This document shows positions 1 through 64,000 of a DNA stretch of 64,000 bases, in pieces. The translations under genes were made by a program, and so were the position numbers. Source of the stretch: a virus; IMG/VR virus record IMGVR_UViG_3300042515_001753, positions 169,887 through 233,886 of that record, one strand, 5' to 3'. How positions within the stretch are numbered: position 1 is the stretch's first letter; each line of letters begins with the position of its first letter. Under the pieces are notes generated by a model. That model searched no databases. It had not been told where the DNA came from and saw nothing but the letters and a program-made list of their open reading frames with translations.

Positions 1-349
1 CAGTCCAAAGTGTGGAACCTATGAAATTCCAATCTTGGATTTTCACCACACTATTTTCCATCAGGTGAATACCATCAGGTAGATGCTCTGCAAGAACATT
101 CCAAGTTCCTTCGTAGTTGTATCCATATGCTTCGTGGTTTCCTGCAAGATACAGAACCCAATCAAAGTTATCTACACACCTTTGTAGAAAGTCCTTATAA
201 ACTTTCTTAAGAGGTCCGTCCTTCTTAAAATGACGAGCACATAGAATGTCCCCACCAAGAATTAGGACTTCACCTTCTCCCAGATCAGGAACACCGTGAC
301 CGTGCTCGCAACACTCTAAATGTAAATCCGAAATCACGCGCACTCTCAT
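1..349 (-). CDS. calcineurin-like metallophosphoesterase (3' part outside window)
   Basis: The first 116 residues of a minus-strand protein are visible; the rest lies beyond position 1. Metal-binding motifs of the calcineurin-like phosphoesterase fold are clear: SDLHLE (residues 7-12), GGDIL (about 33-37) and the AGNHE signature (about 72-76). Such enzymes use a dinuclear metal centre to hydrolyse phosphodiesters or phosphomonoesters; the substrate cannot be told. The ATG at 349 overlaps the TGA of the upstream 72-residue gene in an ATGA arrangement, implying translational coupling. Recognisable as a fold family, not as a specific T4 gene. Confidence 0.8.
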   Translation of the reverse strand, partial: MRVRVISDLHLECCEHGHGVPDLGEGEVLILGGDILCARHFKKDGPLKKVYKDFLQRCVDNFDWVLYLAGNHEAYGYNYEGTWNVLAEHLPDGIHLMENSVVKIQDWNFIGSTLWT

Positions 350-564
350 AATACCTCCCAGTGTGCGTCAGCTTTGTCACCAAAACGATTTACACCCTCA
401 CGAGTTGATACCCAAAAAAAGTATTTGCGATTTGCTGATGCGAGAAACAACTCACCACCAGTATCCTGTTCTACAACACACAGAGGATTACCCTCCATCG
501 TGTTAGCAAGACGGTTCTTTGCCTTACTGGATTTGGGTTTGACTGTGACTAATCGGCGGTTCAT
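346..564 (-). CDS. small hypothetical protein, 72 aa
   Basis: A basic N-terminus (MNRRLVTVKPKSSKAKNR) is followed by a compact domain with NPLCVVEQDTGG and a Trp-rich tail. No family is recognised. It is the first gene behind the early-type promoter at 586-629 and is coupled by ATGA to the phosphoesterase. Its length and position fit the many small early genes of cyanomyoviruses. Confidence 0.6.
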   Translation of the reverse strand: MNRRLVTVKPKSSKAKNRLANTMEGNPLCVVEQDTGGELFLASANRKYFFWVSTREGVNRFGDKADAHWEVL

Positions 565-585
565 CGGTCTGTTTTAGATATACTC

Positions 586-629
586 ATTATAGGGGTAGTT
601 TCACCCATTTTGGGGGTGGTTGTGCCAGT
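586..629 (-). promoter_or_regulatory. early-type promoter with ACTGGCAC box and hairpin
   Basis: Read on the minus strand, an ACTGGCAC box (622-629) is followed by a CACCC/GGGTG hairpin (602-606 with 614-618) and a perfect TATAAT -10 (586-591), 22 bp upstream of the start codon at 564. No good -35 is seen. The same layout recurs at 2438, 3058 and 6797. Confidence 0.6.
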
Positions 630-645
630 TCTTCAATTGGATTAG

Positions 646-843
646 TCATTCCGATTTTAGCATAGAAAAATACATCTTATAGTATTTTTTCTTGAGTTGA
701 GTTATGATCTCAAAGTCTTCTTCATCAATACAATCAAGTAAGTATGAAACTCCCTCAAGCTCACTCAATAATCTTGCTATTGTTGTTGAGTTCAGTTGCT
801 TTACATTCCATTTCTGCCTGAAGTTCTCTTGCGAGTTTTTCAT
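646..843 (-). CDS. small hypothetical protein, 65 aa
   Basis: A charged, probably helical protein with no recognised family. Its ATG (843) lies inside the preceding gene, giving an 83-bp out-of-frame overlap. A GGAAGT sequence just upstream could serve as ribosome binding site. The overlap is unusually long for this genome, so either this protein or the C-terminus of its neighbour may be misassigned. Confidence 0.45.
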   Translation of the reverse strand: MKNSQENFRQKWNVKQLNSTTIARLLSELEGVSYLLDCIDEEDFEIITQLKKKYYKMYFSMLKSE

Positions 844-1033
844 ACTTCCATTTCATCATCAGGTTTGTAATAGGATTTTTTGGATGAAGTCTTATCATCC
901 ATAACATTCTTTCGGTATTGATTTTTATAATTTTGAAAATAAGAGTCAAATATACTGCTATATTTTCATCTACCCATATAAGGTATGCAAGTATTCCAAA
1001 TATTACCACACAGGCAGATTGAAATGGAGTCAT
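761..1033 (-). CDS. small membrane protein, 90 aa
   Basis: Residues 5-35 contain two hydrophobic stretches (ACVVIFGILAYLIWV and IAVYLTLIFKII), then a basic helical tail. It is probably an inner-membrane protein with a cytoplasmic C-terminus; the function is unknown. The start codon follows the TAA of the upstream 188-residue gene by one base (TAAAATG), so the two are likely cotranslated. The 3' end overlaps the next small gene by 83 bp. Confidence 0.5.
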   Translation of the reverse strand: MTPFQSACVVIFGILAYLIWVDENIAVYLTLIFKIIKINTERMLWMIRLHPKNPITNLMMKWKYEKLARELQAEMECKATELNNNSKIIE

Positions 1034-1034
1034 T

Positions 1035-1601
1035 TTAGTCCCAAAAAATTTCTAGTGATTTGAGAGCACGAAAGAATTGCCCTGCATAATATGTATCAGG
1101 ATTAGACATCTGCTGTAATTCTTTGATGTATGCAATGATACCTTCTGTGGCAGGATTTATCTCAAAATACTCATAAAACCGAAAGACATCAAACTTCTCA
1201 TTATATTGGAACATCGTATTCCAGTTTTCTTGATATCCTTTGGTATAAACATCTTCTCTTTCAATATTATTGAGATTTATGAATTCAAGAGGAATCAGTT
1301 TTGAATCATCTTCACTTCCTTCTGGTTCATCATACTTCATTTCATCAAATAAATCCTTCCCTGTCCTTTTGTTAATCATACGAAGACCATCAGAATACTT
1401 TTGATGAAGGTCTAAATCCTGAACAATCTCAGACTTTTTCCATTCTTTAGACTCATTCAGAAATCTCTGCTTTGTGCTGTAGTATTCATCATCAGTATCA
1501 GATGCACGAAAAACAAGGTTGATACGATAGCAACCTTGTTCGTGATATGATTTCCACTTTCTTTGAGAAAAGTGAAGTATTTCAAATGAGGATTGAGTCA
1601 T
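1035..1601 (-). CDS. hypothetical protein, 188 aa
   Basis: A soluble, acidic protein rich in Tyr, Phe and Glu, beginning MTQSSFEILHFSQRKWKSY. No signal peptide, membrane segment or catalytic motif is seen and no family is recognised. It sits in the minus-strand string of small early-type genes and is followed almost immediately by the membrane protein at 761-1033. Confidence 0.55.
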   Translation of the reverse strand: MTQSSFEILHFSQRKWKSYHEQGCYRINLVFRASDTDDEYYSTKQRFLNESKEWKKSEIVQDLDLHQKYSDGLRMINKRTGKDLFDEMKYDEPEGSEDDSKLIPLEFINLNNIEREDVYTKGYQENWNTMFQYNEKFDVFRFYEYFEINPATEGIIAYIKELQQMSNPDTYYAGQFFRALKSLEIFWD

Positions 1602-1626
1602 TATTCCATTTTATAAGCGAGTATAT

Positions 1627-1830
1627 TTAGAACCCGACTGCCTTAGATTTCTTTTTAGGTTTATCAAGGGCATTTACATAATCCAAATAATCGGGGATTT
1701 GATTGTGAACGAACCAATACCCCTGAACGCCCTCCCAATCGTCAAAAAATACGGTTTTGCCACTTTTCAGGACAAGTTCGTAGTTATGACGGTCATATGG
1801 GACATCAGAGGTTTGTTGAAATACTTCCAT
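1627..1830 (-). CDS. small hypothetical protein, 67 aa
   Basis: The protein has a short aromatic core (FFDDWEGVQGYWF) and a Lys-rich tail (KPKKKSKAVGF). A GTG lies one codon upstream, but the ATG at 1830 is preferred because it forms a TGATG overlap with the stop of the preceding gene. The function is unknown. Confidence 0.6.
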   Translation of the reverse strand: MEVFQQTSDVPYDRHNYELVLKSGKTVFFDDWEGVQGYWFVHNQIPDYLDYVNALDKPKKKSKAVGF

Positions 1831-2030
1831 CACTGAACTCCATCAAACTGACGAACGAACCGAAGACACTGTTTAAATTTTTGGAATTCAGCATCCGAAA
1901 AATTATCAGAAGCATAAGGAATGCCCACAATTGCGGCACAAACCCGATTCACATTCACAGTAATCATCATCTCATTTGCCGATGCCGGTTGAATGAACAG
2001 AAGAGGCAGAAGAAAGACAATCTTTTTCAT
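1830..2030 (-). CDS. small exported protein with signal peptide, 66 aa
   Basis: A classical signal peptide is visible: MKK, a hydrophobic core (IVFLLPLLFI), then a likely Sec cleavage after PASA (about residue 18). The mature part is about 48 residues with two Cys. It is predicted to go to the periplasm; the role is unknown. It is coupled to both neighbours by ATGA/TGATG overlaps. Confidence 0.65.
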   Translation of the reverse strand: MKKIVFLLPLLFIQPASANEMMITVNVNRVCAAIVGIPYASDNFSDAEFQKFKQCLRFVRQFDGVQ

Positions 2031-2281
2031 AGATAGTTCTCAAGACTGGATGATGAACTCCGCTTTCGTGGAGTCTGTTTGACTTTTTTCTGAATGTAAT
2101 CCTTGGCAGTTGTGAGATTGTTTGAGGTATGAACCTGTTCACCATTACAGATAATGACGAACTTATTACCCCAAGGAACTGCTGCCCATTTTCCGTCTTT
2201 AGTTACATAACCGGCAGGGTCTGAAGGTTTATTATTCAGAATATCATAATTAGGAGTATTTGGTATTTTAGGGGTCAGCAT
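2027..2281 (-). CDS. small hypothetical protein, 84 aa
   Basis: Contains a compact central domain (KWAAVPWGNKFVIICNGEQV), then a basic, Ser-rich tail (TPRKRSSSSSLENYL) that looks disordered. The start overlaps the end of the 44-residue gene upstream by 7 bp, and its stop overlaps the exported-protein start by 4 bp. No family is recognised. Confidence 0.55.
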   Translation of the reverse strand: MLTPKIPNTPNYDILNNKPSDPAGYVTKDGKWAAVPWGNKFVIICNGEQVHTSNNLTTAKDYIQKKVKQTPRKRSSSSSLENYL

Positions 2282-2409
2282 GTGACATTCACAACTCTGG
2301 CGTTTGGATTTCGTGCCTCAATAACTCTTTTTGCCTCAGCAGGATTGTTAGCATATACTTCTTCTGTTTGGCGTTGATTACCGGCAATAAAAATCACCCG
2401 ATACTTCAT
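2275..2409 (-). CDS. very small protein, 44 aa
   Basis: Translating from the ATG at 2409 gives MKYRVIFIAGNQRQTEEVYA and on to a stop at 2275. The pattern of an N-terminal beta strand, then xANNPAEAKRVIEARNPNARV, resembles the small 'DUF-type' strand-helix proteins common in phages, where a residue-position signal (YANNPAEA) precedes a helix. It is the first gene behind the promoter at 2438-2480, which supports it as real. Confidence 0.6.
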   Translation of the reverse strand: MKYRVIFIAGNQRQTEEVYANNPAEAKRVIEARNPNARVVNVTC

Positions 2410-2437
2410 TTGAGTTTCCTCTTTTGGTTACTTGTGT

Positions 2438-2480
2438 ATTATAGCAGGAAAGGGGTCCGTTGAGAACCCCCTGTGCCAGT
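2438..2480 (-). promoter_or_regulatory. hairpin plus extended -10 early promoter
   Basis: On the minus strand: ACTGGCAC (2473-2480), a 7-bp GC-rich hairpin (arms 2464-2470 and 2452-2458), TTT, then TGCTATAAT with the -10 at 2438-2443. It lies between the gene ending at 2500 and the 44-residue gene starting at 2409. The hairpin may end upstream transcription while the -10 restarts it. Confidence 0.6.
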
Positions 2481-2499
2481 TTGAAAAGTGTCTTAAGGT

Positions 2500-3036
2500 T
2501 TAAGGAATAAGATCAGAATTACCTCCATCAATCCAAAGATTATCATCTACTTGAATATAACCAATTTCATTTACATTTTCATAATGTTCTTGGAGACGGG
2601 CAACCTTATTTTTCAATCCAATACTTTCGATAACATATCCTTCAAGTGTTTGAGTCGTAACATCCGGATCATCACTAAGTTCTTCCAAATGATGACGTTC
2701 GTTATTATCTACAAGAGGTGCAAGAGTTTCCCAAGTGTTACCAAAACCATTTGCAAGACAAGGATTACAGTTCAACTTATACATTAAATTAGATACCATC
2801 ACCATAATATTTTTAGCATTTGGATTATCAAGTGTATATTCAAATGCTTCAGAAAATCCAAGTCCAGATTGACCCGTTCGAATTACATCAATTTGATTAC
2901 CATCATCATCATAGTTATCACTATAATCAATTGATTGCTCACAAAGTTCTGGTTCGTTGCGAAGTAATTCCCAACAAAACTCAAGAATATTGCAAAGTGT
3001 ATCATATTCAGTTGGAGACAAAATTGGTTTAGTCAT
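2500..3036 (-). CDS. hypothetical protein, 178 aa
   Basis: An acidic, mainly helical-looking protein (MTKPILSPTEYDTLCNILEF at the start) with two Cys near residue 95 (LNCNPCL). There are no recognised motifs. It is isolated between two copies of the hairpin/-10 promoter module (3058 upstream, 2438 downstream), so it probably forms its own transcription unit. Confidence 0.55.
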   Translation of the reverse strand: MTKPILSPTEYDTLCNILEFCWELLRNEPELCEQSIDYSDNYDDDGNQIDVIRTGQSGLGFSEAFEYTLDNPNAKNIMVMVSNLMYKLNCNPCLANGFGNTWETLAPLVDNNERHHLEELSDDPDVTTQTLEGYVIESIGLKNKVARLQEHYENVNEIGYIQVDDNLWIDGGNSDLIP

Positions 3037-3057
3037 AATGTTTTGAAGTGCCTGGAT

Positions 3058-3100
3058 ATTATAGCAGGAAAGGGGTCCCTTGAGAACCCCCTGTGCCAGT
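3058..3100 (-). promoter_or_regulatory. hairpin plus extended -10 early promoter
   Basis: Nearly identical to the module at 2438: ACTGGCAC (3093-3100), a 7-bp hairpin (3084-3090 with 3072-3078), TTT and TGCTATAAT (-10 at 3058-3063), located 22 bp before the ATG at 3036 and directly after the stop of the oxygenase cluster. Confidence 0.6.
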
Positions 3101-3102
3101 TT

Positions 3103-3588
3103 TTAATCTGGACACCCAGCACCATATTTTATGGCAACTGAAAAACGGTGTCTATCATAAAAAGATGTTGCTTTATGAAGTAAACTTGCATTAAAAGCAA
3201 CTAGACGATTTGGAATAGGCAGAATTCCATAAAGTCTTTCATCAATAAAAAATTGAGTTTCTCCACCATCATCCAAATCCCAAGTTTCATTTGGATAATA
3301 TAAAAATGTAACTTCTTCACTACTTCCATCAGTATGAAAATAAGGATTTTCTGATGGAGCAAAACAATTTATGTACATCCTGTACAATTTGAGATTTGTA
3401 ACAAACTCTTTAGTTTTAGTTTTAAATAAATTATAAATTGGTTCGGTTTCTGAAATGTTATGAACCATTCCAGTAGGCGGATGATTTTCATCATCTGCTT
3501 CACCATAGGTATACACAGAAGATTTACAATATTCCAAAACAAAATCAAATTGTTCTTGTGATAGAAAATTATCGGTCACTTCAATCAT
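3103..3588 (-). CDS. 2-oxoglutarate/Fe(II)-dependent oxygenase, tandem copy A
   Basis: The double-stranded beta-helix oxygenase signature is present: the iron facial triad H85-x-D87 (FHTDG) and distal H138, with R146/R148 (YDRHRFSVAIKY) to bind 2-oxoglutarate. The WDLDDGGETQFF segment between them is typical of prolyl-hydroxylase-like members. The substrate is unknown. The ATG at 3588 is preferred over a GTG two codons upstream because it has a GAGGAG ribosome site and an ATGA overlap with its neighbour. Very similar to the next gene, so the two arose by tandem duplication. Last gene of a four-gene oxygenase operon. Confidence 0.85.
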   Translation of the reverse strand: MIEVTDNFLSQEQFDFVLEYCKSSVYTYGEADDENHPPTGMVHNISETEPIYNLFKTKTKEFVTNLKLYRMYINCFAPSENPYFHTDGSSEEVTFLYYPNETWDLDDGGETQFFIDERLYGILPIPNRLVAFNASLLHKATSFYDRHRFSVAIKYGAGCPD

Positions 3589-4175
3589 ATACACTCCTCA
3601 TAATGAATACCGTACTTTATGGCAATTGAAAAGCGATGCCGATTACGAAAAGGTGTTGCCGTATGTTCTAAATTAGCATCAAATGAAATTAAACGATTTG
3701 GAATGGGTGGAATTCCATAAAATCCCCCATCAATAAAAAACTTGGTTTCTCCACCATCATCTAAGTCCCAAGTTTCATTTGGATAATATAGAAATGTAGT
3801 TCCAACCTCTCCATCAGTATGAAAATAAGACTTTTCTAATGCGGCAAAACAATTGATGTAAATTCTTGTAATATCTTTTGTTTTATACTGTGTAAATTGA
3901 GTTTCTATTGAACTTGAAAATAGATCAAACAATTTTTTTTGATTAACAATTTTTGAAGGGTCTCCTCCAATTAAATGTGATTCATCTGATAATGGATTAT
4001 CCTCAGTGTGATGATAAACTTCGTGAACTAATCCAGTACAGTATTTAAAATTAGTTGGAGAATTAGAATCTGAACCGCCACCTTCTCCATAAAAATAAGA
4101 TGCTTTGATACAATAGTCAAGAATAAAAAGATGTTCTTCTTCAGTAAAAAAATTATCATAAACATCAATACTCAT
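3585..4175 (-). CDS. 2-oxoglutarate/Fe(II)-dependent oxygenase, tandem copy B
   Basis: Paralogue of the downstream gene, with the same blocks in the same order: YINCFA, FHTDG (H119, D121), TFLYYPNETWDLDDGGET, PIPNRL, then distal H171 and R179/R181 (RHRFSIAIKYG). Compared with copy A it has an insertion of about 35 residues near position 35-75. All predicted iron and co-substrate ligands are kept, so both copies look active. ATGA overlaps on both sides show tight coupling. Confidence 0.85.
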   Translation of the reverse strand: MSIDVYDNFFTEEEHLFILDYCIKASYFYGEGGGSDSNSPTNFKYCTGLVHEVYHHTEDNPLSDESHLIGGDPSKIVNQKKLFDLFSSSIETQFTQYKTKDITRIYINCFAALEKSYFHTDGEVGTTFLYYPNETWDLDDGGETKFFIDGGFYGIPPIPNRLISFDANLEHTATPFRNRHRFSIAIKYGIHYEECI

Positions 4176-4828
4176 ATTGATTCATCTCCGTACTGCAAAA
4201 CCTTAATATTCATAGCAATTGTTATACGAGGATAATCTTCAGTATAAGCACAAGGTTCTACCGAATGTCTAAGATACGATGGAAACATTATAAAATCTCC
4301 CTCTTGAATTTTTGGTTTATATTTACTATCATATTGATTTCTATTAAACTCTAGTGAAAAACATCTTAATTGCTCTAAAGGGTCTCTAAAAATAGGAGGT
4401 TTATGTCTAGTTTTATCAAATGAAAGAAAATGAATGCAAGAGAAGTGAGTGCTTCTAAAAATATTTCCCAGATGATCATGGTCTTCCTGATATTCTCCAT
4501 TAGTATAGCAATTGTACCATATCTCATCAATCATAATTTGATATGTTGAGTCAAAAAAACTGTCAAGACATTTGGCATATTTTTTTTCTAAAATTGATTG
4601 ATATGTATTGTCTTCTCCAAAAAATATTTCTTCTCCTGGTTTTTCCCCAGAAAAAGATGTTTTAAGTTTATTAGTAAACCATCCTTCGGGAATTGAAAGT
4701 TCCTCAGAATCCTTAAGAATCTTTGGTACTAACATTTCTTTTATTTCATCATTATTTTCAATTTTACTGTGAAAAAATGATACTGGAAAAATAGGAATCC
4801 TACTTTGGTTATCAAAATCTTTACCCAT
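4172..4828 (-). CDS. 2OG-Fe(II) oxygenase-like protein with H-x-H motif
   Basis: The C-terminal half has the order of a 2OG oxygenase: WYNCYTNGEYQEDHDHLGN, a jelly-roll segment, MFPSYLRHSVEPC and a final RITIAMNI strand. The metal motif reads H117-D-H119 rather than H-x-D, with distal H188 and R201, as in the 'putative 2OG-Fe(II) oxygenase' group with an HxH motif. Activity is therefore less certain than for copies A and B. Overlaps its neighbours by 4 and 8 bp. Confidence 0.7.
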   Translation of the reverse strand: MGKDFDNQSRIPIFPVSFFHSKIENNDEIKEMLVPKILKDSEELSIPEGWFTNKLKTSFSGEKPGEEIFFGEDNTYQSILEKKYAKCLDSFFDSTYQIMIDEIWYNCYTNGEYQEDHDHLGNIFRSTHFSCIHFLSFDKTRHKPPIFRDPLEQLRCFSLEFNRNQYDSKYKPKIQEGDFIMFPSYLRHSVEPCAYTEDYPRITIAMNIKVLQYGDESI

Positions 4829-5513
4829 CTATATCATCCTCAATTTTTACTACAATATTTCCAGAAATACTTATCCTATAGTCGTCAGAAGTATAAAATG
4901 GATAAACACTATGATTTAACCAGGATGGAAACATTACCATAGTTCCCTCCCAAGTTTTATCTATAAACAAAGGCAAAGTCTCCATATTTCCATTTGGGGA
5001 AATAAAATGAAATTCAAATAAAGAATTTAAGGATTCATTTGAATTCCTACAATTTTTATGATCTAATTCATTAGTTAAATCATAAGGAATACGCATCCAA
5101 ATTACAAATGAATAATCTCCTGCGTGAGAATGTCGTGGATTAAACTCATATTTTTTTTGCAAGTTAATCCAAAGACTTTCAAGTTCATAATTAATTTCTC
5201 TCTCAAAAAAGTTATTATCGTGGTCAAATTTTTTAACGGGATTTAGTTGCTCGTCTTCTACTACCCGAAAATAACTTTTAGCAACATCAATAGAAAAATT
5301 CTCAATTAAATGTGAGGATTCAGTAGAAAGTTTATATTCTTCTTCAATATTTCCTGCCAAATAATGATTCCATTTTATAAGATTAGATTTATTCTCTAAA
5401 ATAAAATCAATATCTTCATTTATTTTTTCAAGAATATCTTCTGGAAGTTTTGTTCTAACATAATATAAAGATGTAATTGGTTCGGCATATATTTTAAGTT
5501 GTTCTTCATCCAT
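4821..5513 (-). CDS. 2OG-Fe(II) oxygenase-like protein with H-x-H motif
   Basis: First gene of the oxygenase operon. Motifs are RHSHAGDYSFVIW (H128, H130), TMVMFPSWLNHSVYP (distal H201) and DYRISISGNIVV (R213), the same architecture as the gene below, though overall similarity is modest. H-S-H replaces the usual H-x-D. It could be a hydroxylase or a non-catalytic relative. It lies directly downstream of a TGATATAAT promoter element. Confidence 0.7.
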   Translation of the reverse strand: MDEEQLKIYAEPITSLYYVRTKLPEDILEKINEDIDFILENKSNLIKWNHYLAGNIEEEYKLSTESSHLIENFSIDVAKSYFRVVEDEQLNPVKKFDHDNNFFEREINYELESLWINLQKKYEFNPRHSHAGDYSFVIWMRIPYDLTNELDHKNCRNSNESLNSLFEFHFISPNGNMETLPLFIDKTWEGTMVMFPSWLNHSVYPFYTSDDYRISISGNIVVKIEDDIDG

Positions 5514-5535
5514 AATTAATTTGTTCTATAAGTTA

Positions 5536-5541
5536 ATTATA
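5536..5541 (-). promoter_or_regulatory. extended -10 promoter for the oxygenase operon
   Basis: TGATATAAT on the minus strand, 23 bp before the start at 5513, in the short gap after the helicase stop. No recognisable -35, so promoter strength is unclear. Confidence 0.4.
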
Positions 5542-5546
5542 TCACA

Positions 5547-6782
5547 TCAGCGATTGATTGTGCTGACTGCAACGTCTCCCTGCTTAAAGATGATGTCCAC
5601 CACGTTCTGGACCTTCTGTGCGGTGCCCGTAGATGCCTTGTCAAAGGTCGGGCAGATGACCAGACCATAGGATTTGGTGTAGGAGTCCAAAGCACCTGCC
5701 TGAAGGGCACCAGAGCGGATTCCAGCGGCATCTGCAGGGTGAAGGCGCAGCGTCCGCCCAACGGTCTGACCGATGCCCACGATGTCCATAGAGCGCATAA
5801 ACACGACCGCTTCCAGAGCAGAGATGTTGATGCCTTCTGCCAAAATGCTGTGATGAAGAACCACAAACTTCTTGTCTGCATCCTTACCCCATTCGTTGAG
5901 AGTGTCAAAGAACACCTCACGATTCACCTTATCACCATCAATAAATGCACCGTGCTTAGAAGTGATGTGCATCACAGAATAACCTTCCTCTGCCAGTTGT
6001 TCGGCAAAGTCAGTTTCGGAAAGCAAACCAATAATGTGCTTGGTTGCCTTGGCACAAATCAGAATCTTATCAACGGGATTGTCCTGAATGGTCTGAAGAA
6101 GATACTCACAGTCACGCTGAGCAATATCCTCACCCTTGACAGAAAGGCGCATTTGAGTTGCAATCACCTTAGGAGGAATGATGTAACCGTTCTGAACCAG
6201 TTGAGGAGCAGGAACCTTAGCGATGATGCTACCGTAGACCTCAGTATCATTCATACCTGCCTTACCAATTACATTACTGTATTTGGGAGTGGCGGTGAAG
6301 AAGAAACAACGCTCTGCCTCTGCACTGAAATACTCTACCGCAGGGAAGAAATGGCGTTGAATGCTATTGTGCGCCTCATCAAACAAAGTAGTGTTGACTT
6401 TAATATCAGCACGTTGAAGTTGCTGTAGAGAATTATAGGTAGTGAAGATAAGTTTGTGACCTTGTGTTTGTTCGTACCAAGTACGAATTACACTAGGTTT
6501 CGTGGTGCTAAAATGTCTAGTTTCTCCCGAGTGGATATGAAGAACAGAAGCGTTGGTGATGAACTCCAAATATTCACTAGAAAGTTGTTCTGCCAACAAA
6601 ATACGAGGACTAACAACTACAATAGTCTTAGGAGCATCAGACTTGAATTGCTCCATCGCATCAAAGATACCAACGTTGGTCTTACCACCACCGGTAGGAA
6701 ACACACAGATACCTTTAGAATGCTGTTGCAGAGCATTCAGGGCATCTTGCTGGTGGGGACGGAGTTGAATCACGTTTCTCAT
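5547..6782 (-). CDS. superfamily 2 DNA/RNA helicase
   Basis: A 411-residue DExH helicase. Motif I PTGGGKT (29-35), motif II DEAH (135-138), motif III TATP (163-166) and a motif VI-like GIGQTVGRTLR near residue 335 are all present, so ATP-dependent strand separation or remodelling is expected. The Q-motif region (LRPHQQDALNAL) is typical of type III restriction/UvsW-like SF2 enzymes. It may act in recombination-dependent replication like T4 UvsW, but that is inference. It is expressed from two promoters (6797 and 6883). Base composition is less AT-rich than that of the small genes around it. Confidence 0.85.
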   Translation of the reverse strand: MRNVIQLRPHQQDALNALQQHSKGICVFPTGGGKTNVGIFDAMEQFKSDAPKTIVVVSPRILLAEQLSSEYLEFITNASVLHIHSGETRHFSTTKPSVIRTWYEQTQGHKLIFTTYNSLQQLQRADIKVNTTLFDEAHNSIQRHFFPAVEYFSAEAERCFFFTATPKYSNVIGKAGMNDTEVYGSIIAKVPAPQLVQNGYIIPPKVIATQMRLSVKGEDIAQRDCEYLLQTIQDNPVDKILICAKATKHIIGLLSETDFAEQLAEEGYSVMHITSKHGAFIDGDKVNREVFFDTLNEWGKDADKKFVVLHHSILAEGINISALEAVVFMRSMDIVGIGQTVGRTLRLHPADAAGIRSGALQAGALDSYTKSYGLVICPTFDKASTGTAQKVQNVVDIIFKQGDVAVSTINR

Positions 6783-6796
6783 TTGCTTATAGGATT

Positions 6797-6839
6797 ATTA
6801 TACAGCAAAAAAGGGGTCTGTGCGGACCCCTGTGCCAGT
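6797..6839 (-). promoter_or_regulatory. promoter fused to terminator hairpin, helicase leader
   Basis: ACTGGCAC box (6832-6839), terminator hairpin (6813-6830), T-run, then GTATAAT with the -10 at 6797-6802, 15 bp before the helicase ATG. The best -35 (CGCACA, in the hairpin loop) is poor. Confidence 0.55.
6807..6830 (-). terminator. intrinsic terminator upstream of helicase
   Basis: On the minus strand a perfect 6-bp stem GGGGTC/GACCCC with a 6-nt loop is followed by six T. It would stop late transcripts coming from the fibre gene that ends at 6917, just before the helicase. Confidence 0.75.
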
Positions 6840-6882
6840 TCTTAAAGTGTCTTAGTATCTCATCTTCAACGGAGACAAACCT

Positions 6883-6911
6883 AGTCTACAGCGATTTAGA
6901 GATTATGTCAA
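6883..6911 (-). promoter_or_regulatory. sigma70-type promoter (TTGACA-17-TAGACT)
   Basis: Consensus -35 TTGACA (6906-6911), an exact 17-bp spacer and -10 TAGACT (6883-6888), placed directly after the fibre stop codon and upstream of the terminator hairpin, so its transcript must pass that hairpin to reach the helicase. Confidence 0.55.
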
Positions 6912-6916
6912 GCCCC

Positions 6917-8917
6917 TTATGGAACTACAACTGTACTAAGAACTCCTGTATTACTTACAAACAATCTATACTTAGTTCCATTAGCAGATGTAAGAATTAA
7001 ACCAGTAGAAGTGTTTATACCAACAGAAACATCACCACCAATTACTCTTGCTGGTCCGTTTACCAGTAATCTTGTTCCTAAGGGATTATCTACGTTTGTG
7101 GTTCCAATACCAACTGTACCAAAAACTGTGTCTACTTCTGAGGCATCAATACCAAGACCAAATCTAATTGAAGTTGTTCCAATTCCTATTCCAGATGAAT
7201 TAATAACTACTGCATCTTCTGGAGTTAATAAATAATTTCCACCAATATGCAAAGGTTCTAATGGAATTGTATTTCCAATACCAACTTTTTGTTCAAAAAA
7301 TCCATGATTAGTCACATTAATGTCATAGAAAGTTGATATTCCAGAAGTTGCATTTACATTTTCATCACCTACACTCATGATTTGATTTCCATTAGCATCA
7401 AGAAGTCCAGATTGACCGTCTAAAATATAAAGTGTTCGAACACTCGTACTGGTTGCTGCTCCAGTTGCAACAATATCTTGAGATACATTTAAAGAAGAAA
7501 CACTTACATCTCCAGAAACCTGAAGTTTACTTGTAGGATTCGTAATACCAATTCCAAGATTTCCTCCATAAGTTAATGTCATCAAAGGATTTGAAGCATC
7601 TGGAGCATAAATCCAGTTAAAATCTCCAATATTTCCACTACCTGCACTATAATTGAGGTAATGATTTAAATTTCCAGTACCATAATTAATAACATCCAAA
7701 GTTCTTGAATTACTGTAGGGATATACTCCAGAAGTATTTCCAAATCTTAGAGCACCATTATTCCCAGTAAGAGTTGTGCTTCTACCTACTGCAACAATTG
7801 CCTCTGCAGTATCACTCGTAACTTGTAATTTAGATGTGGAACTTCTTCTGATATGAATATCACTTGAAGGAGAGTTTGTACCCACTCCAATTGACTCCGC
7901 ATAAAGTCTTGTGGAGACAGTTGAGATTCCTATAGATGATGATTGACTTATAATACTTGAAGAGGTTATAATTCCTATATTATTAATATTTGAGGAAGTT
8001 ATATTAGATACTGTAATATTAGGAGATCCACTAATGCTGGTAGCGGTTGTGGCAGTTCCAGTTACATTTCCTACAAATCCTCCAGTTGAGGTTGTAACCC
8101 CAGAAACTAAAAGTCTAGATGCGTTTGCTACACCAAGGGTTGCAATTCCTGTATTATTTAAATTAGTGTTTGTTAATGAAGTAATAACTCCATTACTTGC
8201 GGTAATTATTCCAGTAATACTAATATTTTGAGGTAATCTAGAATTATCTAAGGTTCCATTAGTGATATTGGTGGCATTAAGTCCCTGTAAATTTGTTCCG
8301 AATCCACTAAATGAGTATGCCGTTACAATACCAGAGACATTAATATTTTGTGACAATCTGGCATTATCTAGTGTTCCGGATGCAATATTAGATGCATTTA
8401 AATTAGTAATATTAGTTCCTAAACCACTTAAACTAGATGCGGTTATAATTCCAGTTGTATTTACATTTCCCGTAATCTCATCAACAGATAATCCATTTCC
8501 TGTGAGAGGATCTAGACCAACTTGTAAAGAATAATTTGGAATATCTGTTCCTACACCAACTTTTGATGTTGTAGAAATATTTCCTGCACTAATATACCAT
8601 CCATCAACAGCAATTGCATAAATGTCAGTAAGACCAGAGGCACTTCCATAAAATGCCGTGGCACTTACAATTCCCGTAGAGACATTAAATGTAATTGCAG
8701 AACCAACCTTTACATCATTATAAAAAGTGGAAACTCCGGTGATTGTTAGATTGGTTGCCGTGACTAATCCAGTAACCTTTGCGGTTCCGTAAACATCCAA
8801 AAACTCTGTTGGAATTGATGTTCCGATTCCAACCAGACCATTTGCATTTACAATAAAGTTGTCATCATCAACCTGAACTCCATTTCTAAAATTAAATGAC
8901 TTATTATAATTTGCCAT
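6917..8917 (-). CDS. tail fibre-like virion protein with VGIGT repeats
   Basis: A 666-residue Thr/Ser/Gly/Asn-rich protein made of strand repeats. The opening FNFRNGVQVDDDNFIVNANG and recurrent VGIGTxxPxxxLxVxG units are the pattern seen in cyanomyovirus fibres and appendages. Repeats such as ITGIVTASNG and NINVSGIVTAYSFSGFGTNL point to an elongated beta-solenoid or trimeric fibre shaft. There are no catalytic motifs and no S74 domain. It is placed behind a late promoter (8937-8944), as expected for a structural gene. Its role in host attachment is inferred. Confidence 0.75.
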   Translation of the reverse strand: MANYNKSFNFRNGVQVDDDNFIVNANGLVGIGTSIPTEFLDVYGTAKVTGLVTATNLTITGVSTFYNDVKVGSAITFNVSTGIVSATAFYGSASGLTDIYAIAVDGWYISAGNISTTSKVGVGTDIPNYSLQVGLDPLTGNGLSVDEITGNVNTTGIITASSLSGLGTNITNLNASNIASGTLDNARLSQNINVSGIVTAYSFSGFGTNLQGLNATNITNGTLDNSRLPQNISITGIITASNGVITSLTNTNLNNTGIATLGVANASRLLVSGVTTSTGGFVGNVTGTATTATSISGSPNITVSNITSSNINNIGIITSSSIISQSSSIGISTVSTRLYAESIGVGTNSPSSDIHIRRSSTSKLQVTSDTAEAIVAVGRSTTLTGNNGALRFGNTSGVYPYSNSRTLDVINYGTGNLNHYLNYSAGSGNIGDFNWIYAPDASNPLMTLTYGGNLGIGITNPTSKLQVSGDVSVSSLNVSQDIVATGAATSTSVRTLYILDGQSGLLDANGNQIMSVGDENVNATSGISTFYDINVTNHGFFEQKVGIGNTIPLEPLHIGGNYLLTPEDAVVINSSGIGIGTTSIRFGLGIDASEVDTVFGTVGIGTTNVDNPLGTRLLVNGPARVIGGDVSVGINTSTGLILTSANGTKYRLFVSNTGVLSTVVVP

Positions 8918-8936
8918 CTTCTGGATACTTTTTAGT

Positions 8937-8944
8937 TATTTATT
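8937..8944 (-). promoter_or_regulatory. T4-type late promoter
   Basis: AATAAATA, with the downstream stretch AACTAAAAAG shared with the late promoter at 59919, 20 bp before the fibre start at 8917. Confidence 0.65.
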
Positions 8945-8956
8945 GACTTTATGAAG

Positions 8957-9931
8957 TTAGGTTGGAGTAGTATTATAAAGTATTGGTCCAGATATGGAAC
9001 CTCCGACGTTTGATATAGATGTTCCGCTTCCATCGTTGTAGATAATAATTGCTCTTCCTTGCGATCCTCCGGCATTTCCAGTTCCGCTAGCACCATTACC
9101 TCCATTAGATCCTCCGGCACCTGCGGCATTTCCACTTGTTCCTCCAGCACCACCAGTAGTCAACCCACCTGAAGCACCAGCACTTCCATCGTTGCTTGCA
9201 TTTCCACCACCAGCACCCCCGTTACCGCCAGGATATCCAGAACCTCCACCACCCCCAGCTCCTGCTGTGCGTACTTCTGTTCTGCGCCTTGTAATAGACC
9301 CTGTTCTTCTAGATTGATTAGTCCAAGAACCTCCGCCGCCGCCTCCACCACCGGATTGGATGTATCCTCTATTTGTAACGATTGTTGGATATTGAATTCC
9401 TAAGGCACTACTTCCATCACCACCTACGGTTGAATTGGTAAGAGTACTGTCTGCTCCTTTTCCACCATCTCCCCCAGAACCATAAAGTTGCCCACTTGGT
9501 CCAATTTCAAGTTCTAATTGCGTATTTGCTTCCCATTCGCCAGTTGTTAGTGCCACATTATTAATTGATGCCTTATTAGATCCAATAATTTTATTTACAT
9601 TAATAATAATTCTTGTATTTGCACCACTTGCTGGTCTAGTTTTAAATTCACCAATCACAGTCACGTTTTGATTATTATACCTAACACGAGCACTCAAACG
9701 TTGAGCAATGAATGAGGTATCATAAAAACCAACGACAACATTTAATTTTTTAGAATAAAAATCACTAAATGCGATAGGTCCAGATTGAGGAATTCCAGTA
9801 TCTAAGGGAAGATTTGATAATGTTCCAACAGTTTGACTAACTCGGTAAGCTCCAAAACTTATATTTGTAGTTGGTCCAAACTCTCTTGAGATATCTGAAG
9901 CAGATATTGAACCCGATGCTTGTAGCGCCAT
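8957..9931 (-). CDS. glycine-rich adhesin-like virion protein
   Basis: The 324-residue product has two parts. Residues 1-150 start with MALQASGSISASDISREFG and form an ordered domain also seen as the N-terminus of cyanophage structural proteins. From about residue 150 the sequence becomes a polyglycine region with runs of up to eight Gly and an Arg patch (RRTGSITRRR), ending in RAIIIYNDG. Glycine-rich motifs stacked like this resemble the polyglycine-sandwich tip adhesins of T-even phages (gp38 type), so receptor recognition at a fibre tip is a reasonable inference. It sits between two long fibres. Confidence 0.65.
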   Translation of the reverse strand: MALQASGSISASDISREFGPTTNISFGAYRVSQTVGTLSNLPLDTGIPQSGPIAFSDFYSKKLNVVVGFYDTSFIAQRLSARVRYNNQNVTVIGEFKTRPASGANTRIIINVNKIIGSNKASINNVALTTGEWEANTQLELEIGPSGQLYGSGGDGGKGADSTLTNSTVGGDGSSALGIQYPTIVTNRGYIQSGGGGGGGGSWTNQSRRTGSITRRRTEVRTAGAGGGGGSGYPGGNGGAGGGNASNDGSAGASGGLTTGGAGGTSGNAAGAGGSNGGNGASGTGNAGGSQGRAIIIYNDGSGTSISNVGGSISGPILYNTTPT

Positions 9932-9933
9932 AG

Positions 9934-12900
9934 TTACTTAACTCCTTTGAGTTCGTTGATTTCTGCTTTGAGTTCTTTGATTGCCTCAATCAGTAGAGGA
10001 ACAAGTTTTTCGTATTGAACCGTAATGTAGTTAGAATCTACAGGAGCAGGTTTGACTGCTTCTGGAAGAACTACCTGAACTTGTTGTGCAGATACGCCCA
10101 CATAACGAACTAAACCATCAAAACCAAGTGACTGCCCAATCTCATTAAAGTTATATGTAAATCCGCTCAGAGCAAGAACTTTATCTAGAGCATTTTCTAG
10201 TGGTTGAATATTTGTTTTGAGTCTTTCGTCGGAAGCAAAAGCAGTAATATCTCCACTTACAGATAAATTCGTTCCATCAAAAACTAAACTAGATGAAGTG
10301 GTAGCATTATTGGAACCATCCTTAAAGACAACTTGATTGGCAGAACCGAAACTTAAATCGGCGGCAGTAGAAGCAGAAGTCGCATTACCAGATAATGTGG
10401 CAGTAATGGTTCCAGCACTAAAGTTGTTAGAAGCATTACGAGCAACAATAGTTGATGCCGTGTTTGCTGAAGTTGCATTAGAAGTTACAGTAAATGTGGC
10501 AGCACCGGAATTATTAAATGTTGCGGATCCAGATAATCCAGTACCAGAAGTATTAAGTGTTAATAAATTACTAAGAGTACCAACAAATGTAGATGCTGTT
10601 AAAGCATTAGTATTAGCATTATAAGTCAATCCAGAATCAATAAACGGACTTTGATTACCTGTTGATTGATTTGCAACTAATACTATTGAAGTTGTAGTGT
10701 CTGATGATGTAGTAGAGGAAATGTTTATATTATTTGCATTAGTTGCAGTTCCAGTCACATCACCGACTATGTTACCAGTTATATTACCGGTCACATTACC
10801 AGTAATAGTTCCAGTTACATTTAAATTTCCACCTACATTCAGGTTCTGAGCAATACCGACACCACCACTTACAACTAGTGCTCCATTTGCCGTGGTTGTG
10901 GACGGAGTATTAGAACTTACTTTTAATTGTGATTTAATATTTACAGCATTTGTAAACTTAACTTCCTTATTAAATGTAACCGGACCATCAAATTGAGAAA
11001 GAATCGTGCCAGAATTACCACCCTCAACAACAAGACGTTCTTTAACGGTTACTTCATCAAATACGGCACTTAATCTAGATGGGTCTTCACCGGTAACCGT
11101 TGGAATTGGATTATCATATGTAACTTCCTCACCAGTTGATGAAGATGTTTTACGATTACCAATAAAGGAGTCACCATTATTATTCATACCAGTATAAACA
11201 ACAATACCACCAGACCTTTCCTGTGACTGTACCAAGAACTCTTCTCTTTCTGTCAAAGTTACGGTCTGAACCTGAGGCAATCCTGTTGAGTAGTTTCCTG
11301 GACCATATCCAAGATACTCAAAAGTATGCCCCGAAGCTCTAACAATTGAAGGTCTTCTGAATTCAATTGAGATTGGTTTAATCTTTCTGATAAGTGAACC
11401 ACTATCGTGAGCGGTTTGTTTCGTGGATAGAGCACCACGAATCACCGTAATCTCATTTCCTCCACCACCACTCAGAGTGCTACTCGCAACTCTCATAATC
11501 TCTTCATCAATCTGAATATAAGAACCAAGTGGGAATCTCTTGGTGATTGCTGCTGCACTTACAGGGCTTGATACTGCAACTGTGAGAGAAGTGGTGGTAA
11601 TTCCACTAGCGGCAACAAGTGTTTCCTTATCAAATAATGGAATACTTCTGATTCCTAGATTTTCTGCTGTAGAATCAGAACTGGCATTATTTGCAGAAAG
11701 CCCGTGCTTCAGTACATATCCACCATTCACACTCAGAGAAGGTGTAAGTGCCGTAAATGCATTTACACTAACTCTATCTTTTACAATATAATCTCCTCTA
11801 TTATTATTTGAGGAATCAATCACTCTAAATCTATTACCGGCAACTAATCCGTGAGGTGCAGAACAATTAAAGGTACTTATCCCAGACCCAGAAGAATAAC
11901 TGGTGGTTGTAATCCGAACCGAAGGTCCAACGATAAAGGCATATTGATTTGCCGTAACTACAGAGTCTCCTGCTGTCTTGGCAATTGAAATCTGATTGTC
12001 TGCCGAAACTGCCGTAATACGGTGATATGTGTCTGAGGTTGTTCCATCACCCGTAAATTGAACCACATTACCAATTGCCGTTGTAATTCCTGATGTGATA
12101 ATATTAAATCTTGCATTACCATTACCATTACCTATCACAGAGGCATCAAAATATAATGCACCGGCAGAATATCCAGATCCAGAAGAAACAACATCTGCAG
12201 AAATTACCGCTCCACCAGATACCACAACTTTTGCAGTTGCTCCTCTCCAGGTTCCAGTCTGAGAAGTATTGAGAAGTTTGAGGTTTTGATATGTTCCAGA
12301 ATTATAAGATGCACCAGCAACTAAAGTACTGAAGGTTACAATACCGGCAAGACCGTGCTCTCTTGCAAAGGTAATCGTTGCACTTGATGTAGAGTTAGAT
12401 ACTGAGGATACATCAAGACCAACTCCTAGATTTGTGAGTAAGGTATCGGTCGATTCTTTTGTAATACTCTTCTTAAGGTCACTTGTTACGACATCACCAA
12501 TCGGGGACCTCTTTGCAAATGTTTTGGCAGATGTTGGAGTATCATTAACATTATCTCTGTCTAACTGAGGATAAAGGTCAACAACATTCTGACTATACTT
12601 AATGTTTGTGAACTCCGTTGGAATTGCCTTATTGGCACTTAAAGTATAGATATGATAAACACCATCCTGAATACCACTAATGTATGAAGTAATTACTTCG
12701 CTTCTATAATTGTAAAGATTTGATTGTAAGTTATTTCTTTCAAATCTTGGAGATGAGGTTGTTCTATTGGAGGTTACATTTGTGAATAATGCGGGAGTTC
12801 TTGTTGTGGTATGAGTAAAGGTCATATCATCAACAACTGATGCAACCGTAAAGGTTCCGTTATAACCAAGATTATCTTCACCAGTTGTGTTAGTACTGTC

Positions 12901-15495
12901 CGTTACATTTTTAATAATAATACTATCACCAACCTGAAGATTGTGTGGAAGTTCAGAAATTACAGTTACGGTTGAGGATGCACGAGAGCAAGTACTAATA
13001 AATCTTGAATTTCGGTTATACTCATAGTCGGATTCCGTAAGACTCGAAAGACTAAAATCACTATTATTACGATACCCAGTTGAACTTGATTCTTGAATTA
13101 CAAATCCGTCTTCTGGATTTTTAGAACCCACAAGTTCTTTTGGAATTACAACTCTAATTTTATAAAGTTTTTCATCCAAACTTCTGGTGTCTTCAATTCT
13201 TTTTACATAAGAAGGTTCGGTTCTTTCGGTCAATACAGCAACACCTAATGCAACAATTGCCGTATAAATGTCACTACTTACATTTGTGTTAATGTACCAC
13301 TGACTATTTGTAGTATCATATTGTACTGGATGTCCAACATCTCCGGCAATCTTATCAGATACTCTGCTCAGAATTCTTAGATTAGTTCCTTTATATACAT
13401 CAATTGCAGTTCCACTTACAGCTGCCGACTCTGAAGAAGCAAGTTTAATTTGAGTGGAAGATTGTCTGATTGCATAATAAACTGTATTTTCTACAATATT
13501 TTCTGGCAAATCACCATCGTCACTTAGAATAATAACTTTTTCACCCGTTTGGATGTTATGAGTACCAAGTGTAAAAATATTAGATGATGGTATGGATGAT
13601 GTATATTCTTTAACAGAACTTGTAATACCATCGGACATTAAAATATTTGCCGAGTATTCTGTTCCGTTTCCAACGAAATATAGTTTGTCACTTACTTTTG
13701 CACCAATTCTATATCCTTGAGTAAGAATTGGGGGGATATCATCTTGAGAAGTAAATCCAAAGAGATATAATCTGGTGCTGTTTGCGACTGATATAGTCTT
13801 TGTAACATCTAATGAAATCCAATCAATATCTTGCTCATCTTCCACTATTGCTCTTGGAGCAATAATTGAGGTAATGAATGCCTTATTGTCTTTATCAAAT
13901 GCTTCTTTCTTAAATCCAGAAGATGTAAGTGAAATCTGACCGAAGTTGGAGTTTGAGTTGGTGATACTTAGGTCAGCACCAGTTTCTGCATCAAAGTGCT
14001 TATTGAATCCAATCGCAAAGACGGATACAATCTGAATAAAGGCATCATTCGTTGCCTTAATATGACTTGATTCCCATCCACTTCTATAAATTGATAGTGG
14101 ATCTAGGTGATAAACCGTTCCGAGTGAAGATGATTGGGAAGATAAAGTTGCTCCTGCAACTCTGGATATAGTAATATTATCGGAATAATCTCTATTTGTT
14201 GGATTGTATTTTACAAATGCACGGTCGTCTTTTTGTAGAGATACGCCCGTGAATTGTGCCACAACCATCGAACGGAAACCCGATGCCTTACTACCATCGG
14301 CAAGCATTCCGTTCATACCATAAACAGAACGCAAGGAAATATTAAAGATATATGGAGATGCTCCAGATACGGTATCAGTTTCAATTGTTACAAATCCACT
14401 CGATGCATTTCCTGGTGTTGCCAGATTGGGTGGAAAACTTGGGAGTAAGTATGTAAATACGGTTGGATCAGTTGCACTAATACTCTGAACTTTTGTTGAG
14501 ATATTATATTCTACTGGAGAAACTCCACTAATCTTGATTGGGGTTCCTGCCGTGAATTCGTGAGCTACTGCAGTTTTGACCGTGACCTGATTAGTTGCGG
14601 TTCCACCAGACCCAGACTCAATTGTAGAAATCTGAAGAGGATCTGCGGCAAAGGCACCTACAATTTCCCATTCTGGTCTCTGCTTCTCAAAACCAAGAGA
14701 ATCAGCGGGGTACTTTTGATCAATATCTCTACCAGATGCAAGATTAAATGCATTAGAGAGTTTTGCATAATACATATCAAGGTCAGTCAGACCCGTATCT
14801 TCATATAGATTTACTCCATCAGCATACTCAAAGCAGGTGAGTTTGTGGTGAGAAAATATTGGAGTTGATTGGTTATTGACGGAGAAATCTGCTGGGTCAG
14901 TATAAACAGTACCCTCTGTGCTACCATCAAAGATACAGAACTGCCAGAAATAGCAGGCACCGGTAATTCTAAAAATTGCCGAGTTTGGAACAGCAGAATC
15001 TGTTGGGTTCGGAACATATTTTGGGCGAATCTTGGTCTTTCTTAAATCTAGACCAACAATTGAGGTTCCTCTGGGTACAACAACCCCGCCGTTTGCACTA
15101 TTAAACTTATAAAGAATATTATCTTCTTGTGTAAGGTCGAATACTGATTCAAGTGTGAGTGATAATGTGCTCGATGCTGGAGATGTTGTTCCACTCGGAG
15201 ATGTTACTGTTGCTGTTCCACCAACATCCTTTATAGAAAAACCCGGACGATTATCAACAGTATGCTGCCCAGGCATCAAGAGAATTGTGGTTTTCTCTAC
15301 TTCATCATTACTATTTCCTCTTAGATAGGAAAATCTTGCTGCCTCTAAAAGTGCTCTCTGTAGCGTCTTAAAGGGTTGAGCAAGTGAGTTACCCTGATTA
15401 CTGATGCTATCTGTGGAATCAAGGTCACTAGGCGAAACATAAAGAATGCGACCTTCTGTGTTCTTTATGAAATTATCTAATTTGTTCAGACCCAT
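9934..15495 (-). CDS. giant tail fibre with C-terminal S74 chaperone domain
   Basis: At 1853 residues this is the largest protein here. The N-terminus (GRILYVSPSDLDSTDSIS) is followed by a right-handed beta-helix-like part with NSNSNFGQISLTSSGF, and many Ser/Thr/Gly repeats. A GNVTGNITGNIVGDVTG stretch precedes the C-terminus. The last 99 residues are a peptidase S74 intramolecular chaperone: SDERLKTNIQ carries the Ser-Lys dyad (about S1755 and K1760), then a coiled coil (LIEAIKELKAEINEL). S74 domains trimerise the fibre and then cut themselves off. A late promoter lies at 15523-15529. Confidence 0.85.
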   Translation of the reverse strand: MGLNKLDNFIKNTEGRILYVSPSDLDSTDSISNQGNSLAQPFKTLQRALLEAARFSYLRGNSNDEVEKTTILLMPGQHTVDNRPGFSIKDVGGTATVTSPSGTTSPASSTLSLTLESVFDLTQEDNILYKFNSANGGVVVPRGTSIVGLDLRKTKIRPKYVPNPTDSAVPNSAIFRITGACYFWQFCIFDGSTEGTVYTDPADFSVNNQSTPIFSHHKLTCFEYADGVNLYEDTGLTDLDMYYAKLSNAFNLASGRDIDQKYPADSLGFEKQRPEWEIVGAFAADPLQISTIESGSGGTATNQVTVKTAVAHEFTAGTPIKISGVSPVEYNISTKVQSISATDPTVFTYLLPSFPPNLATPGNASSGFVTIETDTVSGASPYIFNISLRSVYGMNGMLADGSKASGFRSMVVAQFTGVSLQKDDRAFVKYNPTNRDYSDNITISRVAGATLSSQSSSLGTVYHLDPLSIYRSGWESSHIKATNDAFIQIVSVFAIGFNKHFDAETGADLSITNSNSNFGQISLTSSGFKKEAFDKDNKAFITSIIAPRAIVEDEQDIDWISLDVTKTISVANSTRLYLFGFTSQDDIPPILTQGYRIGAKVSDKLYFVGNGTEYSANILMSDGITSSVKEYTSSIPSSNIFTLGTHNIQTGEKVIILSDDGDLPENIVENTVYYAIRQSSTQIKLASSESAAVSGTAIDVYKGTNLRILSRVSDKIAGDVGHPVQYDTTNSQWYINTNVSSDIYTAIVALGVAVLTERTEPSYVKRIEDTRSLDEKLYKIRVVIPKELVGSKNPEDGFVIQESSSTGYRNNSDFSLSSLTESDYEYNRNSRFISTCSRASSTVTVISELPHNLQVGDSIIIKNVTDSTNTTGEDNLGYNGTFTVASVVDDMTFTHTTTRTPALFTNVTSNRTTSSPRFERNNLQSNLYNYRSEVITSYISGIQDGVYHIYTLSANKAIPTEFTNIKYSQNVVDLYPQLDRDNVNDTPTSAKTFAKRSPIGDVVTSDLKKSITKESTDTLLTNLGVGLDVSSVSNSTSSATITFAREHGLAGIVTFSTLVAGASYNSGTYQNLKLLNTSQTGTWRGATAKVVVSGGAVISADVVSSGSGYSAGALYFDASVIGNGNGNARFNIITSGITTAIGNVVQFTGDGTTSDTYHRITAVSADNQISIAKTAGDSVVTANQYAFIVGPSVRITTTSYSSGSGISTFNCSAPHGLVAGNRFRVIDSSNNNRGDYIVKDRVSVNAFTALTPSLSVNGGYVLKHGLSANNASSDSTAENLGIRSIPLFDKETLVAASGITTTSLTVAVSSPVSAAAITKRFPLGSYIQIDEEIMRVASSTLSGGGGNEITVIRGALSTKQTAHDSGSLIRKIKPISIEFRRPSIVRASGHTFEYLGYGPGNYSTGLPQVQTVTLTEREEFLVQSQERSGGIVVYTGMNNNGDSFIGNRKTSSSTGEEVTYDNPIPTVTGEDPSRLSAVFDEVTVKERLVVEGGNSGTILSQFDGPVTFNKEVKFTNAVNIKSQLKVSSNTPSTTTANGALVVSGGVGIAQNLNVGGNLNVTGTITGNVTGNITGNIVGDVTGTATNANNINISSTTSSDTTTSIVLVANQSTGNQSPFIDSGLTYNANTNALTASTFVGTLSNLLTLNTSGTGLSGSATFNNSGAATFTVTSNATSANTASTIVARNASNNFSAGTITATLSGNATSASTAADLSFGSANQVVFKDGSNNATTSSSLVFDGTNLSVSGDITAFASDERLKTNIQPLENALDKVLALSGFTYNFNEIGQSLGFDGLVRYVGVSAQQVQVVLPEAVKPAPVDSNYITVQYEKLVPLLIEAIKELKAEINELKGVK

Positions 15496-15522
15496 TTTAT
15501 TATCTATAGACCTATTATGTTT

Positions 15523-15529
15523 TATTTAT
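15523..15529 (-). promoter_or_regulatory. T4-type late promoter
   Basis: ATAAATA overlapping the stop codon of the 102-residue gene, 28 bp before the giant-fibre ATG. Confidence 0.6.
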
Positions 15530-15834
15530 GAAGATAAGTCCTGCCGCAAAAACTCATAACCTTCATCTGGAAGGTCTTGGGGGTTTTCTAGGTCCATATC
15601 AAAAAGTAATGGGTGTGCTTCCTCGTCTATAAGATAGAATGAGTTTTTAAATAAATCATCTGGTTCAAATGCACGATACTTATCTGCCGTTCTACAGAGG
15701 TCTTCATCGTATAAGTGCCCATCAGGTAATTCATCGAAGGTAAATGGAATCTCGTTGATGAAGTACATTTTCACAATCATACTTCCGTTATTATACCAAC
15801 AATATGACTGACTTATTTTATACTTGAAAGACAT
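15526..15834 (-). CDS. hypothetical protein, 102 aa
   Basis: A soluble, acidic protein rich in Asp, Tyr and Phe (e.g. PDGHLYDEDLCRTADKYRAF). No family is recognised. It lies between the HNH endonuclease and the giant fibre, with a late-promoter motif overlapping the HNH stop (15855-15862), so it may be made late. Confidence 0.5.
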   Translation of the reverse strand: MSFKYKISQSYCWYNNGSMIVKMYFINEIPFTFDELPDGHLYDEDLCRTADKYRAFEPDDLFKNSFYLIDEEAHPLLFDMDLENPQDLPDEGYEFLRQDLSS

Positions 15835-15854
15835 TTGAGTATCTCAATATCTTA

Positions 15855-15862
15855 TATTTATT
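15855..15862 (-). promoter_or_regulatory. candidate late promoter
   Basis: AATAAATA on the minus strand, overlapping the HNH stop codon and 21 bp before the ATG at 15834. Confidence 0.5.
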
Positions 15863-16571
15863 TTAACCATTTACGAATAGAATTATCACTAACTCCATAT
15901 TTTTTACCTACAGCAAGATAAGAACTTTCTTTTACTTCTTGTAATAATTGTTCTTTAGAAGGTCTTTCAACTTTTCTTTGGGATTTTGAATAGCAACTAT
16001 TACAAAGACCAGTTTTGCAGTTTGTTTTCAATTCAACCCCACAAGAAGAACATTTATGAATTTTTTTGGTTAGTATTGTTTGGATTTTATTTTTTATTGT
16101 TTGTGAGTTTTTATTTTTCTTATTTTTACCACGATATGTTGGAGTTTTAGCGTGACAATTTGGGCATAAGATTTTTAAATTTTCTAATATATTGTTATAA
16201 TGGTCTCCATCAATATGATCTAATTCTAAAGGTATTGGTTCTTCTAACCATTCACTCAATCCGCAGCATTCACATCTATGATTCTTTAATCCCTCTATAA
16301 TTAATCTTTTTCGCAATTTGTTAGAATTGTACTCATAATTCTTAACAAGGATTTCACTTAATGGTGTTGTATTAAACTTATGAGTTTTTCCCTTTAGATG
16401 TCCTTGACCTGTAAAATGTGAAGTGTCTATTCCATAAAGTTTTTCAAATTTTTTAAATACTCTATAGTTTCCACCTCTTGGAGATAATCCAAGTTTTGTA
16501 AGTGCTTGTGCTATGGAATAACTTTCTTCTACTGCTTTTTTAAATTCTTCTATGCTATATGAATGTCTCAT
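15858..16571 (-). CDS. free-standing HNH homing-type endonuclease
   Basis: A 237-residue protein in four parts: an N-terminal DNA-reading segment (SIAQALTKLGLSPRGGNYRVF); the HNH core with C100/C103, LELDHIDGD (D118, H119), N129-N131 and C136/C139 (CPNCH); a second zinc knuckle (C174, C177, C190, C193); and a C-terminal helix-turn-helix (YLAVGKKYGVSDNSIRKWLK). This layout fits mobile HNH nickases. It is 47 bp downstream of the intron-bearing tRNA and its ATG abuts a hairpin that contains a late promoter. Inference: it spreads the neighbouring intron/tRNA region. Confidence 0.85.
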   Translation of the reverse strand: MRHSYSIEEFKKAVEESYSIAQALTKLGLSPRGGNYRVFKKFEKLYGIDTSHFTGQGHLKGKTHKFNTTPLSEILVKNYEYNSNKLRKRLIIEGLKNHRCECCGLSEWLEEPIPLELDHIDGDHYNNILENLKILCPNCHAKTPTYRGKNKKNKNSQTIKNKIQTILTKKIHKCSSCGVELKTNCKTGLCNSCYSKSQRKVERPSKEQLLQEVKESSYLAVGKKYGVSDNSIRKWLK

Positions 16572-16614
16572 ACTGGTAAACTTATTGTATAGTTATTTAT
16601 ATAAGTTTACCAGT
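16572..16614 (-). promoter_or_regulatory. 13-bp inverted repeat with a late promoter in its loop (HNH leader)
   Basis: Perfect arms at 16572-16584 and 16602-16614 (ACTGGTAAACTTA and its complement) enclose a 17-nt loop. On the minus strand the loop begins TATAAATA (16594-16601), an exact T4 late promoter, and the 3' arm ends at the base before the HNH ATG. Read-through RNA would fold and hide the ribosome site. RNA started at the late promoter (around 16588) lacks the 5' arm and stays open. Confidence 0.8.
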
Positions 16615-16617
16615 TCA

Positions 16618-16888
16618 TACCCGTGAGTGGATTCGAACCACCGCTTGAGAGATTTTCTTACCACTATAGTTTTCACTACCCTTTCGGTTTGTGGTCTGGA
16701 CTATACCTTCATCATACCTTTCGGTTTAGATGTTCCCCGTCTAGTCTCTACACCTTCATCTTACGATGCTTGGCTCGGTATTGCCATTTTACAGGTTTCA
16801 CCGAATTTGAGGAATTGCACTCATAAGGTTTCCCAAATGAGGCTCAATTTTCATAAGTCTCTTGCCTCTTCCGCTGGGCTACACGGGC
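16618..16888 (-). tRNA. tRNA with UAA anticodon, interrupted by a group I intron
   Basis: Exons are 16855-16888 (34 nt) and 16618-16656 (39 nt). Joined, they give exactly 73 nt: acceptor GCCCGTG/CACGGGT, discriminator A73, T8 A9, D arm GCCC/GGC, anticodon stem AGAGA/TCTCT, loop CTTAAAA, variable loop CAAGC and T arm GGTGG-TTCGAAT-CCACT. The intron splits the loop between U34 and A35, the same place as in cyanobacterial and plastid trnL(UAA). The anticodon UAA should read the Leu codon UUA, but the body has a 5-nt variable loop (class I) whereas bacterial tRNA-Leu is class II. CCA is not encoded. Confidence 0.85.
16657..16854 (-). ncRNA. group I (IC3-like) self-splicing intron, 198 nt, no ORF
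   Basis: Starts after a U (P1 U-G wobble with the GAG of ATTGAGCC) and ends in G. Conserved core elements are in order: ATTGAGCC, P2 CTCAT/ATGAG with a GGGAAACC cap, CAAATTCGGTGAAACC, GGCAATACCGAGCCAAGC (Q), GTAGAGACTAGACGG (R), CCGAAAGG (P8 GNRA loop), AAGGTATAGTCC (S), and two further GNRA hairpins near the 3' end. Most closely resembles the cyanobacterial/plastid trnL(UAA) intron (ATTGAGCC, GGAAACC, GGCAAT-CC-GAGCCAA blocks shared). Confidence 0.9.
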
Positions 16889-16902
16889 TTGTGTATGAGA
16901 CT

Positions 16903-16931
16903 ATTATAACTCAAAGAGTCCTAATAGTCAA
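16903..16931 (-). promoter_or_regulatory. sigma70-type promoter for the intron-bearing tRNA
   Basis: TTGACT (16926-16931), an exact 17-bp spacer and TATAAT (16903-16908), tucked into the gap between two tRNA genes, about 15 bp before the split tRNA. Host RNA polymerase could use it early. Confidence 0.75.
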
Positions 16932-16932
16932 G

Positions 16933-17006
16933 TGCTCATTGTGGGAATCTAACCCACCTTCGGCGCTTTATGAGAACGCTGCATTCAAACAGATTGCTAA
17001 ATGAGC
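16933..17006 (-). tRNA. tRNA with CAU anticodon (Met or Ile2)
   Basis: Acceptor GCTCATT/AATGAGC pairs perfectly with discriminator A (16933). D stem GCA/TGC, anticodon stem GCGTT/AGCGC, loop CTCATAA with anticodon CAU, T stem GTGGG/CCCAC. The T loop is TTAGATT, departing from the usual TTCGAAT. It lacks the C1-A72 mismatch of initiator tRNA, so elongator Met or lysidine-modified Ile(AUA) are the options. Confidence 0.85.
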
Positions 17007-17010
17007 ATTC

Positions 17011-17033
17011 GCTATTCGCAAATGACGAATAGC
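17011..17033 (-). other. 8-bp hairpin between tRNA genes
   Basis: GCTATTCG and CGAATAGC with a 7-nt loop fill the 30-bp gap between the two upstream tRNA genes. There is no T-run, so a processing signal is more likely than a terminator. Confidence 0.5.
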
Positions 17034-17036
17034 AAT

Positions 17037-17123
17037 ACGAGTGCCTGGATTCGAACCAGGTCAAAGCCGCTAATCTGGCGGAAAGGCGTTATAAGTGCCC
17101 TCTGACTACCAAGTCTCACTCGC
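17037..17123 (-). tRNA. class II tRNA-like gene, anticodon uncertain (UAU if 7-nt loop)
   Basis: 87 nt with acceptor GCGAGTG/CACTCGT, a good T arm (CCTGG-TTCGAAT-CCAGG) and a long variable arm (CCGC-CAGATTA-GCGG) as in Leu/Ser/Tyr tRNAs. The anticodon arm is irregular: a 7-nt loop CTTATAA would give UAU but needs an A-C mismatch closing the stem, otherwise the loop has 9 nt. Position 8 is A instead of the near-universal T. It may be a diverged Leu-type tRNA or a decaying gene. Confidence 0.6.
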
Positions 17124-17125
17124 AT

Positions 17126-17145
17126 AAAAGTTGCCTTGAAGCAAC
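17126..17145 (-). terminator. weak hairpin and T-run before the tRNA cluster
   Basis: GTTGC/GCAAC hairpin (17130-17145) followed on the minus strand by CTTTTA. A second related GTTG/CAAC hairpin is at 17161-17176; both include AAGTTGCCTTGA on the plus strand. It could attenuate transcription after the antitoxin gene. Confidence 0.35.
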
Positions 17146-17171
17146 ATATAAGACCTATAAGTTGCCTTGAC

Positions 17172-17354
17172 TCAACAACCTTCTTCGTGGTCGGTGTGTA
17201 TTCGTATGAGGTCGTCTGCTTCTTTGTATTGTCTATAAGGAATCATCATAGCATCTCCGTGTTCGCTAGTAACAATAAAAGACTCTCCATTTTCCACTCT
17301 TTCTAGTAGATTATCAAAGTCTTCTTGAAATTCTTCTACCGTAAACTTTTCCAT
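17172..17354 (-). CDS. Phd/YefM-like antitoxin-type protein, orphan
   Basis: The 60-residue sequence follows the Phd/YefM pattern: VEEFQEDFDNLLERVENGESFIVTSEHGDAMMIPYRQY, i.e. the beta-alpha unit in which NGE and a turn precede a strand and an Ile-Pro-Tyr segment. Family members bind operator DNA and neutralise toxins. There is no toxin gene beside it, so it may instead neutralise a host toxin or act as a regulator; that is inference. It is in an early operon with the 61-residue gene behind the strong promoter at 17570. Confidence 0.6.
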   Translation of the reverse strand: MEKFTVEEFQEDFDNLLERVENGESFIVTSEHGDAMMIPYRQYKEADDLIRIHTDHEEGC

Positions 17355-17357
17355 TTA

Positions 17358-17543
17358 TCAAAGAGGATTTGAGTATGCAAGACAATCATCACTTACCTGA
17401 GCACGAACCACTTCCAGTACATTCATAAACTGGTCTGGAGTTTCACAATTCACAACTCGTTCACCACCCTCACTCGAATACAGATAGAACTTACGAGCAA
17501 GCGTATCGACAACACAACGGGTCAGGGTCTCTTCGGCAGGCAT
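17358..17543 (-). CDS. small hypothetical protein, 61 aa
   Basis: Begins MPAEETLTRCVVDTLARKFY and contains a short strand-rich core (FYLYSSEGGERVVNC) followed by a helix. The function is unknown. It is the first gene behind the consensus early promoter at 17570-17598 and is three bases from the Phd-like gene. Confidence 0.6.
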   Translation of the reverse strand: MPAEETLTRCVVDTLARKFYLYSSEGGERVVNCETPDQFMNVLEVVRAQVSDDCLAYSNPL

Positions 17544-17569
17544 CAGGCGTTTCGTTTGATTACCTAGGT

Positions 17570-17598
17570 ATTATAGGGCATCTGGGGGCAGGTGTCAA
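17570..17598 (-). promoter_or_regulatory. consensus sigma70 promoter
   Basis: TTGACA (17593-17598), 17-bp spacer, TATAAT (17570-17575), both hexamers perfect. Drives the 61-residue and Phd-like genes leftward, possibly on into the tRNAs. Confidence 0.85.
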
Positions 17599-17622
17599 GG
17601 GGTTTTGGGCACCAAATTGAGT

Positions 17623-17628
17623 TATAAT
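17623..17628 (+). promoter_or_regulatory. -10 element for the plus-strand oxygenase
   Basis: TATAAT 25 bp before the ATG at 17654, diverging from the minus-strand promoter at 17570. No convincing -35 is seen. Confidence 0.45.
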
Positions 17629-17653
17629 ACATAGTATAGAAAAAATAATAAGT

Positions 17654-18232
17654 ATGAGTGATTTTGTAAAAAAAGGTTGGTATTATCTTCCAAATATTAT
17701 TACCAAAGAAGAAGCAATACAAATCAAATATCAAAACTTATGTGGTGCTATAAATGATTTAGGTTCTTTAGAGGGACATTGGGACCCAGAAAGAGGTAGA
17801 GTTTTGACTTGTTATGCTCCACCTTCTTGCACCTTTGTAATGAAGAGAATTCAACCAGTTCTTGAAGATTTACTAGGTGAAGAACTCATTCCAACATATT
17901 GGTTCTCCACAACTTATCATAATGGTGGATGGATGAACTGCCATACTGATCGTCCTTCTTGTGAAGTATCAATCACTATGAATATCTGTGGTGATGCTTC
18001 TTGGCCAATTAAAATCAAAGACCTGACTGGTAAAACAATTAAAGCAGTTACACCAGTTGGAGATGGAGTTGCATACTTAGGAACACTTGTAGAGCACTGG
18101 AGAAGTCCTCTGAGAACTCACAATAATGATCGTTTTATGCAACTATTCCTACACTTTGTACGAAAGAATGGTCAGTACGTTGATTATGCTTATGATAAAA
18201 ATGAAAAATGCTATCAGTTACTCAACAGATAA
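17654..18232 (+). CDS. 2-oxoglutarate/Fe(II)-dependent oxygenase
   Basis: A 192-residue protein with NCHTDRPSCEVSITMNI (H97, D99) and LVEHWRSPL (distal H148), then R160 in a C-terminal strand (RFMQLFLHFV), matching a 2OG-Fe(II) oxygenase core. The RPSCEVS block is shared with the gene at 59926-60579, so the two are paralogues. It lies alone on the plus strand in a minus-strand region, has its own -10, and its end overlaps the converging fibre-chaperone gene by 15 bp, suggesting independent acquisition. Substrate unknown. Confidence 0.8.
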   Translation: MSDFVKKGWYYLPNIITKEEAIQIKYQNLCGAINDLGSLEGHWDPERGRVLTCYAPPSCTFVMKRIQPVLEDLLGEELIPTYWFSTTYHNGGWMNCHTDRPSCEVSITMNICGDASWPIKIKDLTGKTIKAVTPVGDGVAYLGTLVEHWRSPLRTHNNDRFMQLFLHFVRKNGQYVDYAYDKNEKCYQLLNR

Positions 18233-18748
18233 GGGGTCATTAATCATAGGAATCTGAGAAACTTCAGACCACCTATCATAAAGTCTTAAAACTTCTGAAT
18301 TGTCTTTTACAATTAGTGGTAATGGCGGAAATCCTTTGGGAAATGTTTGTGAAGAAGGAAGGTCTCTTAGTTCTTGTCTCCAGGTTTTAAAGTCAACGTC
18401 TAGTGATATTTCTTGTTCGGTTCCTTTAATTACAATCCAATCTGTAGTTGCAAGAATTTCATCACGAATTATACGAATTAAATCATATCTTTTCTTTTCT
18501 TCTCTTGAATCATAGAGATTTATTTCATTATCCCATTCTGATTGAGTCAATATCCAGAGTCCTTCTGTTGGATTTACAACAGTCTCATCAGGACAAGTAG
18601 ATAGTGAATATGGAACATTATTTTCATCTGTTAAGTCATAAATTCTTTCTAAACCTTCAATATTTGGAATCATATATCCTTGTGCTGGTGTTATCGCATA
18701 TTGACCAGTATCACGATTTATCCAATAGTGCTTAAGAAGTTTAGACAT
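18218..18748 (-). CDS. phage tail (fibre) assembly chaperone-like protein
   Basis: The C-terminal half (about 80-145) matches the tail assembly chaperone pattern: a helix RYDLIRIIRDEILATTDWIV, then acidic strands, FKTWRQELRDLPSSQTFPKGFPPLP. These proteins help fold or attach tail fibres. Its position just upstream of the Kelch-like fibre gene set supports this. The N-terminal part (HYWINRDTGQYAITPAQGYM) probably forms a virion-related beta domain. Confidence 0.65.
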   Translation of the reverse strand: MSKLLKHYWINRDTGQYAITPAQGYMIPNIEGLERIYDLTDENNVPYSLSTCPDETVVNPTEGLWILTQSEWDNEINLYDSREEKKRYDLIRIIRDEILATTDWIVIKGTEQEISLDVDFKTWRQELRDLPSSQTFPKGFPPLPLIVKDNSEVLRLYDRWSEVSQIPMINDPLSVE

Positions 18749-18752
18749 ATCT

Positions 18753-19415
18753 CTAGTAAACTTTTATTCCATATTTATCTTCAAGTTCTTTATCTTGCTC
18801 TGCTTTGGTTTTAATTCCTTGTATAGTCATCCAATTTACCATAGCATAACGAGTTCCTGAAATGACTGGTTCTACCTGATGAAGATAATATTGTGTTGAT
18901 GGAAAAGCAATAAGAAGCCCTGGTTCTGGACGTACTCTAATTCTTAAATCTGGAAATACAAAGTCTCCTCCCTCAAACTCATCATTTAGAAAAAGAACCG
19001 TAGATAAATCTCGTTCAACAGATTTTTTCCAAATGATAGTTCCATCTGGATTTTTCCACTGTGCTACTGCATCATAATGAGGTTTATAGTGACCTCCTTG
19101 TTCATAGACAAGAAGTTGTGGAAGTTCACTATCTCTTATCTTGAAATCATAAAAAGGATTAATAACGTGATGAACTATATTATCATAAAGTTCCTTAATC
19201 TGTGGCAATATTTCTATTATATCTGCAGATTTTACATCTCTGGAAGACCTATCAACTTTTCCGGGATTATCATCAAAAGTTTTATTTGCTTTATCTGGAT
19301 CAAATACACCCATTTGTTCTTGTGAAGAATTATTTGCGTGATTGATTAGGAAATCAATTGCATCTGATGTAAGAACTTTTGGTTGTATTAAAATATTTGC
19401 AAGAGTGTCATTCAT
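18753..19415 (-). CDS. prolyl-4-hydroxylase-type 2OG-Fe(II) oxygenase
   Basis: A 220-residue member of the P4H/PKHD group. KPHYDAV supplies H113-x-D115, FLNDEFEGGDFVFPD is the conserved mid-barrel turn, and YYLHQVEPVISGTRYAMVNWM supplies distal H179 and R189. All predicted ligands are present. Collagen-type P4Hs hydroxylate proline; whether this one acts on phage or host protein is unknown, though it is next to fibre genes. A CTAAATA late element lies 22 bp upstream. Confidence 0.85.
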   Translation of the reverse strand: MNDTLANILIQPKVLTSDAIDFLINHANNSSQEQMGVFDPDKANKTFDDNPGKVDRSSRDVKSADIIEILPQIKELYDNIVHHVINPFYDFKIRDSELPQLLVYEQGGHYKPHYDAVAQWKNPDGTIIWKKSVERDLSTVLFLNDEFEGGDFVFPDLRIRVRPEPGLLIAFPSTQYYLHQVEPVISGTRYAMVNWMTIQGIKTKAEQDKELEDKYGIKVY

Positions 19416-19436
19416 ATAAAGATGATATAGTTGTTG

Positions 19437-19443
19437 TATTTAG
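19437..19443 (-). promoter_or_regulatory. candidate late promoter CTAAATA
   Basis: CTAAATACAACAACTA on the minus strand, overlapping the stop of the Kelch-like gene. The identical element is at 22897, at the same distance (about 21 bp) from a start codon, which supports function. Confidence 0.55.
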
Positions 19444-20462
19444 ACTGATTGTCCTCCTGAAGTTGCTGCTATATTCTGTTTTGCTTGAGATAATTTAGGT
19501 ATTGGTACAAATACTGTTTCTGTAGAAAAATCTAAGCGATCAATTGTAGAAACATTAGTAAGAGGAGCGTCATTCCCACCACCAAAGTAACCATAAGAAA
19601 AATTTGAGGTTGCTGTTATATTAGATCTTCCCTGAGATAACTTAGGAGTTGGGGTTGTTACGATGTCTGTAGAGAAATCTAAACGATTTATGGTAGAAAT
19701 TAGAGTCGGTGCAACATAACCACCACCAAAATAAGCATAAGAAGCACTTGAGGTTGCTGCTAAAGTGGAATTTGTTGTAGATAACTTAGGCGTTGGAGTT
19801 GTTACAGATTCTGTAGAGAAATCTAATCGGTCTATGGTGGAAACATTATTAGTAAGAACAAAACCACCACCAAAGTAACCATAAAAACTACTTGAAGTTG
19901 CTGCTATACTCTGTTTTGCTTGAGATAACTTAGGCGTTGGAGTTGTGACTGTTTCTGTAGAAAAATGTAAACGGTCTATTGTGGATCTACGAATAACAGG
20001 AGGAAAAGTAAGTCCACCACCAAAGTAACCATAAAAACTACTTGAAGTTGCTGATAAACTGGTTCTGGCCGCAGTTAACTTAGGAGTTGGAGTTGTTACA
20101 GATTCTGTAGAGAAGTCCAGACGGTCTATGGTACTGAAAAGCAGGGGTCCAGCGCCGCCTCCACCAAAGTAACCGTAAAAACTACTTGAGGTTGCTGCTA
20201 AATTGGATTTTGCTACAGATAACTTTGGTGTTGGAGTTGTTATGATTTCTGTTGAAAACTCTAAACGGTCTATGGTACTGTTGGTGGGCAGCTGGCCACC
20301 ACCAAAATATCCAATACGAGCCTGCTCAGGCCAAGAAGCAAATTTATTATTTTGCTCTACGTTTTCTACTTGTTTTTCATAGACATCTCTTAGTCCAAAG
20401 ACATCTCCTACAAAATTTCCATATCTAGAAGGATTACCACCACTACCTCGAATGACTGGCAT
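19440..20462 (-). CDS. Kelch-like six-repeat tail protein 1
   Basis: 340 residues: an N-terminal anchor of about 50 residues ending in ASWPEQARI, then six repeats of about 48 residues. Each repeat runs YGYFGGG, a variable loop, STIDRLDFSTE, TVTTPTPKLS and AKSxxAATSSS, closely following the Kelch layout (diglycine strand, xDxx turn, lpxxR/K helix-turn). Six blades predict a beta-propeller. Loops between GGG and STIDR are the variable part, as expected for ligand-binding surfaces. Paralogues lie at 22917 and 24773. Receptor binding is inferred. Confidence 0.7.
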   Translation of the reverse strand: MPVIRGSGGNPSRYGNFVGDVFGLRDVYEKQVENVEQNNKFASWPEQARIGYFGGGQLPTNSTIDRLEFSTEIITTPTPKLSVAKSNLAATSSSFYGYFGGGGAGPLLFSTIDRLDFSTESVTTPTPKLTAARTSLSATSSSFYGYFGGGLTFPPVIRRSTIDRLHFSTETVTTPTPKLSQAKQSIAATSSSFYGYFGGGFVLTNNVSTIDRLDFSTESVTTPTPKLSTTNSTLAATSSASYAYFGGGYVAPTLISTINRLDFSTDIVTTPTPKLSQGRSNITATSNFSYGYFGGGNDAPLTNVSTIDRLDFSTETVFVPIPKLSQAKQNIAATSGGQSV

Positions 20463-20468
20463 TTTACG

Positions 20469-21317
20469 TTACTTCTTAAGCTCTGAATTAAATAACGAAC
20501 TTGTAATTTGTTTTGCTTCTTTTTGCTCAACACCAGAAAGAAGTTGCCGACTCATTCCTGTAATTTCTTCAATACCAGCAGCAACATTTTCTTGAAGTTT
20601 ATTTAAGAAATCAAGAGGATCAGTTGGATCTCCAAATGTTCCCTTTGTTCTATTTAAATCATCATCCATTACTGTGGGGGCACTTGCACGTCTCATAGAA
20701 CGAATATTACCAGCATTTACGCCAGTTTTTGCTTGAAGTAAATCATCTAATGCCTGATTAGACAATCTACGTTCCCAATAAACTGGTTGATCTTCAATAA
20801 ATTGTTCTCTTGTAATTAATTTTCCACCATTCAATTCAATCAGACGATTAATCAGTTTATCAAAAAACTCAAGTTCGTGTGCATAACACTTGAAGTTCTT
20901 AATTAAACCTTGAAGCATTCTATTAAAGTTAAATTCCTCAATATCATACCAACATAACTCTTCACCACCTTCACGAGTCTTCCACCAAATTGGTTGTGTC
21001 TTATCCTTCCCATCCCACTTATAATGAAATTCCCTTGCTTGTTTCTTTGCGTCAATAATTTGTTGAAGTAGTCCTTCTGCAGAACTTTTACGATTCACAA
21101 GTGCTGATTGAAATGCAGATGGAATTGTAAAGTTATCGTGAACAATAAATTTTTCAATTTGAAACTCTGAACGAGTATGTGATAATTCAGTTTCACTCTC
21201 ATTCCAACGATCTACTTCGTTGAGAACCTTAAACATAAACTCATTATTATCATCTAATACTTCTTTAGGAGTTGCAAGAGCAATTACCTCATAGTTATTT
21301 TGCATAGTGTTGTTCAT
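20469..21317 (-). CDS. hypothetical protein, 282 aa, within fibre cluster
   Basis: A charged, helical protein with several Trp (e.g. TQPIWWKTREGGEELCWYD) and a C-terminal segment with SMRRASAPTVMDDDLNRTKG. No catalytic motif, signal or membrane segment is seen. It begins seven bases after the Kelch-like gene's upstream neighbour and may be an accessory structural or assembly protein. No family is recognised. Confidence 0.55.
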   Translation of the reverse strand: MNNTMQNNYEVIALATPKEVLDDNNEFMFKVLNEVDRWNESETELSHTRSEFQIEKFIVHDNFTIPSAFQSALVNRKSSAEGLLQQIIDAKKQAREFHYKWDGKDKTQPIWWKTREGGEELCWYDIEEFNFNRMLQGLIKNFKCYAHELEFFDKLINRLIELNGGKLITREQFIEDQPVYWERRLSNQALDDLLQAKTGVNAGNIRSMRRASAPTVMDDDLNRTKGTFGDPTDPLDFLNKLQENVAAGIEEITGMSRQLLSGVEQKEAKQITSSLFNSELKK

Positions 21318-21322
21318 TTATT

Positions 21323-22876
21323 TTATCTTTTGGTATTTAGATTGTTTTCTACACAGAAGAATCCAGTCGTTTCATTATACTTTTGAACTTTTGTAATCTT
21401 AAAGTTTTTATTTTCTAAAAATTCAAACAAATCTTTAGATGTTTTATCACTCAAATCATTATGATACTCACCTACAATCTTTTCAACTTTAAATAATAAC
21501 TTTGATTTCATTAAAATTTCATATTCAGATCCTTCGGCATCTACTTTAAGTAAAGAAACCTTAGGAAAATTAATCAAAATATCATCAAGTCCTACAGTTT
21601 TGACTTTAGTTTTAAATTCACTTTTCTGATAAAAAGAGTGCATTCCAGTATTACTTCCAGGAATTATAGTAAGTTCTTTCTCTCTTTTCCTATCTAATAC
21701 TGCAAGATTATATGCCTGAAAACACTTATAATCTTTCAAATTATTCATAAGTTCTTCAAAATTCTTTGGTTCTGGTTCAAATGAATGAATTTGTTTGCAA
21801 CCTTTGTCCATACACAGTTGAGTGAAGTATCCTTTATGTGCTCCAATATCAATTACAACATCTTCTGGTGAAAAACTTTCTACCTGATATTCATTCTTTT
21901 GGTAGACTTGTTCATAAATCCAATTATCACCACAAACAAATTTTTGATTTGAGAACTGACCAATCAATTCTTTCCATACAGATGCCGACTTATTCCAATC
22001 ATAAGTTTCTCTTGTGAGTTTTGATAGGTCTTTTGTTGCATTATAAAAAGTCTCTGGTTCTTTATCAAAAAACTCAAAGCATCTTGAAACTTCTTCTGCA
22101 AACTCATTTATAAACTGAGATGATGGTTTCCATCCTGTTGGTGTATTCTCACCAGTCATAGAAATATATTTTCCTTTACCAAATGAAACTTCTGGAAGTG
22201 CTCCAATATTACTTGTAATTGGATAACAACCACAAGACATAGCCTCTGCTAATGAAAGACAGAAGGTTTCTTCCCATACATTTGGATGAACAAAGAATGC
22301 AGCATCCTGAATATGAGATACCAATTCTTCTCTTTCAATACAAGGTGAGTAAAGAACATTTGGAAGTGTCTTTAATTCTTGAATTGCTTCCAAGAACTCC
22401 TCTGTTTCTTGTTGAGTACTTCCAGCATTCTCATACAAAGACATAGAGGAGAAGACTTTAAGATGAGCATCTGGATGATTTTTAATCACTTGTTTCCAGA
22501 TTTTTGGAAGGGGTGTAATTCCTTTATGAGGAGCAGAAAAGAAGATTGCGGTCTTTGATTTGGGTTTTGATGATGGGACAAATATTGAATCTAATCCATA
22601 ATAAATCACCTTCAGTTTTTCTTCTGGTGCTCTTTTGTATTTGATATATTTCTGCCTTTCCCATTCCGAAAGACATACAATCGCACTTAACTGATTTGCG
22701 ACTGCAGGTAAATTTGCGTGTATTGGTTGGTCACAATTATCGTGTGCCCAGAGTATCTTAATTGGTTTTGATGATTCTAGAAGTTCTTGCGATGACCTTG
22801 CAATATGAACTTCTTGTGGAATATTGAGATGTTGTGAAAGATAATAAAAAGAACTTTCAGTTGCTCCAGACTTCAT
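21323..22876 (-). CDS. glycosyltransferase - FkbM methyltransferase fusion
   Basis: Residues about 1-330 look like a GT-B glycosyltransferase: the nucleotide-sugar signature HPNVWEETFCLSLAEAMSCG (the E-x7-E region) followed by CYPITSNIGALPEV. Residues about 350-510 form an FkbM-type SAM methyltransferase: VIDIGAHKGYFTQL (SAM loop), HSFEPEP, and LLKVDAEGSEYEIL. The ATG at 22876 is chosen over a longer frame reaching 22960 because a CTAAATA late element lies just upstream and the longer form overlaps the previous gene. It would transfer a sugar and methylate a glycan; target unknown. Confidence 0.8.
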   Translation of the reverse strand: MKSGATESSFYYLSQHLNIPQEVHIARSSQELLESSKPIKILWAHDNCDQPIHANLPAVANQLSAIVCLSEWERQKYIKYKRAPEEKLKVIYYGLDSIFVPSSKPKSKTAIFFSAPHKGITPLPKIWKQVIKNHPDAHLKVFSSMSLYENAGSTQQETEEFLEAIQELKTLPNVLYSPCIEREELVSHIQDAAFFVHPNVWEETFCLSLAEAMSCGCYPITSNIGALPEVSFGKGKYISMTGENTPTGWKPSSQFINEFAEEVSRCFEFFDKEPETFYNATKDLSKLTRETYDWNKSASVWKELIGQFSNQKFVCGDNWIYEQVYQKNEYQVESFSPEDVVIDIGAHKGYFTQLCMDKGCKQIHSFEPEPKNFEELMNNLKDYKCFQAYNLAVLDRKREKELTIIPGSNTGMHSFYQKSEFKTKVKTVGLDDILINFPKVSLLKVDAEGSEYEILMKSKLLFKVEKIVGEYHNDLSDKTSKDLFEFLENKNFKITKVQKYNETTGFFCVENNLNTKR

Positions 22877-22896
22877 AAAGAATAATGTAGTTGTTG

Positions 22897-22903
22897 TATT
22901 TAG
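22897..22903 (-). promoter_or_regulatory. candidate late promoter CTAAATA
   Basis: CTAAATACAACAACTA, identical to the element at 19437, about 21 bp before the ATG at 22876. Confidence 0.55.
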
Positions 22904-22916
22904 ATTGATTAGGTAC

Positions 22917-23942
22917 TCAAGATATATCCGTACCTCCTCCTTGAGAACCATTAGCGACACCTGTTGATTGAGCTCCTGAGGTTGATCCTATGTTAGATTT
23001 TGATTGTGCTAATACAGTTGCTAGAGTTAATCTAGTTTCTGTAACGAAATCTATACGGTCAATAGCGTTTGTTCGAACCAGAGGTGCTGTTTGCCCACCG
23101 GCAAAATAACCATAAGAAAAGTTTGAGGTTACTGCCATACCAGATTTTCCTATAGATAAGGTAAGAGTTGGAGATGATGTTACGGTTTCAGTAGAAAAAT
23201 CTAAACGATCTATAGTAGAAAGATAAGTAAGAGGAGGATTGAAATATCCACCACCAAAGTAACCATAAGAACGACTTGAGGTTGCCGATAAAGGAAATTT
23301 TGATTGAGTTAATTTAGGAGTTGGTGTAGAAAAAGATTCCGATGATAGATCCAAACGGTCTATGGTGGAAATACCAAGAGCCGTAACACGACCACCAGCA
23401 AAGTAACCATAATAATTAGTTGCGGTTGCTCCTGCACCAGATTTTGCTATAGGTAGATTATTAACCGAAGATGCTACGGTTTCTGTGGAAAACTCTAAAC
23501 GGTCTACGGTGGAACGCAAAGTACCCCCAAGAGCAGTACTTCCACCACCACCAAAATATCCATAATAACTACCTGAGATTGCTGCCGTATTATTTCTTGC
23601 TTGGGTTAGCACAGGACTTGGAGTTGTTCTGATTTCTGTGAAGAAATCTATACGTTCTATTGTAGAATAATTAGTACTAATAGTATAACCACCACCAAAA
23701 TATCCATATAACACACTTGAGACTCCTGACATAAATCCTCTTGTTGCAGGCAAATTAGAACCCGGAAGTGTTATAGTTTCATTTGAAAAATTTATACGTT
23801 CTATTGTAGAGACATAGGGGATAATACCACCCACATAATATCCTCTAACAGAACCCTCAGGCCAAAAACTAAATTTTGCATCATTAAAGGATACATTCTT
23901 GACTTGTTCTGCTCTAGCTTCTTGAAGTGAGAATACTGACAT
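22917..23942 (-). CDS. Kelch-like six-repeat tail protein 2
   Basis: 341 residues from the ATG at 23942 (MSVFSLQEARAEQV), which forms a TAATG overlap with the sulfotransferase stop and matches the start of Kelch-like protein 3; a frame reaching 23984 is rejected. After FSFWPEGSVRGYY there are six repeats with YGYF(G/A)GG and IDRLDFSTET blocks. The tail (GVANGSQGGG) differs from the GGQSV end of the other two. Predicted six-bladed beta-propeller, probably a fibre tip or decoration; that role is inferred. Confidence 0.7.
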   Translation of the reverse strand: MSVFSLQEARAEQVKNVSFNDAKFSFWPEGSVRGYYVGGIIPYVSTIERINFSNETITLPGSNLPATRGFMSGVSSVLYGYFGGGYTISTNYSTIERIDFFTEIRTTPSPVLTQARNNTAAISGSYYGYFGGGGSTALGGTLRSTVDRLEFSTETVASSVNNLPIAKSGAGATATNYYGYFAGGRVTALGISTIDRLDLSSESFSTPTPKLTQSKFPLSATSSRSYGYFGGGYFNPPLTYLSTIDRLDFSTETVTSSPTLTLSIGKSGMAVTSNFSYGYFAGGQTAPLVRTNAIDRIDFVTETRLTLATVLAQSKSNIGSTSGAQSTGVANGSQGGGTDIS

Positions 23943-24769
23943 TACAGACCAAAGATAGGATATTTTGAAGTTTCCTTTTTCCAAAACTCCATATGATCGT
24001 ATTTATTCATTACATACTCAGAAAGGTACTTTGAGTTATCACGATATATCTTCTCTACTCTATTTCTTACAGTATGCATATTCTCTAAACGATAAACCTC
24101 ATCGTTCTCATTTGCCTTTGGAGTTACATTCTCAAAGATATGAGAGTAACTTGGTAGATTTAGAAACTCATAAATCCGATTGAGTTCTCTTTGTGGTTCT
24201 TGAACTAGATTATCATACTCAATAAGTAACAAGTTGTTCTCATATCCCTTACGAAAGGCTTCTTTAAGTGCGTGATAAGATTGCCCTATGATACCTTGTG
24301 AAGACATTAGATAATCGCAACGATTATTATCTGTAATTTCTATTTGATTTTTGAGTAATACTTCGTCAATAAAGGAGATTGTTTTTGATTTGCGAATCAG
24401 TAGCATAAAGGAAGACAAAATATCTTGAATAGACCTTACAGGACAGATAATCTTTGGATCTGGTGTAATGTAATCTTGAATATGTTGAATTTGATTGACC
24501 CAACCTCTTGACTTATCAATAATAATATTCTGAGAAGTATGAAAGTAATAGTTATCAGGTATGGATGATAGAACTCTATGTGCTCCTTCTGGATTTGGTG
24601 TTGCCTTATATTGCTCTGAATTGTGTAAAAGGTACTCTTCGGTATAGTGAATGGTATCCAGAAGTGGAGAGTTTGTGGATGCGTGTATCTCTGGGTTCTG
24701 ATTTAAAAGAGCAGTCAAAAGTGTGGAACCTGAACGTGGAAGTCCAGACATAAAATAAAAGGTTCTCAT
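23942..24769 (-). CDS. sulfotransferase family protein
   Basis: The N-terminus YFMSGLPRSGSTLLTALLNQNP is the PAPS 5'-phosphosulfate binding loop, and KIICPVRSIQDILSSFMLL is the 3'-phosphate binding segment with its RxxxDxxxS pattern. Length (275) fits the family. It would move a sulfuryl group from PAPS to a glycan or protein. Lying between two Kelch-like genes and close to glycosyltransferases, a role in modifying fibre-linked or surface glycans is plausible. Confidence 0.85.
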   Translation of the reverse strand: MRTFYFMSGLPRSGSTLLTALLNQNPEIHASTNSPLLDTIHYTEEYLLHNSEQYKATPNPEGAHRVLSSIPDNYYFHTSQNIIIDKSRGWVNQIQHIQDYITPDPKIICPVRSIQDILSSFMLLIRKSKTISFIDEVLLKNQIEITDNNRCDYLMSSQGIIGQSYHALKEAFRKGYENNLLLIEYDNLVQEPQRELNRIYEFLNLPSYSHIFENVTPKANENDEVYRLENMHTVRNRVEKIYRDNSKYLSEYVMNKYDHMEFWKKETSKYPIFGL

Positions 24770-24772
24770 AAA

Positions 24773-25708
24773 TTATACTGATTGCCCTCCATAAACAGCA
24801 GCTGCTAAATTTCTTACAGCAAGTAAATTGGCACCTGTTACTGCAGTCTCAGCAGAAAAATCAAATTTTTGTATGGTGGTTGGAGTTCCGGCATAAAAAC
24901 CATAACTAAAGCTTGATACAGCAGCTCTACCACCGAATGCAGATGAAGCAACGGCAGGAAGTGTTGTTAATGTCTCATTTGCGAATTGTAAACGTTGAAG
25001 AAATCCACTATAACCATCATTAACATATCCATTAGCAGCACTTGCAAATGATGTGTTTTGGGGTGCTCCTACTGGTAAATTTGCTACAAATTTTACAGAT
25101 TCTGTTGAATAATCTATACGATCAATTGAACTTATAGGATTTGGATCGCTTACTCCTGCATTAAAATATCCAAAGTTTGTACTTGAAAAAGCGGAGAACT
25201 TATATCTATTTCTATTGATTGGTGTACTGAGGGATTGAACAGTTTCGGTTGAAAAGTTTAATCTGGTTATGTTAGATGAACCAGCATTTGGTGCAGTTGG
25301 ACTAGGAGCTCCTCCAGCAAAATATCCATAAGAACCTTTATTAGTTATTCCGGCAAGCCAACCTCTTGCTGCTGGTAAAACTGCACTTAATACTGATGTG
25401 GCATTTGTTGCATAATCAATCTTATTTATTTCTGTTACTGTAGGTGCTCCACCACCAAAATATCCAAAAAATGGAGCACTTATTGTCCCCTGAGCTGCTC
25501 TTCCTGTCGGTAAATTTCCTACAGATGTTACGGTTTCTGTTGAAAACTCTAATCTATCTATACTAGATAATACTGTAGATGGAGGAGTAAGTCCTCCTCC
25601 CCAATAACCCTCAATAGCACCTTCAGGCCAACTAGTAAAGTTCTTATCTTTTACATTCTGAAACTGTCTTTTATAAACCTTGTTAAGACTAAAGATTCCA
25701 GTAGCCAT
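24773..25708 (-). CDS. Kelch-like six-repeat tail protein 3
   Basis: 311 residues: anchor MATGIFSLNKVYKRQFQNV, the shared TSWPEGAIEGYW block, then six degenerate repeats (GYFGGG, GYFAGG, GYFNAG, GYVNDG, GFYAG variants) with SSIDRLEFSTE turns, ending GGQSV as in protein 1. It is the most diverged of the three paralogues, and shorter. Predicted beta-propeller; host-range function inferred. Confidence 0.7.
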   Translation of the reverse strand: MATGIFSLNKVYKRQFQNVKDKNFTSWPEGAIEGYWGGGLTPPSTVLSSIDRLEFSTETVTSVGNLPTGRAAQGTISAPFFGYFGGGAPTVTEINKIDYATNATSVLSAVLPAARGWLAGITNKGSYGYFAGGAPSPTAPNAGSSNITRLNFSTETVQSLSTPINRNRYKFSAFSSTNFGYFNAGVSDPNPISSIDRIDYSTESVKFVANLPVGAPQNTSFASAANGYVNDGYSGFLQRLQFANETLTTLPAVASSAFGGRAAVSSFSYGFYAGTPTTIQKFDFSAETAVTGANLLAVRNLAAAVYGGQSV

Positions 25709-25714
25709 TTTTAT

Positions 25715-26377
25715 TTACTCTTCCTGAAAGACATGAGATCCAACATGACTAAGATGAATAGTTGTATCTAACCAAGACTTATATCCAACACTTGATGCTC
25801 TCTCAAAGAATGAAAAATCTTCCGGTAGAAAGTGCATATCTTTTTTCATTTCAAGAAAATAATGATAAGAATTATTATACTCTTTTTCTGTTACTGGATA
25901 GTTTGAGTTATTTAGAGTGGGGTAATACTTCAATTCTTCTCCATAGTGATTTTGAATGCTCTGAAAAACTTTTCTACGAATACAACAAAATCCAAAACCA
26001 ATATTTTCTATCTGAACTAGACTATCTTCTGCAACTGGTGGAGATGATATATTGTAGTTATATCTCAAAGGAATACTCTTCATCGGATATGCTCCACATA
26101 TAATCTCCTTATCAGATAAAATAAGATTCAATGCATCTTCTGATGCAAATCCAACATCAGCATCAATAAATAAAATCTTTTCATACTCAGTATTATTCAT
26201 AAAAAAATTAGCAATTCTAGATCTACCCTTTGTGATAAGACTTTCATTAGCAATAGTCAAAAATCCATGATCTATTGATTTAGTTCTCAAATCCTTCCCA
26301 AGATTAAACAGTCCCTTTACAGTTTTATCACTAACCATTCCACCATAACAAGGCATTGCAATTAAAACTGAGTTCAT
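25715..26377 (-). CDS. GT-A type glycosyltransferase
   Basis: The protein opens with a beta strand (NSVLIAMPCYGG), has the metal-binding motif ILFIDADVGF (DAD, about residue 75), ICGAYPMKS, and a C-terminal LPEDFSFFERASSVGYKSW acceptor-side motif, ending HLSHVGSH. This is the pattern of phage-encoded GT2/Anp1-like transferases. The ATG at 26377 is preferred over a TTG two codons upstream. Sugar and acceptor are unknown. Confidence 0.8.
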   Translation of the reverse strand: MNSVLIAMPCYGGMVSDKTVKGLFNLGKDLRTKSIDHGFLTIANESLITKGRSRIANFFMNNTEYEKILFIDADVGFASEDALNLILSDKEIICGAYPMKSIPLRYNYNISSPPVAEDSLVQIENIGFGFCCIRRKVFQSIQNHYGEELKYYPTLNNSNYPVTEKEYNNSYHYFLEMKKDMHFLPEDFSFFERASSVGYKSWLDTTIHLSHVGSHVFQEE

Positions 26378-26399
26378 AATCAAATACTTTATTGAATTA

Positions 26400-29300
26400 T
26401 TATACTATGTATTTACCGGAAACACAAACTGTTAAACTGTTAGTATAACTCGAAAATGCTCTGATCGTTTCTAAAATACCAAGTCTTGTTGGTCTTTCTA
26501 AAATTTCAACAATACTGTTTTTCGGAATAGTGAGATTACGAACTAGAAATCCAACTCTAACTCCAGAACTATTGAAGATAGAAATACTAGCATTAATATC
26601 TATGTTTAGATTATAATTACACAGACGAATTGATTGAATAACTGAAGGATATGTTGTAGATGTAAAAACTGTTTGAGTACCACTTAATATAATAGCACCA
26701 GTTCCAAAGAAATTAGTATCAGTTTTAGTTGAAAAAGTGATAAATGTACTTAGACCATTATTGATACCAATAGAAGAAGTGGTTGTACCATTTAGTGCCT
26801 GGAATCTCAAAATATCTGATGGTCCTGCAACCATTGGTTGTTGTATTAGTTCTACGGATCCTTCATAAGGAACAATTAATCTATTTGCTATAGGGACATT
26901 AGAACCACCACTAAAATCATGTCTAGCTGCTAAGTATAAGTCATCGGTGTAAATATTTGCAACGTAAATAGACTCAATTATATACCTACTACCAACAGTT
27001 GATGGAAATGTATAAATTGCTGTTGGTCCAGTAGTAATATCAGTTCCAGAACCTGCAGTTACATCAACAAATTCCCTGTTTGTAAGGTCAGTATTAAAAG
27101 CTCCAGATCCTCCACCACCGGCACCGCCGGAACTTCCTTGAACACCTTGATTACTTAAACCTTGAGTACCTTGAAGACCCTGAGTACCTTGACCGGCATT
27201 TTGTCCCGCTATTCCCTGAACACCTTGAGTTCCTTGGCGACCCTGAAGACCCTGAAGACCCTGAGTACCTTGACCGGCATTTTGTCCCGCTATTCCCTGA
27301 ACACCTTGAGTACCTTGAAGACCCTGAGTACCTTGACCGGCATTTTGTCCCGCTATTCCCTGAACACCTTGAGTTCCTTGGCGACCCTGAGTACCTTGAC
27401 CGGCATTTTGTCCCGCTATTCCCTGAACACCTTGAGGTCCTTGAGTACCTTGAAGACCCTGAGTACCTTGACCGGCATTTTGTCCCGCTATTCCCTGAAC
27501 ACCTTGAGTACCTTGAGTACCTTGAAGACCCTGAAGACCCTGAGTACCTTGACCGGCAGTTTGTCCCGCTATTCCCTGAACACCTTGAGTTCCTTGGCGA
27601 CCCTGAAGACCTTGAAGACCTTGAAGACCCTGAGTACCTTGACCGGCATTTGCACCTGAAGTTCCTTGAGTACCCTGACCTTGAGGTCCTTGAGTACCTT
27701 GAAGACCCTGAGTACCTTGACCGGCATTTTGTCCCGCTATTCCCTGAACACCTTGAGTACCTTGAGTACCTTGAAGACCCTGAGTACCTTGACCGGCATT
27801 TTGTCCCGCTATTCCCTGAAGACCCTGAGTTCCTTGGCGACCCTGAAGACCCTGAAGACCCTGAGTACCTTGACCGGCATTTTGTCCCGCTATTCCCTGA
27901 ACACCTTGAGTACCTTGAGTACCTTGAAGACCCTGAGTACCTTGAGTACCTTGACCGGCATTTTGTCCCGCTATTCCCTGAAGACCCTGAGTTCCTTGGC
28001 GACCCTGAAGACCCTGAAGACCCTGAGTGCCTTGAGTTCCTTGAGTACCCTGTGTACCTTGAGTGCCTTGAAGACCTTGAAGACCCTGAGTACCTTGACC
28101 GGCATTTTGTCCCGCTATTCCCTGAAGACCCTGAGTTCCTTGGCGACCCTGAAGACCCTGAAGACCCTGAGTGCCTTGAGTTCCTTGAGTACCCTGTGTA
28201 CCCTGTGTACCTTGAGTGCCTTGAAGACCTTGAAGACCCTGAGTACCTTGACCGGCATTTTGTCCCGCTATTCCCTGAAGACCCTGAGTTCCTTGGCGAC
28301 CCTGAAGACCCTGAAGACCCTGAGTGCCTTGAGTTCCTTGAGTACCCTGTGTACCCTGTGTACCTTGAGTGCCTTGAAGACCTTGTGAACCAGAAGTACC
28401 TTGAGTGCCTTGGCGACCTTGAAGACCCTGAGCACCCTGAAGACCCTGAGTGCCTTGAAGACCTTGAAGACCTTGAAGACCTTGAAGACCTTGAAGACCT
28501 TGAAGACCTTGAAGACCTTGAAGACCCTGAGTACCTTGAGTACCCTGAGTGCCTTGGAGACCTTGGGTTCCTTGAGTACCTGTACCTCCCGTTACTCCAG
28601 CAGTACCTTGAAGACCCTGAGTACCTTGAGTGCCTTGAAGACCCTGGGTTCCTTGAGTGCCTTGAAGACCTTGAGTACCTTGAAGACCCTGGTTCCCCTG
28701 AGTTCCTTGCGTACCTTGAGTACCTTGAGTTCCTTGGCGACCCTGAAGACCTTGAAGACCCTGAGTACCTTGACGACCTTGAGTTCCTTGGAGACCTTGA
28801 GTTCCTTGAAGACCTTGATTACCTTGAAGACCCTGAGTACCTTGAAGACCTTGAAGACCGGCGGCAAAGGAAGGAGTCCAACTTACGCCTATGCCAGTAG
28901 AAATCAATACAGATCCGGCAACACCTACATTATTATAAATGTCTCTAAGAGTTGAATCTAGTTCAATTCCCCCAGTAAAAATAGAATCTCCACCAACATT
29001 TAGATTTTTTTCAATTCCAACTCCACCTTCTGTAATAATTGATCCAGTATTTTTATCTGTAGATTCTGTTGGGTCGTTTACATAAATTGCATCATTAATT
29101 TGAGTTGTTCCAGCACTTGAGTCTAAAATCAGATTTCCAACATTTGTACTGACCGTGTTTGTATCAAGTTTAATATTATCAAATGTACCTACTCCAGTAA
29201 CATTTAGATTATTAACATTAACTTGAGAACTAAATGTGGAAACACCAGATACATTTAATCGATTGAGTGTGGTTGATTGGTAAACCTGAAGATTTTGAGT

Positions 29301-30398
29301 TGTGGTAAGACCAGTAACTCCTAAATCACTATTAATATTAACTTTTTGTAAGAGTGTTGAAACTCCAGTTACATATAAATTTGTTATATCAAAACCACCG
29401 ACAAATTTTAATGCTGTTACAATACCCGTAAAGAAAGCACTTGTTCCGGTAACAAATCCAACTGTAGTAATTCCAGTAACTTGAAGATTTCTAGTTGTTG
29501 TAGTTCCAGTTACATTAAGATTATCAATCGTGGTTCCACCCTTAAAACTAGATATTCCTAAAACATCTAGTAAAACCTTTGGTTGAGTGCTTCCAACTCC
29601 AACTCTACTATTAAGGTCATCAAATACAAAATTAGGGGCACCATCAACTAATCCAACATTATTATTATATTGAATATTTGTATAAGTTCCACCAGCTCCT
29701 GATCTAATTGTTGATTGATTAGTCCAATTTAATCCACCAAAGGCATTTTTAACTAGTATATCCTGAGTTACTCCAGGTTGATTATTAGAATCATAAATTG
29801 TTCCTGTAAGTCTAATATCTCCTTGAACGTGTAATTCTTGTGTGGGATCTGTGGTTCCTATACCAACTAATCCATCTGGTTTTACCGTAAAAATTGATCC
29901 ACCAGTTCCAACATTTAATCCGTTACCAATTGTTAAAATGCCAACAGAACTATTGAAAACTAAACTTGAAGATGTTGCAAAATCATTATTTTCTTTGAAT
30001 AAAACTCCCCCATTATTTCCAGGAGGAGATACTGTTATAGTAGCAGCAATTCCAGGAGATCCATCAAAATTTAAGTAACCCTGAACCGCAATTGCACTTC
30101 CTTTGAAATTGAGTTGAGAGATGCTACTAATACCTCCAGCAGGTGTTATAATACCTTCTTCATAGACACTAATTGCTCCAGGAATCAATCCTCCACCAAC
30201 AGGAATCCAATATCTTTCTCCCGGTCTTTCCAGAAGAGATATAACCTGATATTGAGTTCCTACCGGTATTAATTCTCCAGGTACTTCAGGATCTCCAAGA
30301 TTTGGTTCTGCTTGATCTAAGTCTAGATATCTATATCTATCCGTAGAAAGTCCAGATTGGGGAGTTCTTTTAACTCTATTACTAAGATATCTTGGCAT
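26400..30398 (-). CDS. collagen-like tail fibre, 1332 aa
   Basis: Three parts: residues 1-about 510, a fibre domain with VGIGTTDPTQELHVQGD units; about 510-1090, a collagen-like Gly-X-Y tract made of GLQ, GTQ, GRQ and GVQ triplets broken at intervals by GIAGQNAGQ; and a C-terminal beta domain of about 240 residues starting after QGSSGGAGGGG. The third triplet position is nearly always Gln rather than Pro. Such tracts form rigid triple helices in phage fibres. It may be a substrate for the prolyl-hydroxylase-like enzymes here, but proline is almost absent from the tract, which argues against it. Confidence 0.8.
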   Translation of the reverse strand: MPRYLSNRVKRTPQSGLSTDRYRYLDLDQAEPNLGDPEVPGELIPVGTQYQVISLLERPGERYWIPVGGGLIPGAISVYEEGIITPAGGISSISQLNFKGSAIAVQGYLNFDGSPGIAATITVSPPGNNGGVLFKENNDFATSSSLVFNSSVGILTIGNGLNVGTGGSIFTVKPDGLVGIGTTDPTQELHVQGDIRLTGTIYDSNNQPGVTQDILVKNAFGGLNWTNQSTIRSGAGGTYTNIQYNNNVGLVDGAPNFVFDDLNSRVGVGSTQPKVLLDVLGISSFKGGTTIDNLNVTGTTTTRNLQVTGITTVGFVTGTSAFFTGIVTALKFVGGFDITNLYVTGVSTLLQKVNINSDLGVTGLTTTQNLQVYQSTTLNRLNVSGVSTFSSQVNVNNLNVTGVGTFDNIKLDTNTVSTNVGNLILDSSAGTTQINDAIYVNDPTESTDKNTGSIITEGGVGIEKNLNVGGDSIFTGGIELDSTLRDIYNNVGVAGSVLISTGIGVSWTPSFAAGLQGLQGTQGLQGNQGLQGTQGLQGTQGRQGTQGLQGLQGRQGTQGTQGTQGTQGNQGLQGTQGLQGTQGTQGLQGTQGTQGLQGTAGVTGGTGTQGTQGLQGTQGTQGTQGLQGLQGLQGLQGLQGLQGLQGLQGTQGLQGAQGLQGRQGTQGTSGSQGLQGTQGTQGTQGTQGTQGTQGLQGLQGRQGTQGLQGIAGQNAGQGTQGLQGLQGTQGTQGTQGTQGTQGTQGLQGLQGRQGTQGLQGIAGQNAGQGTQGLQGLQGTQGTQGTQGTQGTQGLQGLQGRQGTQGLQGIAGQNAGQGTQGTQGLQGTQGTQGVQGIAGQNAGQGTQGLQGLQGRQGTQGLQGIAGQNAGQGTQGLQGTQGTQGVQGIAGQNAGQGTQGLQGTQGPQGQGTQGTSGANAGQGTQGLQGLQGLQGRQGTQGVQGIAGQTAGQGTQGLQGLQGTQGTQGVQGIAGQNAGQGTQGLQGTQGPQGVQGIAGQNAGQGTQGRQGTQGVQGIAGQNAGQGTQGLQGTQGVQGIAGQNAGQGTQGLQGLQGRQGTQGVQGIAGQNAGQGTQGLQGTQGLSNQGVQGSSGGAGGGGSGAFNTDLTNREFVDVTAGSGTDITTGPTAIYTFPSTVGSRYIIESIYVANIYTDDLYLAARHDFSGGSNVPIANRLIVPYEGSVELIQQPMVAGPSDILRFQALNGTTTSSIGINNGLSTFITFSTKTDTNFFGTGAIILSGTQTVFTSTTYPSVIQSIRLCNYNLNIDINASISIFNSSGVRVGFLVRNLTIPKNSIVEILERPTRLGILETIRAFSSYTNSLTVCVSGKYIV
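27130..28865 (-). repeat. 9-bp tandem repeat tract encoding collagen-like triplets
   Basis: About 1.7 kb of units of the type CTTGAGTAC/CTTGAAGAC (plus strand), including higher-order blocks around GACCGGCATTTTGTCCC that repeat about 13 times. It is an obvious substrate for slippage and recombination, so length may vary between isolates. Confidence 0.9.
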
Positions 30399-30400
30399 AA

Positions 30401-31069
30401 TTAGGTTGTACTATTCTCAAGAATGCTACAAATAAATTCCATTTGAAGCGGTCCCACTTCCCCCCCACTTAAGTAAGTATGAGCAATACCGACAACTTTT
30501 CCAGAATTAGTAACAAAAGTTTTTGATGTTCCAACACTTCCGATTATAGAATCAATAGTAAAAGATTGTTGAGGTGATGGGAAAATAGATGTGGTTAATC
30601 CAAATGATCCACTACAAGTAAATGCCAATCCACTCATAGTGACTTCATCATTTACATTAAAATTATGAGGGCTAATTGTTGTAATTGTTGTAATTCCACT
30701 ATTATTATCATATAAACAATTAGTAATTGATACAATACCTGCCTGAGTTCCTTCCACCACAACCGAATCATTAATTATGGCAGTTCTTTCTAATACTAAT
30801 CTCCCATCAATAATTACCACCGCATCATTTGGTGGTATTTCTACATCTTTAACGACTCTAATACTTCTAGTATTACCAGCAGTTCTTGCCGATGAACTTG
30901 TTCTTCTGTGTGTAAGAGATACTGTCGGAAAAGTATTAACCCCCACATTTGCAACCTGAGCATAAAGAAGAATTGCAGAAACTCCAATCGGAGTTGTATA
31001 TACTATTTGCTCTCCCGGAGCAACTGGAACTGCAATAGTTAAAAATTTATTAAGTGGTGCGACTGCCAT
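30401..31069 (-). CDS. virion structural protein, 222 aa
   Basis: Beta-rich, with PLNKFLTIAVPVAPGEQIVYTTP at the start, a TVSLTHRRTSSSA turn, and an inserted segment (ITTISPHNFNVNDEVTMSGL) of a kind that also occurs in the giant fibre (AHEFTAGTPIKISG). Common gene order with cyanophage fibres suggests a small structural or adaptor protein. Three bases separate it from the gene on each side. No enzymatic motif. Confidence 0.6.
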   Translation of the reverse strand: MAVAPLNKFLTIAVPVAPGEQIVYTTPIGVSAILLYAQVANVGVNTFPTVSLTHRRTSSSARTAGNTRSIRVVKDVEIPPNDAVVIIDGRLVLERTAIINDSVVVEGTQAGIVSITNCLYDNNSGITTITTISPHNFNVNDEVTMSGLAFTCSGSFGLTTSIFPSPQQSFTIDSIIGSVGTSKTFVTNSGKVVGIAHTYLSGGEVGPLQMEFICSILENSTT

Positions 31070-31072
31070 ATC

Positions 31073-34003
31073 TTATCTCAGTGCAAGTATGAGTGGCGTA
31101 ACTTCTGCCTGTATTGCCTTACTAAAATCTCTTCCTCGTATTGTTGCTGATGGTTGATTAATTTGAAATCCCTCACCAATATCAAAATTACCTTTTTGAT
31201 CGGTACTTGTAAATGGAATTTGTGCTCCATCCAAGGCAACAACTTCATTTTCTTTAATAGAAACACCACCCTTAAATGGCGTTGATGTATTTATGTTAGT
31301 TCCAGTTCCAATATATTCAAAGGAATGAGAACTTGTAAGAATACGAGTAATCCTCTTTAATGATACTTCTTCTCCTCCAAATAATTCATATGGAATAAAT
31401 TGATTAAATGTGACGGTTGTAATTCCAGTAACGGAAGTTGTTTCCGTTGCAGAATCAATTGTAAAGTAAATCGGTTGAGTAACAATTGTCGCCGCTGCCC
31501 CTCCTGTACCATCAATAAAAACTTCTAAATTCTGCGTCGGTAAATAATTTCTTCCACTATTTACAACATCTATTGATATGATTGCTCCAGAAACTTCATC
31601 AACAGTCGGACTTAATTCTGCAATAATTCCTTGAGGACCTTTTGGTTGTTGAGATAGGTCACCAGAATCACGGATAATTATAGTTGGAGGATTTGCCGAA
31701 CTATATCCAGACCCGCCATTTGTAACCGTAATTGACTGTATTTGTATCATCGGTTCCTGAAGTATTCCACTTCCTTGAGCATCCGGATAATTATCTAAAT
31801 TAATCTCAAAGAAAAGTGCCTGACCATCATAAGGTCTTCTAACAAGATTAAGAGAGTCTTTCATATTAGCAAATGTAACTTTATCACTTCCGGCATCAAC
31901 ACCAGGTTGTGTTCTTGTTGGAGGAAATGTGCTTACAATTCCAGTAAATTCAGTACTACCTAATCCAACGGCAACCAATCCAAAATTACCAAAAGATGAG
32001 TTAGAATTAGTAAGGTCACAAGAACCACCACTGTCCGCATAAATTCCAATATCACAATTAATTGTAAAGATAGAAACTAACTGGGCATATCCATTATTTG
32101 TAATAGAAACTCCAATACCTGCCTCATTATATTGTGTAAATGAATCACAAACCATACACTTCAAATCGGCACCAATTGTCGATGCAGTTGCGTGATTACC
32201 ATCAATTTTCATACCAATACTTTTAGTCATAAAGTTGGTACAGTTTCTTATGTATGGACTTCTCCATCTTCCGCTTGGACCTTCATTTGCTGGTCCTGGG
32301 GCAATATAACCAGAAACTGCATAATTTGAAGGATTTGTAGGTGGAAATGCTACTGCACCGGCACCAGTATGAGCAATAGAAATATTAGAACCAGAAAAAT
32401 TTACATTTTCTATTAGACATCCTCGTCTTACGTGAAATACATCTTTAGTTACATTATTTGGAACAATAGTAACTAATCTTAAATCTTGCCCGGAAACTGA
32501 AACATCAGTTCTCAAACCAATTGGATTATCTTCAAAGTAAACACCGGAACGAACAAAAATTGTATCTCCATCTTGAGCAACAGATGCAGCTGCACCAATA
32601 GTTCTTTTAGAATCTCCTTCCAAATATCCAGTATTTAAATCATTTCCATCCATCGTAACCCAAATAGCATTTTGTGTCTGAACTCCCGGTGGTCTCCAAG
32701 ATACACCAGTTCCTACAGATGATAAGCGATAATCAAATTTTCCAGTTGCTGTACTATTATTGATATCAATAAGAGATGAATTTAGTTCTACAGTATTTTG
32801 AAATACTGATACTCCATCAACAGTTAGGGTACTAGCAAGTGTAGTAGCGCCGCCAACATTTAAGGTACTAGCAAGAGAAGTAGCACCGCCAACAATTAAT
32901 TGATTTCTTAAAGTTGCAATACCAATTACATCTAAGGTACTAGCAAGAGAAGTGGCACCACCAACATTTAATTGATTTCTTAAAGTTGTAATACCAATTA
33001 CATCTAGAGTATTATTAAGTGTGGTGGCACCATCAACATCTAAAGTATTATTAAGTGTAGTGGCACCATCAACATCTAAAGTACTATTAAGTGTGGTAGC
33101 AAGGTCAACATCCAGAGTATTATTAAGTGTGGTAGCAAGGTCAACATCCAGAGTATTATTAAGTGTAGTGGCACCATCAACATCTAAAGTACTATTAAGT
33201 GTGGTAGCAAGGTCAACATCCAGAGTATTATTAAGTGTAGTGGCACCATCAACATCTAAAGTACTATTAAGTGTGGTGGCAAGGTCAACATCCAGAGTAT
33301 TATTAAGTGTGGTAGCACCATCAACATCTAAAGTTAAATTTAAAGTAGTATCACCATCAACATTTAGAGTTGAATCAAAATCAACTGCTCCGGTTGCGTG
33401 GACTGTTCCAGTAATATCTAAAGTTGAGGATGGGACAGTTATTCCAATTCCAACGTTAGATATCCTGTAAATATCTGAACCAGATAAAGACCATCTATCA
33501 GAAATAACAATATTTGCAAAACTTGTATTAACACCAGAAATAGTAGCACTTACAAGATTATTTGGGTCGTTTCCATCAAGAAAATTTAGATTAGAAACTG
33601 TTCCTTGAAAGTTAGTCTCATCATATATTCCAATTGTTTGCAACGGAGTTCCAATTCCAGAGACATCACCCCAAAAAACACTATTACCATCACTTAAAAG
33701 AACTTGTCCCAGAGTTCCTTTATTTCTAAATTTATCTCGAAGAGGTCCGTCGAGATAAATGTCTTGATTAAATGTAGTAACACCAGAAATTAAAGCATTA
33801 CCAATTACTTCGAGTGCTCTTGATGGAGTTGTGGTTCCGATTCCAACTTTATCATATACAATTAAATTATCAGCGAGTAAATTAATTAAGTCCTGTGGTG
33901 GTTTATAAGTTTCACCAAAATCGGCATCCGGTTCGGGTACAAACTCTATTTCTGGAGAAACAAAATACTTTTTTGCGTAGGTGAAAGTACTAAATGCTGT
34001 CAT
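31073..34003 (-). CDS. tail fibre with 12-residue repeats and beta-helix domain
   Basis: 976 residues. N-terminal VGIGTTTPSRALEV unit; then about residues 220-330, tandem 12-residue repeats TLDVDGATTLNN/TLDVDLATTLNS; then IWVTMDGNDLNTGYLEGD starts a right-handed beta-helix region (about 430-700) with stacked N/S turns, NSNSSFGNFGLVA being shared with the giant fibre; and a C-terminal part without an S74 domain. Beta-helix fibres often bind or cut polysaccharide, but no catalytic residues can be assigned. Structural role likely. Confidence 0.75.
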   Translation of the reverse strand: MTAFSTFTYAKKYFVSPEIEFVPEPDADFGETYKPPQDLINLLADNLIVYDKVGIGTTTPSRALEVIGNALISGVTTFNQDIYLDGPLRDKFRNKGTLGQVLLSDGNSVFWGDVSGIGTPLQTIGIYDETNFQGTVSNLNFLDGNDPNNLVSATISGVNTSFANIVISDRWSLSGSDIYRISNVGIGITVPSSTLDITGTVHATGAVDFDSTLNVDGDTTLNLTLDVDGATTLNNTLDVDLATTLNSTLDVDGATTLNNTLDVDLATTLNSTLDVDGATTLNNTLDVDLATTLNNTLDVDLATTLNSTLDVDGATTLNNTLDVDGATTLNNTLDVIGITTLRNQLNVGGATSLASTLDVIGIATLRNQLIVGGATSLASTLNVGGATTLASTLTVDGVSVFQNTVELNSSLIDINNSTATGKFDYRLSSVGTGVSWRPPGVQTQNAIWVTMDGNDLNTGYLEGDSKRTIGAAASVAQDGDTIFVRSGVYFEDNPIGLRTDVSVSGQDLRLVTIVPNNVTKDVFHVRRGCLIENVNFSGSNISIAHTGAGAVAFPPTNPSNYAVSGYIAPGPANEGPSGRWRSPYIRNCTNFMTKSIGMKIDGNHATASTIGADLKCMVCDSFTQYNEAGIGVSITNNGYAQLVSIFTINCDIGIYADSGGSCDLTNSNSSFGNFGLVAVGLGSTEFTGIVSTFPPTRTQPGVDAGSDKVTFANMKDSLNLVRRPYDGQALFFEINLDNYPDAQGSGILQEPMIQIQSITVTNGGSGYSSANPPTIIIRDSGDLSQQPKGPQGIIAELSPTVDEVSGAIISIDVVNSGRNYLPTQNLEVFIDGTGGAAATIVTQPIYFTIDSATETTSVTGITTVTFNQFIPYELFGGEEVSLKRITRILTSSHSFEYIGTGTNINTSTPFKGGVSIKENEVVALDGAQIPFTSTDQKGNFDIGEGFQINQPSATIRGRDFSKAIQAEVTPLILALR
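33001..33330 (-). repeat. 36-bp tandem repeats in a fibre gene
   Basis: Nine or so units of 36 bp around TATTAAGTGTGGTAGCA (plus strand), encoding the 12-residue TLDVD repeats. Near-identity between units points to recent expansion or gene-internal recombination. Confidence 0.85.
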
Positions 34004-34006
34004 TTC

Positions 34007-34714
34007 TTATAAATTACTTTTTTTATCATAATGATAACCAACAATAGACCTTTCAGAATTATCTCCCGGATAATCTTCTATGTCCCCTTCATATTCTACT
34101 ATTAATTTTTCAGTATCCATTCTTTCCCCAAATATATGATAAAAACAGCATACTGGAGTATTTTCTGCAGATTCTAATACAATTTCTTTACTATCAAACT
34201 CTTTCACAAAAATATTCTGATGAGAACCAATTGGAGTAACCGAGATTGTGATTGTATTCGGATCCACAAGTTTTTCCCAGTATTCGGGAAGTTTAATTAT
34301 ATTTGTATTTATTAATTTTCCCCGAACATATACTGCCGCTTCTGGACCCTCAAGACAACTATGAGTCAGTCTCCAACCTTCCTTTGTTGGGTGAGGAATA
34401 TCAAAGTTTTTCTTTGATGAAAGTCTATGTTTTCCATTATTTGAATAAACTTCTCCTTTTGCCTTAACATTCTTTCCTACATTTACATTTCCATCTACAT
34501 TAACATCTTTTTTGACATTCACATTCTTCTTAACATTCACATTACCATCAGTATTGATATCAGGAGTTGTGGGTTCATCTGGACTTTTGATTACATTCAG
34601 AGTTCCATAAAGATTAGAATCCGCCCCATTTCCTGGATAAACTTCCATTCCAGACCACATTATTGGAGCCTTATTGAAGTTTATTTCTTTACTTAGATAG
34701 GTCTTGTCTGCCAT
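34007..34714 (-). CDS. virion structural protein with NVNV repeat and LEGPE domain
   Basis: 235 residues. Residues 55-90 are a short beta-solenoid of D/KNVNVxK units. The C-terminal domain has FDIPHPTKEGWRLTHSCLEGPEAAVYVRGKL and LPEYWEKLV, a conserved block found in many phage fibre or appendage proteins. It follows the gp5-like spike genes, so it may belong to the baseplate or its spike. No enzymatic function can be assigned. Confidence 0.65.
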   Translation of the reverse strand: MADKTYLSKEINFNKAPIMWSGMEVYPGNGADSNLYGTLNVIKSPDEPTTPDINTDGNVNVKKNVNVKKDVNVDGNVNVGKNVKAKGEVYSNNGKHRLSSKKNFDIPHPTKEGWRLTHSCLEGPEAAVYVRGKLINTNIIKLPEYWEKLVDPNTITISVTPIGSHQNIFVKEFDSKEIVLESAENTPVCCFYHIFGERMDTEKLIVEYEGDIEDYPGDNSERSIVGYHYDKKSNL

Positions 34715-34718
34715 ATGA

Positions 34719-35282
34719 TTATCCTATCGCTCCGTATTTATTTGTGCCACCGGCATTAAAAGTTTCTGCAACATTATCATCACCACAGGGAGAACCAGCA
34801 GGAAATATTTTTTCTCCGCTAGAGGTTCCTTTAGGAGCGAGATTGCCAGTCTTTGCTATACAGTCCGCCTGATTTGATTGAGTTACAACACGAGAACCAG
34901 CCTTAATATTTACATTTTTACCTGCCGTCAGGTTAATGTTTTCATCGGCATCAAGAATTATATTTTTTGCTCGGATTCTAACATTACCATTTCTTTCTGC
35001 CGTGATTGTTATATCTCCATTCTTACCGGCAATTACAATATCTACTCCACCACCTGAATTATTTTGCCCCGCAACAATTTCTATTGAACGGTCATTATAA
35101 ATCTTAAAGAGACCGTTACCATTACTTAGACCGAGTGTATTAATATCCTTATCATCGGTAACTCCGTACATAGTATAAACATCTGGACCATCCAATCCCA
35201 ACTGCGGATTTTTAACATCTATTCCGAAGTTGGGTCCCAGTTTCCAATAACTTCTTTCTTCCCAGTTTGCCTCTCTAGCCAT
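34719..35282 (-). CDS. gp5 C-terminal-like beta-helix spike protein
   Basis: 188 residues from the ATG at 35282, two bases after the stop of the gp5-like gene; a frame reaching 35297 is less likely. The core (about 75-135) has alternating-strand repeats such as GDITITAERNGNVRIRAKN and NLTAGKNVNIKAG, the pattern of the gp5/VgrG triangular beta-helix needle. In T4 this needle is the C-terminal part of gp5 itself; here it is a separate gene. It would pierce the outer membrane at the tail tip. Confidence 0.7.
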   Translation of the reverse strand: MAREANWEERSYWKLGPNFGIDVKNPQLGLDGPDVYTMYGVTDDKDINTLGLSNGNGLFKIYNDRSIEIVAGQNNSGGGVDIVIAGKNGDITITAERNGNVRIRAKNIILDADENINLTAGKNVNIKAGSRVVTQSNQADCIAKTGNLAPKGTSSGEKIFPAGSPCGDDNVAETFNAGGTNKYGAIG

Positions 35283-35284
35283 TT

Positions 35285-37390
35285 TTATACCACACAATCA
35301 ATAACTTGTTTTACTTCACCTTGGAATAAAGTTCTAAATCCAAATACTGGTTTTAATTTCGCTCCAGAACCAGTTTTACTTATCACTCTAATAATTGGCA
35401 AATCTGTAATATCAGTAATATTTATCGGAGTAATGCTAATGATCGATCCATTATCAATCACAACATCATATTCATTTCCAAAGTTGTCAGTTACAGTATC
35501 TCCGTCTTGATAATTATATCCAGGATTTTGAATTAAAACTTCAGAAATTGTGATGTTCTGTTGGTCCGTGAGTGTAATACCATCTCCAGCACCTCCAGTA
35601 CCACCAGCACCAGCAATATCACCTCCAGTACCACCAGCACCCCCAGTACCTGTACCAGTAATATCACCAACTTGTGGTTGATTTCCTAATGTATAACCTT
35701 CACCATCAGAATTGATTAAAATTGCGGTAACCTGCCCGTTCTCAATAACTGATTGAGCCACAGCACCATATCCTTTTCCACAATTATCAGTAATTGATAC
35801 AAATGGCGGATAGGCATAACCAGAACCTCCTGATGTAAGAATTGCACCAATAATACTTCCAGTACCTTCACTAATCGATCCAAAGATTGGAAGTGCCGAT
35901 GCTCCAGAACCACCGCCACCAAAAATATTAATAGATGGAGGATTACATACGGTTGGCGCTCCACCAAAACAATTACTCAATCCACCACCAATAAAGTCAG
36001 GGTCACTAATTTCTGGATTTAAGAAATCAAGAGGTCCTATAATACCTTCAATACCAGATAATCCAGATTCTGGGTCAGAAACAATAGCATTAGCATTATT
36101 TGCCAGTTCTAAAATATCATCTATATCAAATGGTGGGGATTGTGTTGGTCCAGAACCAATCGTCCATTTCTCAACACCCGGATCAGTTTCTTCTTCTCCG
36201 CAATTGAGTGATAATGGAATACCAAGAAGACCTTCTGCATTTTGTCGTATACTGCGTCCAAGATTAAAATTGCTAAAACTTAAGAGTAAAGAAAGAACTC
36301 CAAGAACTCCAGACATTCCTGCTATAATTAAATCAATAATTCCGTTGAGTAGTCCTCCGAGAAATTGATCGATAACACAAGACACAACATTCGTAACATT
36401 TTCTAATAACGCACAAACCATATCACTTATAAGACCTCCAAGACTTTCTATAATACTTGAAATCAAACAAGGAATTAGTTTTTGTAATTGTTTTACGGGT
36501 TCAATTGTTGCTTTCTGTGCTTCTACGCCTGCCAAATGTGCCGTGGATTTACTTTGAGTTGCCGCCTTTGTTGCGGAGTTTACCGTATCATATACTTGTT
36601 CTGCACCTTGCTGCAAAACCGGTTGCAATTCTTCGTAAGTACTATTAACAACTCCGGAAACTATTTCTGTGGTAATTCCTTGTATTTTTTGAGAGATTTG
36701 TTCGCACAATTCCTCAACTTTAATATCAATCCATTCTTGTGCCAGATTTGGAAATGATTTTAAGTCCTGCAGATACTTAATCGCATTTTCAAGTTCTGTG
36801 GAAATTTTTTCCATTTTTGACCCAGGTTTTGCAGTCCCGAGTTGAAGTGTGTCTCCAGTTCCACTAAACCAGGCAAGTTCGTTAATACCATTTGCGGTTT
36901 GTGGTGGTAGATAATATGGAGACTTTTGTGCTTCTGTTGTCTGTTCGTTTTGTTCGTTTTTCTTTATCCGGGAACCATCATTTGTAATTCGTGTGGTGTA
37001 TCCAGTAAATGGTATAAACGGGCTAACATAATCTTCACTTGGAACCTGACTTGTTTTTCCAAAACACCCAGAGATAACAGGGATTTGAGCGTTATCACCA
37101 TCCAGAAAAAATCCAAATACAATATCACTCGGTCTTACTTTATGGCTTGTTGCGTAGTTTGATGACCCGGTTCCATCTGATGTAGATAGAAGAACTTGAG
37201 CCCAAGGAAGGTCTTCATTTGGTAGTTCTGCGACACTATAAGGATGATATCCCATAATGCGAACTTTAAGTCTATTTCCCCATCCATCTTTATTGAGTTG
37301 CTTCTGAACTTCTTCCGGCGCAACCTGCCCTATCCACCAACGGAATCCGTCTCTTCCCAGAAAATTACTTTTGAGTAGTGATTCTTCCAT
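35285..37390 (-). CDS. gp5: gp5-like baseplate hub protein (no lysozyme domain)
   Basis: 701 residues. The N-terminus (FRWWIGQVAP, NRLKVRIMGYHP, PWAQVLL, DIVFGFFLDGDNAQIPVISGCFG) is the OB-fold of gp5 hub proteins. The middle is helical with Ala/Gln-rich stretches and hydrophobic segments (LGVLSLLLSF), and the C-terminus is Gly-rich beta repeats (GSGYAYPP, GEGYTLGN). No lysozyme active site is seen; wall-cutting domains are in the neighbouring 658-residue protein instead. It should sit in the central hub with the gp27-like protein encoded directly upstream. Confidence 0.75.
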   Translation of the reverse strand: MEESLLKSNFLGRDGFRWWIGQVAPEEVQKQLNKDGWGNRLKVRIMGYHPYSVAELPNEDLPWAQVLLSTSDGTGSSNYATSHKVRPSDIVFGFFLDGDNAQIPVISGCFGKTSQVPSEDYVSPFIPFTGYTTRITNDGSRIKKNEQNEQTTEAQKSPYYLPPQTANGINELAWFSGTGDTLQLGTAKPGSKMEKISTELENAIKYLQDLKSFPNLAQEWIDIKVEELCEQISQKIQGITTEIVSGVVNSTYEELQPVLQQGAEQVYDTVNSATKAATQSKSTAHLAGVEAQKATIEPVKQLQKLIPCLISSIIESLGGLISDMVCALLENVTNVVSCVIDQFLGGLLNGIIDLIIAGMSGVLGVLSLLLSFSNFNLGRSIRQNAEGLLGIPLSLNCGEEETDPGVEKWTIGSGPTQSPPFDIDDILELANNANAIVSDPESGLSGIEGIIGPLDFLNPEISDPDFIGGGLSNCFGGAPTVCNPPSINIFGGGGSGASALPIFGSISEGTGSIIGAILTSGGSGYAYPPFVSITDNCGKGYGAVAQSVIENGQVTAILINSDGEGYTLGNQPQVGDITGTGTGGAGGTGGDIAGAGGTGGAGDGITLTDQQNITISEVLIQNPGYNYQDGDTVTDNFGNEYDVVIDNGSIISITPINITDITDLPIIRVISKTGSGAKLKPVFGFRTLFQGEVKQVIDCVV

Positions 37391-38773
37391 TTATGATTGT
37401 CCGGTGTTCGTTCCGTAATTGCCAAATGTATCTCTAATTAATGTCATAGAAGTATATGAACCTTCTGTATCAAAATGATGACATAATTCTTTTATCATAT
37501 ATAGACCACTTTGTTCGTCGTCATATGTTGCACCATCTTCTCTGGAAATTTTAGGAAACTTACAGGTTATGATATCACCAGCTCTTAAATTAGTGTTTGA
37601 GGGTACGGTCATACTCAAAGTTTGAGTAAAGAGTATGTTGTATCTCATAATCGCCTGAGATTGATACTTAAGTGGGTCAGAGTTTCCTTCCGTTGAAACT
37701 CCAACCTCCACAGTACCAATGTCCAAAACCTGAGTTAAAATTCTTGAGGGTGAATCTCCAAGACTTACATTAGAACTACTTGAAATCTTCGGTAGTTGAA
37801 GTTCTTGCCCCAAATTATTCATACCACTCACATAATTACTTAACTTAAAGGTATTAAAAGTTCCTTTCTCTGGTGGTGTAAACTCAAAGGTTAGTGGATT
37901 ATAAAACATTCTATAACTGGAATATACACCCAATCGAAGTTTCTCAATTAGATTTTGATTTCTATTTGTGGTATATTGTAGAATATTGAAATCATTTTGT
38001 GTATTTCTTTCATTTCCGGACTGATTTACATCGGTATAGATATAAACAAATTCTTTATCATTAAAAGATTTTCTTGGAGGTTGTGAGATTAGGTTATCAA
38101 TTGACCTAAAGTTAAATCCATCTTGAGTTTGGTAGAATACACACCCTGCCGTTGCGTCTTTCTTTGAGGAATCAGGTACTCCTTTGGATGCCAACCATAC
38201 TAATACGGTAAAGGGTTTTCTTAGGTTACCAATAAATCCATATTTGTTCTGTGTCTTATCAATCTTATCAATCTTATCGGTTTTTAGATACTCTTTGATA
38301 ATGCTTTCTACAGAATCACTAATTGATTGACCGGGTGGAAACCTTTTTGGAACTCTTATGGTTTCATTCGTGATTGCTTCTCTTGAAACTAGATTGAGTT
38401 CAAAGAATTCTCGTTGAGATTCTGAAATAACATTTGTAATACTAGAAACATAAAGATAATCTTTCTCGTCCGTTGCAAAATCTAGTCCTGGATTTGTTCC
38501 AGAATTTCCGGCAATCTTTAGAGAAACTCTCTCACCACCTCTTAGAGGAAGACCATTATAAATTGACTGAAATTTTCCTGTGGCATTTCCTTCATTATCC
38601 TGTGCCTGAATAGAATCTCCGGTATTTCCTACCTGAATCTTTACGGTAATCGTGGGTGAGAAAATATCCTCATAGTAATCAATAGAAACCGTACCAGTTC
38701 TAATATCAACGGTCCTCTTCTGGTCGTTGGATTCAAGTATAAGTTCTTCGTAAATTGACTTTTTAATTGACAT
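37391..38773 (-). CDS. gp27: gp27-like baseplate hub protein
   Basis: 460 residues of beta-rich sequence with the tube-like domain order of gp27/VgrG hubs: an N-terminal SIDYYEDIFSPTITVKIQV strand pair, VSLKIAGNSG, and a C-terminal RAGDIITCKFPKIS followed by SGLYMIKELCHHF. The adjacency to the gp5-like gene (one-base spacing) mirrors the physical gp27-gp5 hub complex. The ATG overlaps the TAA of the upstream gene by one base (TAATG). Confidence 0.75.
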   Translation of the reverse strand: MSIKKSIYEELILESNDQKRTVDIRTGTVSIDYYEDIFSPTITVKIQVGNTGDSIQAQDNEGNATGKFQSIYNGLPLRGGERVSLKIAGNSGTNPGLDFATDEKDYLYVSSITNVISESQREFFELNLVSREAITNETIRVPKRFPPGQSISDSVESIIKEYLKTDKIDKIDKTQNKYGFIGNLRKPFTVLVWLASKGVPDSSKKDATAGCVFYQTQDGFNFRSIDNLISQPPRKSFNDKEFVYIYTDVNQSGNERNTQNDFNILQYTTNRNQNLIEKLRLGVYSSYRMFYNPLTFEFTPPEKGTFNTFKLSNYVSGMNNLGQELQLPKISSSSNVSLGDSPSRILTQVLDIGTVEVGVSTEGNSDPLKYQSQAIMRYNILFTQTLSMTVPSNTNLRAGDIITCKFPKISREDGATYDDEQSGLYMIKELCHHFDTEGSYTSMTLIRDTFGNYGTNTGQS

Positions 38774-40749
38774 TATGTGTATGCTAAGTCTAGTAAAAGT
38801 TTCTTTGTGATGAAACTATTTAACGGATTAATTATGATAGGAATCATCATCGCTCCTCCACCACCAATAGAACCTTGTGGTTGTGGTGCAGGAGGTTCTT
38901 CTTCTATTATAATAATACTAGGTCCTGCTGGTTGTTGTGCCAATTGTTGAGATGCTTGTCTTCTTTGTTGAGTTCCTGATGGTGTTATTTGTGCTTGTGT
39001 TGGGGTTGATATTTGTGTCGGTTGCCCTGAAAGTCCAGTAAGTTGTTTTCCGATTGAAAGAAGTCCTAGATATGGTCTTGGGTTTATAGAATCTCCACCT
39101 CCTGGTCTTACTTCAAAGTGAAGATGTATTCCTGTACTTCCCCCAGTACTTCCAATTTCACCAATTGTTGCTCCATTATAAGTCTGCCCTTGCTTTACAT
39201 ATACCTTTGCCAAGTGAGCGAAGCGATATATGGTATTTCCAGATTTAATATCAACATAATTTCCGTAACCTCCAGAATCAAAAGCAACAAGATTAACCTT
39301 ACCAGAAAGTTTTAATGCAACATAATATCCACGACCCGCTGGAGCTATATCAATTCCATGGTGCATTCTATATTTACCAGATGTGGGACTTAATCTCATT
39401 CCTCTTTCTGATGTAATTATTCCTGCTGCTCCTCCCGGTTTTCCTTTGAATTGGTCTATAACTGATGTTGTAACTGCTGGCGTTGTTTGGGTTGCTCTTG
39501 GTGTTGATGGTGCTTGCGGTGCTTGTTGAGTGGCACCACTTTTAACAGATTTAAGTTTTGATAATCTCTGGTCCCAAGTTCCTTTTGATGCATTTCCACC
39601 AGCATATCTATCGTTATAGGTAGAATTTGGACTTCCACCCAATCTTGCAGCATTTTTTGGACCTTGGGGAATAGCTCTCCAAGTTGGTGCTAATTTGCCA
39701 AGAAAATCTTCATCACTTAATTTGCCAGATTTCCAGGCATCGTATGAATGTGAAGTTTTTAAAAAGTGTAAAGTAATTTTATCTTGAACTTCGGGAGTGA
39801 ACTTTGTATTTGCATTAAATCCAGCTGCTTGTCCTCTTTCTAATAAGTATTCTGGCATATGTTGATATCTGCCGATAGCACCTTGAGCATTTTGTGCTAA
39901 CCACCCAATTGTTTTATCTGTTGCTCTCCCTTGAGTTTTTCCTCTTGATGTATTAAATCCACCATAAGGGTCACTCTGACTTGCTTCTCCATCTGCAATA
40001 AAATCCAAAACTTTTTTATCTACATTATCACCAGAAACTGCTCTACCACTAGAACTACCAGAAGGTTGCTCCTGCATACTTTCATTTTCATATTGAGTTC
40101 CAAAAGGTTGTGCGTCTTCTCCACTTACAACTCCTTCCCCAAGAGATGTTGTGAGTAACTTAAATCCTTCATCAAACTGACTTTGCATATCATCAAAAGT
40201 ACCACCCAAGTCCTTTAAGGCGCCATCAACTCTTCCCTTACTATCAGTAAAATCAAAAGTTAAAATATTTTTACCAACGGCACTTAGAAGTTTTCCAAAT
40301 CCTTTAAACAAATTCACGGTATTATTAAAAAATCCAGTTACAATAGTATAAAGTCTTTGTATTCTGGCAATCAATTCCTGTGCCATCGTAATAATTGATG
40401 GCAAATTGGTAAGTAACCAACCAACTAACAGAGTTCCTAAGAAGTCCATAATTCTTCCCAAGAATCCTTTAGTACTTGAAGCAACTGCCTTTGCCTGCCT
40501 CTTAAACACTCCACCAATACTTGATGCCTCTAAAAGGTCTTCTTTATTTTTTCTTCTTTCTTGTTCTTGTCTTCTTTGAGAAAGTATATAATTTCTTGCT
40601 ATTGATTCTCTTTTTACTTTTGTTTTTTTCAACATAACATCATTAAGATTTCCGGCATTCTTTCTAAGACCAGAAAATGAATTCTTTATTGACTTAATGC
40701 CAGAACGAATATTAAGAAGACTATTAGATGGTTTTACTGCTACTGCCAT
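38773..40749 (-). CDS. tail-associated dual peptidoglycan hydrolase (lysozyme-like plus M23)
   Basis: 658 residues in three parts. Residues 1-about 215 are helical with the hydrophobic block FLGTLLVGWLLTNLPSIIT, shared with the next gene. About 245-400 resemble a muramidase/transglycosylase: FIADGEAS (candidate catalytic Glu), then GAIGRYQHMPEYL and WRAIPQGPKNA. About 425-560 form an M23/LytM endopeptidase: MHHGIDIAP (metal His and Asp), FAHLA, and HLHFEVRPGG. It would cleave both glycan and peptide bonds during injection. It is next to hub genes, so it probably replaces the lysozyme missing from gp5. Confidence 0.8.
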   Translation of the reverse strand: MAVAVKPSNSLLNIRSGIKSIKNSFSGLRKNAGNLNDVMLKKTKVKRESIARNYILSQRRQEQERRKNKEDLLEASSIGGVFKRQAKAVASSTKGFLGRIMDFLGTLLVGWLLTNLPSIITMAQELIARIQRLYTIVTGFFNNTVNLFKGFGKLLSAVGKNILTFDFTDSKGRVDGALKDLGGTFDDMQSQFDEGFKLLTTSLGEGVVSGEDAQPFGTQYENESMQEQPSGSSSGRAVSGDNVDKKVLDFIADGEASQSDPYGGFNTSRGKTQGRATDKTIGWLAQNAQGAIGRYQHMPEYLLERGQAAGFNANTKFTPEVQDKITLHFLKTSHSYDAWKSGKLSDEDFLGKLAPTWRAIPQGPKNAARLGGSPNSTYNDRYAGGNASKGTWDQRLSKLKSVKSGATQQAPQAPSTPRATQTTPAVTTSVIDQFKGKPGGAAGIITSERGMRLSPTSGKYRMHHGIDIAPAGRGYYVALKLSGKVNLVAFDSGGYGNYVDIKSGNTIYRFAHLAKVYVKQGQTYNGATIGEIGSTGGSTGIHLHFEVRPGGGDSINPRPYLGLLSIGKQLTGLSGQPTQISTPTQAQITPSGTQQRRQASQQLAQQPAGPSIIIIEEEPPAPQPQGSIGGGGAMMIPIIINPLNSFITKKLLLDLAYT

Positions 40750-40750
40750 C

Positions 40751-42448
40751 TTATGTCACCACATTATAATTTACTTGTGAATAAAGCACATAGAAATTAT
40801 CTGGATTTGATGCTGATATTGATGGAACTTGATTTACGGGTCCGCCAGTAGGAGCGGCACCCGACCTTTGTTGTGCAGAAGACCCAACTCTTCTGTAAAT
40901 TACATTTGGTGCTGGAGCAGGTGCAGGACCAACATTAACTTGAGCAGGAACTCCATTAGTTTGTGCCGGTAGTGGTCTTATATTTACTTGACTTGATTGA
41001 GATGAAACCTGATTACCTTCTTCTGGTGTTATATTAACTTCTCCGTATTGTGGTGCCTGAGTGAAATCAATTGAATTTGCCTGTGCCTTTAAATCACCCA
41101 TTTGCTGCTCAAATGGTTTATCACTTACAGTGGCGGCCACAGTAGTTGATGGTGGTTTTGTGGATGGTGGTATGACTTGACTTTGTGGTTTTGCCGCTGA
41201 TGTTTTTGCCGATGCAGAAGAAGTTGATGCTGGTGTTTGTGGTTTATTATCAGTTCCACCTGCTATTCTTGTTCCTTCAAGACCCAATCTTCCAAGAGTT
41301 CCTACCCAACCAACAGGTCCAGGAATAATTCCAATAGTATTTAAAGCACCTCCAAGAATATCTCCTTTAGAAAAATCATATAAAGCAGCAGCTCCAGAAA
41401 TAACCGATCCTACTCCAGGAACGAATCTTCCTCCAGTTTTTGCAGCTGCTTTAGCGGCAACTTTAGATGCATCATCTGCAGAAGATGCAGCAGCAGCAAC
41501 TCCTGCTCTGGTAGCGGGGGCAGCCGCTGCTGCTCCTGCTGCTGCTGGTGCCGCTGCTTTTGCTCCTGTTCCTGTTATTGCTGCTATTCCAGCCTTTGCA
41601 GTTGAAACTATTGCATTTCCGGCACCCTTTAGAAGACCTCCAAGTGCTCCAAAAAATCTACCTACAGTATTCTTAAGTAACCATCCACCAATTTTAAGAG
41701 ATAATCTTGCAATAGTTCCGGCAATTGCAAAAAATCCACCGTTCAATAAGAATAATGTTGCGGCACCAATTCCAAGAGCCTTTAGAACATTATCTCTGAT
41801 TTCTATTAATTTTTTACCATTATCTTCGGAAATTGCTCTAAGAGTTTCAATTCCTTGATTCGTCAACCATCCAAGTAATAATGTTCCAAAGAACTGTGAT
41901 AATCTACTTAGAATGGATTGTGTTTTCTGTGCGATTGCCTGAACCGGAGCAATTAATGCACTTTGTATTGCTTTTTCTAAAAGACTTTCTCTACCTACTC
42001 TTAGTCCTAATTCTGTTGCTCTTCTTTGCTCCTCGTTTTCTTGCTTTATACGATTTTGTTCTAAAACACTATCATTAGTAATTGCCTTTGTAACATTATT
42101 TAAAGAAGCATTAAAGCCAGTAACTTCACCTCTCAAACTTCCAACTAGTTCTTGTACTCCGTTTATCGTCTGTGTCTGAATGAATATTACTTTATTTAAA
42201 TTAGCAACTTCGGAACTTAAAGTATTGACCTGACCTTGTAAAGAAGTTATTGATGTGGATTGCGACTTTACAATTGATAAGGTCTCTGGGTCCGATTTCT
42301 TACTAATAGGAACAAGTGCTCCTCCACCACCAAAAATATTTGATGATACTTGACTTCTCTTGAATAGTGCCTTTCTTCTTTCCGCAGACAAATAGGACCC
42401 TGATATAGGATCTACCCCACTTTGAGCTACTTGTGCTAAATCAGCCAT
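40751..42448 (-). CDS. tape-measure/hub-associated protein, 565 aa
   Basis: The N-terminal 150 residues predict a coiled coil (SITSLQGQVNTLSSEVANLN). A hydrophobic region follows (RLSQFFGTLLLGWLTNQG, then LGIGAATLFLLNGGFFAIAGTIA), an Ala-rich stretch and a disordered Pro/Ser/Gln tail. The LLLGWLTN block matches the 658-residue gene downstream, so both share an N-terminal module. Hydrophobic helices plus coiled coil suit a tape-measure or membrane-inserting tail protein such as T4 gp29, but similarity to gp29 cannot be shown by eye. Confidence 0.6.
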   Translation of the reverse strand: MADLAQVAQSGVDPISGSYLSAERRKALFKRSQVSSNIFGGGGALVPISKKSDPETLSIVKSQSTSITSLQGQVNTLSSEVANLNKVIFIQTQTINGVQELVGSLRGEVTGFNASLNNVTKAITNDSVLEQNRIKQENEEQRRATELGLRVGRESLLEKAIQSALIAPVQAIAQKTQSILSRLSQFFGTLLLGWLTNQGIETLRAISEDNGKKLIEIRDNVLKALGIGAATLFLLNGGFFAIAGTIARLSLKIGGWLLKNTVGRFFGALGGLLKGAGNAIVSTAKAGIAAITGTGAKAAAPAAAGAAAAAPATRAGVAAAASSADDASKVAAKAAAKTGGRFVPGVGSVISGAAALYDFSKGDILGGALNTIGIIPGPVGWVGTLGRLGLEGTRIAGGTDNKPQTPASTSSASAKTSAAKPQSQVIPPSTKPPSTTVAATVSDKPFEQQMGDLKAQANSIDFTQAPQYGEVNITPEEGNQVSSQSSQVNIRPLPAQTNGVPAQVNVGPAPAPAPNVIYRRVGSSAQQRSGAAPTGGPVNQVPSISASNPDNFYVLYSQVNYNVVT

Positions 42449-42614
42449 TTGCTTGATTCTTTAGGTTTTCTTCTTCAATATAATTTTGTAAGAGAGTTAT
42501 ATAAATTTCCCTCTCCCAAGGCAACATATCTTCAAGTTCAGTCAAAGAGTATTTATGATGCTGCATCAGAGCAAAGTTTGTCTTGTAGTATGACGCAAGA
42601 TCAGTATGCGCCAT
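42441..42614 (-). CDS. small baseplate-region protein, 57 aa (gp51-like position)
   Basis: Translating from the ATG at 42614 gives a short helical protein with LEDMLPWEREIYITLLQNYI and an acidic end. The LPWERxIY pattern is typical of small phage tail-assembly factors. It lies between gp26 and the tape-measure-like gene and overlaps the latter by 8 bp. T4 gp51 (hub assembly) is the nearest functional guess, based on position only. Confidence 0.6.
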   Translation of the reverse strand: MAHTDLASYYKTNFALMQHHKYSLTELEDMLPWEREIYITLLQNYIEEENLKNQANG

Positions 42615-42616
42615 AC

Positions 42617-43336
42617 CTACACGAAAAAAGCCGACAGACCCTCCAATACAACTTCACTTTCTACACCAGTTTTTGGATTTTTAATCTTGATTGTATGAGA
42701 AAGTTTAGGCATAGTCTCAAAGAACTTTTCAACTTCTTTGAATTGTTTGGAACTTAATTGCTCTACAAATTCTAGTAGTTCTTTTTTAGTAGAATCACTT
42801 GCAGTCCAAGATTCTTCTTCCGAATAAATCTGTTCAATACAGGATATAATTAAATCAAAAGTATCATCAACACTTACACCATCGCCAGAATCAAAATTAT
42901 TCTTGATAAATTCAGTCATAGATGGATATCTCATTCTCAAAGTCAGAGTATCATCTAATCTAATATCACGAGAATGTTTTGGGTCAACTTCAACAGTAAT
43001 CTCATCCAAATTAATACTCATCGGAACCTGAGTTGTTTCATCATCAGGGCAAGTAATTAAAACATCTACAGTTTCCCCAACTGACTTACCTCTGATATTG
43101 AGGAACAAATATTCAATATCAAATGTGGATAAGTCTTCTACTTTAACACCTTTAGTTAAGATGCAATTTGAAATAACGTTCTTAACCGCATTTGCAATTT
43201 GCTTGGAATCTTCACTTTCCAAAGCAATAATCAGAATTTTTTCTTCTTTAACCAGAAAGGGTCTATATCTAATTTTCTTTTTTAATGATGGAATTTCCAA
43301 CTCATAAATTGGAGTTGCAATCTTTGGTAAAGGCAT
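42617..43336 (-). CDS. gp26: baseplate hub protein gp26-like
   Basis: 239 residues beginning with IYELEIPSLKKKIRYRPFLVKEEKIL, the hallmark of the T4 base plate protein family (gp26), then ITCPDDET, VPMSINLDEI, and a long helical C-terminus ending with KNPKTGVESEVVLEGLSAFF. It acts in assembling the central hub in T4. It lies two bases upstream of the 57-residue gene and is preceded by a CTAAATA element. Confidence 0.75.
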   Translation of the reverse strand: MPLPKIATPIYELEIPSLKKKIRYRPFLVKEEKILIIALESEDSKQIANAVKNVISNCILTKGVKVEDLSTFDIEYLFLNIRGKSVGETVDVLITCPDDETTQVPMSINLDEITVEVDPKHSRDIRLDDTLTLRMRYPSMTEFIKNNFDSGDGVSVDDTFDLIISCIEQIYSEEESWTASDSTKKELLEFVEQLSSKQFKEVEKFFETMPKLSHTIKIKNPKTGVESEVVLEGLSAFFV

Positions 43337-43362
43337 AATATCCTATAAAGTTCAGTTAAAAT

Positions 43363-43369
43363 TATTTAG
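43363..43369 (-). promoter_or_regulatory. candidate late promoter CTAAATA
   Basis: CTAAATAATTTT, 27 bp before the gp26-like ATG at 43336, in the gap after the tube-fold gene. Confidence 0.5.
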
Positions 43370-43374
43370 ACGAC

Positions 43375-44145
43375 TTAGGCAACCCCAACAGGTCTTGGAT
43401 CATCTAGTCTACCGGTTCCAAGATTGAGGTTTCTATTAATCAACTCATCTCTTCCTGTTGCAAGTCTATTTTGTCTATTTACTTGATTTATGGTACTGTT
43501 GACGACAGTATTAGAAATTTTATTATTGTTGTTATTTCGTGTGAAGTCCAAACTTAATGTTCTGCCACAAACATATCTTTCATAATTAAATGTGGCACTC
43601 ATCTTGAGCGTGTCAGAACCATTATAGTTTACTGGTATGGAATTTAAAGAGAGTGGGAAAAGTCCAAAAAAGTTATATTCAATTTCTACATTATAATCTC
43701 GGTCAAATTTAATAATCTTAGTCATATCACTCTTATAATCTCTTGGATATCTCATTCTAAAGTAATATCCTTCTCTAGATGGATTCTCATTAGATCCGCT
43801 GGCAATAAACTCCATCCAGTGCTCTATGAATTTTAAAGTGGTATAATTACTATCAACATAAAACTCCAGACCAATTTCTGTAAAGATTCTGCGATGAGCA
43901 ACTCTTTCGTTTACTCCTGTATAATTATTGGTAATATCTGCGGTTGCTAATGTAGTTCCTGGTAGTGATGCCGAAAAACAAAGTAATCCAGCATCATTAG
44001 CAACAAATAACGGGTCAACTCCTCTTATCGCAAGATGTGATAAAAGTGGACCGGGCAAACCACCAAATATGACCTGAAAGTGTGAACTCTGAGCGAGATT
44101 CGTAAAGAGTGGTTTAAAATCTGATATTCTGCGGATACTAGGCAC
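43375..44145 (-). CDS. tail-tube-fold baseplate protein (gp54/gp19-like)
   Basis: 256 residues with the tube-protein sequence order: FSASLPGTTLATADI, HRRIFTEIGLEFYVDSNY, FRMRYPRDYKS, IEYNFFGLFPLSLNSIPVNY and a final MSATFNYERYVCG. This matches the fold of T4 gp19 and its baseplate relatives gp48/gp54, which start tube polymerisation on the baseplate. Position beside gp26, gp48 and gp53 favours tube initiator (gp54) over the major tube. The Asn/Arg-rich tail after residue 205 looks flexible. Confidence 0.65.
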   Translation of the reverse strand: MPSIRRISDFKPLFTNLAQSSHFQVIFGGLPGPLLSHLAIRGVDPLFVANDAGLLCFSASLPGTTLATADITNNYTGVNERVAHRRIFTEIGLEFYVDSNYTTLKFIEHWMEFIASGSNENPSREGYYFRMRYPRDYKSDMTKIIKFDRDYNVEIEYNFFGLFPLSLNSIPVNYNGSDTLKMSATFNYERYVCGRTLSLDFTRNNNNNKISNTVVNSTINQVNRQNRLATGRDELINRNLNLGTGRLDDPRPVGVA

Positions 44146-44179
44146 TCTAAATACCTTTTATGAGTCTTATTAGTATAAG

Positions 44180-44186
44180 TATTTAG
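44180..44186 (-). promoter_or_regulatory. candidate late promoter CTAAATA
   Basis: CTAAATACTTAT on the minus strand, 35 bp before the ATG at 44145; it overlaps a TATAAGTA on the plus strand that is too close to the gp4 ATG to serve it well. Confidence 0.4.
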
Positions 44187-44630
44187 ATGTCTTATAAAGG
44201 AAAATTTAAACCATCATTTCCAGAAAAGTATCTTGGTGACCCGACTAACATTATATACAGGTCTTTGTGGGAATTGAAGTTTCTGAAATATTGCGATACG
44301 AATGAAAATATTTTAGAATATGCCTCTGAAGAACTTGCCATTCCTTATCGTTCTTCTGTAGATGGCAAGGTTCATAGATATTTTCCGGATGCTTATATAA
44401 AGGTCAAAGAACCAGATGGAAGCACTAAAAAATATTTGATTGAGATTAAACCTTATAAGCAAACGATGCCACCACCCAAACCAAAAAGGCAGACCAAAGG
44501 ATATATCTATGAGGCATATGAGTATGCCAAGAATCAATCAAAATGGGAGGCAGCAAGAGAATATTGTAAGGACAGAGGATGGACCTTCAGAATTTTGACG
44601 GAAAATGAGCTTGGAATTGGTAAAAAATGA
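44187..44630 (+). CDS. gp4: head completion protein gp4-like (nuclease fold)
   Basis: 147 residues: IIYRSLWELKFLKYCD, YASEELAIPYRSSVDGKVHRYFPDAYIKV and YLIEIKPYKQ, where E...D...ExK is the PD-(D/E)xK pattern of TnsA-like endonucleases and of T4 gp4/gp50. In T4 it is needed to finish DNA-filled heads. It is first in the plus-strand block and is coupled to the next gene by ATGA. Confidence 0.8.
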   Translation: MSYKGKFKPSFPEKYLGDPTNIIYRSLWELKFLKYCDTNENILEYASEELAIPYRSSVDGKVHRYFPDAYIKVKEPDGSTKKYLIEIKPYKQTMPPPKPKRQTKGYIYEAYEYAKNQSKWEAAREYCKDRGWTFRILTENELGIGKK

Positions 44631-44974
44631 ATCGTATCAAACCCCTACTTAAAAACTTATACGGAACAGAAGATGCGGAGGATTTGATGTTAGAAATACT
44701 TGATGTATTGAAAGAAACCACAAGGTCTCCACAGGCAGGTAAGTTTTATACTTTTGTTTATAGACCAAAGACCCCTCGTGTAAGGTATGATGCAAATCCT
44801 TTTGTTGCCGTTACAAATGTTTATTCCTGGGGATTTAGTGGTATTAACTTTCACTGGGGAGAACAACGTCAATATACTCTTGAAGAAGTGATTGGACCTC
44901 TACATATTGTAGATAAAAATGAAGTAAGTGATTTGAGAAGAATACCTTTCGGACAAATCAAGATAAATAACTAA
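44627..44974 (+). CDS. hypothetical protein, 115 aa, in baseplate block
   Basis: A basic N-terminal helix (MNRIKPLLKNLYG), then a compact beta domain with FYTFVYRPKTPRVRYDANPF and an aromatic GFSGINFHWGEQRQY motif. Coupled to gp4 by a 4-bp overlap and followed after eight bases by gp48, so it is probably expressed with them. The function is not known; a tail or baseplate accessory role is a guess from context. Confidence 0.6.
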   Translation: MNRIKPLLKNLYGTEDAEDLMLEILDVLKETTRSPQAGKFYTFVYRPKTPRVRYDANPFVAVTNVYSWGFSGINFHWGEQRQYTLEEVIGPLHIVDKNEVSDLRRIPFGQIKINN

Positions 44975-44982
44975 AAAGATAA

Positions 44983-45951
44983 ATGGTAAACGGATTTAAC
45001 ATATCAAGAAGTTTATCACCGAATGCGGAAAGAATTGCTGGAGATGCTTCTGCTAAACTTTCTTCGTCTGCGGCACCTCTTAGATATCCACAAAAAAGTA
45101 TTGGTAAGGACGACGATTACCTAGAAATAGGTGTGATTAAGTATGTTCCTCCTGGACTTGAAACTGGAACAAATAATCTTAAGTTGCAGACAGGGACTGA
45201 AAAAAATTCAAAACAAAAAGCAGAAAAAACAATACAATTACCAATACCATCAAATATTGGAGACACAAATCAAGTCAATTGGGGTGATGATAGTTTGAAT
45301 CCTCTTGCCGCTTTTGGTGCTGAACAAGCAGGAAAAGTTCTTAATAGTGGTAACTTTGGAAAAGGTCTTGTTGATGCTGCTAGAGAAATTGGAAACACTG
45401 GACGTGAAATTGCAACCAAAGGTGGTGGGCAGGATTTAATCACAAAGTATTTTCAATCAAAACTAGTTAATGAATTGGGAGCAAATACGTCTCCAGAAGG
45501 ATTATTATCAAGAGCCAGTGGAAATGTTTTAAATCCAAATCTAGAACTATTATTCCAGGGTGTCAATTTAAGGTCTTTTGCCTTTGATTTTGATTTTGCT
45601 CCAAGAGATGAGAAAGAATCTAATGTAGTTAAAGAAATTATAAGAATCTTTAAGCAATCTATGGCACCAAAAACTGGTAGCAATACTGAAGGTGCTGGTT
45701 TATTCATTTCAGCACCAAATATTTTCCTTCTAAAATATAAGAGTGGAAGTCAAGACCATCCTTACCTAAACAAATTCAAACCCTGTGCTCTGACTAGTAT
45801 GGGTATGAATTATACGGGTTCAGGTTCATATGCTACTTATGCTGATAAAACTCCGGTTCATATGAAATTGTCTCTTAGTTTTACCGAACTGAATCCGATT
45901 TATAATGAAGATTATAATAGTAGTATTGGTCAACAAGCAGTAGGTTACTGA
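44983..45951 (+). CDS. gp48: baseplate tail-tube cap protein gp48-like
   Basis: 322 residues. The C-terminal half holds NPNLELLFQGVNLRSFAFDF, then FAPRDEKESNVVKEIIRIFK and a final YTGSGSYATYADKTPVHMKLSLSFTE, a strand order shared with tube-like baseplate proteins gp48/gp54. It caps the baseplate where the tail tube begins. Its place directly before gp53 agrees with T4 grouping of these products. Confidence 0.75.
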   Translation: MVNGFNISRSLSPNAERIAGDASAKLSSSAAPLRYPQKSIGKDDDYLEIGVIKYVPPGLETGTNNLKLQTGTEKNSKQKAEKTIQLPIPSNIGDTNQVNWGDDSLNPLAAFGAEQAGKVLNSGNFGKGLVDAAREIGNTGREIATKGGGQDLITKYFQSKLVNELGANTSPEGLLSRASGNVLNPNLELLFQGVNLRSFAFDFDFAPRDEKESNVVKEIIRIFKQSMAPKTGSNTEGAGLFISAPNIFLLKYKSGSQDHPYLNKFKPCALTSMGMNYTGSGSYATYADKTPVHMKLSLSFTELNPIYNEDYNSSIGQQAVGY

Positions 45952-45952
45952 T

Positions 45953-46600
45953 ATGTCTTACTTTAGAGAGCTTCCAGATTTAGAGTACCAATCACCCTTT
46001 GTGGATAGTAATTCTTCACAGAATTATGTAAGAGCAAAGAATCTATTTCGTCGTGTAAAACTTCGTGATGACTTAAAGAATGTTTTTACTCTGTTTAATA
46101 AGTATCAGATTCCGGAAGGAGCAAGACCCGATACTGTTGCCGAAGAAGTTTATGGAAAGGCAGATTATGACTGGGTTGTTATATTAACGGCAGGTATTGT
46201 ACATATCAGAGATGAATGGCCTCTTTCTAATAGGGATATCTATAGATACTCGGAACAATTATATGGAAATGACTTAAATGCAATACATCATTATGAAACT
46301 AAAGAAATCAAAGATTCTAATGGAAGACTCATACTTCCTAGTGGTAAAATTGTAGACCCAACATTTACTATTCCAGACCCTAATATTTCCATACAAACTT
46401 TAAATCCTGTTGTCGGTATTAGTAACTATGAATATGAAACTAGAAAGAATGAGGAAAAGAGGTCCATCTATCTACTAAGAACGGAATATCTACAACAATA
46501 CTTAAATGATATGAGAAGGATTATGTATTATGATAGGTCTTCTCAATATATTGATAAAAAATTAATTCGCACCGAAAACACAAGAGTCACGATGCCATAA
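45953..46600 (+). CDS. gp53: baseplate wedge protein gp53-like
   Basis: 215 residues: NLFRRVKLRDDLKNVFTLFN, then PDTVAEEVYGKADYDWVVIL and DEWPLSNRDIYRYSEQLYG, the conserved core of gp53 with its LysM-like wedge segment. It is the last wedge subunit added, joining wedges into the baseplate. The final ORF of the plus-strand block, it ends two bases before a bidirectional terminator. Confidence 0.85.
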   Translation: MSYFRELPDLEYQSPFVDSNSSQNYVRAKNLFRRVKLRDDLKNVFTLFNKYQIPEGARPDTVAEEVYGKADYDWVVILTAGIVHIRDEWPLSNRDIYRYSEQLYGNDLNAIHHYETKEIKDSNGRLILPSGKIVDPTFTIPDPNISIQTLNPVVGISNYEYETRKNEEKRSIYLLRTEYLQQYLNDMRRIMYYDRSSQYIDKKLIRTENTRVTMP

Positions 46601-46601
46601 A

Positions 46602-46625
46602 AAAGAGGAGATTTCTCTCCTCTTT
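46602..46625. terminator. bidirectional intrinsic terminator
   Basis: Perfect 10-bp stem AAAGAGGAGA/TCTCCTCTTT with a TTTC loop, flanked by an A-run on the left, between converging gp53 (+) and gp32 (-). It can stop transcription both ways; the minus-strand T-run (six T) is the stronger. Confidence 0.85.
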
Positions 46626-46630
46626 ACCTA

Positions 46631-47545
46631 TTATTCCGCTAGGCGGGCAAAATATGATAAGGTTTCATCAGAATCCTCATCATCATCAACCGCAACAGAA
46701 CGAGTCGGTTTCAGGTTGCTAAGTTCGGTACGCAGGTCTTCAGTCAGAGAAGGAGCAGGACCACGATAGTCATCCTCATCCTCAACTTCAGAATCAGTAC
46801 GGGATGTTTTTCCACCTAAGGCAACTTCAAGACGCTTCTTCATTTCTTCATAGGACTTGAACTGGTCAGGAGAAACAAACTCGGAAAGAGAAAACTGCTT
46901 CTTCCAGATTGCTTCCATAGCATCATCATCATTCAACAAAGCACCCTGAGCGGCAAATTCGCTGGAATCATAGTTCCTATAACCAGCAACACTCTTTGCC
47001 TTCAGTTTGAAATTAGCACCAGTCCAGAAATCAAACGGATCGATGGCAGTTTCATCTTCAAACTCAGGTTGCATCGCTTCCGTGAGTTTGTCAAAGATTT
47101 TCTTACCATACTTGAAGAGAAAGACTTTACCCTCATTATCAGGATTAGCAGGGTCCTTGACAACATAGATATTACTCATATAAGTCAGTTTACGCTTCTG
47201 CTTACGGGCAACTTCCTTATTGGAGTCTATACCAGAGTTCCACAATTGACCGTTGTGCTCACATACGGGGCACTTCTGGTTGAGAGTAGTGAGACACGAG
47301 TCTATCAACCAACCTCCGGGTCCCTGAAAGGCGTGAGAATAGACTTTGACGAATGGTAGGTCTTCACCATCAGGAGCAGGAAGGAAGCGAATGACGGCAT
47401 AACCATTATTTGCTTTATCACATTCCAATTTCCACAGACGGTCATCAGAAGAATTACCAGAATTATTCATTTTTTCGACTTCTTTCACCAGTTTTTCGGT
47501 GAGAGAACCAAGTTTAGATTGTTTTTTTAAGTCCGAGAACGACAT
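46631..47545 (-). CDS. gp32: single-stranded DNA-binding protein gp32
   Basis: 304 residues. LKKQSKLGSLTEKL is the N-terminal cooperativity region (T4 'LAST' motif analogue KLGSLT). Zinc ligands H71, C84, C92 and C95 (CPVC) match T4 His64/Cys77/Cys87/Cys90. An acidic C-terminus (DDDEDSDETLS) is the protein-interaction tail. It coats ssDNA in replication, recombination and repair. It has its own promoter at 47588-47616 and is followed by a strong terminator. Confidence 0.93.
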   Translation of the reverse strand: MSFSDLKKQSKLGSLTEKLVKEVEKMNNSGNSSDDRLWKLECDKANNGYAVIRFLPAPDGEDLPFVKVYSHAFQGPGGWLIDSCLTTLNQKCPVCEHNGQLWNSGIDSNKEVARKQKRKLTYMSNIYVVKDPANPDNEGKVFLFKYGKKIFDKLTEAMQPEFEDETAIDPFDFWTGANFKLKAKSVAGYRNYDSSEFAAQGALLNDDDAMEAIWKKQFSLSEFVSPDQFKSYEEMKKRLEVALGGKTSRTDSEVEDEDDYRGPAPSLTEDLRTELSNLKPTRSVAVDDDEDSDETLSYFARLAE

Positions 47546-47587
47546 AAGATTTTTTAGGATAGTTTGGATTTGTTGGATTACTTAGAT

Positions 47588-47616
47588 ATTATAGCAAAAA
47601 ATCACTCATTAGTCAA
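47588..47616 (-). promoter_or_regulatory. sigma70-type promoter for gp32
   Basis: TTGACT (47611-47616), a 17-bp spacer, TATAAT (47588-47593). The -35 lies inside the last codons of the upstream DUF1825-like gene. Confidence 0.75.
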
Positions 47617-47938
47617 GATACTTTTTGAGTGATTCAATTGTTTTTGTCATACTACTGAAAAGTATATTCATATCAGTCTCTGGTGGAAATCCCATCAGAG
47701 CAACTGACCTTCTTAGATTTTCTTTCATCTCAACTGCTTGAGGGTCATCGGAAAGAGAAAGTCTTGTGTACATAATACGCTGCTTTTCAAGCAGTATTGT
47801 CATTTTATCAATATGTTCCAGTTTATCTTCACGAGGCATCATACCAAAAGTTAAAATACTATTGTATATAAACTCTTGAAGTTGATTGATTTCTTTTAGT
47901 TCATCCTGAATAATATCAGAATCAAAAAAACTACTCAT
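47609..47938 (-). CDS. DUF1825-like protein, 109 aa
   Basis: Begins SFFDSDIIQDELKEINQLQE and continues with FGMMPREDKLEHIDKMTILLEKQRIMYTRL, SLSDDPQA and a final MTKTIESLKKYL helix. This closely follows the DUF1825 pattern of cyanobacterial proteins (FFDSEIVQ start, one central long helix, LSDD turn). It occupies the slot between gp59 and gp32. The function is unknown, but a host-shared replication-linked helper is possible. Confidence 0.7.
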   Translation of the reverse strand: MSSFFDSDIIQDELKEINQLQEFIYNSILTFGMMPREDKLEHIDKMTILLEKQRIMYTRLSLSDDPQAVEMKENLRRSVALMGFPPETDMNILFSSMTKTIESLKKYLD

Positions 47939-48518
47939 TTATAATGTCCCGTAAAAGTTTTTTGTACTGGAATATATCAATATGTATAAAGGGTTTGTAT
48001 TTCTTAATTTTTAAACTTACGGTTTCCCATACTGGGTCCAGAAGTTTCTTGTCAAACTCACTAATATACGAAAATATTTTATCATAGATTACCATTATTT
48101 CGGGTGCCAATTCACTTTTTAGAAATGTTTTGAGAAGAATTGGATGACCTTTCGAGCAGTCGAATACATTCTCTAATTTTGCCTGAGAGAACAATTCTGT
48201 CGATTGCTCCTTGAATAAGTAAGTCAGACTCTGCTGCCTTTTCATCCATTCTTGGTAGGTTCTTTCTCCAGAATTGATAATTTCGCCAATCCATAAGTTA
48301 CTCGTATTGTCTGCTGCTACAAAGTTTGATACTAGAAAATTAACAATTTCTTTATCATTATATTTTCTTGAAGATTTCTCGAAGAAATATTTGTCTTTGC
48401 GTTTATTGAAGGAAGTTAGTGTTGCTCTTGTTTTTTTATATTTAAAGTAATCATATTTGGGATTAGAAAAGTGATTCTTGATTCCCAAATAAGCCTGATA
48501 AGTTTCAAAGGGTGACAT
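47931..48518 (-). CDS. gp59: helicase loader gp59
   Basis: 195 residues: MSPFETYQAYLGIKNHFSNP, YDYFKYKKTRAT, FNKRKDKYFFEKSSRKY, then NFLVSNFVAADN, the conserved order of T4 gp59. The protein loads the gp41 replicative helicase onto gp32-coated forked DNA. It starts in a TGATG overlap with gp33 and is next to gp32, its binding partner. Confidence 0.88.
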   Translation of the reverse strand: MSPFETYQAYLGIKNHFSNPKYDYFKYKKTRATLTSFNKRKDKYFFEKSSRKYNDKEIVNFLVSNFVAADNTSNLWIGEIINSGERTYQEWMKRQQSLTYLFKEQSTELFSQAKLENVFDCSKGHPILLKTFLKSELAPEIMVIYDKIFSYISEFDKKLLDPVWETVSLKIKKYKPFIHIDIFQYKKLLRDIINE

Positions 48519-48832
48519 CAGATAGGCAGTTTTGCTTTCGAAATTCGCTTCATAAAATTCAAATTAATCGCATCATACTTCAATCTTTCTTTAAGAGGTT
48601 TGGAAACTAACTTAGTAACTGATTCAATATCAATACCATTAATTTCACAATAATGACAAATTGCATCGATATAATTGCAGTTTTCTTCGGCAACTATTTT
48701 TTCGATTTCTATAGCAAACTTAGAAGGTGTAAGAAACTTATCTTCAATTGCCTTCTCTAATTCTTTATTCGATTCGGGTGATTCCATATCTTCTATATTA
48801 ATCTCTAGAAATGTCGCTAGTATATTTGTCAT
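48518..48832 (-). CDS. gp33: late transcription co-activator gp33-like
   Basis: 104 residues, mostly helical, with CNYIDAICHYCEINGIDIE and a conserved C-terminal end (LKERLKYDAINLNFMKRIS). T4 gp33 links the sliding clamp to RNA polymerase carrying the gp55 sigma factor, enabling transcription from TATAAATA promoters such as those found in this window. Directly behind a sigma70 promoter and coupled to gp59. Confidence 0.85.
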   Translation of the reverse strand: MTNILATFLEINIEDMESPESNKELEKAIEDKFLTPSKFAIEIEKIVAEENCNYIDAICHYCEINGIDIESVTKLVSKPLKERLKYDAINLNFMKRISKAKLPI

Positions 48833-48853
48833 AGTTTAGCAGTAATAATATGT

Positions 48854-48882
48854 ATTATAAGATATAATAATCAATTAGTCAA
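48854..48882 (-). promoter_or_regulatory. sigma70-type promoter for gp33-gp59
   Basis: TTGACT (48877-48882), 17-bp spacer, TATAAT (48854-48859); the -35 overlaps the end of the exonuclease gene. Confidence 0.75.
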
Positions 48883-49556
48883 GTAGACATCAATTCGAGT
48901 TTATCATTCACAAACTTTTTGATGTATTGGACCACGAGTTTCATATACTTGTTTAGGTCTCTTTCTTCGTAAATGACACATTCTCCGTTCTCGCAGGTCA
49001 TAATGATTACTAGTTTCTTAATCCGAATACCAGTCATCTCATAGAGTGCCATTCCATAGAACATCGCCTGAACGAAATAATTCTCAATCCATTCTCTGGG
49101 TTTGGGTTTTTTAGAAGTCTTGAAGTCAATAACCGAAAGTTCTCCATCAAACTCGGCAATACAATCAGTTGTCCCTGCCACACCAAGTTGCTTACTGTAT
49201 AAGGCACCTTCTAGGCAGTAAATATTATCAATTTTATTCAGTTCAGTTTTAGCAATCTTAAAAAGAAAATCCGATATGGGTTGAACTGTTGGAAGGTCTC
49301 TATTATAAAGATAATTCTCTACCAGAGTATGTAAGTCGGTTCCACGACTTGTTGATGACTTGGTGATTCGGTCTGCTTCCTCATTACCGACTCTTTTACG
49401 CCATTTGACAAAGATTTCCTTATTAAAATGACTGGTTACTGAGGTAATGGAGACCAACTTGAGTAGTTGGTCCTCATCGGGAATAGAATAGTATCGGACC
49501 CCATCAATCGTTTCTCTTTCAAGTTGAGGAAGTACATTATCAAGATGATTAAACAT
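48879..49556 (-). CDS. PD-(D/E)xK exonuclease (RecB/MGME1-like)
   Basis: 225 residues. Catalytic-fold landmarks are RGTDLHTLVENYL (helix with conserved His and Glu), GVAGTTDCIAEFDGELSVIDFKTSKKP (D...D-x-K core) and FVQAMFYGMALYEMTGI (QxxxY). These match Cas4/RecB-like and MGME1-like single-strand exonucleases. It likely acts in phage DNA replication or host DNA breakdown. It begins one base from the phoH stop. Confidence 0.82.
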   Translation of the reverse strand: MFNHLDNVLPQLERETIDGVRYYSIPDEDQLLKLVSITSVTSHFNKEIFVKWRKRVGNEEADRITKSSTSRGTDLHTLVENYLYNRDLPTVQPISDFLFKIAKTELNKIDNIYCLEGALYSKQLGVAGTTDCIAEFDGELSVIDFKTSKKPKPREWIENYFVQAMFYGMALYEMTGIRIKKLVIIMTCENGECVIYEERDLNKYMKLVVQYIKKFVNDKLELMST

Positions 49557-50308
49557 TAAAAACCTGCTTCTAGTTTCGCAATAATATATTCTTTGACAAG
49601 TCCAGAACGAACAATATCATCGACACCAAATTCAATTATATCAAAAGATGTCATTTTACGCAAGACTGTCATAAAATCAATAATACCATTTCTCTCATTA
49701 GTTTTTTGTAAATCTGACTGAGACGCATCTCCACAAAACATAATTTTAGAGTTTTCACCAACACGAGTGATAATAGAATCAAGTTCGTGATATGACATAT
49801 TTTGGAATTCATCCACAATAATAATAGAATTATCAAGCGTGGTTCCTCTGAGGAATGAAGTACTCCAGAACTTAATGGTTTCCTGTGCCTTGAGATTGCC
49901 ATAAAGCATCTCAAATTCAGCATCAGAAGGCATCTGGAACATATACTTAACCATATTCTTATAAGGAATTTGGTAAATATCCGACTTGTCATCATAAGAA
50001 CCGGGAAGAAATCCAATCTCTCTTGTGGCAACTAAAGAACGGACAAGATAGATTTTTTCGTAAGGTGTTTTTTCATCTAAAACCTCACGAAGAGCATTAT
50101 AAAGAGTAATAAAAGTTTTACCCGTACCGGCACACCCATAGGCAACTAAATGTTTCTGTTCCGCATAAGAATCAAAAAGTTTTCTTTGATTATCTGTAAG
50201 TGGGTCAATATCTACTAGATATTCACCACTTAAGGGTTTTTTACGCTTTGTTTGACGAGTGGTAAGACCAACATCATTTTGTTGCTCTGCTCTTTTTCTT
50301 CTTGCCAT
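49556..50308 (-). CDS. phoH: PhoH-like ATPase
   Basis: 250 residues. Walker A GCAGTGKT (58-65), Walker B IIIVDEFQNM (about 161-170), sensor region GDASQSD and an N-terminal extension with RRKRAEQQ. PhoH is very common in marine phages and is linked to phosphate-starvation response in hosts, though its biochemical role is unsettled (helicase/RNA-related). In an operon with thyX and the exonuclease. Confidence 0.9.
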   Translation of the reverse strand: MARRKRAEQQNDVGLTTRQTKRKKPLSGEYLVDIDPLTDNQRKLFDSYAEQKHLVAYGCAGTGKTFITLYNALREVLDEKTPYEKIYLVRSLVATREIGFLPGSYDDKSDIYQIPYKNMVKYMFQMPSDAEFEMLYGNLKAQETIKFWSTSFLRGTTLDNSIIIVDEFQNMSYHELDSIITRVGENSKIMFCGDASQSDLQKTNERNGIIDFMTVLRKMTSFDIIEFGVDDIVRSGLVKEYIIAKLEAGF

Positions 50309-50314
50309 AAGTGT

Positions 50315-50557
50315 TTATAGTTTTTTTACAGTTGAACCGGGCATTTTCTGAGCTTGTCCGAGTACATCATTCCACGAAGGATGTTTGGAGGTTAGTTTAT
50401 TTCTCCAATCCCCCACTTCACCAACATTCATTTGTGTTGGTATAAGAGGTTTCATATGAGTATTTTCTTTGAGATATGGGTCTTTGTCTGCCATAAGCAT
50501 CCATTTCTCAAAGATTTCACCTGTTTCTGTATTCTCAAATCTATAAGTTGGGCACAT
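50315..50557 (-). CDS. FmdB-like small protein, 80 aa
   Basis: MCPTYRFENTETGEIFEKWM resembles FmdB-type zinc-ribbon starts (Y-x-F-x-N-x-x-T-G), but only one Cys is present, so zinc binding is doubtful. The C-terminus has SKHPSWNDVLGQAQKMPGS, common in T4-like cyanophage versions, which may contact a partner. The role is unknown. It lies between thyX and phoH. Confidence 0.6.
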   Translation of the reverse strand: MCPTYRFENTETGEIFEKWMLMADKDPYLKENTHMKPLIPTQMNVGEVGDWRNKLTSKHPSWNDVLGQAQKMPGSTVKKL

Positions 50558-50581
50558 AAGGTATAATAATTTACAAAATAT

Positions 50582-51337
50582 TTAGGGAGAAAGTCGTGCT
50601 TTGTGTAGACGCTTTTCTTCATAATAACTGAAGATTTCTGGGACCCATTCTTTCATTACTGGCACCATCGATTCACATAATGCCTGAATCTCTACTTGAG
50701 CATCAAGTTTAGCACGAAGGTCCAGAAAGTGAAGTGCGGCACGGAGCGAGAACGAAACCACAAAGTTCTGGCGAATGTTTTGAGGAAGATAATCACGAAG
50801 ATGTTCCTCTGCCATACCACGAGTATCATAACCCTCTGCATACCTCTCAGATGCCGCCAGACAGAACTTTAGTTGCCTTTCGTAATCTTCCTTCGTCCAT
50901 TCGTACTTGTGCCCTTTACGGTCAAGGTAGAGACCTTCTGGACGCACATAGAAAACCTCTTCGGGTTTCAGGTCCCCAGTCGCAACCTTTAATACACGAC
51001 GACCAGTATAACGCTGAGACTGGACATCAAAGGAAACTCCAACACGGTGAGTCCTTGCCTGAACCATTACATTATGAACAAACCCAACACAGTCCAGAGA
51101 AATGGCAGGATGCTCCAGTGGACCCCAGTGTCCTCGTTCATTTGCAAGTAACTGTTCAATTACCCATTTACCACATTCTTTTTCCGCAGGAGGAAACTTG
51201 GTGTGAATAGGGTCTTCACTATAATCATTCTTACCTGCCTGCCAAACAAGAGTTTGTGGAAGTTGTGTCTGACGAATCATCACAACTTGCATATAACGGT
51301 CAAGTTCTAAAAGGTCTTTTGCTTTAATTGGTTTCAT
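50582..51337 (-). CDS. thyX: flavin-dependent thymidylate synthase ThyX
   Basis: 251 residues with the ThyX signature around 95-110: RTHR then SFDVQSQRY, plus GHWGPLEHPAISL (His/Glu of the FAD site) and LRDYLPQNIRQNF. It makes dTMP from dUMP using FAD, NADPH and methylene-THF, supplying thymidine for replication. The ATGA overlap with the 54-residue upstream gene implies coupling. Confidence 0.95.
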   Translation of the reverse strand: MKPIKAKDLLELDRYMQVVMIRQTQLPQTLVWQAGKNDYSEDPIHTKFPPAEKECGKWVIEQLLANERGHWGPLEHPAISLDCVGFVHNVMVQARTHRVGVSFDVQSQRYTGRRVLKVATGDLKPEEVFYVRPEGLYLDRKGHKYEWTKEDYERQLKFCLAASERYAEGYDTRGMAEEHLRDYLPQNIRQNFVVSFSLRAALHFLDLRAKLDAQVEIQALCESMVPVMKEWVPEIFSYYEEKRLHKARLSP

Positions 51338-51498
51338 TTTCCAAATCCTTTTGATGTTTTTGCTTCTAGTTCTGCAAGTTCTTCTTTCACAACTCGCAAT
51401 TGTGATTTCATTTGCTTAAGTTCTTCATTAGAATATAGATGGTCCTGTTTAATCAATCTTTCCAACAGTTTTACAAGTTTCTTTGCTCTTAAAGACAT
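51334..51498 (-). CDS. small helical protein, 54 aa
   Basis: Translated from the ATG at 51498: a highly charged, continuous helix/coiled-coil candidate (RAKKLVKLLERLIKQDHLYS). Coupled to thyX by ATGA. No family is recognised; its position in the early operon behind the promoter at 51667 supports it as a real gene. Confidence 0.6.
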   Translation of the reverse strand: MSLRAKKLVKLLERLIKQDHLYSNEELKQMKSQLRVVKEELAELEAKTSKGFGK

Positions 51499-51501
51499 TA
51501 G

Positions 51502-51645
51502 TTAAAAAACCTCATCATAGTCAATTTCTTCTGGACGAATATCATCATACTTATATTGTTTAGTGTCTGGATATACTTCTGCCTTGAGTGCATCCAAGAG
51601 CAGTTCCATATTCCGAATAATTAATTTAATTTTTTCTTGGTCCAT
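51502..51645 (-). CDS. small acidic protein, 47 aa
   Basis: From the ATG at 51645: MDQEKIKLIIRNMELLLDAL, then a Pro/Asp/Tyr-rich tail (YKYDDIRPEEIDYDEVF). It is the first gene after the terminator/promoter at 51667-51703, 21 bp from the -10. Function unknown. Confidence 0.6.
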   Translation of the reverse strand: MDQEKIKLIIRNMELLLDALKAEVYPDTKQYKYDDIRPEEIDYDEVF

Positions 51646-51666
51646 TTAGATTAATATTCTTTTTTC

Positions 51667-51703
51667 ATTATACAAAAAAAGAGAGGACTTGTCAATCCTC
51701 TCT
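51667..51703 (-). promoter_or_regulatory. overlapping terminator and sigma70 promoter
   Basis: An 8-bp stem AGAGAGGA/TCCTCTCT (51680-51687, 51696-51703) with a T-run makes a good minus-strand terminator. The loop and 3' arm also carry a perfect TTGACA (51690-51695), a 17-bp spacer and TATAAT (51667-51672). One 37-bp element thus ends the upstream unit and starts the thyX-phoH unit. Confidence 0.85.
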
Positions 51704-51758
51704 TGAAAACCTTTTTGGGTGAATTTTTTGGGGGATTTTTTTCCGCCTTTCTAGGAAA

Positions 51759-52127
51759 TCACTTTCGCTTTTTCTTTTCGGGTGCTCTGTATCCCCACAT
51801 TCTAGGAGATATTCTACCATAACCCCAATCAATTTTTTTTACTGCACCGGAACCAAACTTATCATAGTACATATCAAAGATTTTAACTCTTGTTCCACGA
51901 CACAAATCCATATAAGAATTTTCGTTTACTGTATACCATACAATATATGCATCATTAGGAAAGGATGGGTCTTTAATCTGAGAAACAGTTCCATTCTCAA
52001 TTAGAATCTCACATCCATAACGAGGAGGAATATCTTTTTTTTCTTCTGGAGTCCATTCCACAGTAGTCTTATCCTCGATTGTATTGCTTTCTACATTACG
52101 AACTCGACTCACGAACGACCTCCCCAT
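51759..52127 (-). CDS. hypothetical protein, 122 aa
   Basis: A basic protein (MGRSFVSRVRNVESNTIEDK start, EKKKRK end) with a beta-rich middle (DAYIVWYTVNENSYMDLCRG). It overlaps the gene upstream by 19 bp out of frame. No family is recognised. It is the last gene before the terminator at 51667-51703. Confidence 0.6.
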   Translation of the reverse strand: MGRSFVSRVRNVESNTIEDKTTVEWTPEEKKDIPPRYGCEILIENGTVSQIKDPSFPNDAYIVWYTVNENSYMDLCRGTRVKIFDMYYDKFGSGAVKKIDWGYGRISPRMWGYRAPEKKKRK

Positions 52128-52690
52128 GAAATTTCGGGATAGGCTTGGGCAACAATTTCTTTCGTGATTTTATATTTAGTCTCAAGTTTCTTATCTTTGA
52201 CCAAACATAAAATCTCTGCCTCTAAAGGATGAAGACCCTGAAGAATATTAATGAACATCGTTTCTCTACGAAGAGAAGTCAGACTATCATTTCCACCTTT
52301 AATAAAGTTATAGAACTTTGTATATTCTTTGCGGATTGAGGAAAAACCTTGGTCTTGTGAACCGAGTGAATTAGAACCAATTTCACTCATTTTTCCCACG
52401 GCATCATCAATCTTCTCACTCAAAGTTCCACTAAATGAACCCTGTTCCCCAACACTTGAATAGGGAACAATACCTTCTGGAAGACAAGAAAATACACTCT
52501 CATCAAAGTTCCAGATAAAAATTGCCCTGAGTGATGGGTCATTATATTTTTGTAGAACCTCAACTTTTTTAATATTGGTTCTTTGCTTTGACACTAAATT
52601 CAGAACCTCAAAGATAAAAGGATTTGCTGGCAAATCAATACTTACCGATGGGGTTGTTTTTGTTTTTGGTTTTGCTTTTGTCGCAGTCAT
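52109..52690 (-). CDS. conserved T4-like phage protein, 193 aa (DUF6433-like)
   Basis: A helical protein with FIFEVLNLVSKQRTNIKKVEVL near the start, LRRETMFINILQGLHPLEAEILCLVKDKKL in the middle and a YPEISWGGRS end. The HPLEAEILCLVKDK block is frequent in T4-like phages, in proteins without known function. Preceded by a CTAAATA element (52723). Confidence 0.6.
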   Translation of the reverse strand: MTATKAKPKTKTTPSVSIDLPANPFIFEVLNLVSKQRTNIKKVEVLQKYNDPSLRAIFIWNFDESVFSCLPEGIVPYSSVGEQGSFSGTLSEKIDDAVGKMSEIGSNSLGSQDQGFSSIRKEYTKFYNFIKGGNDSLTSLRRETMFINILQGLHPLEAEILCLVKDKKLETKYKITKEIVAQAYPEISWGGRS

Positions 52691-52722
52691 AATTGTTTAA
52701 TATGTAATCACAATTGTAATGG

Positions 52723-52729
52723 TATTTAG
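52723..52729 (-). promoter_or_regulatory. candidate late promoter CTAAATA
   Basis: CTAAATACCATT, 33 bp before the ATG at 52690. Confidence 0.5.
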
Positions 52730-52732
52730 AGA

Positions 52733-52978
52733 TTATTCTTCATCATCTTCGAGATCTTCATCTCCATCATCAAAGTATCCTGGCTCAAATCTTACCGAAA
52801 CAATTTCTTCGTCAATAAGATCGCCGTCCTTATTATAAAACTCTGGATGATAGGCAATTTGCTTTGGTCCTTCCTGATGTGTCATCATATATTCTCTACC
52901 GACCCAACCTAATAATAGACCCATTATAAAAAATAGTACGGTTAAGAATGAACCTATAACTAAACTAGTTGCCAACAT
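52733..52978 (-). CDS. single-pass membrane protein with acidic tail, 81 aa
   Basis: One strong transmembrane segment (about residues 4-27, LVIGSFLTVLFFIMGLLLGW) followed by a cytoplasm-type tail ending in GDEDLEDDEE. A short, single-span inner-membrane protein; the function is unknown. Confidence 0.65.
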   Translation of the reverse strand: MLATSLVIGSFLTVLFFIMGLLLGWVGREYMMTHQEGPKQIAYHPEFYNKDGDLIDEEIVSVRFEPGYFDDGDEDLEDDEE

Positions 52979-52996
52979 TTTTGTTCTCCTAGGAAA

Positions 52997-53173
52997 CTAC
53001 TCGACTTTCCTTGACTTTATCGAAAATTCAAGATAGATGGTTACTTCTCGTTTGAAAAAGAAAATCATCTTCTCAAATATAAGATGAAAAAGTTTAGGTT
53101 GTTTTCTTTTTCCTCCAGTAAGTATAAGTTCTACACCACGATTCGGTGTTATATCATTATTTATGTCTGGCAT
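52997..53173 (-). CDS. small basic protein, 58 aa
   Basis: Starts at 53173 in a TAATG overlap with the glutaredoxin stop; an upstream frame to 53218 would overlap glutaredoxin by 46 bp and is rejected. The sequence PNRGVELILTGGKRKQPKLF then KREVTIYLEFSIKSRKVE looks like a compact alpha/beta fold. Function unknown. Confidence 0.55.
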   Translation of the reverse strand: MPDINNDITPNRGVELILTGGKRKQPKLFHLIFEKMIFFFKREVTIYLEFSIKSRKVE

Positions 53174-53409
53174 TATATCATTTGCTGTTCCTTGAGAAAC
53201 TTGACGGTATCGGTACAACCACCCAATCTCTTATCGTCACAGAGAACCTGTGGAAATGTGGAACCTTCTCCAAACTCACTATAGAACTCTTCTTTAGTAA
53301 AGTCCTCTCCCAAATTATACACCACAAAGTTATTATTTGTCAACTCCAAAACAGTTTTAATCTTGTGGCAATATGGACAATCGTCCTTTGAATATACGGC
53401 AAAGTTCAT
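53173..53409 (-). CDS. glutaredoxin
   Basis: 78 residues: active-site CPYC (residues 11-14), cis-Pro TFPQV and GGCTD near the C-terminus, the complete monothiol/dithiol glutaredoxin set. It can reduce ribonucleotide reductase or other disulfides with glutathione. It has a strong ribosome site (AAGGAG) and a TATAAATT element upstream. Confidence 0.9.
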   Translation of the reverse strand: MNFAVYSKDDCPYCHKIKTVLELTNNNFVVYNLGEDFTKEEFYSEFGEGSTFPQVLCDDKRLGGCTDTVKFLKEQQMI

Positions 53410-53435
53410 TTTATTTTCTCCTTTGTTGAATATGT

Positions 53436-56306
53436 TTAATTTATATTAGAATCATCTTCGTGCCAAGAACAAACATCCAAATATGATTGAATTGTAAATC
53501 CTGGTTTGCAGGTCCAATCAAAATCTATACATTTTCTTGAAAAAGACTTGAACATTAAAGGAGTTATTCTATCACTAAAATCCTTAGCATCTTGCCAATT
53601 AATTGCATCATCATAAAGGTATTTCTCAGGTTCAATCAGCATTTTCTTAACACAATCATCAAATCTGGCACAGTAGTGTGCTCCAATATAAGTTTCAGGT
53701 CGTGTCAAATAGTTTGCATACTGTGCAAGTTCATATTTTCCAATACGAACTTTATCAGCAATACTATTGTACTCTAAAGGAATATCAAACAATTGATGCA
53801 GATTTTCCGTTGTACCCCAATAAATGTGATCTCTTGGATGGAAAAGTAAAGATGGGAACATTCCCGCAACAAAAATATTACCTTCAATATGATTTTCCAT
53901 AAGAAATTCATACATATTCACCATACTATTGTAATTATATTTTTGGTCAGATCTCATCTTTGCAGAAAACTTTGTTTTACAGAGTTTGATTCCAGCAAAA
54001 GATGTTGTAATCTGTAAGTTTTTATTGCAAGTTCCTGGAGTTAATGGATATACACTTCTGACATATTTAACTTTTGATGAATGATAATGTTCTGGTCTAT
54101 CATCATCCCAACAAGAAACAATTACATTATTTACGAAAGGAACTCTTAAATACTCATCAATAATCTCATCAGTATATTCGCCGTATTTTCCCTGAAGGAC
54201 GATATCCATTTTCTCACTTTCACTAACTTCAACAACATCTACACTACTTTCGGTTGAATTATTAAGGGTAAAGTAGATAATAAACTGTCCGAGATAAGTG
54301 TCCTTCCAGTATTCTTTAAATCCATAGAGATAATTATTATTAAAAATGTGTTCGGTAACTTCCTTACCGCTTCTTTCATAAACATGAAATAATTTGCATT
54401 TGGTGAGATATAAGTCTCTGAATTCAATAAACTTTTCTATAGCATTCTTATGGTCATTAATATGCCATTCGCCCGCACAGTGTCCAACATTCTTAATAAT
54501 GAAATCATAATTTTCTTTAGTGAAAATAGAATACTCCCCACCTTCACAATCAAACTTCAAGAAATCAATTCTAGTAATGTTATTTTCTTCAACAATTTTT
54601 TTGAATGTTGTTGTGGGATATTCGTTTCCATCATTTTCATAGATATAAACACCCCTTTCAGCAATAACTTTATTATCCTCTTCGGCATCAGAAATAGCCT
54701 TGTTGATAAAAGTTACAGGACCGTGACCAACATTCTTTTTCAGAGAATGAATAAGAGTATTAGAAGGTTCAACACAATAGACTTGCTTTGGTTTTTTATC
54801 CAGAATTGAATAAGTAAAGGATCCACAGTTTGCACCAGCATCAAATACAACATCTCCTGCTTTTATTGGACACCATTTTTCATATGTCCTTTCAATAAAA
54901 TTCTCTCTTGAGAACATTTCTGCATATTCTGGATCTGTACTACCCCAATCAAAGTTAGATGGCACTAAAAGATTGGGAAAATATTTCTGAATATTATCCA
55001 AAACTGCATTACGATATCCTTCTTGCATCCGATAATTCTCGTGCAAATCCTTCAAGATTGAACCAGACTCCTCGTTTTTACCCCACCACCATCCTGAGAT
55101 TGCTTTTTCAAATAACAATCCATAATCTCCCGGATATCCAATATCATTTCTAAATGGTTGCAAATCCTTTTCCGCCAGATTCAGACCCTGAGTTGCGACA
55201 AGATAAGTATCAGTCCACTGCTCTCTCTTACTATGAAACCTGGCAAGAAAATAATATGCTTCTGGACGATTCGGCAAAACATATAATGCGTGTTGAACTA
55301 AAGTACGAGCAGTCAAATCTCGGGTTCCTTGCATTTCATAGCAAAGATGAGCCCATAGAAGAGCTTCATAAGCAAGATGTGGATCTTCTGCTCTTTCGGC
55401 ACATCTTAAAAAGTATGAGAGTGCCGGTGCAGTATGCTTTTGATTCCAATACCAAGCACCGAGTTTAAGATTGTTCTCGGCATTTTCTGGGTCATTAGCA
55501 TACTCCCCAAGAAGATATTCAATTTCATTCATCATAAAAACTTTAGGTTCTTCTTTTTTATTAATTGCAAAAGGTTTATTTTTATTTTTCCAATAATTTA
55601 AAACAGTTTCTCTTGCCCCATAATGACCCCCTTTCTGATTATTAACAACTTCCTTATCTTCTTCGGGAGAAAATGTAGTGGCAAACTTGACATCTTCTAC
55701 AAATAAAGGAACGGCAGCTCCACCTTTATTTACCGTTTCAAATAAAATATTCTCAACCAAAGGAACCGCATAATTATTAACACCAGGAATTTCAAGATGA
55801 AACTTCTTTTCACCCAAAGAATAACTATCAACTAGTAATTTTGCATATTCTCTTGTAAGAATATATGCCGTTGCTGCCCAGTCATCCCATAATTTTTTTC
55901 TAATTTCAAATGTTTCATAGTTATCTCGGATTAAAAGTAATTGAACATACAAAGAACCCTCAGGAATTGTTTCAATAAACTCTTCCCAAGTAAAGTCCCA
56001 ATATTGAATAGTTTCAAGACTTAAATCATCCTCACAGAAAAATGCATATTCTTCATCAGTTTCTTCATACCACTTACGAATTGCTTTAATGTGAGAGACC
56101 GCACAACCGATTGTTCCCCCATTCATTTGATCCAAAAACTTTCCGGTGATTTCATCATCAGACTCACTATATCTTTTGGATATGATTGCGGTGGGAGTTA
56201 TTCCATATTCGGCAAACTGCTTTTCCAGATTTTTTTGACGGTCTGTACTTTCTTCAAGAGAAATATAATAGACTGAGGGAAAATTTTCAAGTTTGTTCTT
56301 TTTCAT
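53436..56306 (-). CDS. GT25 - TPR - FkbM methyltransferase - WavE-like fusion, 956 aa
   Basis: Four domains in order. 1: LPS-type glycosyltransferase family 25, VYYISLEESTDRQKNLEKQF (about 12-31) and FFCEDDLSLE (about 88-97). 2: TPR-like helical repeats (about 270-450, e.g. NLKLGAWYWNQKHTAPALSY). 3: FkbM-type methyltransferase, VVFDAGANCGSFTYSI, VYCVEPS and FLKFDCEGGEY. 4: WavE-like LPS synthesis domain, NNVIVSCWDDDRP, then KFSAKMRSDQKY. It would build and methylate a glycan on host surface or virion; the target is unknown. Unusually large for a phage transferase. Confidence 0.8.
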   Translation of the reverse strand: MKKNKLENFPSVYYISLEESTDRQKNLEKQFAEYGITPTAIISKRYSESDDEITGKFLDQMNGGTIGCAVSHIKAIRKWYEETDEEYAFFCEDDLSLETIQYWDFTWEEFIETIPEGSLYVQLLLIRDNYETFEIRKKLWDDWAATAYILTREYAKLLVDSYSLGEKKFHLEIPGVNNYAVPLVENILFETVNKGGAAVPLFVEDVKFATTFSPEEDKEVVNNQKGGHYGARETVLNYWKNKNKPFAINKKEEPKVFMMNEIEYLLGEYANDPENAENNLKLGAWYWNQKHTAPALSYFLRCAERAEDPHLAYEALLWAHLCYEMQGTRDLTARTLVQHALYVLPNRPEAYYFLARFHSKREQWTDTYLVATQGLNLAEKDLQPFRNDIGYPGDYGLLFEKAISGWWWGKNEESGSILKDLHENYRMQEGYRNAVLDNIQKYFPNLLVPSNFDWGSTDPEYAEMFSRENFIERTYEKWCPIKAGDVVFDAGANCGSFTYSILDKKPKQVYCVEPSNTLIHSLKKNVGHGPVTFINKAISDAEEDNKVIAERGVYIYENDGNEYPTTTFKKIVEENNITRIDFLKFDCEGGEYSIFTKENYDFIIKNVGHCAGEWHINDHKNAIEKFIEFRDLYLTKCKLFHVYERSGKEVTEHIFNNNYLYGFKEYWKDTYLGQFIIYFTLNNSTESSVDVVEVSESEKMDIVLQGKYGEYTDEIIDEYLRVPFVNNVIVSCWDDDRPEHYHSSKVKYVRSVYPLTPGTCNKNLQITTSFAGIKLCKTKFSAKMRSDQKYNYNSMVNMYEFLMENHIEGNIFVAGMFPSLLFHPRDHIYWGTTENLHQLFDIPLEYNSIADKVRIGKYELAQYANYLTRPETYIGAHYCARFDDCVKKMLIEPEKYLYDDAINWQDAKDFSDRITPLMFKSFSRKCIDFDWTCKPGFTIQSYLDVCSWHEDDSNIN
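53438..53445 (-). promoter_or_regulatory. candidate late promoter TATAAATT
   Basis: One mismatch from TATAAATA, overlapping the stop of the 956-residue gene, 29 bp before glutaredoxin. Confidence 0.4.
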
Positions 56307-56340
56307 TATTTTATGTGCGTAGTAATTTTGTTCATTTTAG

Positions 56341-57690
56341 TCATTCTCTCATAAATTCTTCAATCGTAAGAATAGAACCAATATTTCTCCACCAATTTAA
56401 ATTATCTTGATAGGATTGATGATGGTATGAATTAACTGGTTGCTTCTTCCCTTCTTCCGTATTCGGGTCAAGGTACGAAGGCATAAAACTCAGGTCTTCA
56501 GTAAATAAAGGAGCACCATAAACTTTACCTAATGGAGAGAAGATAATGGTTTCAATCACGGGAACCTTAGCCCAGTCCTCTCTGAGATAAATGTCGGCAC
56601 CCTGTACATCTAAATGAAACTTACCATCATAATAATATGTATCAATTAGTTTTTTGGCAAATTCTCGTTTAATAAGATAAGCACAACCAGACCAATCACA
56701 CCAACAACGATTGCGGAATCCAATTTTAAATCTATCAAATTCTTCTTCACGCAACCAGGCAAGTTGAACAATCTCCCAGTCATCAGGAAGACTATTGTAA
56801 AAATCATCCCAAGTAAAGTTCCAGTACTGAACCAGTTCCATACTCAAATCATCTTCACAGAAAAATGCAACCTCTTCAGTAGTATTATCATACCATTCTT
56901 TGATTGCCTTAAGATGCGATGTGACAGGACCTCTACTTCCAATAGTCAAACGGTCAACGTATTCAGATATAATTTCGTGTTGAGTATCATCATACTTATA
57001 AAAAATATGAGGTGTGATACGATCAACACCAACCTCAGAGAACTTTTGATGTAACTTTTCTCTTCTTTCGGTACAGTAATCAACACTAATATAATGAACT
57101 GGGGGTAGATTATTAAGTTTAGATTTATCTGGTTTGTAATAAATCCAACACTTTTCATCTGGCGTAAATCCAGTCAGTAATTCATTTACTGCTCGTTTGA
57201 CACCAGGAAACCAATCGTATTCATCGTGATAATAATCGTGCCCTGCAATTATTCCACCTGATTTTACTTTAGGATACCAGGCAATAATATCATCTCGGAC
57301 ATCCTCATACTCATGAGAAGCGTCAATAAAAACAAAATCCAAAGATTCATCCTTGAATTTTTTGACTGCCTCAAGAGAAGTCATCTTAAGTGGAAAATAA
57401 TATTCACCAACAGGTCTCATATTGTCAATAAAGATATCATAGAGTTTAGATAACTCTTCCATTCCTTCGTGCTCAACACTTCCTTCCCAAGTATCTACAC
57501 AGAAGAACTCAATATCCTTATTGGAGTTGGCAATCTCAACACACATATATGCTGCTGATTTACCTTTCCAACAACCAACTTCCACAAAACGACTACCCGA
57601 AGGAAATCGTTTCACAATTCTAGAGTAAAGATTGGGATAAGAAAACCAACCTTCACCGAAATTATCACTTCCACAAATATGTTCCATCAT
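56341..57690 (-). CDS. class I methyltransferase - GT25 glycosyltransferase fusion
   Basis: 449 residues. N-terminal SAM methyltransferase: RFVEVGCWKGKSAAYM (SAM loop, about 34-49), FCVDTWEGS, FVFIDASHEYEDVRDDI and GIIAGHDYYHDE. C-terminal family 25 glycosyltransferase from about 197: PVHYISVDYCTERREKL, GPVTSHLKAIKEWY and VAFFCEDDLSME (metal/catalytic acidic motif). The GT25 part is homologous to the N-terminus of the downstream 956-residue protein, indicating duplication with domain shuffling. ATGA overlap with the upstream gene. Confidence 0.82.
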   Translation of the reverse strand: MMEHICGSDNFGEGWFSYPNLYSRIVKRFPSGSRFVEVGCWKGKSAAYMCVEIANSNKDIEFFCVDTWEGSVEHEGMEELSKLYDIFIDNMRPVGEYYFPLKMTSLEAVKKFKDESLDFVFIDASHEYEDVRDDIIAWYPKVKSGGIIAGHDYYHDEYDWFPGVKRAVNELLTGFTPDEKCWIYYKPDKSKLNNLPPVHYISVDYCTERREKLHQKFSEVGVDRITPHIFYKYDDTQHEIISEYVDRLTIGSRGPVTSHLKAIKEWYDNTTEEVAFFCEDDLSMELVQYWNFTWDDFYNSLPDDWEIVQLAWLREEEFDRFKIGFRNRCWCDWSGCAYLIKREFAKKLIDTYYYDGKFHLDVQGADIYLREDWAKVPVIETIIFSPLGKVYGAPLFTEDLSFMPSYLDPNTEEGKKQPVNSYHHQSYQDNLNWWRNIGSILTIEEFMRE

Positions 57691-59327
57691 TTTAACTCAA
57701 GCAATACCGATTCTGAATTTTCATACAATCTACCATCCACCGCAATCTTATGAGTGGGAATATATTTCTCAACCAATTCAGGCCAAATAGTTCCCAGTTC
57801 ATCGTGAAATTCAATTGCAATATACTTGAAGTCCGCAAAACAAGTTGCATTTTCAAGAATATTTTTTTCTGCACCTTCAATATCAATCTTCAGAAAATCA
57901 TATTTGGGAAGATTTTCCAAAGTTATAGTAGGAATATCATTAAACTGAATCGTGTGATTATTGGAGTGCATATTATATCCACCCACATTACCATCAGATT
58001 GACCAAGTAAAATGAAATCTTGTCCGTAATATAGTGCCTTATTGATAACTTTAATACGATACTCGTTCTTAAATCTTTCTTGAATGAAGTTAAAATTCAC
58101 AGGAACTGGTTCAAGAATTAGTGCAGTATCAAGAGATGGAATTTTTGAGAACATAATTTTGGGAACTTCACCAGTACATCCACCCACATCAAGAACAGAT
58201 TTGATTTTCTTCTCTTTAAGAAACTCAATAATATTCACATAAAATGGTCGTAAAGTCCATTCCTCATTTGTATAATAGATATGACCTTCTAATGATTCTG
58301 TAGGATAACCAGTGAATGATGGGAATGCTTCCGGTTGTGGTTCAGATACAGTTTCAAGACCAATAAAGTCCAACACAAATTCTTTAGAAGCTCTTACCAA
58401 ATATGCCGCATTATCTTGAAATCCAAAAGTAATCAAATAATCACCTTTGTATTCTACCATACCTACGGCAAATTCAATCTCGGCATTCATAAAAGAAAAC
58501 TGCCTTGATACTTTAACGATGTTCCAGTCCTTGTCCCAGACCACAAAACGGTGACGATACACACCATCTTTTCTTCCGGCGGCACTTTGAGTCATATAAG
58601 TTTCGTGTGTCAGGCACATACGATACTCACCAACAGGAATAACCTGAGAACCACCACGAAGGTCAATCGTTCCAAAATTCTTCCAGTCTTTTCTTACAAC
58701 AGTTTCAGTTGTCCCTTTTTCTGGATTGTACTTAACAACTTCTGTACCATTCGTCCATTTCACATAATGATATGGCATATCCAGAATTGGCATCCAGTTC
58801 TTATTACAATATTCTTCATCTGGTGGAGGAGCAGGAATACGACGCTGGCTGATTTCTTTAACTCCACTTTCAGTAATTTCAATCTCCGAAAGTTCCATAC
58901 GACCAGTTCCAATCGTATCTAAGTCTCTTCGCACTCCTGTTACATAAAGTTTATCGTTCCAGCGAACAATACGACAATCTTCTAGTCCCACAAATTCCCA
59001 CAGTTCTTTATCTGGGAATTTTGAAGTATCAATATGATGATAAGATTTAATACTCATATCATCATTCATCTCGCACATAATGTTCCAAGTGCGAAGTCTC
59101 CAATCGTTCTCTGGATGAATATAAACTAGTGGTCCCCACTGGTTTTCATAAATCTTTTTTTCCGAATGATAAAGAGTATAGTTTATATTTCTTAGATTGA
59201 CTAGAATTCTACCATTATCATTATAAACCGAAGGATTTGTAATTGATGGTCCTTTGAGTTCTTCATGTGGAAGAATCAGGGGATGTATTGACCCACCATT
59301 ATCAAGAGCAAGTTTTACAAAGTTCAT
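57687..59327 (-). CDS. GH130/GH43-like beta-propeller - FkbM methyltransferase fusion
   Basis: 546 residues. About 1-325 resemble a five-bladed propeller glycoside enzyme of the GH130 type: ITNPSVYNDNGRILVNLRN, VGLEDCRIVRWNDKLYVTG, GGSQVIPVGEYRMCLTHE and AEIEFAVGMV, although phosphorylase catalysis cannot be confirmed. About 365-540 are an FkbM methyltransferase: SVLDVGGCTGEVPKIM, LEPVPVNF and YDFLKIDIEGAEKN. Together they suggest a protein that reads or trims a glycan and methylates it. First in the three-gene glycan operon. Confidence 0.75.
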   Translation of the reverse strand: MNFVKLALDNGGSIHPLILPHEELKGPSITNPSVYNDNGRILVNLRNINYTLYHSEKKIYENQWGPLVYIHPENDWRLRTWNIMCEMNDDMSIKSYHHIDTSKFPDKELWEFVGLEDCRIVRWNDKLYVTGVRRDLDTIGTGRMELSEIEITESGVKEISQRRIPAPPPDEEYCNKNWMPILDMPYHYVKWTNGTEVVKYNPEKGTTETVVRKDWKNFGTIDLRGGSQVIPVGEYRMCLTHETYMTQSAAGRKDGVYRHRFVVWDKDWNIVKVSRQFSFMNAEIEFAVGMVEYKGDYLITFGFQDNAAYLVRASKEFVLDFIGLETVSEPQPEAFPSFTGYPTESLEGHIYYTNEEWTLRPFYVNIIEFLKEKKIKSVLDVGGCTGEVPKIMFSKIPSLDTALILEPVPVNFNFIQERFKNEYRIKVINKALYYGQDFILLGQSDGNVGGYNMHSNNHTIQFNDIPTITLENLPKYDFLKIDIEGAEKNILENATCFADFKYIAIEFHDELGTIWPELVEKYIPTHKIAVDGRLYENSESVLLELK

Positions 59328-59356
59328 ATAACCATTCTAATTTATCTTATGTATCT

Positions 59357-59385
59357 ATTTTACATCAAAATCAAAAATTATACAA
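59357..59385 (-). promoter_or_regulatory. candidate promoter (TTGTAT-17-TAAAAT)
   Basis: Moderate match with correct 17-bp spacing, 30 bp before the start at 59327, in the short gap after the adhesin stop. Confidence 0.35.
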
Positions 59386-59389
59386 GTGC

Positions 59390-59899
59390 TTATACGTTAT
59401 ATCCTTCTAATATGACGTTGATGTTACCGGCGTCAAAGGTGTCTGTGCCGTTCACGGTGGTGACTCGGATTCCTGTGACAGTGCCAGAAATAGTAACTGA
59501 ACCAGCTATGGTATTCATGTTGCTTATGTCAGAACGCGCAATATTTCCGCTTCCAATCCATTGGGTTGAGGAAAATTGCGTCAGCACCAAGTGACCATGG
59601 CGAACAGCGGCGGCGGCGGAGACTGTATCCGTAAATCCAGTAGTAAAAGCCCCACCCCCACCAGTGCCAAGGTAACCTGTACTAACAACACTTCCTCCGA
59701 CAATTAGGCGAATTTGTATAAAACTACTGCCACTAGTGCTGACTCCAGCAAGCATCACCGTAATTCGCTTTACCCAACTTGGAATACTTGCGTATTCAAC
59801 TGAGGTGCCTGTAGCAGATTTTGCTGTTTCAAGTCTCATTAATTCATAAAAAGAAGTCCCTACTACATCAGTTGCTTTATTTACAGCTAAAGTACTCAT
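59390..59899 (-). CDS. fibre-tip-like structural protein, 169 aa
   Basis: Begins MSTLAVNKATDVVGTSFYEL and continues as a beta-rich domain with SIPSWVKRITVMLAGVSTSG, GGGGAFTTGF and a GIRVTTVNGTDTFDAGNINV end. Architecture and composition match the tip/receptor-binding domains appended to marine phage fibres. No catalytic residues. A late promoter overlaps the stop of the upstream oxygenase. Confidence 0.6.
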   Translation of the reverse strand: MSTLAVNKATDVVGTSFYELMRLETAKSATGTSVEYASIPSWVKRITVMLAGVSTSGSSFIQIRLIVGGSVVSTGYLGTGGGGAFTTGFTDTVSAAAAVRHGHLVLTQFSSTQWIGSGNIARSDISNMNTIAGSVTISGTVTGIRVTTVNGTDTFDAGNINVILEGYNV

Positions 59900-59918
59900 A
59901 TTTTTATAATCTTTTTAG

Positions 59919-59926
59919 TTATTTAT
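59919..59926 (-). promoter_or_regulatory. T4-type late promoter
   Basis: ATAAATAA followed by CTAAAAAG, the same sequence as at 8937, 20 bp before the ATG at 59899. Confidence 0.65.
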
Positions 59927-60579
59927 CAAGTTCTATCAAAAGCAAAGGGAAGATAAGGTCCATTTGCATTCACATAATGAAAAAAGATTTGATGATGGTA
60001 TGTATCATCTTTTTTAAACACTCTTTGAATTTTATTATATTTTGATTCTAAAGGATACCTCCAGTGCTCTCTTTCACATCCTTTGTAAATGACTGCATCA
60101 CCATTTTTCATATTTACAAAGCTTTCATTACTATTGGGTGTCTCAAACCAAATAGGCCAAGGTTCTTTTCTATTTGTACTGATTTGAAGAGTAACACTCA
60201 CTTCACAGGAAGGTCTATCACTATGTCTTTTCAATCCTTGTCCAGTAAAATAAAATCTATCAAAATAATAAGTAGGATATAAATCAATACCTAAAGTATC
60301 TTCTACTTCTTTTTTGACAAGATAATGAAGTTCTTTATATGGAGGAAAATTATATCTTGATAATGAACCTTGAACTTGTTTTTCTTCTGGTTCATAATTA
60401 GATTTATTTTTTCCAAAATAATTAATTTGCCCTCTTTCTTCTGGAACTGGTGAAAAAATCATTTCTGGATTTGTTACCATACCTGGAACAAAAAGATATC
60501 CATTTTTTTCAAATGACTGATGATTAGTCATTTGATAGGTTGGTAAGGTTTGTTTTTGTGGATATTGTCTTTCCATCAT
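59926..60579 (-). CDS. 2-oxoglutarate/Fe(II)-dependent oxygenase
   Basis: 217 residues. RHSDRPSCEVSVTLQIS gives H119-x-D121, REHWRYPL gives distal H172, and HHQIFFHYVN forms the last strand. The RPSCEVS and EHWR-PL blocks are shared with the plus-strand gene at 17654, so these two are paralogues despite lying 42 kb apart. A GAGGAG ribosome site precedes the tandem ATG start. Substrate unknown. Confidence 0.82.
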   Translation of the reverse strand: MMERQYPQKQTLPTYQMTNHQSFEKNGYLFVPGMVTNPEMIFSPVPEERGQINYFGKNKSNYEPEEKQVQGSLSRYNFPPYKELHYLVKKEVEDTLGIDLYPTYYFDRFYFTGQGLKRHSDRPSCEVSVTLQISTNRKEPWPIWFETPNSNESFVNMKNGDAVIYKGCEREHWRYPLESKYNKIQRVFKKDDTYHHQIFFHYVNANGPYLPFAFDRT

Positions 60580-60604
60580 AAAATCTCCTCATTTTTGTTG
60601 TTGT

Positions 60605-61231
60605 TTAGCGAAATCTTGGACCAATAATCCACCCAACTAAAGATTTTCTGACACCAGATTTTACTTTCTTTACTCTATGTGGTGTTCTTGAATCAAAAAA
60701 TGCAATAGTCCCTTTTTGCTTTGGCATAAAATAAGGTTTCCCAGAATTATCAAGAAACTGGACTTCACCTCCAGTATATTCATCAAAATTTGAAAGTTGT
60801 AAACTAAAAGAAAGTTTTCTTACATATTCTACATTTGTTGCAATAAAATCTTGTGGGTCATTAACACCAGAAGTTGTAATATTTTGTGGTTTGTAAGAAA
60901 CATCTATACCTGCATCAGTATGCCAATTATAAAATTCACCTTCTGAGTATCTTGTATATTGTAAATTCTCCCCATCAATACAAGTTAAATCATAAAGAAA
61001 ATTTTCTCTATTTGCTCTTGTGGCATAATGCCAAAGAAATCCACCAATCCAGTGTGTAGTAGGAATCCATACATTTTTACTATTTCTAATGCCCTTATTT
61101 ACTTCTCCCTGACCACCATATCCAATCACAGAATCCCCAAAATTATTTTCAAAGACTTTTAAATCTTTTTCTAAAATACTTATAATATCTTCAGGTAGAT
61201 TAGTATCATACCATAATGTCTGAAATGCCAT
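60605..61231 (-). CDS. PKHD-type 2OG-Fe(II) oxygenase
   Basis: 208 residues. YNWHTDAG gives H104-x-D106, YTGGEVQFLD is the mid-barrel turn, and FFDSRTPHRVKKVKSGVRKSLVGWI gives distal H185 and R195, the full ligand set of the PKHD/PiuC-like hydroxylases. Behind a late promoter (61253-61260), so probably made with virion proteins, and it lies between two adhesin-type genes. Confidence 0.85.
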   Translation of the reverse strand: MAFQTLWYDTNLPEDIISILEKDLKVFENNFGDSVIGYGGQGEVNKGIRNSKNVWIPTTHWIGGFLWHYATRANRENFLYDLTCIDGENLQYTRYSEGEFYNWHTDAGIDVSYKPQNITTSGVNDPQDFIATNVEYVRKLSFSLQLSNFDEYTGGEVQFLDNSGKPYFMPKQKGTIAFFDSRTPHRVKKVKSGVRKSLVGWIIGPRFR

Positions 61232-61252
61232 AAAAAATCAAATCATTTGAAC

Positions 61253-61260
61253 TATTTATT
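61253..61260 (-). promoter_or_regulatory. T4-type late promoter
   Basis: AATAAATA, 22 bp before the oxygenase ATG at 61231. Confidence 0.6.
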
Positions 61261-61265
61261 TTGAA

Positions 61266-62096
61266 TCAATCATATAAAACAAATTTTAAATATCCAATCC
61301 CTCCAGGACCACCAGTGCCAGTACCAGCACCACCGCCAGCACCCACTTGATATGAATATGGAGAACCTCCAGTTATAGTAAGTCTTGAATGAATTGCAAG
61401 TCCTCCACCACCTCCACCGGCGGCGACGGCGCCGAGGAGGACTGCTCCAGAACTAGCACCACCACCTCCACCACCAAAGGGACTTCCAGGACCTCCAGGT
61501 ATAGACGAAAGAGCAGCTGCTAGAGCAGCTGCTCCTCCTGCTCCGGATATTCCATTTGGAAATCCTCCAGCAGCACCACCAGTAGCAGTTGGAACAGACG
61601 GAACAATTACATTGTTACCACCCGCACCACCGGCACTTCCTGGTGTATTTGTTGTTCCTCCAGTTGCAGGTCCACCAGCCCCCGCAGTCGTAGACCCAGC
61701 TGGAGAACCTCCAACTCCTCCACCTCCAACAACAGTAGAAAAAAACGAAGGAGTTCCAGCTGTTCCAGTAACACGTGTTAAAGGACCGGAGAATCCACCA
61801 CCACCTCCTCCACCTCCAATAGCAAAAACATAAACTCCAGATACAATTGGATTTACAGTTACACTTCCACTTTGAGGTGTTTCAAGTATCACAGAAGCAT
61901 CTGTTTTTACACCCACAACAGTTGCTACATTTCCTTTACCACCAGTAGCACTTGAAAATGCTGTTCCTCCTGAAATAGTGAGACTTGTGCCACCTTCAGG
62001 AAAAACTCCAGTACCAAAAGTTTCATTATAAAGACTTGCTTGTGCAACACTAGTATCATCAAAAATTATAGTTGGTCCTGAAACTGTGATTGCCAT
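61266..62096 (-). CDS. glycine-rich fibre-tip adhesin-like protein, 276 aa
   Basis: Residues 1-85 form a beta domain (MAITVSGPTIIFDDTSVAQA). From about 93 the protein is dominated by Gly runs (up to eight, GGGGGGGG), with GPG and GAG turns, ending SYQVGAGGGAGTGTGGPGG and a short closing strand YLKFVLYD. This is the same design as the protein at 8957 and resembles polyglycine-sandwich receptor-binding tips. The many Gly/Pro loops likely determine specificity; inference. Confidence 0.65.
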   Translation of the reverse strand: MAITVSGPTIIFDDTSVAQASLYNETFGTGVFPEGGTSLTISGGTAFSSATGGKGNVATVVGVKTDASVILETPQSGSVTVNPIVSGVYVFAIGGGGGGGGFSGPLTRVTGTAGTPSFFSTVVGGGGVGGSPAGSTTAGAGGPATGGTTNTPGSAGGAGGNNVIVPSVPTATGGAAGGFPNGISGAGGAAALAAALSSIPGGPGSPFGGGGGGASSGAVLLGAVAAGGGGGGLAIHSRLTITGGSPYSYQVGAGGGAGTGTGGPGGIGYLKFVLYD

Positions 62097-62174
62097 TTTG
62101 TGGTGGTGGATAAATTACTGTTTCTGGAAATGTGGAGATTTTGTGAGGTATATGATGATTTTTATGGGGGGTTC

Positions 62175-62576
62175 TTATCTGAAGATGGCGGCATTCACAG
62201 TGGCGTAGTCGTCCGCAACCCATCTGGCGTTGGTGGTGCCCTCTGGACCAGTGACAAAACGACAACTACCTGATGCTAAGAGTCGTGAAGCAGTTAATCC
62301 GTAATAGAGATTCGCTGATGTAGATTCATAGTTCGCAGAAAATACTGCCGAGTAATTCGCATCGGGCATCGCAGTCGTAAAGTTCACCGTATAGTCTCCA
62401 GTCCCATTATCAGTAATACTAAGTACATTAAAAGAAGCACGAGTAGCAACAACTCCACTACCATTAAAGTTCACCCAGGATCTACAAAAAGTTCCAATTT
62501 GAGTTCCAGCACTATTATTGATAGTTGGTGGAGAAGTAGTGTTACTTTGAATTGTACCTACACTTAAAGTACTCAT
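62175..62576 (-). CDS. fibre-tip-like structural protein, 133 aa
   Basis: Opens MSTLSVGTIQSNTTSPPTIN, then GTFCRSWVNFNGSGVVATRA, SFNVLSITDNGTGDYTVNF and TTAMPDANYSAVF. This module (a MSTL- start, NNSAGTQIGTFCR, DNGTGDYT) recurs at the C-termini of marine phage fibres and as stand-alone proteins. It is probably a receptor-binding or capping domain. No enzyme motif. Confidence 0.65.
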   Translation of the reverse strand: MSTLSVGTIQSNTTSPPTINNSAGTQIGTFCRSWVNFNGSGVVATRASFNVLSITDNGTGDYTVNFTTAMPDANYSAVFSANYESTSANLYYGLTASRLLASGSCRFVTGPEGTTNARWVADDYATVNAAIFR

Positions 62577-62579
62577 AGT

Positions 62580-62870
62580 TTATACCAGTGGATTTGGACC
62601 TAAAACATTTTCATTCCAAACTTGCTTGAGTTCTTCAGTCACTCCAAGAACATCAGTTGCTGTTGGAATTACATCATCAATAATTGCGGTTGCATCACGA
62701 AGTGCTTGTTTTTCTGTAGTAACTTCTGCAACTTTAGTAGAATTTCCTACTTCAAGTGCCTTCATAAACTCCACATCCTTTTGCTCAAGTAAAGGATTTC
62801 TTACTTCACGAATTTTATCTTTGTGAATTTCTTTTGCTTTATCTATATTAATTCCAATAGGCATTTTCAA
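62580..62870 (-). CDS. phage tail accessory protein, 96 aa
   Basis: Helical protein of the type PIGINIDKAKEIHKDKIREVRN, then LEVGNSTKVAEVTTEKQALRD and an acidic, Pro-containing end. The KAKxIxxDxxRxxRxP...KQALRD layout is common in small proteins encoded beside phage fibre genes. It may be a tail or fibre assembly factor. ATGA-type overlap with the gene upstream. Confidence 0.6.
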   Translation of the reverse strand: MKMPIGINIDKAKEIHKDKIREVRNPLLEQKDVEFMKALEVGNSTKVAEVTTEKQALRDATAIIDDVIPTATDVLGVTEELKQVWNENVLGPNPLV

Positions 62871-63058
62871 ACCTCCTCATAAGTCCAAGCATTTCTGTAA
62901 GTTCTATCATTAGGAATTTCCGAAATATCAACAACTTGATATGGTTTTCCTTCTGGTACACTTTCAATTAATTTTTCAAGTGAGAGACATTCCATAGTAG
63001 GAATTATTACAGAAACTCCACCTTCATCATTTGGATAAATTATTCTTGTATTAATCAT
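62867..63058 (-). CDS. small phage tail-region protein, 63 aa
   Basis: MINTRIIYPNDEGGVSVIIP followed by an acidic helix and PYQVVDISEIPNDRTYRNAW. This sequence is typical of a small family that is always paired with the KQALRD-type protein encoded next. Function unknown; a fibre chaperone or tail connector is possible. Confidence 0.65.
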   Translation of the reverse strand: MINTRIIYPNDEGGVSVIIPTMECLSLEKLIESVPEGKPYQVVDISEIPNDRTYRNAWTYEEV

Positions 63059-63068
63059 AATTCCTCAA

Positions 63069-63242
63069 TTAAACAATAACCCAACGAGCACCAGTATTTA
63101 TAGTGACTGTGACACCACTATTTATAGTTGTAGGACCTATTGTCATCCAATTATAGGTTGTAGTGAGAGTTTGATTGGCATCAATTGCAGTACTACAACC
63201 AACAAAAGCTCCTCCATTAGCTCCTATTACTACTGATGACAT
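63069..63242 (-). CDS. small beta-rich protein, 57 aa
   Basis: From the ATG at 63242: MSSVVIGANGGAFVGCSTAI, then NQTLTTTYNWMTIGPTTINS and GVTVTINTGARWVIV. Two strand pairs of this kind are usual for the capping part of phage appendages. The ATG follows the stop of the S74-terminated fibre by six bases and has a TATAAATA 24 bp upstream, which supports it. Confidence 0.6.
   Translation of the reverse strand: MSSVVIGANGGAFVGCSTAIDANQTLTTTYNWMTIGPTTINSGVTVTINTGARWVIV
63095..63102 (-). promoter_or_regulatory. candidate late promoter TATAAATA
   Basis: Perfect late motif inside the 57-residue gene, 37 bp before the ATG at 63058; a second copy is at 63119-63126. Confidence 0.45.
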
Positions 63243-63248
63243 AATTCA

Positions 63249-64000
63249 TTAAGTTGATTTGTTTCTATTTATAATGCTGTATAAATTTTGAATTTGAACT
63301 TGTTGTTCTTTAATTGCTTCTATGAGTAATCCAACAAGATTTCCATAAGCAACTGATTTGTATCCATTACTTTCTATAACGAGGTCTGGATATACTGTTT
63401 CCAACTCTTGTGCAATCAAACCTATGGTGTGAACGTTAGTATCAATACGATCATATTCTACACCTCTAAGATTAATAACTTTTTCAAGTGCATTTTCAAT
63501 TGTATGAATATTAGTTTTTAGTCTTTCATCAGAGTTTGCAGTTATTGATCCACCAACTGTTAAGTCACCAGTGCTTGCATTAAATGTAAATGCCGTTGCT
63601 GTAGTTCTTACACTTGCGGTTTGGTTTGATCCTGCAGCAGCAACAAATACTGGATAAAATGTCGCATTTGTTGTTGTGTCTGTAGCATTAATAGTTGTTG
63701 ATGGTCCTGCCGATCCTTGAAGACCTTGAGTTCCTTGTGAACCTACCGTACCTTGTGAACCTACTGTACCTTGTGTCCCCTGAAGACCTTGACGACCTTG
63801 AAGACCTTGAAGACCTTGAGTTCCTTGTGAACCAACTGTACCTTGTGAACCTACTGTACCTTGTGAACCTACTGTACCTTGTGAACCTACCGTACCTTGA
63901 GTCCCCTGAAGACCCTGACGACCTTGAAGACCTTGAAGACCTTGAAGACCTTGAGTTCCTTGTGAACCTACCGTACCTTGTGAACCTACTGTACCTTGTG
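63249..64000 (-). CDS. collagen-like tail fibre with S74 chaperone domain (5' part outside window)
   Basis: The last about 250 residues are visible. A Gly-X-Y tract (GTVGSQGTVGSQ, GLQGRQGLQGTQG) runs to about 63715, then a neck region with TTINATDTTTNATFYPV, and a C-terminal S74 domain: SDERLKTNIHTIENALEKVI (Ser-Lys dyad), EYDRIDTNVHTIGLIAQELE and a trailing helix LLIEAIKEQQVQIQNLYS. It will trimerise and self-cleave. Its collagen tract alternates Gln with Val, unlike the Gln-only tract of the 1332-residue fibre. Confidence 0.85.
   Translation of the reverse strand, partial: QGTVGSQGTVGSQGTQGLQGLQGLQGRQGLQGTQGTVGSQGTVGSQGTVGSQGTVGSQGTQGLQGLQGRQGLQGTQGTVGSQGTVGSQGTQGLQGSAGPSTTINATDTTTNATFYPVFVAAAGSNQTASVRTTATAFTFNASTGDLTVGGSITANSDERLKTNIHTIENALEKVINLRGVEYDRIDTNVHTIGLIAQELETVYPDLVIESNGYKSVAYGNLVGLLIEAIKEQQVQIQNLYSIINRNKST
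63266..63273 (-). promoter_or_regulatory. T4-type late promoter
   Basis: Perfect TATAAATA inside the end of the S74 fibre gene, 24 bp before the 57-residue gene's ATG. Confidence 0.6.
63715..64000 (-). repeat. 9-bp tandem repeats encoding collagen-like triplets
   Basis: Units such as CCTTGTGAACCTACTGTA and CTTGAAGAC (plus strand) repeat to the window edge. Shares unit types with the tract at 27130, so the two fibres could recombine. Confidence 0.85.

Follow-up and report, generated by a model that had tools for sequence, protein, structure and literature searches.

A free-standing HNH endonuclease gene in this phage genome is probably controlled by a timing switch of the I-TevI type, built from two promoters and one hairpin. 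On the sequence comparisons and folding models described below, this is the best explanation for the arrangement that we found. Early in infection, host RNA polymerase would start at the sigma-70 promoter of a tRNA-Leu gene and, meeting no terminator, would transcribe the intron-split tRNA and continue into the HNH gene. In this long RNA, whether or not the tRNA has been excised, a 14-bp hairpin before the AUG would bar the 30S subunit. Once made, the gp55/gp33 late machinery would initiate at about position 16588 from a promoter in the hairpin loop. The resulting RNA would lack the 5' arm of the hairpin, carry a 17-nt, nearly unstructured leader and be translated.

The window (the whole stretch of DNA analysed, 64 kb) is the final part of a 233,886-base viral record. 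Its relative S-SRM01 is a T4-like phage isolated on Synechococcus sp. KCZYC6. The relevant features, all on the minus strand, are as follows.

17570-17598 (minus): sigma-70-type promoter, TTGACA-17-TATAAT, 12/12 match, upstream of the stretch with the DUF7294 gene, the Phd-like gene and the tRNAs
16932-17006 (minus): tRNA-Met (CAU), by ARAGORN and Rfam tRNA (49 bits)
16903-16931 (minus): sigma-70-type (early) promoter, TTGACT-17-TATAAT, 11/12 match, directly before tRNA-Leu
16855-16888 (minus): 5' exon of tRNA-Leu(UAA), by ARAGORN allowing introns and from the intronless S-SRM01 homologue
16657-16854 (minus): ORF-less group I intron, 198 nt, inserted after U34, by Rfam RF00028 and ARAGORN
16618-16656 (minus): 3' exon of tRNA-Leu(UAA) including the discriminator base, by ARAGORN allowing introns
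16601-16614 (minus): 5' arm of the hairpin, ACTGGTAAACTTAT, which the predicted late RNA lacks
16594-16601 (minus): putative gp55-type late promoter, TATAAATA, with predicted +1 at 16588, from strand bias, spacing and T4 numbering
16586-16600 (minus): hairpin loop, 15 nt
16572-16585 (minus): 3' arm of the hairpin, ATAAGTTTACCAGT, abutting the HNH ATG
15858-16571 (minus): HNH homing-type endonuclease, 237 aa, phrog_10822 (E 5.3e-56)
15855-15861 (minus): ATAAATA, putative native late promoter of the next gene, containing the HNH stop codon (15860-15858)
15828-15853 (minus): start-codon hairpin of the gp049-like gene, TAAGATAT...ATGTCTTA, its 5' arm spanning the predicted late +1
15526-15834 (minus): gp049-like late gene, phrog_4134, homologue of S-SRM01 gp049

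Anatomy of the HNH leader and its surroundings

The hairpin is a perfect inverted repeat pairing at 14 of 14 positions (16614-16601 with 16585-16572, 15 nt apart), longer than any other perfect short-range inverted repeat in the window. It begins 3 nt past the tRNA-Leu discriminator base and ends at 16572, one base before the HNH ATG (16571-16569), which lies 46 nt after the tRNA. The original prediction had located the structure correctly at 16572-16614 and had rightly described it as a perfect repeat ending just before the HNH start, but gave it 13 bp rather than 14. It had also placed an exact late-promoter motif in the loop. TATAAATA is present, but its first T is the final base of the 5' arm and closes the stem, and only the remaining letters are in the loop.

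By itself, TATAAATA is not enriched (4 occurrences in the window, with 6.3 expected). When its flanks were dinucleotide-shuffled with the motif held fixed, however, a strong stem enclosing it had p ~0.0007. The unusual thing is thus the enclosure of TATAAATA by a long stem that adjoins the ATG, and not the motif alone. The 70-nt leader was predicted to fold at -17.1 kcal/mol, compared with -6.45 +/- 2.05 kcal/mol for shuffled sequences (z = -5.2). Opening the start region was predicted to cost 17.9 kcal/mol in the spliced or tRNA-processed RNA as compared with 4.6 kcal/mol in the late RNA, so that a stable structure over the translation start is predicted in the long RNA only. Processed and unprocessed RNA were predicted to fold alike. 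A match of the hairpin to the Rfam family MIR7127 was far under the gathering score and was dismissed as chance.

Several properties of ATAAATA in these phages indicate that it behaves as a gp55-type late promoter. It is strongly biased toward the coding-rich strand (91:7 in S-SRM01 and 63:9 in the window's own genome), it stands before tail sheath, scaffold and baseplate genes, and the next ATG follows after a median of 22 to 23 nt, the spacing of 22 nt before the HNH gene being typical. Homologues of gp55 (75% identity) and gp33 (80% identity) are encoded in the same genome. The cyanophage late promoter has been given as NATAAATA (PMC2984593), and T4 late promoters are numbered from -13 (PMC2988020). 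If TATAAATA begins at -13, the +1 of the HNH late RNA falls at 16588, as the original prediction had foreseen, and the promoter is placed so that the predicted late RNA loses the 5' arm. There is no Shine-Dalgarno sequence in the HNH leader, so the hairpin does not sequester a consensus one as it does for I-TevI, I-TevII and I-TevIII. This lack is normal in these phages, since few of their late genes have Shine-Dalgarno-like cores (8/65 and 3/39).

As to early transcription, the sigma-70 site before tRNA-Leu is on the same strand as the HNH gene, and the TTGACT-17-TATAAT element recurs in S-SRM01 and in several IMG/VR relatives. A terminator scan found no terminator-like site between this promoter and the HNH gene. 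The early unit would thus be able to read into the HNH gene, and we infer this read-through as a prediction of the model. While an early tRNA promoter had been recognized in the original prediction, the intron, the absence of a Shine-Dalgarno sequence and the start hairpin of the next gene had been overlooked. The Rfam RF00028 match to the intron (16864-16675) scored 64.4 bits (E 1.4e-15). In S-SRM01, tRNA-Leu is uninterrupted and has no HNH gene behind it, both insertions being absent.

Some further observations concern the tRNA region. The intron-split tRNA-Leu(UAA) (16888-16618, minus strand) was missed by an ordinary tRNA search. Its variable region is short (5 nt) in both the window and S-SRM01, unlike that of canonical leucine tRNAs. 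Among the fetched loci, about 91 distinct sequences contain a 22-base core of this intron, in most cases within tRNA-Leu(UAA) and tRNA-Arg(UCU) genes. There is also a tRNA-like sequence at 17037-17124 of the window (minus strand) that was not called by ARAGORN; it has a long variable arm and, by eye, apparently the anticodon UAU, and it is conserved in S-SRM01.

A phrog_10822 match and intact HNH residues identify the controlled gene as one for a homing-type nuclease. It is under purifying selection (dN/dS 0.10-0.15 in comparison with three relatives), and synonymous divergence among the relatives is considerable (dS 0.7-1.1). The gp049-like gene that follows seems to use a cousin of the trick in the HNH leader. 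Across 32 related sequences, with changes on both sides of the inner stem of its start hairpin, 85 of 96 cells were paired compared with at most 84 of 96 in shuffles, which is suggestive of covariation in this conserved hairpin, the sequences being related. The HNH cassette is inserted between the tRNA and the promoter of the gp049-like gene. In one relative, L146 (around 2950-2975), the tRNA is followed by GAACTGG joined directly to TTAAAATAAATA, so that the opening bases of the hairpin run straight into the last part of the HNH gene and the promoter of the next gene is restored; this is a probable scar of HNH cassette deletion.

Occurrence in other loci and competing explanations

At intron-tRNA loci, a promoter-enclosing stem with a score of at least 16.5 preceded 26 of the 27 genes that are not gp049-like (26 HNH-type genes and one tail fibre gene) and none of the 14 gp049-like genes. 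Early-minus-late differences in opening cost did not separate the two groups at these loci (7.4 kcal/mol for nuclease genes vs 6.3 kcal/mol for gp049-like genes), because the gp049-like gene has a start hairpin of its own. Genome-wide, in S-SRM01 and the window's own genome, stems scoring at least 20 were found at 5 of 24 nuclease genes but at 0 of 74 others, and opening-cost differences of at least 9 kcal/mol at 8/24 but 0/74, the nuclease classification having been made after the ranking was seen, with most of the genes so annotated by NCBI and several checked with Pfam. A rank test leaving out the discovery case gave p = 4e-4 overall and p = 0.07 for the window's own genome alone. For nuclease families that had not been noticed beforehand, classified by homology in IMG/VR loci, the result was marginal (2/10 vs 5/157, p = 0.058), and a strict-motif scan of phage S-CRM01 gave no general nuclease signal. 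Over all loci, stems at ATAAATA were enriched only about twofold relative to permuted motifs, a comparison that is confounded because the reverse complement counts the same sites.

The clearest nuclease case is S-SRM01 gp207, a gene of the EndoVII type whose promoter is enclosed by a perfect stem of 20 bp. Its hairpin (NC_070963, about 126123-126177; 26123-26177 of locus L406) contains two overlapping copies of ATAAATA, and the ATG lies inside the 3' arm.

These data bear on the possibility that the hairpin serves RNA processing, either 3' trimming of tRNA-Leu or protection of the 5' end of the HNH mRNA, the promoter in the loop being a separate matter. Its onset 3 nt past the discriminator base and the like predicted folds of processed and unprocessed RNA would fit such a role. 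However, the 14 intron-bearing tRNA-Leu genes without an HNH gene have no such stem (the 0/14 above), and gp207 and gp225 of S-SRM01, along with other nuclease genes, have promoter-enclosing stems with no adjacent tRNA annotated or noted. Moreover, the stem runs right up to the ATG, and the promoter has the spacing of late genes. We consider a processing function unlikely, though it is the strongest of the competitors to the timing switch.

Behind introns of this kind, the same layout, with very different stem sequences, was found before B-type HNH genes, before unrelated C-type genes behind tRNA-Arg(UCU) and before E-type genes. This recurrence across families is, on sequence comparison, stronger evidence for the timing switch than covariation within a family. 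It also argues against a reading of the repeat as a DNA operator, in which the HNH protein or a phage repressor would bind the 14-bp arms and shut the late promoter, as in I-TevI. A long symmetric repeat that spans a promoter would be suitable for this, and I-TevI, and probably I-TevII and I-TevIII, repress themselves at sites overlapping their promoters (PMC2988022). At the loci compared here, however, arm sequences vary widely while pairing is kept. When the cognate tRNA insertion sites were used as stand-ins for the homing sites, the promoter region resembled them no more than shuffled sequences did, and an I-TevI-type operator that resembles the tRNA homing site was rejected on this basis. 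An operator appears somewhat less probable still than a processing signal.

Among close relatives, the hairpin is present at the same position in ten IMG/VR loci (L006-L012, L015, L016 and L297), whose HNH genes are 64-96% identical, and ATAAATA is in the loop in nine of the ten. The exception is L008, where ATAAATA and a large part of the stem have been lost with the HNH gene intact; L007, L010 and L012 have weakened stems, also with intact HNH genes. In L006, the HNH gene is 96% identical, but the tRNA-Leu before it is another one, whose intron has diverged; sequence similarity sets in again at the hairpin, which indicates that the hairpin and the HNH gene are the moving unit. In such comparisons, they behave as one cassette behind intron-bearing tRNA-Leu(UAA) genes. 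Within this close family, covariation is weak (double changes at 2 pairs, a score reached by 57 of 500 shuffles) and was not used as proof, as there are too few changes. A scan of IMG/VR with the 14-mer of one arm returned mostly unrelated contigs and was uninformative.

The weak covariation and the loss of the motif in L008 are what one would expect of a functionless chance repeat, brought in by a recently acquired HNH cassette. On the other hand, all 16 nuclease representatives chosen by homology have a promoter-enclosing stem with p between 0.0007 and 0.058 in shuffles, most below 0.02, despite the dS of 0.7-1.1, and unrelated nuclease families share the stem. A combined p over the tested leaders is unusable, as these include cases found by the hairpin scan itself. 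We regard a chance origin as very improbable. Least credible is that the hairpin terminates the tRNA transcript as an intrinsic terminator. Its position directly after the tRNA might suggest this, but the idea was rejected, as the AU-rich stem has a 15-nt loop and is followed by ATGAGAC with no T run, and the terminator scan did not report the hairpin.

Known systems and wider meaning

Hairpins formed with late promoters have been described for I-TevI, I-TevII, I-TevIII, T4 segB and Aeh1 mobE, and also for genes that do not encode nucleases, e and soc among them (PMC2988022, PMC3014915). The device is thus already known, including for HNH genes (Aeh1 mobE and I-TevIII) and in a tRNA operon (T4 segB). 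The I-TevI-style switch of the original prediction is well supported by our comparisons, through the early promoter, the missing terminator, the late motif, the predicted occlusion and release of the start and the conservation, but its novelty is not, and an HNH nuclease under this control is unsurprising, since such control had been described for the HNH genes just mentioned. The present case is set apart by its occurrence in cyanophages, by the lack of a Shine-Dalgarno sequence, by a promoter of which nearly all lies in the loop and by the partnership with an intron-split tRNA; of these, the cyanophage setting and the tRNA-intron partnership are new.

T4 segB resembles the present case as a free-standing homing nuclease gene in a phage tRNA region with a late promoter and a hairpin (PMC2988022), and hairpin control has been implicated for it (PMC3014915). 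It differs in encoding a GIY-YIG rather than an HNH nuclease and in belonging to a coliphage. To our knowledge, the tRNA next to segB has no group I intron. In Aeh1 mobE, an HNH start is likewise hidden by a hairpin in the read-through RNA, and reduced initiation has been demonstrated (PMC3014915). However, mobE is inserted in nrdA of an Aeromonas phage, its hairpin hides the ribosome binding site and the late consensus is different. In T4 I-TevI, the late motif similarly stands about 23 nt ahead of the ATG, and the late RNA also loses the 5' arm. Unlike the HNH gene, I-TevI is located inside the td intron, overlapping ribozyme sequence, and has a Shine-Dalgarno sequence, and its predicted fold puts the late promoter sequence in the stem region.

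For the intron, the closest parallel is F-CphI and the psbA intron of cyanophage S-PM2, where a group I intron also stands beside a free-standing nuclease gene (PMC6083498). There, the nuclease is of the EndoVII type and the target is a protein gene, in contrast to an HNH nuclease and a tRNA gene here, for which we infer cleavage. The paper on that system makes no mention of a hairpin or a late promoter (PMC6083498). In our case, the layout of collaborative homing is present in the ORF-less 198-nt intron, the adjacent free-standing HNH gene and the lack of both in S-SRM01. Intron and nuclease probably spread together in this way, the nuclease being expected to cut intronless tRNA genes. The intron of cyanobacterial tRNA-Leu(UAA) genes is similar in that it interrupts the same gene in the anticodon loop, at a position that we take to be after U34, and has a group I fold. 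Here, in contrast, the host genes are phage tRNA genes, tRNA-Arg(UCU) is also interrupted after U34, and a nuclease gene stands behind. Our literature search found no account of phage tRNA group I introns with a nuclease gene behind them, although further papers may exist.

A more general proposition is that HNH, EndoVII and GIY-YIG nucleases of T4-like cyanophages have repeatedly gained leaders that hide the start and carry a late promoter. Behind intron-split tRNAs, these would form interchangeable two-piece elements in which the intron is much alike and the family of the nuclease tends to depend on which tRNA is the target (A- and B-type HNH with tRNA-Leu(UAA), C-type with tRNA-Arg(UCU)). 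We put this forward tentatively, as something that may well be true but that we would not yet call probable. If it is true, the T4 way of silencing selfish nucleases until late in infection recurs across T4-like phages and nuclease families, and the rule extends to viruses of abundant cyanobacteria. Phage tRNA genes would also harbour a group I intron whose partner nucleases are separate from it and can be exchanged. The HNH gene lies outside the ribozyme, so that, unlike with I-TevI, early translation cannot perturb intron folding. The leaders that pair differently or lack the motif offer natural replicates for asking why a delay is selected where there is no overlap with a ribozyme.

HNH genes in other phages show possible variants of the arrangement. 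In S-CRM01 (NC_015569, about 145098-145137), an HNH gene behind an intronless tRNA-Leu is preceded by a 13-bp perfect stem with CTAAATA in its loop; the start annotated for this gene falls within the tRNA, which is probably too far upstream. In L047, L035, L051 and L065, which carry relatives of the HNH gene, arms such as GCTGTTC/GAACAGC surround A+T stretches of the TATTTATA type, and the ATG is located between or within the arms, perhaps representing the same switch with another late promoter.

Follow-up and report, generated by a model that had tools for sequence, protein, structure and literature searches.

The locus described here raises the question of how a group I intron came to reside in a tRNA gene of a phage, and by what means such an intron might move. 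It lies in the window, i.e. the whole stretch of 64,000 nucleotides that was analysed, which is the final 64 kb of an IMG/VR virus record of 233,886 bases. Group I introns of tRNA genes have been described mainly from bacteria and plastids. Those of phages have been described mostly from protein-coding genes (reviewed in PMC3984707), and a literature search, largely of openly accessible papers, turned up no published example from a phage tRNA. The first-pass annotation of this DNA had proposed that a tRNA at 16618-16888 is split by a 198-nt intron of the cyanobacterial trnL type at 16657-16854, that the joined exons make a 73-nt tRNA with all stems paired, and that the phage is a vehicle for an ancient host intron.

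The intron itself is recovered exactly as proposed. ARAGORN, when introns were allowed, called a tRNA-Leu(taa) at c[16618,16888] on the minus strand with an intron of 198 nt at 34/35 and joined exons of 73 nt, for which a cloverleaf fold was obtained; a default run called the neighboring tRNA-Met alone and not the split tRNA-Leu. The insertion point is thus between U34 and A35 of a tRNA-Leu(UAA) (Table 1). The covariance-model search suggested in the first-pass annotation gave a match to the Rfam family Intron_gpI (RF00028) at 16675-16864 of the minus strand with 64.4 bits (E 1.4e-15, permissive filters), against a gathering score of 50 bits. An Rfam scan of the 64 kb with fast filters missed the element, and it passes the Rfam cut-off in a search of the whole virus record. 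Its identity as a group I intron is close to certain, and tRNA annotation performed without an intron search will miss phage tRNA genes of this kind.

Table 1. Features of the split tRNA gene and the adjacent endonuclease locus (window positions)
Feature	Position	Strand	Remarks
tRNA-Leu(UAA) 5' exon	16855..16888	-	34 nt; ends ...GACTT (U34); ARAGORN
Group I intron, IC3-like	16657..16854	-	198 nt, without ORF; conserved 3'-terminal G
tRNA-Leu(UAA) 3' exon	16618..16656	-	39 nt; begins AAAATC; ARAGORN
P1	16843..16857	-	exon CUU (16857-16855) with intron GAG (16845-16843); U.G at splice site; read from sequence
P3	16733..16814	-	16814-16809 with 16738-16733; 100% paired, 5/5 pairs covary
P7	16699..16746	-	16746-16742 with 16703-16699 (GACUA/UAGUC); all positions paired in 28 introns, covariation at one pair
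Hairpin ending at HNH start codon	16572..16614	-	arms 16614-16601 and 16585-16572; MFE -16.7 kcal/mol, z -4.9
T4-type late-promoter motif	16594..16601	-	TATAAATA; inside hairpin, 22 bp from HNH ATG
Free-standing HNH endonuclease gene	15858..16571	-	237 aa, LELDHIDGDHYNN...CPNCHAKT; phrog_10822

A P2-P9 structure was written for the window intron and then counted on 28 phage tRNA-Leu introns. In these, 94.6% of the cells are paired, as against 26-42% for slid versions of the structure; changes on both sides of a pair occur in 252 cells (shuffled mean 82, with none of 500 shuffles as high), and double changes are seen at 30 of the 49 pairs. Chance is hence discarded as an explanation of the covariation in P3-P9. 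The P3-P7 pairing, which the first-pass annotation had singled out for checking, is complete in all 28 introns, the base of P8 is likewise fully paired (its upper part 85%), and the P3-P7-P8 core that characterizes group I introns, in which P7 forms a pseudoknot with P3, is present in the window intron. The GAG segment of P1 is invariant and the terminal intron base is a G in 28/28. As to the subgroup, a profile of 102 bacterial tRNA introns scores the window intron at 139 bits and the psbA introns of the same genome at no more than 34, the P7.1/P7.2 insert is absent, and J7/3, as read from the sequence, comprises only a few nucleotides; the profile score and J7/3, used here in place of subgroup reference models, indicate an IC3-like intron. 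Such an element very likely splices itself from the phage tRNA precursor.

The same phage genome has three more group I introns outside the window (10114-11479; L001, L002, L004), with scores of 108, 98 and 58 bits. They lie in and beside a split psbA with a PhotoRC-II motif upstream, and a 206-aa ORF between the psbA-region introns resembles another intron endonuclease.

Far from being an isolated case, tRNA-Leu(UAA) introns are common in phages, and several sit in already published genomes. A pattern made of the intron 3' part and the AAAATC exon start matched at least 120 IMG/VR stretches, and ARAGORN found an intron-bearing tRNA-Leu(UAA) in 60 of the first 80 of these. Across all loci gathered, the junction ACTT|...G|AAAA is seen in 112 of 113 ARAGORN tRNA-Leu introns, a count that is partly built in, as the 3'-exon search pattern fixes some of the junction. 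The intron also occurs in the phage genomes LR756501 (735 kb) and LR756511 (595 kb) and in Agrobacterium phage Atu_ph07 (490 kb); the word "intron" is absent from the main text of the papers on these genomes (PMC6102473, PMC7162821). Natural empty sites are available too: in Synechococcus phage S-SRM01, which among named phages is the closest at this locus, and in S-SKS1, the same small array includes a tRNA-Leu(UAA) free of the intron, and the same small gene and a long tail-fibre gene lie downstream of it. In the window the locus is surrounded by tail fibre and baseplate-type genes, and the carrier is a virus of photosynthetic bacteria. The array has further peculiarities. A tRNA-like gene at 17035-17126 (minus strand) combines a UAU anticodon and an odd D arm with a long variable arm of class II, and it is conserved in both S-SRM01 and S-SKS1; the adjoining tRNA-Leu(UAA) lacks such an arm, although leucine tRNAs are expected to have one. 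S-SRM01 has a different HNH gene in the same array (L005:3213-3632), between the tRNA-Ile-like gene and tRNA-Met, which implies repeated invasion of the array.

A candidate for the agent of mobility lies next to the intron-bearing gene. The HNH gene begins 46 bp downstream of the tRNA-Leu gene, and its product carries the HNH motif LELDHIDGDHYNN and matches the phrog_10822 family with E 5.3e-56; a curated Pfam search with the protein gave no match and a sequence search for related solved structures found none. Homologs are located inside the tRNA-Leu introns of many other phages, as in LR756511, where an HNH protein 55% identical to that of the window is encoded within the intron. Elsewhere they adjoin an intronless tRNA-Leu or one that has an intron, in the latter case downstream of it, upstream of it or in opposed orientation, and on the HNH protein tree the state inside or outside an intron switches at least 11 times. 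Of 79 contigs picked solely for their HNH similarity, 75 show a tRNA gene at a distance of no more than 300 bp, which is Leu(UAA) in 25, and the predicted role of the family is that of homing enzymes specific to tRNA arrays. The precise arrangement seen in the window, with a spacing of 46-48 bp, is repeated in at least 10 related contigs, the tRNA-Leu genes of which are highly divergent, even in variable-arm class.

The family also adjoins phage tRNA-Gln, Trp, Asp, Gly and suppressor-like tRNAs with a CUA anticodon (L144-L211), and is found inside apparent tRNA-Gln introns (L207-L210). The notion that intronic HNH proteins always lack the C-terminal domain was given up: 25 of 31 intronic copies lack it, in a search biased by C-terminal peptide queries. 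An alteration of the target arms in HNH-linked intronless tRNAs was considered too; the arms are intact in 2 of 11 of these tRNAs versus 7 of 13, which is no significant difference (Fisher p 0.10).

Taken together, we think it fairly probable that the small IC3-type ribozyme in the phage tRNA-Leu(UAA) and the HNH protein form a collaborative homing pair under late-promoter regulation. Collaborative homing is known from the psbA intron and the free-standing F-CphI of cyanophage S-PM2, from T3/T7-like phages and from the terL gene of ICP1 (PMC10448857, PMC6083498). Like these phage systems, the window has an ORF-less intron beside a free-standing endonuclease gene, and it combines this tight, recurrent linkage (46 bp) with the natural empty sites of S-SRM01 and S-SKS1; it differs from them in that the target is a tRNA gene and the enzyme, whose cleavage activity is putative, is an HNH protein of another family. 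A partnership of the kind seen with the psbA intron/F-CphI and in ICP1 is likely, with the mini-intron probably mobilized by the neighboring HNH enzyme. From the sequences we infer splicing, the HNH cleavage target, co-transfer and regulation as follows. The tRNA precursor would fold, and the ribozyme with guanosine would cut after U34, at the P1 formed by exon CUU and intron GAG; U34 would then be joined to A35, releasing 198 nt and restoring the 73-nt tRNA. In phages infecting the same cell, the HNH enzyme would most likely cut the intronless tRNA-Leu(UAA) in the anticodon loop or close to it, and repair from the carrier would copy the intron and the HNH gene together. In read-through transcripts HNH expression is probably held back by a hairpin over the start codon, and a late promoter inside that hairpin would permit it. 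The enzyme may cut elsewhere, because its relatives adjoin other tRNAs (Gln, Trp, Asp) and intronless tRNA-Leu.

This last circumstance also lends some credence to the reading that the intron, though it splices, is a passenger with no mobility of its own, and that the HNH protein is an unrelated free-standing homing enzyme which happens to target the tRNA array in the manner of SegB of T4. Consistent with it is one contig (L133:2600-3010) in which an HNH protein 96% identical to that of the window adjoins another tRNA-Leu with a divergent group I intron, best read as inserted one base earlier, at U33/U34 (GGACT|...|TAAAATCC); such a mismatch indicates that intron and HNH are able to travel apart. 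However, relatives of this HNH protein are encoded within the very same intron in many phages, and the pair of intron and HNH recurs in different tRNA-Leu genes, so that we consider the passenger reading unlikely, if the strongest of the alternatives. HNH-independent movement, whether through reverse splicing or through simple recombination of tRNA arrays, is still less probable: the many mini-introns without an ORF and the presence of similar introns in different tRNA-Leu backbones would fit it, but it does not account for the strong HNH linkage. Moreover, two contigs (L153/L154) that share their flanks and HNH gene have dissimilar introns and anticodon arms but matching outer tRNA sequence; this resembles a repair tract, and is as expected if the flanking exon is copied along with the intron.

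The regulatory part of the collaborative homing model draws on the spacer between tRNA and HNH gene, which consists of a hairpin whose 3' arm reaches the start codon. The hairpin is kept in nine relatives with 94% of the cells paired; its covariation is weak, with double changes at 2 pairs, a number reached in 45 of the 500 shuffles. Of the 54 listed minus-strand genes of the window, 9 have ATAAATA 15-27 bp upstream, against 1.5 in shuffles (P 2e-10); an excess so far beyond chance points to a working promoter motif in this phage, which by its sequence appears to be the T4-type late promoter motif, and a gene for a late-promoter regulator is present in S-SRM01. In T4, the start site of homing endonuclease genes is concealed in early transcripts and is freed by a late promoter located inside the hairpin (PMC2988022). 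The design predicted for the window HNH would equal that of these T4 enzymes, with a hairpin over the start region and a late promoter inside, and it shares its tRNA-array location with SegB; SegB, however, is a GIY-YIG enzyme without a linked intron, whereas the window enzyme is an HNH protein with one.

To place the intron among its cellular counterparts, bacterial IC3-type introns were gathered by scanning 84,980 species genomes with a single pattern. Those in tRNA-Leu(UAA) come from Cyanobacteriota, Pseudomonadota, Acidobacteriota, Bacteroidota, Bacillota and others, and further ones occur in bacterial tRNA-Ile/Met(CAU) and tRNA-Arg genes; the AAA, AGA or GAA anticodons printed by ARAGORN for a few bacterial intron tRNAs are probably misplaced by 1-2 bases. 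In the resultant tree (178 introns, 206 columns, careful search) the 35 cyanobacterial tRNA-Leu introns form one clade (100/100) that excludes the window intron, which falls within an 11-member phage clade (99/95). Phage and bacterial introns are interleaved, and the deeper branches are weakly supported. The best identities to the window intron are 95.5% for another phage (L125), 73% for a proteobacterial and 65% for a cyanobacterial tRNA-Leu intron. Profile scores run in the same direction, namely 166 bits for other phages, 127 for the proteobacterial, acidobacterial and Bacteroidota group, 88 for Bacilli, 80 for betaproteobacterial tRNA-Ile(CAU) and 56 for cyanobacteria, a ranking to be taken as a guide given that the training sets are unequal in size and diversity.

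The cyanobacterial trnL type proposed in the first-pass annotation accordingly holds as regards the IC3 kind, the tRNA-Leu(UAA) and the U34/A35 site, and does not extend to membership of the cyanobacterial clade. The blocks cited in its favor, ATTGAGCC, GGAAACC and GAGCCAA, are indeed present, and are found throughout IC3 tRNA introns of many phyla rather than marking one lineage. The window intron has in common with the cyanobacterial/plastid trnL(UAA) intron the small size and the short CUU/GAG P1 as well, but has a different P7-P9 sequence, is phage-borne and is linked to an HNH gene. The IC3 introns in tRNA-Leu(UAA) of Proteobacteria, Acidobacteriota and Bacteroidota, together with the tRNA-Ile(CAU)/Arg types (of the Azoarcus/Agrobacterium kind), have the same core and are its nearest cellular relatives by profile and identity; they differ in residing in cellular genes and are at most 73% identical to it. 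Given the tree and the identity and profile rankings, the window intron appears to stand outside the cyanobacterial trnL lineage, as a cousin sharing the site of the trnL intron rather than a recent capture from a host, and to belong to a lineage circulating among phages. Recent capture of the trnL intron of a cyanobacterial host, with the phage as the vehicle of the ancient intron, would agree with the shared tRNA, site and core blocks, with Synechococcus being the host of the nearest named phage, and with a tree uniting the window clade and the cyanobacterial clade, which is not rejected (AU p 0.53); nevertheless, the well-supported cyanobacterial clade without the window intron, the lower identity (65% against 73% and 95.5%) and the lower score (56 bits against 127 and 166) render it very improbable. 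Equally hard to credit is the idea that the intron is a degenerate remnant in a tRNA pseudogene and no longer splices, as might be imagined from the failure of default tRNA finders and of fast Rfam filtering to detect it, since P1, P3-P9 and the cloverleaf are intact, compensatory changes in relatives preserve the pairings and a 95.5% identical copy exists in another phage.

The cellular introns also bear on the wider history of the trnL intron. The same HNH is found in bacterial trnL introns of Bacillota (L224, L236, L282) and Bacteroidota (L303), a Chloroflexota intron (L326) retains 22 residues of it, and a match in a further bacterial intron (L267) is probably real; these HNH-bearing introns come from MAG contigs, the bins of which may hold phage contamination. 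Long HNH ORFs also gave weak tblastn matches to bacterial introns with KFGET..NPEPS, which were set aside as read-through of the intron core and contain no HNH. The HNH in bacterial trnL introns makes former mobility of the trnL intron through this enzyme testable, and with the linked family there is a specific, testable explanation of how spread among tRNA genes could have been achieved by an intron which in cyanobacteria has no endonuclease gene. More speculatively, phages might be a mobile reservoir of tRNA-Leu(UAA) IC3 introns, and the HNH family the driving force, since lost, of an earlier spread of the trnL intron among bacteria in which the ancestor of the cyanobacterial/plastid intron, now an immobile relic, took part; the interleaving of phage and bacterial introns in the tree, the HNH in Bacillota and Bacteroidota introns and the Chloroflexota remnant lend support to this proposal, which we put forward only tentatively.

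Two further observations concern phage introns of this type at other loci. A 290-nt tRNA-Leu intron (L034:5732-6108, minus strand) contains in its P6 loop a tRNA-like sequence (acceptor GTGGGTG/CACTCAC; T arm CCAG-TTCGATC-CTGG), which ARAGORN does not call at normal thresholds. IC3-like introns are also present in capsid genes of Autographiviridae, namely Pelagibacter phage HTVC120P and relatives (L009:1946-2126 and 2655-2835; L010:1956-2155); their core closely resembles that of the tRNA introns, and their location indicates movement of this type of intron between genes for tRNAs and genes for proteins.
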